This document shows, piece after piece, positions 1 through 29,076 of a stretch of 29,076 nucleotides of DNA. Origin of the DNA: a virus; the IMG/VR virus record IMGVR_UViG_3300025712_000025, positions 1 to 29,076 of that record. One strand, written 5' to 3'. Position 1 is the first letter of the stretch; every line of letters begins with the position of its first letter. The notes under the pieces are model-generated. The model was not told where the DNA came from. It was given only the letters and a program-made list of their open reading frames with translations, and did no database searches. A program made the position numbers and the translations under genes.

Positions 1-523
1 AAGTTTCTGTAGTTGCCATACGGTCTACAAAAGGCATTTCTTCATCAGAGAAAAGTTGCGCGGCCTCAAAATCATTCATTGCAGTTTTGAAATAGATATT
101 CAACCTATCAATAAATGCCATGTCTGCGAGGTTTTTGTTACCAATTCCAAAGAAATCTTCATCCATCAATTCTTTATAGGCACGAAAGAATGGTCCTTTC
201 AAGCCAGGGAATCGACGTTTAACTGAGCGTTCGATACGGGCATCCTCAGTAACATTGATAAAAGGCATACAAGAGCGAGAAATCGCCTCTTCTAAAACTT
301 CTGGTTCGCATGGTGTATCTAATGCGTGACCGACTTCATGTCCCATAAAAAGGTCATACATGTCATTTGACATTTCTTTCCAGATTGGAACAGTCAAAAT
401 ACGGCGCACCATGTCGAAGCTTGCCGTGTTGACTTTCTTATGTTGGATTGTAATGTTCTCTTCGGCCATAAGCTTGGCGAGAAGAGATTTTGAGTTTTTG
501 GTATGTAGTATATTATTTGACAT
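1..523 (-). CDS. Putative zinc metallopeptidase-like protein (CobT/VWA-type phage protein), 3' end cut off
   Basis: An open frame runs from ATG at 523 to the window edge with no stop, giving 174 codons of a longer protein. I read it by hand on the minus strand. Residues 61-67 read GHEVGHA, a zincin HExxH motif (His62, Glu63, His66), followed by an acidic NVTEDARIE segment at 90-98 that could supply a further ligand. Phages related to cyanophages carry a conserved peptidase/VWA-type protein, often paired with a CobS-like AAA+ protein; I infer this is that family, but the VWA part would lie outside the window. The start is supported by GGAGA seven bases upstream and by a sigma70-type promoter in the preceding gap. 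The function is unknown; maturation of a phage or host protein and a chelatase-like ATPase complex are both possible. Confidence 0.7.
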   Translation of the reverse strand, partial: MSNNILHTKNSKSLLAKLMAEENITIQHKKVNTASFDMVRRILTVPIWKEMSNDMYDLFMGHEVGHALDTPCEPEVLEEAISRSCMPFINVTEDARIERSVKRRFPGLKGPFFRAYKELMDEDFFGIGNKNLADMAFIDRLNIYFKTAMNDFEAAQLFSDEEMPFVDRMATTET

Positions 524-560
524 CGGTATCTCCGCGAATCATTTCATCTAACTTACTTAT

Positions 561-589
561 ACAGTACCACAGCTGAACATTAATGTCAA
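561..589 (-). promoter_or_regulatory. Sigma70-type promoter for the metallopeptidase-like gene
   Basis: On the minus strand there is a perfect TTGACA (589-584), a 17-base spacer and TACTGT (566-561), in the 71-base gap before the start at 523. The -35 is consensus; the -10 matches only at the TA...T positions. Its likeness to three other leftward promoters in this window supports it. Confidence 0.55.
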
Positions 590-594
590 GGGGC

Positions 595-1971
595 TTAGAG
601 ATCTTTTTTATGCAATTTTATCCAAGGATGGATATATTCATATATCGGTTCATCATTTCCCACGTCATAGATATTCGGGTGTTTCAACAGGGCCCTACGA
701 TAAGGCGACCATTTAATACCCCTACCCCAACCAAGTTCAGATATAATTTGTGCTTTCGACATAACCTTATTAGATTGAATCATTGCGACTATATCTTGTA
801 GCTTTGGAGTGTTACGCATAGTTTTTTGTCGAGATAAGAGATCATTCATATATGAGTTCATTTCGACAATTTTATCTTTATAGATAAGATTTTCCCGAAT
901 ACAGTCCAAGGCCTGTTCTGCTTGTTCATTTCTAAAATCTGGATTATCCAGATAGGTATTCATAAGCATCAAAGCTTCATCATCATTCTTGAAAAAATCA
1001 CCTTTATCGTTGAGTTCGTGATAATATGTATCATCATACATGATGTAGGGCACGCCATTCATCATGCCGTCTGTCATTGCGACTGACCACCCGCCATATT
1101 TTTGTTTCGGTGAAAATCCCATATAACATTTTTTTAATTCATCATAATACCAGCGTTTATCGCCCTTTGTAGTTATAACATAATCTTTGTCAGATTCCGC
1201 CAATAATGGAATCCACACTTTAAAATCTTGTCGTAATTTCCACAGTTTATCACACACAGCAATAAACTGTTTAAAATGTTTATATGTGTCGGGACGGTGA
1301 TTAAAAACAATAATTTTTTCAGGCGATTCATTTATATCTTCTACAATGTCAGAAATATTGACTCCTAGATGTTGGACAGTTAATATTTCATTGAGAGTAG
1401 AAATAGTTTTGGGTCCGACAGTTTCACTTGCTTGTTTAATCACCATATCTTTCTGATGTTGTGTATTTAGATAACAACGATCATATTCCAACAGACCAGT
1501 GATATTTTGTAAAAAACTATCCTTAGGCCAAGCGACAACCTCCTTCAGATCGAACCAGTGACTATAACCAAACACCGGAGGCATATGGTGTGTGATATTA
1601 TACATGGTATTCAGCAACTGATGGGTATGCTCTGGTAAATGTGACATTATAAGGTCAAAGTCGAGTCTTTTGGATAATAGTTTTTTCATCACATCAACAC
1701 GAAAATTACTTCTCATAGTTGGCGGATATGTTTCAAACTCTGTATACCATTGTGTCACGTTCTCAAATTGTAGGGATGGAACAGGACAAGGCAAAATCAT
1801 ATAAAACCACAAATCGCTGCGAATCTCATTCAACAATTTTATTTGGTTTTTGACGACCTGTATATAACTATCCTTTTCCAGATCTCGCTGGAACGTGATA
1901 TTAGGGTAAATTAATACCCTAATAGTTGACTGCAATGTTTTATTAACATTGTCTAGGTCGAATAAGTTCAT
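595..1971 (-). CDS. GT-B-like glycosyltransferase with winged-helix-like C-terminus
   Basis: A 458-residue protein. The second half resembles the donor-binding half of GT-B glycosyltransferases: a strand plus IVFNHRPDTYKHF at 221-233, then FSPKQKYGGWSVAMTDGMM at 286-304 followed by NGVPYI, which matches the family pattern of an acidic or Ser/Thr cluster, an exposed helix and a GVPxI strand. The C-terminal part (about 385-458) is separate; SKAQIISELGWGRGIKW at 405-421 followed by PYRRALLKHPNIYD looks like a helix-turn-helix or winged helix. The start codon follows the stop of the GIY-YIG/ParB gene directly (TAAATG), so the two are probably co-transcribed. It might transfer sugar to modified DNA bases, which the DNA-binding-like tail would suit, or to a surface polymer. 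The sugar donor cannot be read from sequence. Confidence 0.65.
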   Translation of the reverse strand: MNLFDLDNVNKTLQSTIRVLIYPNITFQRDLEKDSYIQVVKNQIKLLNEIRSDLWFYMILPCPVPSLQFENVTQWYTEFETYPPTMRSNFRVDVMKKLLSKRLDFDLIMSHLPEHTHQLLNTMYNITHHMPPVFGYSHWFDLKEVVAWPKDSFLQNITGLLEYDRCYLNTQHQKDMVIKQASETVGPKTISTLNEILTVQHLGVNISDIVEDINESPEKIIVFNHRPDTYKHFKQFIAVCDKLWKLRQDFKVWIPLLAESDKDYVITTKGDKRWYYDELKKCYMGFSPKQKYGGWSVAMTDGMMNGVPYIMYDDTYYHELNDKGDFFKNDDEALMLMNTYLDNPDFRNEQAEQALDCIRENLIYKDKIVEMNSYMNDLLSRQKTMRNTPKLQDIVAMIQSNKVMSKAQIISELGWGRGIKWSPYRRALLKHPNIYDVGNDEPIYEYIHPWIKLHKKDL

Positions 1972-3228
1972 TTATACGACCGGTTCTTCTTCGTTATAAT
2001 TCTTTTTTGAGATATCGTCCATCCACATATCCATCTCAACGAATTCAATATTAATATTAAACCGACTACAAATATTCAACCAGTAGGGTTGGATTTGTGT
2101 TTTCCACTTTTTTGATTGGGATACGGACGGGTGGTGAATAACAATTGAACATCTGTTACAATTTGTAGCAGCCATATGTTCAAGAGGTCTTTCCAGACGA
2201 AAGGCACCAGATGACATGTATACAGAGCACTGGCTAATATGCGGTTGATTTAAAGAATTAACTTTTGATGTCAAACTACGATCATGTGGGCTAGATTTGT
2301 AGTTTATAAACAAACGTCCACTAGAAGCAAGCGCTTCTTCTGTTGCAATAATTTGTTCTGCTTTGGCCAAGATAGTTTTCACCTGACCTTTTGTAAACCC
2401 AAACGCTTTTAGTGCGTTTACATTTGACACTGCTTTGAGAGGAACTTTTTTCGCCGCAGTGGCAAGAACGTATTTTACCGCATCCGATTCATTCATTTCT
2501 TTTTTGGTAATCTTTGCTTTTTTGTTACGCAAGTTACCGATACAACGCAACTCTTCATCTGTAAGTTCACAGTGAACAGCATATGGAATACGAATTACTG
2601 GAATATCTACAGCGTGTTTTGACTTACTAGCAGCGTAAACTGTGTGATTGCCATCGCCGCGGATATCTTCTCCGTTTTCACCACGTCCCTCCCATACTAG
2701 TACGGGAGTACAAAGAGCGGTACATCCTCGTGCATCATCAATTTTCTGTTTGATGGTACGTTGTAATTCTGGGTCATGTTGGAAGCGAACCTGTAGTGCC
2801 GTCATTTCAACATGAAGACTTAGATCTTCAACCGTTGTAGGAAAGACACCCTCATCAATCTGCTGGTCGATAAACTCACATTGACCAACATCTGGTTCTA
2901 TGAATTGAGGAAACCCATTTGATTTGTTATAGTAAAGTGAGTTTTTCCTAGCATCTACTTTTTTCAACATACGATGTTCAGTATTTTGCATTTCAATATA
3001 ATCACCATATTCAAGAACCTCAAATTTCAATTGAGATTTTGAGTTAGAGAATACCTTTTGAAATTCTGAATTTTTCGATGAATGATTATAATCATCGTCC
3101 ACAGCACCTTTGTGGATTCCTATATACACTTTTGGAGCTTTGCCGGGCGTTAAGTTTGTAAACTTATAAAGATACGCCTCATATTGGGCAGGGGGGGTTG
3201 CGATTACTTGTTCTACGATATTTGACAT
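1972..3228 (-). CDS. GIY-YIG nuclease-like domain fused to a ParB-like domain
   Basis: The frame stays open to a TTG at 3246, but that TTG precedes AAAAGGAGA, a strong ribosome binding site for ATG at 3228, which I take as the start (418 residues). Residues 17-105 look like a GIY-YIG domain: YLYKF at 19-23, YIG at 35-37, an EHRMLKK helix near 84-90 and YYNKSNG at 99-105. Residues about 130-250 look like a ParB/sulfiredoxin-type domain: a TPVLVWEGRG strand at 174-183, then GDGNHTVYAA at 191-200 in place of the family's G-x-HR loop, and a helical part after it. The last 110 residues are unrecognised. GIY-YIG proteins cut DNA, and ParB-like folds bind DNA or act as nucleases or CTPases. It could be a homing-like or modification-directed nuclease. 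The catalytic Arg of GIY-YIG is not obvious. Confidence 0.6.
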   Translation of the reverse strand: MSNIVEQVIATPPAQYEAYLYKFTNLTPGKAPKVYIGIHKGAVDDDYNHSSKNSEFQKVFSNSKSQLKFEVLEYGDYIEMQNTEHRMLKKVDARKNSLYYNKSNGFPQFIEPDVGQCEFIDQQIDEGVFPTTVEDLSLHVEMTALQVRFQHDPELQRTIKQKIDDARGCTALCTPVLVWEGRGENGEDIRGDGNHTVYAASKSKHAVDIPVIRIPYAVHCELTDEELRCIGNLRNKKAKITKKEMNESDAVKYVLATAAKKVPLKAVSNVNALKAFGFTKGQVKTILAKAEQIIATEEALASSGRLFINYKSSPHDRSLTSKVNSLNQPHISQCSVYMSSGAFRLERPLEHMAATNCNRCSIVIHHPSVSQSKKWKTQIQPYWLNICSRFNINIEFVEMDMWMDDISKKNYNEEEPVV

Positions 3229-3301
3229 TTCTGTCTCCTTTTTCAAAACATTAGTTTCCTAGAGCATACAAACCACAAGGACAACTAAGTTCGGTTAAGT
3301 G

Positions 3302-3324
3302 AAAGAATCAACCATTGATTCTTT
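3302..3324 (-). other. Perfect 10-bp inverted repeat in the 5' leader of the GIY-YIG/ParB gene
   Basis: The ten bases at 3302-3311 and 3315-3324 are exact reverse complements around a 3-base loop. The repeat begins about five bases after the transcription start expected from the 3336-3365 promoter. No long U-run follows on the minus strand, so a classical terminator is unlikely. A 5' stabilising hairpin or an operator is more likely. Confidence 0.5.
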
Positions 3325-3335
3325 ATCACTATTAC

Positions 3336-3365
3336 ATTATCTCACATATAGTGGCCATTTGTCAA
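3336..3365 (-). promoter_or_regulatory. Sigma70-type promoter for the GIY-YIG/ParB and glycosyltransferase genes
   Basis: Minus-strand TTGACA (3365-3360), an 18-base spacer and GATAAT (3341-3336). The -35 overlaps the stop codon of the cytidylyltransferase gene. It starts a roughly 100-base leader containing the perfect hairpin at 3302-3324. Confidence 0.6.
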
Positions 3366-3766
3366 TAGGGTTTTTCATTTTCTTCAATTCTTTTTCTCAG
3401 TCCAGAAGATGAAAAGGAATGTTGTCTGCTGGTATATTGTACTTCTATTGGCAGATCACTACCTGTAAAATCTCTGTCTCTATAATCTTCGCCGACAAAT
3501 CGAATGTCGATATGTTGAGATTTCAATAAGTCGATTAAACTCTCTTCTGTGTCATATGGAATAATATTATCAATATATTTGACTGCATCGAGTTGTACAA
3601 ATCTTTCATAAACCGATTGTATGGGTTTATTTTTTTCTGGTCGGTCTATGGTAGGGTCAGTCTGCAAGCCGACTATTAAATAGTCGCACCGACTGCGAGA
3701 TTCTTCTAACATGACTATATGCCCGGCATGTAGCAAATCAAATGCGCCGCAAGTAAAACCTATCAT
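3362..3766 (-). CDS. Cytidylyltransferase-family nucleotidyltransferase (TagD-like)
   Basis: A 134-residue protein, the usual size for single-domain glycerol-3-phosphate cytidylyltransferases. The N-terminus reads GFTCGAFDLLHAGH, containing the HxGH nucleotide-binding motif at 13-16. The C-terminal SSSGLRKRI near 120-128 stands where the family has its ISTTxI-type motif. Such enzymes join CTP (sometimes ATP) to a phosphorylated alditol, aminoalcohol or sugar, releasing pyrophosphate. The start overlaps the stop of the DruA-like gene (ATGA), so both are probably translated together. A CDP-activated group could feed the nearby glycosyltransferase or a surface/DNA modification, but the substrate is not evident. 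A FAD-synthetase-like or ADP-transferring relative is the main alternative. Confidence 0.75.
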   Translation of the reverse strand: MIGFTCGAFDLLHAGHIVMLEESRSRCDYLIVGLQTDPTIDRPEKNKPIQSVYERFVQLDAVKYIDNIIPYDTEESLIDLLKSQHIDIRFVGEDYRDRDFTGSDLPIEVQYTSRQHSFSSSGLRKRIEENEKPY

Positions 3767-4887
3767 CGGATAATATCAATCTTATTCATGCTATCCTGAT
3801 TCCATACCTCTAATTCTCTGCGAAGTCTATTCTCTGATACCATTTTTGCATATCGTTTACTAGCCATTTTTTTCCACCATTTTACAATATTTTCCATTTC
3901 AAATCTGTCATAATTAGGTGCTTTTATAAGAGTATCAGTTTTCCCCAACAACACATCTTTAGCATTAGAATAACCATATTCGCCCATATAAAAGCGTTTC
4001 TGTGTAGTTACGTCACCCGCTTCATTCATTTTTTCAACAAATTTTGTATATAACTCTGGATTATTTTGTTTTAAACTTGCTTTGATTACTCCCACTATTT
4101 TTGTTTGAGTTTTGAGTTTTCGACTTGAAGCACCAGCATGTATTAAATCTTCGCCATTATTTCTTTCGACAAACCAATCTCTCATTTCAAAGTAAATATC
4201 TTCTCCAAGCGTCAATAGGAATTTGGACTGCGTATCACCTTTATATCGAAGGTATGGCTTCATGCCGTCATACATTGACGCTCCTTTGATATTTCCATAT
4301 AAACTGGTCGTTTCAAACAAACAGAATTTTGTGTTGTATTTTTCATCCAACATTCTTCGCATATCACTAGAGCAACAAACAGCTGCAAGTAATTTTCCAC
4401 CCAAATAATTAAATCCAAATGGTTGTACTGGAACTATATTAAATCCCATTATGGCACGCTTGTTAAAAATATCCAAATCAGGCACACCTTCCAAATAATC
4501 ATTTCTTGGTTTAGAATTTATCAATGGGCTACCATATCTAGCAAATCCAACAATAGTATTTGTTGTCGTTTCTTTTAGCATAAACTTGAGCGTTTTGCCA
4601 GGATTTTCGTCAGGGCTGAAAGATGCCGTTTTTTCCAATAATGTATTGAACAATTTGAGTTGTTCCTTACCGCTGCATGACACAACTTGAAATTTCATAT
4701 CTTCTGGATGCAAGTCAAAATTCTGGAAAAGGTCATCCTCCATACTAAATCCAAACATAGGGGCGGGAATATTTTTCACTCTTTCAATTTTTCTGGCACG
4801 AAAGTAGTCATCTATCCGTCCAAAATCTTTGAAATAATTCATAAGTTTTTCTGCGGCCCATATAGAATCTGTTTCGTCTAGTATCAT
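3763..4887 (-). CDS. DUF4338 / Druantia DruA-like protein
   Basis: A 374-residue protein. The central region (about 145-200) has the pattern I associate with phage DUF4338 proteins: IVPVQPFGFNYLGGKLLA at 151-168, a helix ending in the DEKY at 181-184, and ETTSLYGN at 192-199. Just before it, TIVGFARYGSPL at 111-122 fits the family's hydrophobic strand. DUF4338 is the domain of DruA in the bacterial Druantia anti-phage system; its biochemical role is not established to my knowledge. The gene has its own TTGACA/TATACT promoter and overlaps the cytidylyltransferase by four bases. No DruE-like helicase is visible, so this is not a complete defence system. It may be a phage anti-restriction, DNA-modifying or inter-phage competition factor. 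The family call rests on remembered motifs. Confidence 0.55.
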   Translation of the reverse strand: MILDETDSIWAAEKLMNYFKDFGRIDDYFRARKIERVKNIPAPMFGFSMEDDLFQNFDLHPEDMKFQVVSCSGKEQLKLFNTLLEKTASFSPDENPGKTLKFMLKETTTNTIVGFARYGSPLINSKPRNDYLEGVPDLDIFNKRAIMGFNIVPVQPFGFNYLGGKLLAAVCCSSDMRRMLDEKYNTKFCLFETTSLYGNIKGASMYDGMKPYLRYKGDTQSKFLLTLGEDIYFEMRDWFVERNNGEDLIHAGASSRKLKTQTKIVGVIKASLKQNNPELYTKFVEKMNEAGDVTTQKRFYMGEYGYSNAKDVLLGKTDTLIKAPNYDRFEMENIVKWWKKMASKRYAKMVSENRLRRELEVWNQDSMNKIDIIR

Positions 4888-4915
4888 TTTATTCTCACAA
4901 TTTCAATAAGTATTA

Positions 4916-4944
4916 AGTATATCACATTTGTCATTCTATGTCAA
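4916..4944 (-). promoter_or_regulatory. Sigma70-type promoter for the DruA-like/cytidylyltransferase pair
   Basis: Minus-strand TTGACA (4944-4939), exactly 17 bases, then TATACT (4921-4916). The -35 is made by the last codons of the upstream methyltransferase gene (ATG TTG ACA TAG). The start codon at 4887 lies about 20-25 bases after the expected transcription start. Confidence 0.7.
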
Positions 4945-5574
4945 CATTTTTCCAATATTCTCTTCATGTATTCTTTCCTGAGATAATTTGAAATATTCCT
5001 CATTGATTTCAGATCCAACATATTTTCTGTCCGTCCTGATAGCAGCCGCTGCGGTTGTGCCAGATCCCATGAAAGGATCATAAACCACATCACCTTCGAC
5101 CGTATAATTCAATACACATTTGATAACTGCATCTATCGCCATGCCATAAGCATATTTTTTATATTTTTCGTTGTCATGTATCCACACATCGGGTTTGAAT
5201 GATTTTTCTAAATTTTGTTTGGTCTTACCCTTACCAAATGTCAAAACATTCGCATAAGTTGGACGCCAGCCATCAATTTTTAAAGTTTTTACCCATATCT
5301 TGTGTGCTTTTAATTGATACCCTATAGATTCCATTGTCGTGACTATGAGACTACTTTTTGATACTATTCCTCCACCAAACTTTCGGTCTGTGACCGAGGC
5401 AGTAATAAGATTTTTTGTAGGATTCATTCTATCAAAGAGCTCTTTTAAAAATTCCTGATATACTTCTGGTTTGGAAGGATCTGTCCCTATCTCCTCAAAG
5501 TCGGGCGGAGAAGTAAATACATAATCATATTTCAAGTCATCTATCACATTTCTATAATCATCATGATAAATCAT
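4936..5574 (-). CDS. DNA methyltransferase, N4-cytosine/N6-adenine type
   Basis: A 212-residue protein with the two hallmark motifs of amino-methyltransferases in the beta-class order, catalytic motif first. VFTSPPDFEE at 19-28 contains the TSPP form of motif IV. YDPFMGSGTTAAAA at 165-178 is SAM-binding motif I, followed by KYVGSEINEEYF with the acidic residue that contacts the SAM ribose. It would methylate the exocyclic amine of cytosine or adenine at a short site. At 212 residues it is compact, with little room for a target-recognition domain between the motifs. It starts within the stop of gp46 (ATGA). There is no matching restriction enzyme, so it is an orphan, probably protecting phage DNA or acting in regulation. 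TSPP occurs in both m4C and m6A enzymes, so the base is undecided. Confidence 0.85.
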   Translation of the reverse strand: MIYHDDYRNVIDDLKYDYVFTSPPDFEEIGTDPSKPEVYQEFLKELFDRMNPTKNLITASVTDRKFGGGIVSKSSLIVTTMESIGYQLKAHKIWVKTLKIDGWRPTYANVLTFGKGKTKQNLEKSFKPDVWIHDNEKYKKYAYGMAIDAVIKCVLNYTVEGDVVYDPFMGSGTTAAAAIRTDRKYVGSEINEEYFKLSQERIHEENIGKMLT

Positions 5575-7289
5575 ACTGTCTCTGTCCTTCTACTAAAATT
5601 CTTTACTTTTTCGAATCGTAAGACATCTTGGAATTTATCAAAAAGAACATCGCCCTTATGAGAAATTACAAACACATTATTTCCACCTAGAGCATTCAAC
5701 AGTTTCAAAAATTCATCTGTGCCGGTTGCGTCCAGACTACTATCGAATACCTCATCAAGAATTAACAGGTTTGTATTGACACTGTTTTTCATTTTCGCGA
5801 TCTCGCGCCATGTGAATAGTAATGCAAGATCAACTCGCATTTTCTCACCTTCTGAGAATGAGGCATAAGTAAATCCTTCGCGGCCTCTGGACTTGATATT
5901 TTCTGAAAACTTTTCGTCCATAGTGAAATTAACATAAAAGTCCATTTCCTGTAGATATTTGTTTATCAATTTATTCATAATCGGCAAGTAATATTTCACG
6001 ATAGAAGTTTTGACACCAGAATCTTTTAGAAACTGAGATGCGACCACATAATAGTTTTTTGTGTCTGTCAAATCACTACGTTCATTATCCAATTCTTTGA
6101 GAGTTTTTCTCAAGGCCTTCAACTCTTTTTCCAGAGTTTTTACATTTCCCTGATCGCTCTCTGCGACCTCTATTTCACTTTCAAATTCTTCAATATTCTT
6201 TTGGATAAATTCGCCTTTATTTGTATTCTGGTCAATAACGCTTCTAAGAGATAGTATTTGATTTTTTTTAGTTTCTATTACACTTATGCGTGTATTTACT
6301 GTGTCGATTTCTTGTGCAATGGAAACCAAGGCGTTTTCTATTTCTAGTTTTTTGTTGTCCTTTTCAGAAACAATACTATTTTTATGATCTGCATCTATTT
6401 CCTGTTTACAAGTTGAACAAACATCATTTGTTTCAAACCACCGAACTTCTGCATTAATCTTTGAAATATTATTTGAAAGTTGAGTCTCCAGCTTTTCAAA
6501 TTTTTTACGACTTTTTGTAATAGTTGTTTCATCAACTATTTCCTCAATCAATTCATCTCTTTCAATCGAAAGTTTTTTGTTAGTTTCTTTGAATGAAGAC
6601 TGTTCGGCCTTTTTTTCTTTGATCTTTTCTTTTAAAAGTTTGATAGAATTTTTCTTTGTATTTTTCGCCTCTTCAATAGTCCTATCTTGCAGCTCAATTT
6701 TGTAGTCCTGCAATTCGCGGTTTTTCTCATTTGTAAAAAGATTTTCTTTCAAGATAGAGGCCCTACCTTTAAGAATATCGTTCATAGAAGAAAAGATTTT
6801 AATGTCCAGAATGTCCTCGATGATATCTCGGCGGTCGTTTGCGCTCAATTGCATAAACGGCACGAATGTCGCACTCCCCAAAATCACGGTTTGCGTGAAA
6901 GATTTATAATTTAGTTTTAAGATATTTTCTTCAAGATATACCTGACTATCTCGAATCTTAGCATCCTGATCCAACATTTTGCCATTGATATAAATTTCAA
7001 AGATATTCGGTTTGATACCACGGCGAATTTGATAGTCGGTCTTGCCTATTTTAAAATCTATCTCTATAACACAATCTTTGCTATTCACCGAATTGACCAG
7101 TTGTGGTTTGTTAATCTTTCTAAAAGATTTTCCAAACAAACTAAATGTCAATGCGTCAAGTATAGTAGATTTGCCGGCGCCGTTTTCACCTACAATCAAT
7201 GTGGTCGGAGAATTATTTAATGATACTTCTGTAAAGTAATCACCAGTGGACAGAAAGTTTTTCCACCGGATTTTCTGAAATTCAATCAT
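5571..7289 (-). CDS. 46: gp46, recombination endonuclease subunit (Rad50/SbcC-like ATPase)
   Basis: A 572-residue protein, close to T4 gp46 (560). It pairs with gp47 to resect DNA ends for recombination-dependent replication and, in T4, for host DNA breakdown. Visible parts in order: Walker A GENGAGKST at 34-42; coiled coil rich in Lys/Glu from about 180; CSTC zinc hook at 291-294; second coiled coil to about 410; ABC signature FSEGEKMRVDLAL at 478-490; Walker B NLLILDE at 507-513 with the following FDSSLD D-loop. All ATPase motifs are intact. It begins two bases downstream of the preceding methyltransferase stop and its stop overlaps the next methyltransferase start, so it is translated as part of one operon with gp55 and gp47. 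Confidence 0.97.
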   Translation of the reverse strand: MIEFQKIRWKNFLSTGDYFTEVSLNNSPTTLIVGENGAGKSTILDALTFSLFGKSFRKINKPQLVNSVNSKDCVIEIDFKIGKTDYQIRRGIKPNIFEIYINGKMLDQDAKIRDSQVYLEENILKLNYKSFTQTVILGSATFVPFMQLSANDRRDIIEDILDIKIFSSMNDILKGRASILKENLFTNEKNRELQDYKIELQDRTIEEAKNTKKNSIKLLKEKIKEKKAEQSSFKETNKKLSIERDELIEEIVDETTITKSRKKFEKLETQLSNNISKINAEVRWFETNDVCSTCKQEIDADHKNSIVSEKDNKKLEIENALVSIAQEIDTVNTRISVIETKKNQILSLRSVIDQNTNKGEFIQKNIEEFESEIEVAESDQGNVKTLEKELKALRKTLKELDNERSDLTDTKNYYVVASQFLKDSGVKTSIVKYYLPIMNKLINKYLQEMDFYVNFTMDEKFSENIKSRGREGFTYASFSEGEKMRVDLALLFTWREIAKMKNSVNTNLLILDEVFDSSLDATGTDEFLKLLNALGGNNVFVISHKGDVLFDKFQDVLRFEKVKNFSRRTETV

Positions 7290-7290
7290 T

Positions 7291-8526
7291 TTAGGCCTTT
7301 TTCATAATATGGAAATTTTCAAGTAAACCCTTGCGTTTCTCAGAAGCACCTTCTGCGGCAGAAAACCCACCCCAAGAAATATTTACTAATTTATCGTATT
7401 TAAAATATTCACAAGCAATTCTCTTCATGTCATCGCTGATTGGTGTTTTTTTACCGGCGGGCCCGTAATCATGCACAATCACAAAACTGAATGTCGCGTC
7501 AGGCTTGAGGCAACGATAACACAATTCTACAGTAGGTCTCCAATATCCGTCCAACCACTGCTCATATGTCTGGAAAGATTCATGTGACTGTTCTCCACCA
7601 GTATATACTTCTAAATCATAATAAGGCGGCGAAAAAAATACAGTGTCAAAATGTTCTGCATATTTCTCACTAAAATTATGTCGGTTGTCTAGTTGTTCAG
7701 ATGGACAACAATAAAACTCTGCCGTTTTAGAATCATCAACGAAAAATCCATTTCTCAAACCTTCACTATATTCATGTAATAATCTTGACTTTTCGACTAC
7801 TTCGGGAATCACATCTATAGCAACCATTTCATCATAACCAGAATTTGCAAGACCAATTACAGGGCTACACCATGACATAACCGGAGATAAAAGTTTCTTG
7901 CCGTCTGGAAATATGTTATTCAAAATCCAACTATATGTATATGGATTGAAAATAGAAGCCCTGTTTGATGTACCGCGCAATATTGCAAAGAAATCGTCAT
8001 ACCTACCTTGTGATATAAATTCTGCAACCTTTGGTGTTAGCAAACAAGAAATATTAAACTTGTTTATTGCCAATCCTGTAAAGGTATCCAACAAAGAACA
8101 TTTTTCTGATGAATTTGATTTTCCAGTATCCCGATATATACCTTTATATGATATATTTCTGAGTAGTCGTCCACTAGTGATTTCTTTGCGGCCGTCTATA
8201 ACATAACCGTTTTCAATTTTGTCACTAGTTCTCTGCACATTGAAACGAAGAAAATTATCCATATCTTTCACAGCAACATGTTTTTCAAACCAAAGTCTCA
8301 TCATATATTCAAAATTTTCAATAAATCCGGTATATAGAGTTTGTGACCAAGAATCAAAATCGGAATGTCTAATATCATCTTCTGATAGTTTGAGGGAGTA
8401 CTCATATAAAGATAGTCTGTCAGCTGTATATGTCTGTTCGGACTCATACCTAAATTCCATTAAAGTTGGTTTGGTATATTCGCCAAAACAATCCACCATA
8501 AATTCATCATAATTATATGTTATCAT
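7291..8526 (-). CDS. DNA methyltransferase-like protein inserted between gp47 and gp46
   Basis: A 411-residue protein. The C-terminal half carries TVFFSPPYYDLEVY at 295-308, a SPPY form of catalytic motif IV of amino-methyltransferases. A strand-loop-helix at 212-250 (LLSPVMSWCSPVIGLA, then MVAIDVIPEVV with an acidic residue at the end of strand 2) fits a SAM-binding site, although it lacks the usual G-x-G loop. DATFSFVIVHDYG near 345-357 would be a later core strand. The N-terminal 200 residues are probably a target-recognition or phage-specific domain. The gene sits exactly between gp47 and gp46, overlapping the gp47 stop by one base (TAATG) and ending one base before gp46. Some marine T4-like phages carry an extra gene here. 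The target base and site are unknown. Confidence 0.75.
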   Translation of the reverse strand: MITYNYDEFMVDCFGEYTKPTLMEFRYESEQTYTADRLSLYEYSLKLSEDDIRHSDFDSWSQTLYTGFIENFEYMMRLWFEKHVAVKDMDNFLRFNVQRTSDKIENGYVIDGRKEITSGRLLRNISYKGIYRDTGKSNSSEKCSLLDTFTGLAINKFNISCLLTPKVAEFISQGRYDDFFAILRGTSNRASIFNPYTYSWILNNIFPDGKKLLSPVMSWCSPVIGLANSGYDEMVAIDVIPEVVEKSRLLHEYSEGLRNGFFVDDSKTAEFYCCPSEQLDNRHNFSEKYAEHFDTVFFSPPYYDLEVYTGGEQSHESFQTYEQWLDGYWRPTVELCYRCLKPDATFSFVIVHDYGPAGKKTPISDDMKRIACEYFKYDKLVNISWGGFSAAEGASEKRKGLLENFHIMKKA

Positions 8527-9551
8527 TATTCACCTCTTAGGGCAGAAACATAAAGTTCCTGCATAATTTGTTTCAATTTATTTTTGTCTACATCGATCTC
8601 ATAATTGTCAATATAGTTTGTCAGCAGTGACATGGTATCTTCTGTTGTATCTACATCTCCAGACTCCTCAAACTCAAAATCAGTATCATCTACAATAGAC
8701 AAATCAGCAACGCCTGATTTATACAGATCATCAATAAAAATATCAAATTTTAATTGATCCGATTTGTTTACGACAATAAGTTTTACATACTTGTCTTTCA
8801 AATCTTCTGGATATATCATAGACTTCGAGTCATCATACCAGATTTTATGAAACATGTTAAAAGGATTAGTAATAAAATCCAAATCATTATCATCTGTGTC
8901 TAGGATATGAAACCCTTTTGTATCGTTGCAATCGTTCCAAAACATTTCATAAGGCGCACCCAAATAATGAATTGCACCCTGACTTGATTTTGTATGAAAG
9001 TGTCCCGAGCATGTCAAGTCAAACTTTTTGAAAAGCTTTACGTCCATACCAGCCTCACACTTGATACCGCGCATCATTTCAAATCCATTCAATTCTAAAT
9101 GTCCCAAAGCAATCTTTGCTTTTGTTTTTTTGATATGTTTTACTGTTTGATTATGATTTTCAGAGTTTATCCAAGGCACAAAACAAATATCAACACCACC
9201 AATATTAAGAGTAGTCGCTTCTGTATAAGTTTTGAAACTATCACCGAAAAGTTGTTCCATAGAGTTAATACGGTTTGTGTTTTTATAATACACATCGTGA
9301 TTACCAATAATAAAATAAGTGTCATATTTTTTCATCTTTTCGATAAATCCAGACTTTAGCCCGTCCAGAATATTGTAGTTGATAAACTTCCGCCTATCAG
9401 TAACATCGCCGAGATGAATAATAGTATCAATATTATTTTCTTCGAGATAAGGAAAAAAGACTTCATCATAAAACCTCATAAAATATTCATGGAACAACAA
9501 AGAGTCACCACGCGCACCGAAATGGGTGTCCGTAATCAAAGCGATTTTCAT
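8526..9551 (-). CDS. 47: gp47, recombination endonuclease subunit (Mre11/SbcD-like nuclease)
   Basis: A 341-residue protein, almost the T4 gp47 length (339). It is the metallophosphatase-fold nuclease partner of gp46. The conserved metal-site motifs are present in order: ITDTHFG at 6-12 (Asp8, His10), IIHLGDVTDRR at 45-54 (Asp49), IIGNHDVY at 81-88 (Asn84, His85), then LGHLELNG and SGHFHTKS, which supply the later histidines. The acidic, Asp/Glu-rich C-terminal third probably holds the gp46-binding part. The start overlaps the gp55 stop (ATGA), so it is co-translated with the sigma factor from the promoter at 10128-10156. Confidence 0.96.
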   Translation of the reverse strand: MKIALITDTHFGARGDSLLFHEYFMRFYDEVFFPYLEENNIDTIIHLGDVTDRRKFINYNILDGLKSGFIEKMKKYDTYFIIGNHDVYYKNTNRINSMEQLFGDSFKTYTEATTLNIGGVDICFVPWINSENHNQTVKHIKKTKAKIALGHLELNGFEMMRGIKCEAGMDVKLFKKFDLTCSGHFHTKSSQGAIHYLGAPYEMFWNDCNDTKGFHILDTDDNDLDFITNPFNMFHKIWYDDSKSMIYPEDLKDKYVKLIVVNKSDQLKFDIFIDDLYKSGVADLSIVDDTDFEFEESGDVDTTEDTMSLLTNYIDNYEIDVDKNKLKQIMQELYVSALRGE

Positions 9552-10099
9552 GGAGTTTCAGTTTCCTTACTATTTCTTTTTTCTTTGGCCTTTTCTTTTT
9601 TCTTCCTTTGAGTTTCCTCAAAGTCTGAAAGAAAATCATCCATATTTGACTGAATAAATTCCATAAAATTATTTTTTACCGGAGTACCATTAGGGCCTTG
9701 CATAATCTCATCTATCAATTCTTGATTCTCTAATGATTTGTACTTCACATAAGTCTGTTTCTTTTCTTTCTGAATTCTGCGAATAAAGGCGTAGTAGATA
9801 ATCTGAGTGAAATATGCGAATGGATTGCTTGACTTCTCTGGATTAAAATTATCTATATACAAAAGACAGTTTTCTATACCATCGGATATCATTTCATCTT
9901 TGTAAGTATAGTTGATAAAATTAGGTTTATAGGATAGGTGTTGTGCAATCTTCATGATGCATTCCCCTATGTAGTTGGGAACCCTAGGCCTTTCGGTCTC
10001 TTTTTCTAATGCATTTTTCACTTCATCTTTGTAAACAATCATTGCAGCCAACAATTGCTTGTTGTCAACATAGTGATTTCTTTTCTGTTTTTTTGCCAT
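9548..10099 (-). CDS. 55: gp55, late-transcription sigma factor
   Basis: A 183-residue protein against 185 for T4 gp55. The diagnostic central block is intact: YIGECIMKIAQHLSYKPNF at 43-61, DEMISDGIENCL near 68-79, then NPFAYFTQIIYYAFIRRIQK, which is the sigma region-2-like part that binds the RNA polymerase beta' coiled coil and the TATAAATA element. The charged C-terminal tail (KKKEKAKEKRN) precedes a short end. In T4, gp55 works with gp33 and the sliding clamp gp45, neither of which is in this window. ATG at 10099 has AAGGAT eight bases upstream, and a TTGACA/TATCAT promoter lies about 30 bases further. The perfect late promoters elsewhere in the window are its expected targets. Confidence 0.97.
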   Translation of the reverse strand: MAKKQKRNHYVDNKQLLAAMIVYKDEVKNALEKETERPRVPNYIGECIMKIAQHLSYKPNFINYTYKDEMISDGIENCLLYIDNFNPEKSSNPFAYFTQIIYYAFIRRIQKEKKQTYVKYKSLENQELIDEIMQGPNGTPVKNNFMEFIQSNMDDFLSDFEETQRKKKEKAKEKRNSKETETP

Positions 10100-10127
10100 A
10101 ACATATCCTTGTCAATATAATTACTCT

Positions 10128-10156
10128 ATGATACCACAGAAAAAAGATCATGTCAA
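10128..10156 (-). promoter_or_regulatory. Sigma70-type promoter of the gp55-gp47-methyltransferase-gp46 operon
   Basis: Minus-strand TTGACA (10156-10151), a 17-base spacer, then TATCAT (10133-10128), one mismatch from the consensus -10. The gp55 start at 10099 lies about 22 bases after the expected transcription start. Placing late sigma and recombination genes under a host-type promoter fits early or middle expression. Confidence 0.72.
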
Positions 10157-10180
10157 TAGAAAATAATTTTGTTTTTCTTC

Positions 10181-10209
10181 TTGACAGGGTAATATTTCGG
10201 TGTTACAAT
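10181..10209 (+). promoter_or_regulatory. Rightward sigma70-type promoter, antisense to the 10238-10672 gene
   Basis: On the plus strand TTGACA (10181-10186), exactly 17 bases, then TACAAT (10204-10209): 11 of 12 consensus bases with ideal spacing. It is back to back with the gp55 promoter, its -35 starting 24 bases from the other -35. Transcription would begin near 10216 and run antisense through the 144-residue gene towards uvsW. The only small frame nearby on this strand is 15 codons from ATG 10241, with a poor ribosome binding site, so a non-coding product is more likely. A chance match is possible in such AT-rich DNA. Confidence 0.55.
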
Positions 10210-10237
10210 AGGTATGTGTACCTTTAAAGAATATTAA

Positions 10238-10672
10238 TTAATGATATACTTTATTGGTGTTAAGGATTTCCATATAATCCTCGAATGAAGGTTCTAGTTC
10301 TTTTGATTTTATTTTTTCTACTAATTCTAAGGCTTCACCACTATCCTTTACTTGATATTCAACAATCCCTTTTTTTCTTTTGACTATAGAAATATAATGT
10401 TCTAAAACTTCTCCGTCTGGATCAGAAACCGTTAAAATATCATTTAAGCTTATTTTTGTTTCGGTTGACGAAGAAAATTGCAACCAATCAATAAGTGTGG
10501 AATTAAAATCTCCTGTATTTGGATTCATAAAAGATTTTATTTCAAACGGATCTTCTAGTGTCCACCACTGAGTAGATTCCGGCCCAGAATTATCTATTTT
10601 ACAAATGATTATTTCCTTTGTCATAAGTCGTAATACTTTGTATTCTGAAATATTTTTTCCTTCATTAGTCAT
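10238..10672 (-). CDS. Conserved hypothetical protein, possible LSm-like beta fold
   Basis: A 144-residue protein with no domain I recognise firmly. Residues 11-90 alternate short strands: YKVLRLMTKEIIICKI, then a WWTLEDPFEIKSF stretch, then SLNDILTVSDPDGEVLEHY. A strand with a Thr/Lys-Glu turn, an NP or DP bulge and an acidic exit helix recall small Sm-like proteins that cyanophages encode in this same place between uvsW and gp55. The fold call is a guess from the pattern. The start overlaps the uvsW stop by eight bases and has a weak ribosome binding site, suggesting translational coupling. A rightward promoter lies just past its 3' end and would make RNA antisense to it. Confidence 0.7.
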   Translation of the reverse strand: MTNEGKNISEYKVLRLMTKEIIICKIDNSGPESTQWWTLEDPFEIKSFMNPNTGDFNSTLIDWLQFSSSTETKISLNDILTVSDPDGEVLEHYISIVKRKKGIVEYQVKDSGEALELVEKIKSKELEPSFEDYMEILNTNKVYH

Positions 10673-12155
10673 AAAGATTTACCTCATTGATTTTGAATTC
10701 GAACTTTTCTTCGTTGTAAATATTTATTCTCTCATAAAAATGTCGTATGGCGAAGTTCATATAAGTCTTATACCTTAAATCATCTGCAATGTCGTATAAT
10801 ACAGCCGATGTCTTTCCATTTCCTTTTCGGAGGCCCCGGCCAATAGATTGTAGATTTCTGATTCTACTTTTAGAGGGAGAAGTAAATACTACGTTGTGCA
10901 AGTTCCTTATATTTATACCAGTTGAAAAGGTGCCATATGAGGCCACGATGATTGCATTACTTTCCTGTTCAGTTGTATGTCTTATTTCTTCTCTTACATC
11001 CGCCTTTACATTTCCACTTACAAAAAATACCTTCCTACCTTCTTCAGCAGACTCTTCTATCATTTTATGCATTGGTATGCCATGTTTTTCAACAAAGTTA
11101 TATAGAACTAATGTATTACCTTTTAGCGTCAATGTCAAGTCTTTTATAAATGCAGCTCTTCTAGGGTTCGTTACGATCCATTCGACTTCATCAGAATATT
11201 TGAGAGTTTTTATATATTTACAATCTTCGGGTTTGTATTTGAGAACGATAGAGTTGATTCTAAAATCTGCAAGAGTTTTACTGTCGATCAAAGCTTTGGT
11301 TGTAGTCACCTGTTTTACATCGCCAAACATACCAGATAAAACCAGTTTATGAGTTTTCGTGCCGTCCAGTGTACCAGTTGTGCCAAATCTATATTTGCAG
11401 TTTGTCATTTTGTCCATAATTTTATTCAGTGAGTTGGCCTTGAATAAATGACATTCATCGCCTATGACAACTCCAAACTGATCAAAATAGTCAAACCCCA
11501 TTTTATAGATAGATTGCCAAGTTGATATGACAACTTTCTTATCTGTATTTTTGTCAATACCGGCAGATATTTTATGACAATACTTTTCGACATTCCATCC
11601 ATAGTCTTTAAAGTCGCCATACATTTGTTGCACAAGTGATACCGTGGGAACAATGATTAAAATTTTCTTTGATTTTACTTTTGGGTGCATGTTGTAAAAT
11701 CTACACAGGGTATAGATAATTAATGACTTGCCAGACGCAGTGGGCGACACCAGAAGCGTCCTGTTGTTTACGATGGAGTGATGTATGGCGTCTAATTGAT
11801 AGTCCCTATAACCTATCGGTTTTCCCTGGCTGTGGGGGTTTATATGTCGTACCAACTCGGCCAGATTTTCTATTGAAAAATTTGTATCCGTTAAATCATT
11901 TTCAAATTCTACAGTGTAATTATTTTTTCTGCAAAAGTAATCTAGGTGGTTTAACAATCCAAGATATAATTTTCTATTGATAGGATTGAACATCCGTATC
12001 TTACCGTCCCATACTTTATTTTTAAAAGACGGCATAAACTCAGCGCCTGGCACTTTGAATGTAAAATAGTCCACCAATTCTTTTAACATGTGAAATTCTG
12101 AGGCATCTATTTCAATATGTACCTCATTTAATTTTTTCACGAAAAATCTACTCAT
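10665..12155 (-). CDS. uvsW: UvsW, SF2 RNA/DNA helicase
   Basis: A 496-residue protein, about the length of T4 UvsW (503). UvsW unwinds R-loops, Holliday junctions and stalled forks, helping the switch from origin- to recombination-dependent replication. Motifs in order: an N-terminal substrate-binding part to about 110; YRDYQ at 116-120 as the Q-tip-like element; Walker A SPTASGKS at 137-144; LIIVPTVSLVQQ at 166-177 (motif Ia); IGDECHLF at 231-238 (motif II, DExH); FGTTGTLDG (motif III); VASYGTFSTGINI (motif V); QSIGRGLRKG (motif VI with both arginine fingers). All are intact. The start overlaps the uvsY stop region, so the recombination genes form one transcription unit. Confidence 0.96.
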   Translation of the reverse strand: MSRFFVKKLNEVHIEIDASEFHMLKELVDYFTFKVPGAEFMPSFKNKVWDGKIRMFNPINRKLYLGLLNHLDYFCRKNNYTVEFENDLTDTNFSIENLAELVRHINPHSQGKPIGYRDYQLDAIHHSIVNNRTLLVSPTASGKSLIIYTLCRFYNMHPKVKSKKILIIVPTVSLVQQMYGDFKDYGWNVEKYCHKISAGIDKNTDKKVVISTWQSIYKMGFDYFDQFGVVIGDECHLFKANSLNKIMDKMTNCKYRFGTTGTLDGTKTHKLVLSGMFGDVKQVTTTKALIDSKTLADFRINSIVLKYKPEDCKYIKTLKYSDEVEWIVTNPRRAAFIKDLTLTLKGNTLVLYNFVEKHGIPMHKMIEESAEEGRKVFFVSGNVKADVREEIRHTTEQESNAIIVASYGTFSTGINIRNLHNVVFTSPSKSRIRNLQSIGRGLRKGNGKTSAVLYDIADDLRYKTYMNFAIRHFYERINIYNEEKFEFKINEVNLYD

Positions 12156-12610
12156 TAATTACCCTCAATAAATTTCTTATAATCTATATAATTTTTAATA
12201 GTCCACTTTTTTTGATCTATAAGAATATCTAAAGTCTTGTCAATTAACTGTATAAGTTGTTTCAATATCAATAAATTCTTTTTGGATTTGACAATATCTA
12301 AATCGCTATCTGTCCAGACATGCAGATCTGCTTTGAGAATCTTTGTGCCTTCTATCTCCCAACCTTTTGCAAGAATTTCATCTTCGGATAGTTTTCCGGT
12401 GTAGTATTTCGTTTTCTCGGCCACAACAATTCTATGGTCGAGTTCTAAAAATTGATATTTTGTCTGATAAACCTGTTGATATGTCATCCACTTACCAATC
12501 AAATTTTGATTGTGTGGCAACTCTTCTTCTAGTCTTAAAAAATTGATTTTAATGTCCGTTTCAGACTCTTTCATCAACTCAGCCATTTTCACTGAATATT
12601 TTTCTTCCAT
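12155..12610 (-). CDS. uvsY: UvsY, recombination mediator
   Basis: A 151-residue protein (T4 UvsY is 137). UvsY loads the UvsX recombinase onto single-stranded DNA coated by gp32. The sequence matches marine-phage UvsY in layout: a basic and aromatic segment KTKYYTGKLSEDEILAKGW near 66-84, the DSDLDIVKSKKNLLILKQLIQ helix, and a C-terminal helix ending in WTIKNYIDYKKFIEGN. Helical character throughout fits the oligomerising family. Its last base overlaps the first base of uvsW (TAATG), and the gp3-like gene lies 18 bases upstream. No recombinase (uvsX) is in the window. Confidence 0.88.
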   Translation of the reverse strand: MEEKYSVKMAELMKESETDIKINFLRLEEELPHNQNLIGKWMTYQQVYQTKYQFLELDHRIVVAEKTKYYTGKLSEDEILAKGWEIEGTKILKADLHVWTDSDLDIVKSKKNLLILKQLIQLIDKTLDILIDQKKWTIKNYIDYKKFIEGN

Positions 12611-12628
12611 AATGTTCTTTCAATAATA

Positions 12629-13141
12629 TTAAGTTATAGTTTCAACTACATAATTTCTATACATAAGGTCTCCGGTACAGATAGGTGTTTCTGAATCTGT
12701 GCCTGCAACATTTAATGGCATGTCTCCCAGAGCAATTGGAAAACAACCAAACAATTTAAATTTTAAGATTGGTTTTGTTTGATTATTGAATACAAGTAAA
12801 TTTATGTCACATGTTACTTGTAAATCTGAAACTCTATTAACATTATGGGGCATGACACCATATTGTTGAAGATTTTCTGGAAATCCTAGAGCCATCATCC
12901 AATTAAACATTTCGGTCCAGTTTTTCATTTCTTCGTCTACTATGAAAGAAAAAGAAAGCGGCGAAAATATAAGTTTATCGCCTGGCTCAGGTTGTCTAAC
13001 AAATGGTGTTTCTATGTTTGCTTCTCCAAGAGTAATTCCTGGCACGCTTACAGACTGTACCCATTCATTGACAGAAGGAGCTAGTGGAATATCGATCTGA
13101 AATGATTGAGTATTCATAAAATTTACATCTGTATATTTCAA
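12629..13141 (-). CDS. 3: gp3-like tail completion protein (tube-fold)
   Basis: A 170-residue protein, near T4 gp3 (176), in the position after gp23 and before uvsY where marine T4-like phages carry gp3. gp3 caps the tail tube and helps end its assembly. The sequence has tube-type features: SVSVPGITLGEANIETPFVR at 31-50, PGDKLIFSPLSFSFIVDE, and WTEMFNWMMALGFPENLQQY, a layout also seen in gp19. A tube-like minor protein is the alternative. The start is TTG at 13141, chosen because AGGAGAG lies six bases upstream; the next ATG is eight codons in without such a site. It directly follows the gp23 terminator. Confidence 0.65.
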   Translation of the reverse strand: MKYTDVNFMNTQSFQIDIPLAPSVNEWVQSVSVPGITLGEANIETPFVRQPEPGDKLIFSPLSFSFIVDEEMKNWTEMFNWMMALGFPENLQQYGVMPHNVNRVSDLQVTCDINLLVFNNQTKPILKFKLFGCFPIALGDMPLNVAGTDSETPICTGDLMYRNYVVETIT

Positions 13142-13164
13142 TTATTCTCTCCTGATTACACTAC

Positions 13165-13172
13165 TATTTAGT
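13165..13172 (-). promoter_or_regulatory. Possible variant late promoter before the gp3-like gene
   Basis: Minus-strand ACTAAATA, two mismatches from TATAAATA, placed 24 bases before the TTG start and directly after the gp23 terminator. A promoter is expected here to restart transcription, but the match is weak. Confidence 0.3.
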
Positions 13173-13175
13173 CAT

Positions 13176-13202
13176 AAAAAAAGGGGGGATAAAAATCCCC
13201 CC
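13176..13202 (-). terminator. Intrinsic terminator after gp23
   Basis: On the minus strand, GGGGGGAT (13202-13195) pairs perfectly with ATCCCCCC (13190-13183) around a 4-base loop, and seven T residues follow (13182-13176). The 8-bp GC-rich stem stands out in AT-rich DNA. It lies 37 bases past the gp23 stop and should end or reduce late transcripts before gp3-uvsY-uvsW. Confidence 0.93.
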
Positions 13203-13238
13203 GAAGTTCCTGCATTATTTTTGCAGTATTTTTTAAAC

Positions 13239-14651
13239 TTATACGTTGATGTTGTCAACTCTGATAAGTCTGTAGTATCTGTTACCATCAGTTGGGAAAG
13301 CGCCTGCTGCAGAAGCAGTACGAGCAGAGCCAGCGAATGGATTAGCAACCATACCATAACGGGTTTTAAAACCGATTTTTGGTTGGAATGTGTTCTCACC
13401 AACAGCGCGAACCATTTGCATTGGAACATATGGGCAATAGAAGTAACCAGCGTCATAAGCTGAAGAACCTTTATAACCAACCATTGCAAAGTCATAAGCA
13501 CCGGAAGCAGAGAAATATGGATCGATATAAACTCTCATACGACCGTTCATAACACCAGCAAATGTTTGTCCAGTATCATCCGAAGAAATATTCACTGACA
13601 TTTGTGGGTTATTGTCAAGTACGCCCGCCATTGCAAGAGCAGAAGCAACATCAGCAGAACAGATAACCATGTTACCTTTACCGCGACGAGTTTCTTTTGC
13701 AATTACATTTGCTTCACGTTCTAGTTGATAAATCAAACCTTTGATTTTTTCAACAGTCCAACGACCAGAAGTGTCGGTCGCAAGGTCATAGATACCTTTA
13801 TTTGAAGTTTGTGCGACACAACCCAATTTGGCTTGATCGTAAAGAGTACGCAGAACTTCGCGGTTGATTTCTGCATTGATTTCTGTCGAAAGAATAGTTG
13901 ACAGTTCTGACTCTGCGTCCAGACCGTGTACAGCTTTCAAGTCTTGCGACAATTCAGTTGTATACTCTGCCTTGAGTGCGCGAGTTTTTGCAGTAACCGA
14001 AGTGCGGTCAATACTGAATGCCATTTGGTTGAAGTGACCATCAGCAGTTGGAGCACCAGAGGTAACAGCGTCACCCAATTTTTCGAATTGAGCAGTTGTA
14101 CCACCACCAGCGGTTGTGAAACCAGCAGCACTTTCAGTAACGATACCACCAATTCCCTCAGTAGCACCAGTAATTGACGAACCGCCAAATGGGTCTGTTC
14201 CTGCATGTGCGTTTCCAGCAGCATCATCACCAGAAAATCCGGTGTCTGCTTCGTTGTGCAGAGCTTCTGTTCCACCTTGAGTAGAATAGTTTGACTTCAT
14301 TGCAAAGATAAGACCGGTTGGTCCTGTCATTGGTTGCACACCAAGAACGTCAAACGCCATCAGGTTTGGCATAGTCCGGCGAATCATAGAAATCATCACT
14401 GGGTCTGCATATTGCAGAGCACCACCAGCCGCAGCAGTAGGTGCTACGTTTGCGACTACATCTGCTTCTGACAGCATTGATTGACTTCCCAGAGCATTTT
14501 CTTTACGAACTGCCTGTTCTGTGTTTTCTAGAAGAATTGCAGTTACATTTCTTCTATATGCGTCTTTAATAGGCGCTTGGTCTTCGTGATCGAGTACTGG
14601 AGCCCACTTTTCTTTCAGGCCTTGTACATAATTTTCATTTAAATCGTGCAT
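13239..14651 (-). CDS. 23: gp23, major capsid protein
   Basis: A 470-residue precursor (T4: 521). It forms the hexamers of the head. The N-terminus KEKWAPVLDHEDQAPIKDAYRR at 13-34 (shown by its WAPVL and DAYRR parts) is the prohead-core-contacting peptide typical of gp23. LSE-A at 60-63 fits the gp21 cleavage rule (Leu/Ile-x-Glu before the cut), so the mature protein probably begins at Ala63. Later landmarks are RRTMPNLMAFDVLGVQPMTGP, AEYTTELSQDLKAVHGLDAE, the ATDTSGRW and MVICSADVASAL blocks, and FQPKIGFKTRYGMVANPF near the end, all standard for the family. AAGGAGA precedes the ATG and a perfect late promoter lies 41-48 bases upstream. The terminator at 13176-13202 follows. Strong expression is expected. 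Confidence 0.98.
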   Translation of the reverse strand: MHDLNENYVQGLKEKWAPVLDHEDQAPIKDAYRRNVTAILLENTEQAVRKENALGSQSMLSEADVVANVAPTAAAGGALQYADPVMISMIRRTMPNLMAFDVLGVQPMTGPTGLIFAMKSNYSTQGGTEALHNEADTGFSGDDAAGNAHAGTDPFGGSSITGATEGIGGIVTESAAGFTTAGGGTTAQFEKLGDAVTSGAPTADGHFNQMAFSIDRTSVTAKTRALKAEYTTELSQDLKAVHGLDAESELSTILSTEINAEINREVLRTLYDQAKLGCVAQTSNKGIYDLATDTSGRWTVEKIKGLIYQLEREANVIAKETRRGKGNMVICSADVASALAMAGVLDNNPQMSVNISSDDTGQTFAGVMNGRMRVYIDPYFSASGAYDFAMVGYKGSSAYDAGYFYCPYVPMQMVRAVGENTFQPKIGFKTRYGMVANPFAGSARTASAAGAFPTDGNRYYRLIRVDNINV

Positions 14652-14691
14652 GTTTTTATCTCCTTAGTAGATTTTATATGTTATCATTTAT

Positions 14692-14699
14692 TATTTATA
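14692..14699 (-). promoter_or_regulatory. T4-type late promoter for gp23
   Basis: A perfect TATAAATA on the minus strand, in the 53-base gap between gp22 and gp23 and about 40 bases before the gp23 start. It is followed by an AT-rich leader and AAGGAGA. Expected to be read by RNA polymerase carrying gp55. Confidence 0.9.
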
Positions 14700-14704
14700 A
14701 AAAT

Positions 14705-15730
14705 TTAATCTTTAGGTTTATTCAAGGCGTGTGCGTACACATCCATGATAGTCCTAGGCGATTGAACTTTATTTTCCTCTTGAACCACTGGCGAATCTTC
14801 TACCGAAGTTTCTAATGCACTTTCATCAAGAATACCGCTTTCAACGCTTGTCTCAGACGGAAAATAATTATCTCTAATCAATGTGATTTTTTGCGCCATA
14901 TCATCAGTGTTATCGAATTCGACATTTTCACTCAAATTTCTAATTTTATCAACTTGGGTGTCTGTGAGTCCTTCGGTAACATTCATTAATACGATGTCTT
15001 TTTCCAATTCAACCAATCTTTTGTTCAGTTGAATATTCTTTTCAAATTGCTCATTCAACTCAGATTCTTTCGAATCAAGAGTTTCAAGAGCTTCACTATA
15101 CAGGTCTAGTTTCTCTTCTGGGAGTTCGATATAGTTTTCTTCGAAAACACCTTTGATACCAGACATGAAATTTTCCATAATCTCCATTTTGAGACCTGAT
15201 TCAATTGCGAGTTGGTTTTCTTTGATATACTCTCCCGCAACATAGGTCAGATACTCATCGACTTTTTCAGACAATTCTTGTCTAATTTCTACAACTTCAG
15301 CCTCAATGTCACTTTGGTAAGTGGCATAAACTTCGTCAATTTTTTCGTTTACTTTATTGATAACAGCAGCTTCAAAAATTGTGCTGACCTGTTGTTGAAA
15401 TTCTTCTGACAATTCCTGTCCATTTAACATAGCATCGATGTCCTCGGAAATGTCCAAGTCTTCTGATGTGATTTTAAAAGCTTCAGCAGAAGTTTCGTCC
15501 TCTGCAATCTCTTCCAAATCTGCAACCAATTCATCATCTTCCTCTGAGAGCTCTTCGACCTCATCGTCAGAATCAGTAGATTCTTCTTCGATAATTTCTT
15601 CTGTGGATTCAGTAGATTCTTCATCCGCTTCGGCTGTTTCCTCTACGATATCTTCTACTTGCTCTTCAGTTTCTACAACTTCTACAGTCGCTTCATCTTC
15701 GACAATATCTTTGTTTTCTAAATCTGTCAT
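14705..15730 (-). CDS. 22: gp22, prohead core scaffolding protein
   Basis: A 341-residue protein, longer than T4 gp22 (269). It fills the prohead and is then degraded by gp21. The first 95 residues are extremely acidic (runs such as EEIIEEESTDSDDEVEELSEEDDE, here split as EEIIEEES and DSDDEVEE), an extension relative to T4. The middle and end are helical scaffold: EFQQQVSTIFEAAVINKVNEK, a DSKESELNEQFEKNIQLN coiled-coil part, and LVELEKDIVLMNVTEGLTDT, the block I use to assign gp22. Position between gp21 and gp23 agrees. The start has AGGAGA eight bases upstream and a perfect late promoter 32-39 bases upstream. Confidence 0.93.
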   Translation of the reverse strand: MTDLENKDIVEDEATVEVVETEEQVEDIVEETAEADEESTESTEEIIEEESTDSDDEVEELSEEDDELVADLEEIAEDETSAEAFKITSEDLDISEDIDAMLNGQELSEEFQQQVSTIFEAAVINKVNEKIDEVYATYQSDIEAEVVEIRQELSEKVDEYLTYVAGEYIKENQLAIESGLKMEIMENFMSGIKGVFEENYIELPEEKLDLYSEALETLDSKESELNEQFEKNIQLNKRLVELEKDIVLMNVTEGLTDTQVDKIRNLSENVEFDNTDDMAQKITLIRDNYFPSETSVESGILDESALETSVEDSPVVQEENKVQSPRTIMDVYAHALNKPKD

Positions 15731-15761
15731 TTTGTGTCTCCTAATGAGTTTAATTTATATT

Positions 15762-15769
15762 TATTTATA
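15762..15769 (-). promoter_or_regulatory. T4-type late promoter for gp22
   Basis: A perfect minus-strand TATAAATA in the 43-base gap between gp21 and gp22, followed by ATAAATT and the AGGAGA of gp22. A second TATAAATA at 15853-15860 lies inside gp21 and is less well placed. Confidence 0.87.
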
Positions 15770-15773
15770 ATAT

Positions 15774-16409
15774 TTACAATTTCGACATGAAATCTTCGAA
15801 AAGATCAATTTTGAGTTTTTCAGTCTCAATTCTTTTTTTGTTATCTAAGGAATATTTATACTGAGAAATTTGACTCTCTTTCATAATTCCATTATCCCAC
15901 ACCCATTCTTTACCTTCCATGATACCATTGACAAACGCATCTGGAGCACTTGGGTCTGCAACAATATCTGCTGCGGTGGCCAGATAGAAATCGTCTTGTA
16001 CGATATTTTTACCGCCCGACTGTTTTACACTACCCATACCTCTAGAAGAAACACCCAATGACGCACCTTCTTGAATAAGATTTTTAACAATTTTCCCATA
16101 AGGAGTCTCTGTCATAATCTTTGCTTTACCAACATAATTATTGCCATCTTTTTTAAGTGACTTAATCATGTGGGAAACTCTTTCTAAATTGATAGACGGC
16201 CCTTCCGGATGTCCTAGTTCGCCGAAAGCACGATTTTTCTGGACATATTTTTCGTCATATCTTCTGACTTCTTTATCCATAATTTCTTCTGGATATTCCC
16301 GTCCATTTCTATTTTTAATATTAGACTGTAAAAAAACGCCTTCAATGAATAAGTCTTTTCCTCTAGACTCTACAATGATATCCTCTACTACTTCTGTGAT
16401 AAGTTTCAT
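15774..16409 (-). CDS. 21: gp21, prohead core protein protease
   Basis: A 211-residue protein (T4: 212), a serine protease of the T4 prohead type. It matures the head by cutting gp23, gp22 and the small core proteins after Leu/Ile-x-Glu sites. The catalytic motifs are visible: AFGELGHPEGP at 61-71 (His67), ASLGVSSRGMG at 116-126 (nucleophile Ser121 or Ser122), and ADIVADPSAPDAF at 147-159, which may supply the acid. The N-terminal IEGVFLQSNIKNRNGREYP at 22-40 is also standard. The start overlaps the gp68 stop (TAATG). No defect is seen. Confidence 0.97.
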   Translation of the reverse strand: MKLITEVVEDIIVESRGKDLFIEGVFLQSNIKNRNGREYPEEIMDKEVRRYDEKYVQKNRAFGELGHPEGPSINLERVSHMIKSLKKDGNNYVGKAKIMTETPYGKIVKNLIQEGASLGVSSRGMGSVKQSGGKNIVQDDFYLATAADIVADPSAPDAFVNGIMEGKEWVWDNGIMKESQISQYKYSLDNKKRIETEKLKIDLFEDFMSKL

Positions 16410-16681
16410 TAGATTCCCGTCCTCTTGTTCATAGATCTCTGTCTCCTGACATTCGCCATGGCGCGTTTGCCTTTTGACTTTCGAGCACTTTTCTTATTTC
16501 TAAGACTCATTTTTTTGAGTTCAGTTGGTGAAATTCTAACCTCTCGGCCGTTTTTAACTGTCCAACCTTTTCCTTTTTTAGAAGAAACTTTAGCTCTTTG
16601 AATTTTTCCTTTGCGAACCCGTCTTTTCATTCTGATAGCTTCGTCTAAAGATTCATCACAAAATTCTCCGAATGTTAGCAT
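16409..16681 (-). CDS. 68: gp68-like prohead core protein
   Basis: A 90-residue very basic protein. The sequence is rich in Lys/Arg (RMKRRVRKGKIQRAK at 17-31, KSARKSKGKRAMANVRRQR at 64-82) with a conserved GREVRISPTELKKMSLR at 45-61. Marine T4-like phages carry such a basic protein between gp67 and gp21, usually named gp68; T4 gp68 is longer (141). It is a component of the scaffold core, and its basic charge complements acidic gp67 and gp22. AAAGGAT precedes the ATG. The homology to T4 gp68 itself is not obvious by eye, so the name rests on position and charge. Confidence 0.75.
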   Translation of the reverse strand: MLTFGEFCDESLDEAIRMKRRVRKGKIQRAKVSSKKGKGWTVKNGREVRISPTELKKMSLRNKKSARKSKGKRAMANVRRQRSMNKRTGI

Positions 16682-16695
16682 TTCTAATATCCTTT

Positions 16696-16947
16696 CTAAT
16701 TTTCCGATTGATCTTCGTCGGATTCGGTTTCTAAATCATTATCATCTTCATCATATTCTTCAGTATCCACATCTTCATCATCGTCTAAAATATCTGCCCC
16801 AATATCAGCTGTCATATTTTCTAATTCAGCTGATATTTTATCTTTTAGAGCACTTTCAATTGAATTAGCTGCATCTGAAGTGTTTCCTAATACAGCTGCA
16901 TCAACAATGTCTAAGTATGGATTATTTATAATATTTTCGTCTGTCAT
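16696..16947 (-). CDS. 67: gp67-like prohead core protein
   Basis: An 83-residue protein (T4 gp67: 80). The first half is a short amphipathic helix region (NPYLDIVDAAVLGNTSDAAN, SALKDKISAELENM) and the last 30 residues are almost all Asp/Glu (ILDDDEDVDTEEYDED and on), the same layout as T4 gp67. It is a core component processed to internal peptide in T4. It sits 17 bases after the gp20 stop and 14 bases before gp68. A TATAAATA motif lies in codons 6-9 of this gene. Confidence 0.82.
   Translation of the reverse strand: MTDENIINNPYLDIVDAAVLGNTSDAANSIESALKDKISAELENMTADIGADILDDDEDVDTEEYDEDDNDLETESDEDQSEN
16923..16930 (-). promoter_or_regulatory. Possible internal late promoter inside gp67
   Basis: A perfect minus-strand TATAAATA within the first ten codons of gp67. 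It could start extra transcripts of gp68-gp21, but the AT-rich codons for Asn-Ile-Ile-Asn-Asn could produce it by chance. Confidence 0.4.
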
Positions 16948-16964
16948 CTCAATTCCTTCATTTT

Positions 16965-18470
16965 TTATCTAAAATTACCGTCTTCTTCTTCATCTGGTTT
17001 GAATACTGGATCTTTCTTTTCAGATGTTATTTCTTTTTTCATTGCATTGACTTCTTCTTCTGAGAATTTGAGAAGATTTAACATTACCCATTTATTTGAA
17101 TAATATCTACCTACATAATCACTCATATTAGACAATAAATCTATTCTACCAGCCAACATCTCTTGATTTTTAACTTCTGCATGATATGAGTCTTGTGTAA
17201 AGTCAAAAATTAAATTTTGTGAAATTGCAGGCCAATCTTCTGGTGCAATTATTTCTTTTAGTATGAGTTGTTTTTTAAGCAAATCTAAAAACAATAGGTT
17301 GAATTGTTTTCTCAGTCTTACAATGAATCTGTAAAATTTATATTCATCTCTTGAAATCTCTGTAGCCCTGCCAAGTTGCATACCAGCATCTTGTTCTAAC
17401 CTAGAAATAGGTACATTTAACGACTTGTATAATTTCTTTTGAAAGTATATAACATCGTCCATTTCGCCCAGATTTGATCCGCCTGGCAAAGTTTCAATCT
17501 CTGTACCCCTACCACCCTCTCGGCGTGGAAACCAGAAATCTTCTAACATAGACATATGCCGTCTATCGTCCTTTACTTCACCTGTGTTTGCATCATATGC
17601 GACTTTATTTTTGTACTTATTCATAATGTCGCCGATATACTGTTCGGCCTTGAGTTTTGGGAGGTTTCCAACATCAATATAAAATACTCTACGCTCGGGT
17701 GCGCGTGTCCATCTATAGATAACGACAGAATCTTCTACCATTTTAAGTTGATTGAGGGCTTTTATTGCTTTGTGCAAATGTCCAATGACATGATTTTTTC
17801 TAGAATCTTTCAATCCAGATGTTACATGTGCAATTGCATCAATCGAAATAGGAATACCGGACTGTTTATCTACAGTTCCTAATCCTCTTTCATTATAAAG
17901 ATAAAATTCTTTGACACCTTTAACAAGATTATTTTTATTTTTATCCATGCCTTTTTCGACATGTTTAACTTTTTTAATTCTTCTTGGATCGATTTTTCTT
18001 AATTCTTTGATGCCATCTTTGGGTTTGTTTTGATCGATAATGATATGATAGTAAATCCTGCCATCTACATACCAACTTTTGAAAATATCATATCCATTTC
18101 TATTGAATTTCAATAGACTCAACACAGAATTGAATTCATCTACTACTTTTTTCTTAATCGGTTCTGATAAATCTAAATTTTTTGTGAGAAGTTTTACTGG
18201 AGCATCATCAGCTTCGTTGACAATAGCTTCTGAAACAATATCATCAATCGCAATTTCAACCTCTGGATTGATAGACATATCTCTATACCTATCAATAAGT
18301 TCCGAATCGCTTTTTGCACCGCCGTCTAAATCCAACGATGTCGAATAAAAATTGCTAGAAACTGTCAAATTGCCATCGTCATTCGCAGCCTCGGCGGGTA
18401 CGAATGACTTTAGCTCTTTAGTTTCTTCATTAGTTTTTAAGAGGGTAAACCCAAATAATTTAACTTCCAT
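16965..18470 (-). CDS. 20: gp20, portal protein
   Basis: A 501-residue protein (T4: 524). Twelve copies form the head's DNA-entry vertex, bind gp17 during packaging, and start head assembly. Family landmarks: LIDRYRDMSINPEVEIAID at 58-76, KSWYVDGRIYYHIIID near 131-146, RKIDPRRIKKVKHVEKG near 156-172, YRWTRAPERRVFYIDVGNLP near 253-272, and MLEDFWFPRREGGRGTEIET, the region used for marine g20 diversity surveys. The C-terminus is acidic, as usual. It follows the gp19 stop by 23 bases without a TATAAATA, so it is probably transcribed with gp19. Confidence 0.98.
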   Translation of the reverse strand: MEVKLFGFTLLKTNEETKELKSFVPAEAANDDGNLTVSSNFYSTSLDLDGGAKSDSELIDRYRDMSINPEVEIAIDDIVSEAIVNEADDAPVKLLTKNLDLSEPIKKKVVDEFNSVLSLLKFNRNGYDIFKSWYVDGRIYYHIIIDQNKPKDGIKELRKIDPRRIKKVKHVEKGMDKNKNNLVKGVKEFYLYNERGLGTVDKQSGIPISIDAIAHVTSGLKDSRKNHVIGHLHKAIKALNQLKMVEDSVVIYRWTRAPERRVFYIDVGNLPKLKAEQYIGDIMNKYKNKVAYDANTGEVKDDRRHMSMLEDFWFPRREGGRGTEIETLPGGSNLGEMDDVIYFQKKLYKSLNVPISRLEQDAGMQLGRATEISRDEYKFYRFIVRLRKQFNLLFLDLLKKQLILKEIIAPEDWPAISQNLIFDFTQDSYHAEVKNQEMLAGRIDLLSNMSDYVGRYYSNKWVMLNLLKFSEEEVNAMKKEITSEKKDPVFKPDEEEDGNFR

Positions 18471-18493
18471 ACTATATCCTGTCTATCAGACTA

Positions 18494-19039
18494 TTAGCTA
18501 ACGCCGATTTGAGCGTTCGCGTCTTGGTGCTGCCAATAATCATAAGCAAATGTCACTGTAAATTCTTCAATAGAGTCGTTAGTATCCCAACCAAGTTCGA
18601 TTGTACTAATTTCTGTGGGGAAAAGACCCATGAATTTATATTCTGCAATCGGCAACGCAGTCGAAGATTTTCCGAAATGTTGGACAATAGCTTCGGCTTT
18701 ATAACTTTGAGCGGGAGCGCCCAAATCATTTCCTACATGAGAATTTATTGTTTCCATCCATTTTTCTAATGCATTTCTAATTCCAAAATTTTCTCTATTG
18801 AAAATGGTAACAGTCCAAGGTTCGAATGTTCTATTGCCGGCAACTCTAATTTGTCTACCGAAATACGGTACATCAACTTGCGCGATTGTGGCAGAAGGAA
18901 TTTGAGCCGCTTTTACTTCAAATTGTCCGCCATTTGGAATTGTAATTCCAGTTGGGGCTGTAATCATAACAGAGAAAAGATTCGGACGAGCGCCCCCGTC
19001 CGAAAAGTTTGATTTAAATGTGTCTACATTAAATGCCAT
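18494..19039 (-). CDS. 19: gp19, tail tube protein
   Basis: A 181-residue protein (T4: 163). It stacks as hexamers to form the inner tube through which DNA passes. Typical features: ARPNLFSVMIT at 17-27, FEVKAAQIPSATIAQVDVPY near 41-60, FGRQIRVAGNRTFEPWTVTI near 61-80 and FGIRNALEKWMETINSH near 86-102, followed by beta-rich YKFMGLFPTEISTIELGWD. The start has TTAGGAGA upstream and a perfect late promoter at 19068-19075. Confidence 0.97.
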   Translation of the reverse strand: MAFNVDTFKSNFSDGGARPNLFSVMITAPTGITIPNGGQFEVKAAQIPSATIAQVDVPYFGRQIRVAGNRTFEPWTVTIFNRENFGIRNALEKWMETINSHVGNDLGAPAQSYKAEAIVQHFGKSSTALPIAEYKFMGLFPTEISTIELGWDTNDSIEEFTVTFAYDYWQHQDANAQIGVS

Positions 19040-19067
19040 TTTTTGTTATCTCCTAATTGTTTATTTT

Positions 19068-19075
19068 TATTTATA
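19068..19075 (-). promoter_or_regulatory. T4-type late promoter for gp19-gp20
   Basis: A perfect minus-strand TATAAATA in the 36-base gap between gp18 and gp19. It directly abuts the gp18 stop codon and is followed by AGGAGA at the gp19 start. Confidence 0.87.
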
Positions 19076-22000
19076 TTAAACTACACCAACGATTTCATCA
19101 AAACTTACACCTGTGCGTACCGCGACAAAGTTAAGTTGGATAAAGTTGATAGAACGTGCTGGTTGAATGAAGATATCACCGACAAATTGATTAGAATCAA
19201 TGACATTATCTGTATTGTTTGTCGAATCACAAACCACTTTAAAGTCATAAATACCACGTCTACCTTTGATGTCCCGTAAGAATGGTTCAATCAATGATGT
19301 AAACTGGGCCCGTGTAAATTCATCGTTAAATTCAAACAATGTAAATTTCGCAGCAGTTGCAATGGATTTTTCAAGTACAATAAACAATCTTCTAACATTG
19401 ATTCTATCAAATGCAGATGGTCTCATTGTGAAGGTTTTGTCACCGAAAAGAACAGTTCCTTGGCCAGTAAAATTGACTACCGGATTAATTGCTTCTTTAT
19501 ATAATGAATCGCGGTCGCCCTTCTTTTGTTCTACCATAGTTTTTACAACACCTTTGTAAACACCACGATTGAAACCAGCAGGAGAGAACCATGCATCCCT
19601 TTCAACTTCACTTCTTACCATCAATCCAGCTGTGTCACCATTAAACGGTACAAATCTGAATTTGTTGTTATACTTATCTGACATATATTTGTAGTTAGAG
19701 TCTGCAAATGCATAATTACTCTTTCTGACAGTTCTATAAAACTCTAAAGTTCTAGTCGAATTACCAGCTGTTTTATCAACCATAACAACAGCTTCGGTCG
19801 GAGAAATACATGCAATACAATCTTTTCTATCTTGTGCAACAGTAATAATGTGTCCAATCATACCAGCTGGACTACTTGCAAGATCTGCACTCTCACCCTG
19901 CAACAAAAATGACACGTCTACGGTTTCAGTATCTTTATAAAGATCGTAACCATCTTCAAAATGCCCCTGCAATGGTGCTAGACCATCATTACCATTTCCA
20001 AATGGTCGAGAAATGTACAATTCAGAACCGTCAATTGATCCGCCCTGATTTAATTTTGCAAAATCTCTTTTAATAGAGGTTGGTATAGTACTGATATTTG
20101 TTCCCCAATCCATACCTGTTGTTTGTGGATGATTTACACAGAATACATAGTTAGAATATTCGTTAATCCAATCTACATAGTAAACATTTTTTCCGTCAGA
20201 ACTTTTTCCGTTTCCTGCTTTAGACATATTTTCCAAAACTTCGACTACAGAAATACTGCCATCATCGTTAGAAATTGTTACAATTAAACTTAGTCCCTGA
20301 CTTACGGGTTCGTCATCTGCCGAGATTGGAGTTACACTTGGATCGATTGTACCATCATTTGCTCTTGGAACACCAGATAGATTTGATCCGATAGTTGGTT
20401 CATCAGATAAAAATGCGTCATAGGAAGATTCGTCTACTAAGTATACATGTAAATTATTACCCCAATTTCCTGGCGATCTTGCGATAAATTCATGTCCTGT
20501 AAGATTCATAGAACTTGTGGCACTACCAAATAATGCAGTACTTTCAAATTCATTTTTGTTTTTGGACAAAACCTGAGCAGAATCATATGTAAAACTATTT
20601 GTCAATTTTGAACTGATAGTTACTGCAACCGCAACACCATCAGCCGGAACAAAAGTTCCATCTAAAAGTCCGCCAAATGTTATCGAACTACCATCAGAAG
20701 AAAGTGTATATTGACCTTGGGCAGAACCTACTGAAGCAACTACACCATCCACCGAAACCGAAACAGTTTCAGAATTGGATAAATTTACCGATGGGTTAAG
20801 TGTAAAGGACTTTCTGGCAGGAACAGTTACCGTTTCTGTCTGTCCAGTACTCGGAAGATTTGTTGTATATGTGATTACTTTACTACCAGCGGTAACTGCA
20901 AAATCTGATGAATTATGCATTCCAGTTGTGGTATCCCCAGCAAAACTACCACCAGCTTCTTGATCTGATGTTACTGTGTTGTTTGTGACAGCGTGAGAGC
21001 CTGGAGCTTTAAGCAATTCAAAAACAGACTGTTGAGCGACTTTAATAGTTACTCTATCGGTAAGTCCTGCATATGGTTTGATATTTGGCTCTACCGGCGC
21101 AGTGGATTTTGAATGATTAGCCGCGGTAGATGAACTTGGCATATAGAATGCTTTATAAAGACTATGTGTTATTGCACCAGCAATGGCAGCAGTAATAGTT
21201 GCTGTTGTTCCACCTGTTTCTGACGCATAATCATATGTAGAGGACAAGGTTATAACATTTGTAGATACACTTTTTACATAATAAACAGTATTATCATTTA
21301 ATCCGATTTCAGATGTTGCTGGAGCAACTACATTAGCACTGCTGTGGTAAACTACTGCATCCCCTTGTACAAGTCCGTGATTTGCAGCAAGAGTAATTGT
21401 ATTTGCACCGGCATCAGCTGATGCCGCATCTTGTCCATAAGAAGTAAAGTAATGAACATGTGATGCTCCATCTCCACCATAGACACCCGAATCTGCAAGA
21501 TTTGCAACAGACTGTCTACTATAAAGTGGATATGTAAATCCTGCATCCATCGCAGTCGCTACAGTACCAGATGTTACTAATCTTTGTCCGGTCGCACCAT
21601 GATGATAAACATAGTATGGTCCGGTGGTACTATTGAGTCCAAGATTTGTATTGAATTCAACAGTTTGTGAACTCACAGAATATCTATTTGCAGGAAGTAA
21701 TCCACCTGTTGTTTCCCCAGCATTTCTAACGAAAACAGAAACATCACTTGCAAGTAAAGATCTTAAAGCAAAACCAGTACCATCTGGCGAATTGTTCAAT
21801 GTAACTGAAGTGGCAGGATCGGTTGACGATACTGGTTCTAGATATTGTGCTGTCGCAGCATCACCTACTGTAGAATTCAATCCGGTGTGTAAATTTATAG
21901 ATGTACCAACACCACTAGAAGCGTTTGAATCTGTATTTACAAAAAATTCTTGAGCAGATGAACCATATAGAGTGGTAATAGATTGTGCCTGTCCTAGAAA

Positions 22001-22348
22001 GTTTTGTACTGCACCAGATTGTGCCGAGGCCGCAGTTACTTTACCAGATAAAGAATTTCTCGCTCTATTTGATGTAACTACATCACTGTCATTTACAACT
22101 CTTACAACTTTCAAGGAATTGCTGTATGCCAAAAAATTCGAGGCGGTAAACCACGATTTATAATTTGTGTCATCTGGGGCTCCGAAAGTATTCAAGAGCT
22201 GTTCTTCACTTGAAATTTGAATAATTTCGTTTACTGGACCTTTGGCGAATCTACCGACAACGGCTCCAACATTCGTGATTACAGCTGGAACACTGGTTGA
22301 CGCATCTATTTCTGAAATATTTACGCCGGGGCTTACTTGGAATGCCAT
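19076..22348 (-). CDS. 18: gp18, tail sheath protein with large insertion
   Basis: A 1090-residue protein, far longer than T4 gp18 (659). It forms the contractile sheath. The N-terminal core is standard: SPGVNISEIDASTSVPAV at 6-23, VGAVVGRFAKGPVNE, and SNSLKVVRVVNDSD near 95. The C-terminal core, which carries the helical-contact part, is also standard: FTMRPSAFDRINVRRLFIVL, FNDEFTRAQFTSLIEPFLRD, KGRRGIYDFKVVCD and QPARSINFIQLNFVAVRTG. Between about 110 and 620 lies Thr/Ser/Ala/Gly-rich beta sequence without a T4 counterpart, including VSVSVDGVVASVGSAQGQY, which resembles an Ig-like or jelly-roll surface domain. The middle part from ARSPGNWGNNLHVYLVD onward returns to the family pattern. AAAGGAGA precedes the ATG and a late promoter lies upstream. 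Confidence 0.97.
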   Translation of the reverse strand: MAFQVSPGVNISEIDASTSVPAVITNVGAVVGRFAKGPVNEIIQISSEEQLLNTFGAPDDTNYKSWFTASNFLAYSNSLKVVRVVNDSDVVTSNRARNSLSGKVTAASAQSGAVQNFLGQAQSITTLYGSSAQEFFVNTDSNASSGVGTSINLHTGLNSTVGDAATAQYLEPVSSTDPATSVTLNNSPDGTGFALRSLLASDVSVFVRNAGETTGGLLPANRYSVSSQTVEFNTNLGLNSTTGPYYVYHHGATGQRLVTSGTVATAMDAGFTYPLYSRQSVANLADSGVYGGDGASHVHYFTSYGQDAASADAGANTITLAANHGLVQGDAVVYHSSANVVAPATSEIGLNDNTVYYVKSVSTNVITLSSTYDYASETGGTTATITAAIAGAITHSLYKAFYMPSSSTAANHSKSTAPVEPNIKPYAGLTDRVTIKVAQQSVFELLKAPGSHAVTNNTVTSDQEAGGSFAGDTTTGMHNSSDFAVTAGSKVITYTTNLPSTGQTETVTVPARKSFTLNPSVNLSNSETVSVSVDGVVASVGSAQGQYTLSSDGSSITFGGLLDGTFVPADGVAVAVTISSKLTNSFTYDSAQVLSKNKNEFESTALFGSATSSMNLTGHEFIARSPGNWGNNLHVYLVDESSYDAFLSDEPTIGSNLSGVPRANDGTIDPSVTPISADDEPVSQGLSLIVTISNDDGSISVVEVLENMSKAGNGKSSDGKNVYYVDWINEYSNYVFCVNHPQTTGMDWGTNISTIPTSIKRDFAKLNQGGSIDGSELYISRPFGNGNDGLAPLQGHFEDGYDLYKDTETVDVSFLLQGESADLASSPAGMIGHIITVAQDRKDCIACISPTEAVVMVDKTAGNSTRTLEFYRTVRKSNYAFADSNYKYMSDKYNNKFRFVPFNGDTAGLMVRSEVERDAWFSPAGFNRGVYKGVVKTMVEQKKGDRDSLYKEAINPVVNFTGQGTVLFGDKTFTMRPSAFDRINVRRLFIVLEKSIATAAKFTLFEFNDEFTRAQFTSLIEPFLRDIKGRRGIYDFKVVCDSTNNTDNVIDSNQFVGDIFIQPARSINFIQLNFVAVRTGVSFDEIVGVV

Positions 22349-22391
22349 TTTTTAATCTCCTTTGATTTTTTATTTAATAGTATTTTGTATT

Positions 22392-22399
22392 TATTTATA
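22392..22399 (-). promoter_or_regulatory. T4-type late promoter for gp18
   Basis: A perfect minus-strand TATAAATA in the 79-base gap between gp17 and gp18, about 45 bases before the gp18 start, followed by ATACAAAATAC and an A-rich leader. Confidence 0.9.
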
Positions 22400-22427
22400 A
22401 AAACTACAAACTCACTTATTCTAAAAA

Positions 22428-24059
22428 TTATACAGTGTGGTCAATCGGATTGACTCTCCACAAATCCCCACTGTCATCGACAAAACTCTCATCATCGAGC
22501 CCGCTTGATATGAATCCAAATGGTAACATATCTTCTTCAAGGTGCCTCATTCTTTCATCATATATTTCTCTTCGGATATCTACATCACACATAGATTTAA
22601 AATATGGGTCAGTTGTCATCCATGCAAATAATATTAAAGTATCCACAAGATCGTCATTCCTACCCCTTTCAGCTTCAAATTTTGGACCTTTTTGGACAAA
22701 TGATGTCAATTCGTTTATTGTTTCATAATCACGAATATATAATTTATCTTCTTCGATTAAACTTTTTAAATTCATACAACCAATTTTTTTGGTTGCTTTT
22801 GTGGTTCTGATTCCTAAACTTTTATTCGAACCACCGAAACCGCCGCTGATACTCTGACCCTTTCTATTATCACTCGATATACTTATTAGATTTACATTTT
22901 CCAAATCGTGATATAGTATATCACTGACCTGTTGGCCAACATCATTTATTTCGACTAAAATTAGTGCTTCGTTATATACATCTGACATTCTATTGATAAC
23001 AGTCGGAAAAACCATAGGTGGTATTTCGTTAGATCTAAAAGTTACTACCTGTTTATACGGTGTTTCTGTGCAGTCAAATATAGAAAACGCTGAATAATCC
23101 ATTCCTTTTCCTCTTGACACATCTACTGTCATAAAATATATGTTATTCTTTTTGACCTTTTCATATATTTTGAGAGACCCATTTTCTAATTTTTGTCTTG
23201 GAATTTTATACGGCATGTTTTTTAATTTTGTAAAATTTATCAAAGTGTTTGTACTACCTAAAAATTCCGTATCAAACTCTTGTCGAAACTGTTCTGCGCT
23301 GGTATTCTTAATGGTCTCAGCTTTCCATTTTTCATCTCTGCCGGGCACTTCCGACCAATGTACTTCAATAGGAACATAAGAATTTCTACCTTGTTCTGCG
23401 TCCACCCATAATTTGTAAAAATGATTCATACCTTGCGGTGTGGATACGATAATCACTTTTGTTGATTGTCCAGATGAAATAGTTGGATAAACTGAATTGA
23501 AAAATTCTTCTGCAAGTTCTACAGGAACAAACGCAAATTCGTCTAAAAATAGTATGTTAAACGAACCGCCACGAATTGCAGAAGATGATGTCGCGGCCGC
23601 CATAATTCTAGAACCGTTTTCCAATTCTATATTACCTTTATTCCAAACTTCAACACCCTGTTGTAACCATTTGGGAAGATGTTCATATGCCATTTGTAAT
23701 CGCCCTAGCAATTCTCTGGCAGTTGCAAGTTTGTTTGCAAGCAATGCGACTGAAACATCTTTGTTAAATAGAATGTAATGTAGAAAAAATGCAATGCTGG
23801 TGATGGATTTCCCTGACTGTCTACCAATTTTACAAATAGTAAAACGATTTTCGTAAAAATTTTCCACCATTTTTTCTTGAAATGGATACATGTTAAAATT
23901 TACTAACCCCTGATCGAGATTGACAATTTTAACATATGTTTTTATAAAATGTATAGGATCTTCCATACATTTTACATATTCTTTAGCTTGTTCTTCCGTC
24001 CATTCAATTTGCACACCCGAACCTTTTAGATTTGGGTTATTATTATAAATTTCATTCAT
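22428..24059 (-). CDS. 17: gp17, terminase large subunit
   Basis: A 543-residue protein (T4: 610). It is the ATP-driven motor that packages DNA, and also cuts it. Motifs: IGRQSGKS at 78-85 (Walker A), NILFLDEFAF at 168-177 (Walker B with catalytic Glu), IIVSTPQGMN at 203-212 (coupling motif), then the RNase H-like nuclease with Asp313 in FMTVDVSRGKG, Glu370 in LILVEINDVG and Asp469/470 in RGRNDDLVDTL, corresponding to the three metal-binding acids. The protein is about 65 residues shorter than T4's; the motor and nuclease parts are both complete. The start overlaps the gp16 stop (ATGA). Confidence 0.98.
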   Translation of the reverse strand: MNEIYNNNPNLKGSGVQIEWTEEQAKEYVKCMEDPIHFIKTYVKIVNLDQGLVNFNMYPFQEKMVENFYENRFTICKIGRQSGKSITSIAFFLHYILFNKDVSVALLANKLATARELLGRLQMAYEHLPKWLQQGVEVWNKGNIELENGSRIMAAATSSSAIRGGSFNILFLDEFAFVPVELAEEFFNSVYPTISSGQSTKVIIVSTPQGMNHFYKLWVDAEQGRNSYVPIEVHWSEVPGRDEKWKAETIKNTSAEQFRQEFDTEFLGSTNTLINFTKLKNMPYKIPRQKLENGSLKIYEKVKKNNIYFMTVDVSRGKGMDYSAFSIFDCTETPYKQVVTFRSNEIPPMVFPTVINRMSDVYNEALILVEINDVGQQVSDILYHDLENVNLISISSDNRKGQSISGGFGGSNKSLGIRTTKATKKIGCMNLKSLIEEDKLYIRDYETINELTSFVQKGPKFEAERGRNDDLVDTLILFAWMTTDPYFKSMCDVDIRREIYDERMRHLEEDMLPFGFISSGLDDESFVDDSGDLWRVNPIDHTV

Positions 24060-24478
24060 TCTCTATTTTTACCCTTTAGCATTTCCAATAATGCATTTGT
24101 ATCTCCAACAAATACTGAATTATTATTGACTACTTTACTCGGGCCGCCTTTTTCTGATTCTATTTTATTCATTTCGATTTGGAGTTTTGTCAAATCTGCA
24201 ACCATATCAGAAGTTGTTTTCATAAGTTGACCTACAACCTCAAATGCTCGAGGGTGATCGCTCTCTTTTGCAACTAACATCATATGTGCTAAAGCGTCCT
24301 GTCCAGTATCTACTAAGTTATGTAATGTTTTTCTTCTTAGAGCATAATCATCGGATATTTCATCGCCTCTGACTAATTCCGTAGATTCTTTTTCATTGTA
24401 CACTTCTAACTTACCTTGATCCATATCGTTTTCTATATCTAAGAATTTGCTTAAATGTTCGTTATTAAATTCTTTCAT
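24056..24478 (-). CDS. 16: gp16, terminase small subunit
   Basis: A 140-residue protein (T4: 164). It recognises DNA for packaging and regulates gp17 ATPase. Visible: an acidic N-terminus, DDYALRRKTLHNLVDTGQDALAHMM near 43-67 (here DDYALRRKTLHNL), HPRAFEVVGQLMKTTSDMVA near 75-94, and a helical LTKLQIEMNKIES part, which is the coiled-coil oligomerisation core of the family. Position before gp17 with overlapping codons confirms it. Confidence 0.93.
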   Translation of the reverse strand: MKEFNNEHLSKFLDIENDMDQGKLEVYNEKESTELVRGDEISDDYALRRKTLHNLVDTGQDALAHMMLVAKESDHPRAFEVVGQLMKTTSDMVADLTKLQIEMNKIESEKGGPSKVVNNNSVFVGDTNALLEMLKGKNRE

Positions 24479-25242
24479 TATACATCTCCAAAATCTTCAT
24501 CAAATGTATTGACAAAACTAAAATTATCAGTCTCAAGGGCATCCGATGGATTAGTAGTTATAGTGTTTTTTGTAAATTGATCGGTTGTATTTAATTTTTT
24601 AGTATTGGTTATGGCTGTTCGAATTAACTTTTGTTCTCTGGGGAGTCCGTATAAAAATCCTTGCATAGTAAATTCCATTGTCCATACTAACGATCTTCTG
24701 GATAAGTAATCACCTTCATATTCGTCTTGGTAGTCTACCGAATTCAATGTGAGTGGTGTATCCCTGACAATTCCCATTTCGCCAACTTCTTTGATAGGAA
24801 TTACAAAACTCGGCGTAAAATATGGTAAAATTTGTTCTACGATTTGAGTAGCATCATCTGCATTTTTTGTCATAACCGAAAGAGTAAATGAAATATCATA
24901 TGGAACCGGATTATATACAACATTCTTTTTATTGATATCAGAAGAATTATTTTGTTTAGTTATCTTTCCAACTTTAGAAAGTTTTCTTTCTGGCGAATAT
25001 GTAAATCCAGAAATTTCAAAAGACATTCTAGGTAAAACTATTGCCGCATTACCACCATCATCAAGCATATTAATTCTTGTTAAATATTTTTGGATTGGCC
25101 CATATGCCAAAGGAACATCTATTGTTTTTAATACTGCCCCCGCAGCATTAGTTCTTTTTATTTGGACATCATTAAACATAGAACCAAATGCAATAACATA
25201 GTTTCTAATTGTCCCTCTATAGAAGTGTGGATTTCCTAACAT
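24478..25242 (-). CDS. 15: gp15, tail sheath stabiliser and completion protein
   Basis: A 254-residue protein (T4: 272). It caps the end of the contractile tail and joins tail to head. Alignment by eye with T4 gp15 is clear: FYRGTIRNYVIAFGSMFNDV at 7-26 against the T4 FYNSSFRRYATLMGDLF start, VLPRMSFEISGFTY, YNPVPYDISFTLSVMT, QIVEQILPYFTPSF and LSRRSLVWTMEFTMQGFLYG, all in the same order. The stop-start junctions with gp14 (TAAATG) and gp16 (TAATG) show co-translation. Confidence 0.96.
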   Translation of the reverse strand: MLGNPHFYRGTIRNYVIAFGSMFNDVQIKRTNAAGAVLKTIDVPLAYGPIQKYLTRINMLDDGGNAAIVLPRMSFEISGFTYSPERKLSKVGKITKQNNSSDINKKNVVYNPVPYDISFTLSVMTKNADDATQIVEQILPYFTPSFVIPIKEVGEMGIVRDTPLTLNSVDYQDEYEGDYLSRRSLVWTMEFTMQGFLYGLPREQKLIRTAITNTKKLNTTDQFTKNTITTNPSDALETDNFSFVNTFDEDFGDV

Positions 25243-25881
25243 TTAATAATCCTCACTGAAAGGATTTGTGGTGGTAAAGTCTATAACACCATCTGTTACT
25301 GCTGGTGAAAGTGGCGTGAGTCCTGTATCTACATCTGGTTGATTATCTATAGTATCATCTGCAATCTGAGCGTCTGAAAAATTGTTGTCAATTTCTACTA
25401 TACCAGTATTGACAGTTTCATGTGAATATTCAAATAATTCTGTGGTAAGTTGGAAAACATGCATTTTTCCTAATTGAAAAAATGGAACTTCATCTTCAAC
25501 AAATTTTATTTCAAATGCTTTGTCAACTAATGGCAAATATATCAAATCTCCAACTTTTGGCCTACTCATACTAGTTTCAGTTGTAAATCTAGTTTTCGAA
25601 ACAGTGGTTATTAGTTGGTCACTTACATTCAAACCAAATTGACTCAACATTTCTCCCTCGCCTTCAAACCCTTCTACACTGTCTATATACATTTCTACTG
25701 TATATGCGTTTGTGAAACTTGACACTGTATCCTCGTTAAATATTGTATCTTCTTTTACAATAGTTCTTGGAATATAGGTAAAATCTTGGCCGTGCATCTG
25801 TATAGATTCAATGACAAGACTTCCGATCAAATCTTGTTCTTGAGTATAAGTTGTGTTGTTTATGTATGCGTTCGTTACCAT
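25243..25881 (-). CDS. 14: gp14, neck protein
   Basis: A 212-residue protein (T4: 256). It closes the head after packaging with gp13 and makes the tail-docking site. Landmarks: QDLIGSLVIESIQMHGQDF at 16-34, YIPRTIVKEDTIFNED, YTVEMYIDSVEGFEGEGEML near 59-78, GLNVSDQLITTVSKTRF and RPKVGDLIYLPLVDKAFEI. These match gp14 of the T4 superfamily. The C-terminal 45 residues are low complexity (Asp/Thr/Pro) and shorter than in T4. Confidence 0.95.
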   Translation of the reverse strand: MVTNAYINNTTYTQEQDLIGSLVIESIQMHGQDFTYIPRTIVKEDTIFNEDTVSSFTNAYTVEMYIDSVEGFEGEGEMLSQFGLNVSDQLITTVSKTRFTTETSMSRPKVGDLIYLPLVDKAFEIKFVEDEVPFFQLGKMHVFQLTTELFEYSHETVNTGIVEIDNNFSDAQIADDTIDNQPDVDTGLTPLSPAVTDGVIDFTTTNPFSEDY

Positions 25882-25886
25882 TGTTA

Positions 25887-26633
25887 TTAACCGATCATTA
25901 TATCAACGGGTAATTCGTAGTTAAGAGACATTTGTTCTTCTAATACTTGAATCTCTTCCTTGGCCTCTTGTAGAATATTCGCACCGCTGAAAGTAATTCC
26001 GCCGGGTAGTTGCACCCCCTCGAATTTACTCAAATTTTCGCCCCATTGTTTTTTAATTAGAGCTGTTGCATATCTTTTCAACCACCTATCATTCCACACA
26101 TCTGTATACACATCAGGATCGATTATTTTTGTGACTTCCATAATAACATATTCATCCTCTTTTATATCAAATCCCCAATCAACATCCATGAATAGTTTAT
26201 TCATATGTCTTTGATATCGAATCGGCACGGTGCCATGAATAATGGTATTTACCATTTGTAGGTGATCTTGAGTGACCTGATATGTCAACATTTCGGCACT
26301 TGTAAGATTATATACATCATTCAAAAATAATTGATACTTAACATCAAACATATTTGTCGAGAAACTATTTTTTTGATAGAGGGGAATTACCTGTTTAATT
26401 CCGACAATACTCTGGTCTGTCGTGATATAATTATTTGTAATATCAGAACTAGTGAGTTTATAAGGAACATATGTATCTTCTACTGCATCAAAATGATAGT
26501 CTTGATAATACTCTAAGGCATCGTCAATTCTATCTTCTATTTGATCATCAGATACATTTATTTGTATGACGGGAGAACCCAGTTTTCTTTGACAATATGA
26601 TTTAAACTCTGTGCGAGATGTGATAGCAGGCAT
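25887..26633 (-). CDS. 13: gp13, neck protein
   Basis: A 248-residue protein (T4: 309). It binds the portal below the head and, with gp14, seals the filled head. The N-terminus FKSYCQRKLGSPVIQINVSD at 9-28 and QIEDRIDDALEYYQDYHFD near 30-48 is the family signature. Later RYQRHMNKLFMDVDWGFDI and IMEVTKIIDPDVYTDVWNDRW with KRYATALIKKQWGENLSKF also match. Shorter than T4 by about 60 residues, as in marine relatives. AGAGGA precedes the ATG, with a late promoter 20-27 bases upstream. Confidence 0.96.
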   Translation of the reverse strand: MPAITSRTEFKSYCQRKLGSPVIQINVSDDQIEDRIDDALEYYQDYHFDAVEDTYVPYKLTSSDITNNYITTDQSIVGIKQVIPLYQKNSFSTNMFDVKYQLFLNDVYNLTSAEMLTYQVTQDHLQMVNTIIHGTVPIRYQRHMNKLFMDVDWGFDIKEDEYVIMEVTKIIDPDVYTDVWNDRWLKRYATALIKKQWGENLSKFEGVQLPGGITFSGANILQEAKEEIQVLEEQMSLNYELPVDIMIG

Positions 26634-26652
26634 AACAGTCCTCTTTTATGAC

Positions 26653-26660
26653 TATTTATA
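26653..26660 (-). promoter_or_regulatory. T4-type late promoter for gp13-gp17
   Basis: A perfect minus-strand TATAAATA in the 28-base gap between the nuclease gene stop and the gp13 start. It would drive the tight gp13-14-15-16-17 run. Confidence 0.87.
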
Positions 26661-26661
26661 A

Positions 26662-27090
26662 TTATAATTCCCCAAGAGTTACCAAACCCTTTTCTAAAAG
26701 AATTTCTCTATTTGCCATATGTGCAGCCTGCGTCTCGTCTTTACTGCCACCGAAATATGGTACTGCATGATTTTCTTCTATCATAATTTCTGTAAGTCTT
26801 TTTTCGTCAAACAAGAAATCTCCAAGAATTCGGCCGAATTTTCCTGTCTTGTCTTTTTCAGTTTTAATCATTTGCATACTACCGATAGGCATCATAGTCT
26901 TGACAAATTCTTTCGCAGCAAGGCCAAATGCCTTTTCTGTCAAATCTCTTGTTCTTGATTCTGGCGTATCAATTCCCATGATACGGACGCGCTCTCGATG
27001 TATCCATACACCAAAACCTAAATCAATATCAACGTCTACGGTGTCGCCGTCCACAACTCTGAGAATTTTGCAGGGATATTCATATGCCAT
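26662..27090 (-). CDS. Staphylococcal-nuclease-fold (thermonuclease) endonuclease
   Basis: A 142-residue protein, one SNase domain. It would cleave DNA or RNA with calcium. The catalytic set lines up with S. aureus nuclease: VVDGDTVDVDI at 12-22 (Asp14, Asp16), HRERVRIMGIDTPE at 31-44 (Arg36, Asp41, Glu44) and KTGKFGRILGDF at 81-92 (Arg87). All are intact, so an active enzyme is likely. There is no signal peptide, so it acts inside the cell or within the virion. It lies four bases from the fibre-like gene stop and just before gp13, in a structural operon. Host DNA degradation and a virion-associated role are both possible. Confidence 0.93.
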   Translation of the reverse strand: MAYEYPCKILRVVDGDTVDVDIDLGFGVWIHRERVRIMGIDTPESRTRDLTEKAFGLAAKEFVKTMMPIGSMQMIKTEKDKTGKFGRILGDFLFDEKRLTEIMIEENHAVPYFGGSKDETQAAHMANREILLEKGLVTLGEL

Positions 27091-27094
27091 TTTA

Positions 27095-29076
27095 TTATCT
27101 TTCTGTCAACAACCAACCTTGAGCGGCATTATAATACACCAATCCAAATGCCGCTCTATCAGTATTGATAGTCAAATCATCAGCAGCACCCTGTATCTTA
27201 TGTCCGTTTCTGGCGATTGTTATGTTATTCGTACTGGAATTTCCAGTTGCATCTATAATTCTTATCTCATCACCTAATGCCGCGGCCGCAGGAAGAGTTA
27301 CCGTTACTGCGGCAGAACTACAATCTACTAATAACTTCTCTCCAGCGACTACAGTATGTGCGGCAGTTTTTTCTACCCATGTATTTGATGATCCACTACT
27401 ACCACTACCAGATCCGCCAGACGGCAATGCCTGTACCCACTGACTTGATGAACCATCATTATAGTAAATGTATAATTTTGTGTCTGTAGAATTAAACCAC
27501 ATATCTCCATCAGCAGGACTTGACGGCGCAGCATCCGACACAGTAACAGAAGATCCGCCACCACTGCCACCCGATATTGTTCCACCGGCTCCAACCTCAA
27601 CCCATTGATTTGATGAACCATCTGCATAATACACAAAGAGTTTCATATTGGTACTATTCAACCAAAGATCGTTTGCAGTAGGACTTGATGGGACCGCATC
27701 TGAAACTTGTAGAGTCGCAGCACCGCCACCACCAGATTGTGCAACCCATGCATAATCTGTACCATTCCAACTTAATACATATCCACTTGTCGGATTGGAT
27801 TGATTTAAATGTGCATCTACCGCTGCATCATTATAACTACTGCTTGCCGCGCCGGGAATAAATTTACTATTTGCATTATCCCATACTAAGGTTTGTCCAT
27901 CGGTTGGCGCAGTTGTCGAAATGTCCACATCCGTCAAATTATTAATAGATGTTGGAATTGTCGGCGTACCTGTCAAAGACGCATATGTACCATCAAATGC
28001 ATCTGTGATACCATAACCAGCAATCGTGGTAGGTGTATTAGTTAAAGAACCAAATACTCCATCGAACGCATCAGTGATACCATAACCAGCAATCGTTGTT
28101 GGTTTACCAGTAATTGAAGCCCAAGAAAAATCCTGTGCAATAATTTGACTATTATTTGCAAGTTCTACCCAATTACCACCATGAGCAAAATATCCTTTGC
28201 CAGTACCATGTACATGGGCGAACATACCATGATATGTGGTAGCACTTGGCAAGTCACCAGTGGTTGCATACATATTCGCAAACAACATTTTACCAGTTGT
28301 GGTAATGTCGTTTGATCCCATGTCGAGATCTGCACCAGTGATATGTGTCCGTACTCTTGAATCTGTATAATAAAGATTTGTACCTTCTGTTATATCAGAA
28401 GTTGATTTAGTTGTCAACCATGTATTTGCAGTTGATGTAAAATCCGCCGTTGCAAGTTTGGTTGCTATAGAATTTGTTATCGTTGTACTGAAATTTGCAT
28501 CATCGCCAAGAGCTGCGGCTAGTTCATTAAGTGTGTCTAGTGTTGCGGGAGCAGTGTCTACTAAATTTGCAATTTGTGTTGCAACATGCGACTCTGTTGC
28601 AAATGTTTCTGTTGTTCCACCACCTACAGGAGTCGTTTCAAAAACGCCACTGTTATCTTTCAGTTCAAGAGTCCCTAATATAATTGAACTACCACTCAAA
28701 TACAAATCTCTGAATTTTTTGGTAGAACTACCTAAATCATATGTTACATCCGTGTCTGGTAAAATGTGGCCAGATACGTCACCAAGTTTAGTCTGTACTC
28801 TCGCATCGGTGTAATAAAGATTTGTACCTTCGGATAAATCTGTTGTCGATTTTATACTAAATGCGGAATTGATATATGAATTTATTTCGCTTCCAAGATT
28901 TATAAAACCGAAGTGACTACTACCGCCGTCATACAACATAATATCGCCGTTTGCGATAGTGTCTCCGCTATTAACGTCTGTCAATGTTTGAATTTGAATG
29001 TTGCCAGTTCCAGCATTGACATAAGATTGCACTTCACTTACAAAGTTTACAAATTTATATTCACTTCCGTCATGCA
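27095..29076 (-). CDS. Tail-fibre-like structural protein, 5' end cut off by the window
   Basis: The frame is open to the window edge. A GTG at 29032 could be called as start, but the codons before it continue as HDGSEYKFVNFVSE with no stop, so I read that GTG as an internal Val; at least 660 residues are present. Content in order: two EGTNLYYTDxRV repeats (near 28850-28811 and 28405-28364) common in marine phage fibres, tandem 23-residue TTIAGYGITDAFDG repeats, two NDLWLNST / GDMWFNST repeats, and a C-terminal domain with TVTLPAAAALGDEIRIID and NNITIARNGHKI, a beta-helix/receptor-tip type. Collagen-like Gly/Ser linkers separate the parts. It probably helps host attachment. The location next to neck genes also allows a head- or neck-fibre role. 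Confidence 0.8.
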   Translation of the reverse strand, partial: HDGSEYKFVNFVSEVQSYVNAGTGNIQIQTLTDVNSGDTIANGDIMLYDGGSSHFGFINLGSEINSYINSAFSIKSTTDLSEGTNLYYTDARVQTKLGDVSGHILPDTDVTYDLGSSTKKFRDLYLSGSSIILGTLELKDNSGVFETTPVGGGTTETFATESHVATQIANLVDTAPATLDTLNELAAALGDDANFSTTITNSIATKLATADFTSTANTWLTTKSTSDITEGTNLYYTDSRVRTHITGADLDMGSNDITTTGKMLFANMYATTGDLPSATTYHGMFAHVHGTGKGYFAHGGNWVELANNSQIIAQDFSWASITGKPTTIAGYGITDAFDGVFGSLTNTPTTIAGYGITDAFDGTYASLTGTPTIPTSINNLTDVDISTTAPTDGQTLVWDNANSKFIPGAASSSYNDAAVDAHLNQSNPTSGYVLSWNGTDYAWVAQSGGGGAATLQVSDAVPSSPTANDLWLNSTNMKLFVYYADGSSNQWVEVGAGGTISGGSGGGSSVTVSDAAPSSPADGDMWFNSTDTKLYIYYNDGSSSQWVQALPSGGSGSGSSGSSNTWVEKTAAHTVVAGEKLLVDCSSAAVTVTLPAAAALGDEIRIIDATGNSSTNNITIARNGHKIQGAADDLTINTDRAAFGLVYYNAAQGWLLTER
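27435..27692 (-). repeat. Two diverged copies of an internal repeat in the fibre-like gene
   Basis: The segments near 27598-27692 and 27435-27526 encode similar blocks of about 32 residues ending in YYADGSSNQWVE and YYNDGSSSQWVQ, each after an NST turn. They are separated by a Gly/Ser-rich linker. Confidence 0.75.
27990..28106 (-). repeat. Tandem 69-bp repeat in the fibre-like gene
   Basis: 27990-28037 and 28059-28106 are nearly identical and lie 69 bp (23 codons) apart. Each encodes PTTIAGYGITDAFDG; a third, degenerate unit follows as GTPTIPTSI. Such units are common in shaft segments of phage fibres and can recombine. Confidence 0.8.

What the first reader, a model, noticed from the sequence alone, without database searches (positions are those of the whole stretch)
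595..5574. Accessory cluster: methyltransferase, DruA-like, cytidylyltransferase, GIY-YIG/ParB and glycosyltransferase
Directly after gp46, where T4 relatives usually continue towards replication genes (gp45, gp44), this phage has five non-core genes in three transcription blocks. The mix of DNA methyltransferase, nucleotidyl activation, sugar transfer with a DNA-binding-like tail, and a nuclease/ParB protein could form a pathway that decorates phage DNA or defeats host restriction. The cluster view is inference; each domain call stands alone.
Basis: partly seen in the sequence, partly recalled or inferred. Interest (0 to 1): 0.65.

Follow-up and report, generated by a model that had tools for sequence, protein, structure and literature searches.

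The report
Marine phage DNA-decorating gene cassette
Next to its DNA-replication genes this ocean T4-like phage carries a small exchangeable set of genes, shared with hundreds of uncultured marine phage fragments, that most likely attaches an acyl or amino-type group and then a sugar to the phage's own DNA to hide it from bacterial enzymes; the chemistry itself has not been measured.

Summary
All five genes are real. The DruA-like protein passes Pfam DruA and has a predicted GNAT fold, with phage Mu Mom among its structural neighbours. The glycosyltransferase (GT) is a GT-B/GT4-type enzyme with a positively charged, winged-helix-like tail. The core of the finding is the pair DruA+GT: 37 of 41 informative GT contigs have DruA just upstream, against 3 of 46 polymerase-anchored contigs (p=1.6e-16), often with a 4-nt gene overlap. 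An unrelated gene, c36, replaces GT and is also paired with DruA (33 of 34 contigs). In most relatives the pair lies between gp43 and MazG/uvsX. T4 keeps gene 42, beta-gt and the GIY-YIG gene segA between gp43 and uvsX, and other relatives carry DNA methyltransferases or a TET-associated GT there. No pyrimidine hydroxymethylase or TET was found, so DruA may create the sugar acceptor. The cytidylyltransferase probably feeds a sugar donor. The GIY-YIG gene is exchangeable (homing-like or restriction-like); its ParB part is unconfirmed. The methyltransferase belongs only to the window's own lineage and is not core. A new variant of phage DNA hypermodification, inferred, with no chemical evidence yet.

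The parts
595..1971 (-). GT: GT-B/GT4-type glycosyltransferase, core member
   Evidence: AlphaFold pLDDT 88.9; Foldseek PDB top hit 7qsg 1.4e-13, 379 hits at E<=0.001; no homolog in 50,697 phage records by tblastn; 417 relatives in IMG/VR
631..822 (-). GT C-terminal tail, predicted H-H-H-E-E (winged-helix-like), conserved WGRGIKWxPYRRAL
   Evidence: DSSP of model; net charge +3.3 per 60 aa against about -2 for the body; found only in GT genes; no Pfam HTH match
1972..3228 (-). GIY-YIG-like nuclease, ParB-like part unconfirmed; exchangeable slot gene
   Evidence: weak GIY-YIG support; PF02195 none; dN/dS 0.30-0.57 and lower dS than its neighbours
3336..3365 (-). promoter-like site ahead of the GIY-YIG/GT block
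   Evidence: TTGACA-18-GATAAT, 11/12, TG-extended
3362..3766 (-). CyT: HxGH-motif nucleotidyltransferase (TagD/HldE-C type), probable donor supply
   Evidence: Pfam 2.3e-16; nearest solved: ethanolamine-phosphate and glycerol-3-phosphate cytidylyltransferases; invariant H13-x-G15-H16
3763..4887 (-). DruA-like GNAT-fold protein, core member
   Evidence: Pfam DruA over cutoff; model pLDDT 87; PDB fold hits mostly GNAT acetyltransferases, Mu Mom 8bv8 prob 1.00; dN/dS 0.03
4916..4944 (-). promoter-like site ahead of DruA
   Evidence: TTGACA-17-TATACT, 11/12, TG-extended
4936..5574 (-). MTase1, N4-cytosine/N6-adenine DNA methyltransferase; neighbour, not part of the core
   Evidence: Pfam 5e-20; next to DruA only in the window's own lineage
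7291..8526 (-). MTase2-like protein between gp46 and gp47; neighbour
   Evidence: N6_N4_Mtase 2.5e-4, below cutoff; phrog_12517 3e-9

Best explanation
A DNA-hypermodification cassette of marine T4-like phages. Its core is a DruA-like GNAT-fold transferase plus a glycosyltransferase. Proposed order: (1) DruA, on or just after the replication fork, moves an acyl or amino-type arm from a CoA-like donor onto an exocyclic nitrogen of a DNA base (by analogy with Mu Mom; inferred). (2) GT, held on DNA by its winged-helix-like tail, adds a sugar to that arm or to the base (inferred). (3) The cytidylyltransferase, where present, makes the activated donor (inferred). The result would hide phage DNA from host nucleases. 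The GIY-YIG gene in the middle slot is an exchangeable nuclease, either a homing-type passenger or a weapon against DNA without the mark. MTase1 methylates DNA independently. Shown: presence, folds, linkage, position, purifying selection. Not shown: any enzymatic activity or modified base.
For: GT contigs with at least 3.5 kb upstream: 37/41 carry DruA within 4.5 kb, against 3/46 polymerase-anchored contigs, p=1.6e-16; ten of the 41 have an exact 4-nt DruA/GT overlap. Independent replicate: c36, which never occurs with GT, has DruA in 33/34 contigs. The pair sits between gp43 and MazG/uvsX in most contigs where both flanks are visible, and also at gp46|peptidase, gp44|gp62 and gp43|gp44. The interval gp43|uvsX holds gene 42, beta-gt and GIY-YIG segA in T4, and in other relatives C5-cytosine, MT-A70 and N6/N4 DNA methyltransferases. 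TET-associated glycosyltransferase PF20691, over its cutoff, sits inside the same cassettes. DruA has a GNAT fold with Mom among its neighbours; one depositor names a homolog 'methylcarbamoylase mom'. Purifying selection on DruA, CyT and GT. No thymidylate-synthase-type hydroxymethylase and no TET above cutoff, including contigs of 140-148 kb, leaving DruA as candidate maker of the acceptor.
Against: No base has been measured. Profile comparison of DruA-like with Mom by sequence finds nothing, and Foldseek E-values for GNAT hits are weak (best 1.7e-3; Mom 1.1e-2). The GT's closest solved folds are cellular GT4 enzymes for small molecules or polysaccharides, and CyT groups with TagD/HldE. Cyanophages keep DruA with no GT homolog, so DruA works without it. 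DruA and GT distances correlate only weakly (Mantel r 0.27). Four of 41 GT contigs lack DruA in the piece seen. The polymerase-anchored control set is a ranked, not random, sample.
Confidence: 0.6

Rival explanations
1. Envelope glycosylation: GT and CyT (teichoic/LPS-type) change the host surface to block superinfection; DruA is unrelated and merely shares an insertion hotspot.
For: CyT is nearest to TagD/HldE; GT folds like cellular GT4 enzymes; pelagimyophage glycosyltransferases have been read as LPS enzymes (PMC7029224).
Against: The pair sits among replication genes, often with a 4-nt overlap between DruA and GT; TET-associated GT and DNA methyltransferases occupy the same place; the GT tail is positively charged and winged-helix-like.
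Confidence: 0.15
2. Hotspot of independent DNA-modifying genes: DruA, GT and MTases each act alone and are neighbours only because this interval accepts modification genes; there is no two-step pathway.
For: DruA alone in cyanophages and next to gp43 in HTVC008M; weak DruA-GT co-divergence; GT swapped independently of DruA between the window and L005 (dS 2.7 against 0.49).
Against: 37/41 and 33/34 linkage, 4-nt overlaps, and strict alternation of GT and c36 beside DruA.
Confidence: 0.18
3. The middle GIY-YIG gene is a homing-endonuclease-like passenger, not part of the modification pathway (compatible with the best explanation).
For: T4 has GIY-YIG segA between beta-gt and uvsX; lower dS than the flanking GT and CyT against L075 (0.70 against 2.7 or more) and dN/dS 0.30-0.57; many unrelated genes fill the slot, including GmrSD_N+HNH, and 13 of 37 cassettes have none.
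Against: It recurs with DruA and with either GT or c36 across many contigs; in jumbo phages Mom-family domains fused to endoDNases are predicted to be modification-restriction pairs (PMC7824862).
Confidence: 0.5
4. DruA-like protein is a decoy or inhibitor of host Druantia systems, not an enzyme.
For: Pfam and PADLOC DruA similarity.
Against: GNAT fold, 38 invariant positions in 34 sequences, dN/dS 0.03, and replication-operon position.
Confidence: 0.05

Closest known systems
Phage Mu Mom (N6-adenine 'momylation') and jumbo-phage Mom-endonuclease systems (PMC7824862)
   Same: GNAT fold, inferred DNA-modifying role, nuclease genes nearby in some versions
   Different: no detectable sequence relation; paired with a glycosyltransferase and tied to the replication operon
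T4 gene 42 / beta-gt / segA interval
   Same: same place between gp43 and uvsX, a DNA glycosyltransferase beside a GIY-YIG gene
   Different: no pyrimidine hydroxymethylase found in cassette-bearing contigs; GT is a different, GT4-like family
TET-associated glycosyltransferase (TAGT) systems
   Same: TAGT genes (PF20691) occur inside sister cassettes
   Different: no TET above cutoff in the 11 large contigs tested; the window itself has no TAGT
RB69-type DNA arabinosylation (PMC6024577, seen as abstract only)
   Same: T4-like phage with DNA glycosylation by a sugar other than glucose
   Different: starts from hydroxymethylcytosine; other details not compared here
Druantia DruA (PF14236)
   Same: the DruA-like protein passes the Pfam cutoff
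   Different: no other Druantia gene in the window; phage replication context

Membership tests
Pfam DruA (PF14236) | score above curated cutoff | tested here: met
   30.8 bits against 27; HTVC008M second copy 65.6 bits
Druantia defence system | helicase DruE and companion genes next to DruA | tested here: not met
   no such genes among the window neighbours scanned; mapped loci have replication genes around it
Mom family | sequence relation to Mu Mom | tested here: not met
   hhalign probability 0.3%; Mom has its own Pfam family PF25680, which the DruA-like protein did not match
Mom family | GNAT fold resembling Mom | tested here: met
   8bv8_B prob 1.00, TM 0.32/0.55, E 1.1e-2
Mom family | N6-carbamoylmethyl-adenine in DNA | not testable with these tools
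   needs nucleoside mass spectrometry
GT-B / GT4 glycosyltransferases | GT-B fold | tested here: met
   7qsg, MshA, BshA, PimA hits down to 1e-13
Phage DNA glycosyltransferases (T4 alpha-GT, beta-GT, TAGT) | same family by sequence or fold | tested here: not met
   no PF20691 in the window; T4 enzymes not among the best 50 fold hits
Phage DNA glycosyltransferases (T4 alpha-GT, beta-GT, TAGT) | DNA base as acceptor | not testable with these tools
   needs an enzyme assay
GIY-YIG nucleases | GIY-YIG domain | tested here: inconclusive
   PF19835 3e-4 in one member, PF01541 14.3 bits in one relative, below cutoff
ParB superfamily | ParB_N domain | tested here: not met
   PF02195 no match in 12 records, positive controls ring
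Hydroxymethyl-pyrimidine glycosylation pathway | thymidylate-synthase-type hydroxymethylase or TET | tested here: not met
   some contigs are fragments

The most novel reading that the evidence does not exclude
A DNA hypermodification route without hydroxymethylated pyrimidines: a DruA/GNAT enzyme builds the acceptor arm on a base and interchangeable, unrelated glycosyltransferases (GT4-like with a winged-helix tail, c36, TAGT) cap it, giving several new hypermodified bases across abundant marine T4-like phages, with an exchangeable nuclease slot.
Probability: 0.4. Interest if true: 0.8.

Novelty: new variant of a known kind. Interest (0 to 1): 0.62.

Why it matters
Marine T4-like phages are very abundant, yet little is known about whether and how their DNA is modified. 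If right, the T4 gp43-uvsX interval is a general exchange site for DNA-modification modules, and a further, independently recruited family of DNA glycosyltransferases exists beyond T4 alpha/beta-GT and TAGT (which PMC13216743 counts as two origins). Cultured phages with parts of it (HTVC008M has two DruA genes and a c36 homolog) make the question directly testable. Modified DNA could also bias marine virome sequencing.

Tried and rejected
Sequence-only searches of solved structures for DruA, GT, c36 and c39 profiles: no match. Mom profile against DruA: no match. ParB Pfam model: no match; profile comparisons among slot families: nothing significant. By eye some slot genes (c39, c72, c74) show ParB-like or PD-(D/E)XK-like motifs; not claimed. 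c36 as a glycosyltransferase is my reading of its sequence only (A2 against A5 no match; no Pfam). Idea that DruA and GT travel as one unit: not supported (Mantel). Hydroxymethylase/TET route: not found. Pfam search of the GT tail: no HTH. The tail fused to other proteins: none. MTase1 as part of the cassette: rejected. KU160654 was fetched under a wrongly recalled accession and ignored.
Full report
WHAT IS THERE. The window is a 29,076-base IMG/VR virus record holding T4-type genes on the minus strand: peptidase, the accessory genes, gp46, gp47, UvsW, head and tail genes. The five genes of the finding are at the stated coordinates and have the stated kinds, with two cautions: the GT is recognised mainly by fold, and 'ParB' is not supported by the Pfam model.

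DRUA-LIKE PROTEIN (3763-4887). It passes the Pfam DruA cutoff and matches phrog_19197 over its whole length. Thirty-one phage records hold relatives at roughly 29-51% identity, mostly cyanophages plus Pelagibacter phages. In the cyanophages read it lies between gp44 and gp62, in HTVC008M directly behind gp43. Its model (pLDDT 87) hits mostly GNAT acetyltransferases; Mu Mom is rank 14 by E-value (1.1e-2) but has probability 1.00 and the highest TM-scores of the list shown. By sequence it is not a Mom. So: GNAT fold, Mom-like in shape, DruA by family.

GT (595-1971). tblastn finds no relative in 50,697 phage records, but 417 stretches in IMG/VR encode one and three MAG contigs. The model (pLDDT 88.9) is GT-B/GT4-like; full-length look-alikes among viral models include Arthrobacter phage glycosyltransferases. 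The last ~64 residues are predicted as H-H-H-E-E, carry positive charge unlike the body, occur only on this family and match no Pfam HTH: winged-helix-like, DNA binding inferred.

LINKAGE. Maps of loci found with DruA, with GT and with the GIY-YIG gene show the same order, DruA - (CyT) - (slot gene) - GT. On the larger GT set, 37 of 41 contigs with enough upstream sequence have DruA within 4.5 kb, ten of them with an exact 4-nt overlap; among 46 informative contigs found through DNA polymerase only three have DruA in the gp43-uvsX interval (Fisher p=1.6e-16). The control set is a ranked list, so the p-value is indicative. A second, independent test came from c36, a gene that stands where GT is missing: 33 of 34 contigs have DruA and none has GT. 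TET-associated glycosyltransferase genes, scored over the Pfam cutoff in seven contigs, sit in the same cassettes.

POSITION. Where both flanks are visible the pair is mostly between gp43 and MazG/uvsX, but also gp46|peptidase (the window's lineage), gp44|gp62 and gp43|gp44. T4 has gene 42, beta-gt and the GIY-YIG gene segA in the gp43-uvsX interval. Relatives without DruA have C5-cytosine methyltransferases there (E 6e-42 to 4e-55), an MT-A70 methyltransferase, an N6/N4 methyltransferase (just under its cutoff) with a PLP enzyme, and a hydroxylase-GNAT fusion. The interval is therefore a site for DNA-modification genes, which is the strongest argument that GT acts on DNA rather than on the envelope.

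ACCEPTOR AND DONOR. No thymidylate-synthase-type hydroxymethylase was found in 15 plus 9 contigs and no TET above cutoff in 11, among them records of 140-148 kb. Fragments limit this, but the usual hydroxymethyl acceptor is not in sight, so DruA is the best candidate to make it. CyT keeps the HxGH motif and is nearest to glycerol-3-phosphate and ethanolamine-phosphate cytidylyltransferases, a generic donor-making enzyme also found in many other phages.

SLOT GENE AND SELECTION. Against close relatives DruA, CyT, GT, MTase1 and MTase2 show dN/dS of 0.12 or less. The GIY-YIG gene shows 0.30-0.57 and, against L075, a much lower dS (0.70) than GT (saturated) or CyT (2.7), that is, more recent exchange. 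Between the window and L005, DruA and CyT are nearly identical while the slot gene is replaced and GT has diverged (75% identity). This fits homing-type exchange with co-conversion, or matched swapping of a nuclease and a GT; both stay open. Other slot genes include a GmrSD_N+HNH protein.

OTHER PARTS. MTase1 overlaps gp46 and lies next to DruA only in the window's lineage, so it is a neighbour. MTase2 (7291-8526) is a further candidate methyltransferase.

KNOWN OR NEW. Phage DNA hypermodification, Mom-type enzymes, TAGT and T4 glucosylation are known. PMC7824862 describes Mom-endonuclease systems in jumbo phages; PMC13216743 concludes that cellular GTs were recruited for phage DNA at least twice. 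I found no description of a DruA+GT cassette in the papers searched, which cover open-licence papers only. HTVC008M, a cultured phage, carries c36 and a second DruA between gp46 and the peptidase, so a direct test is possible.

VERDICT. Real, widespread and coherent; DNA hypermodification is the best reading (0.6), with the exact chemistry open.

Noticed in passing
window 7291-8526 (-): A second DNA methyltransferase-like gene between gp46 and gp47, with FFSPPYYDLE motif but a degenerate motif I; no full-length relative in phage records.
   Followed up: partly
L016:2231-3586 and about 20 other loci (cluster c17): RimK-type ATP-grasp plus Zn-protease protein just upstream of gp43 in many cassette-bearing contigs; could supply or ligate an amino-acid arm.
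   Followed up: partly
L226:3385-4371, L202:5824-7916: After gp43: a ~420-aa gene followed by a fusion of Asp/Asn-hydroxylase and GNAT domains (L226), and an N6/N4 methyltransferase followed by a PLP enzyme (L202); look like further modification modules.
   Followed up: no
L279:6049-8756 (Pelagibacter phage HTVC008M 84548-87255): gp46, c36 homolog, JmjC/cupin protein and a second DruA gene in a row; cultured phage suitable for testing.
   Followed up: partly
L033:4421-7717, L036: Cassette with c36, an unnamed 213-aa gene, a methyltransferase and TAGT instead of GT.
   Followed up: partly
L198:388-1767: GT homolog (44%) at the end of an 87.8-kb contig binned as a Gemmatimonadales MAG with runs of N; bacterial-looking neighbours, possibly chimeric.
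   Followed up: no
L003:4344-5718: GT reading frame split in two by a frameshift in this close relative; sequencing error or decay not resolved.
   Followed up: no
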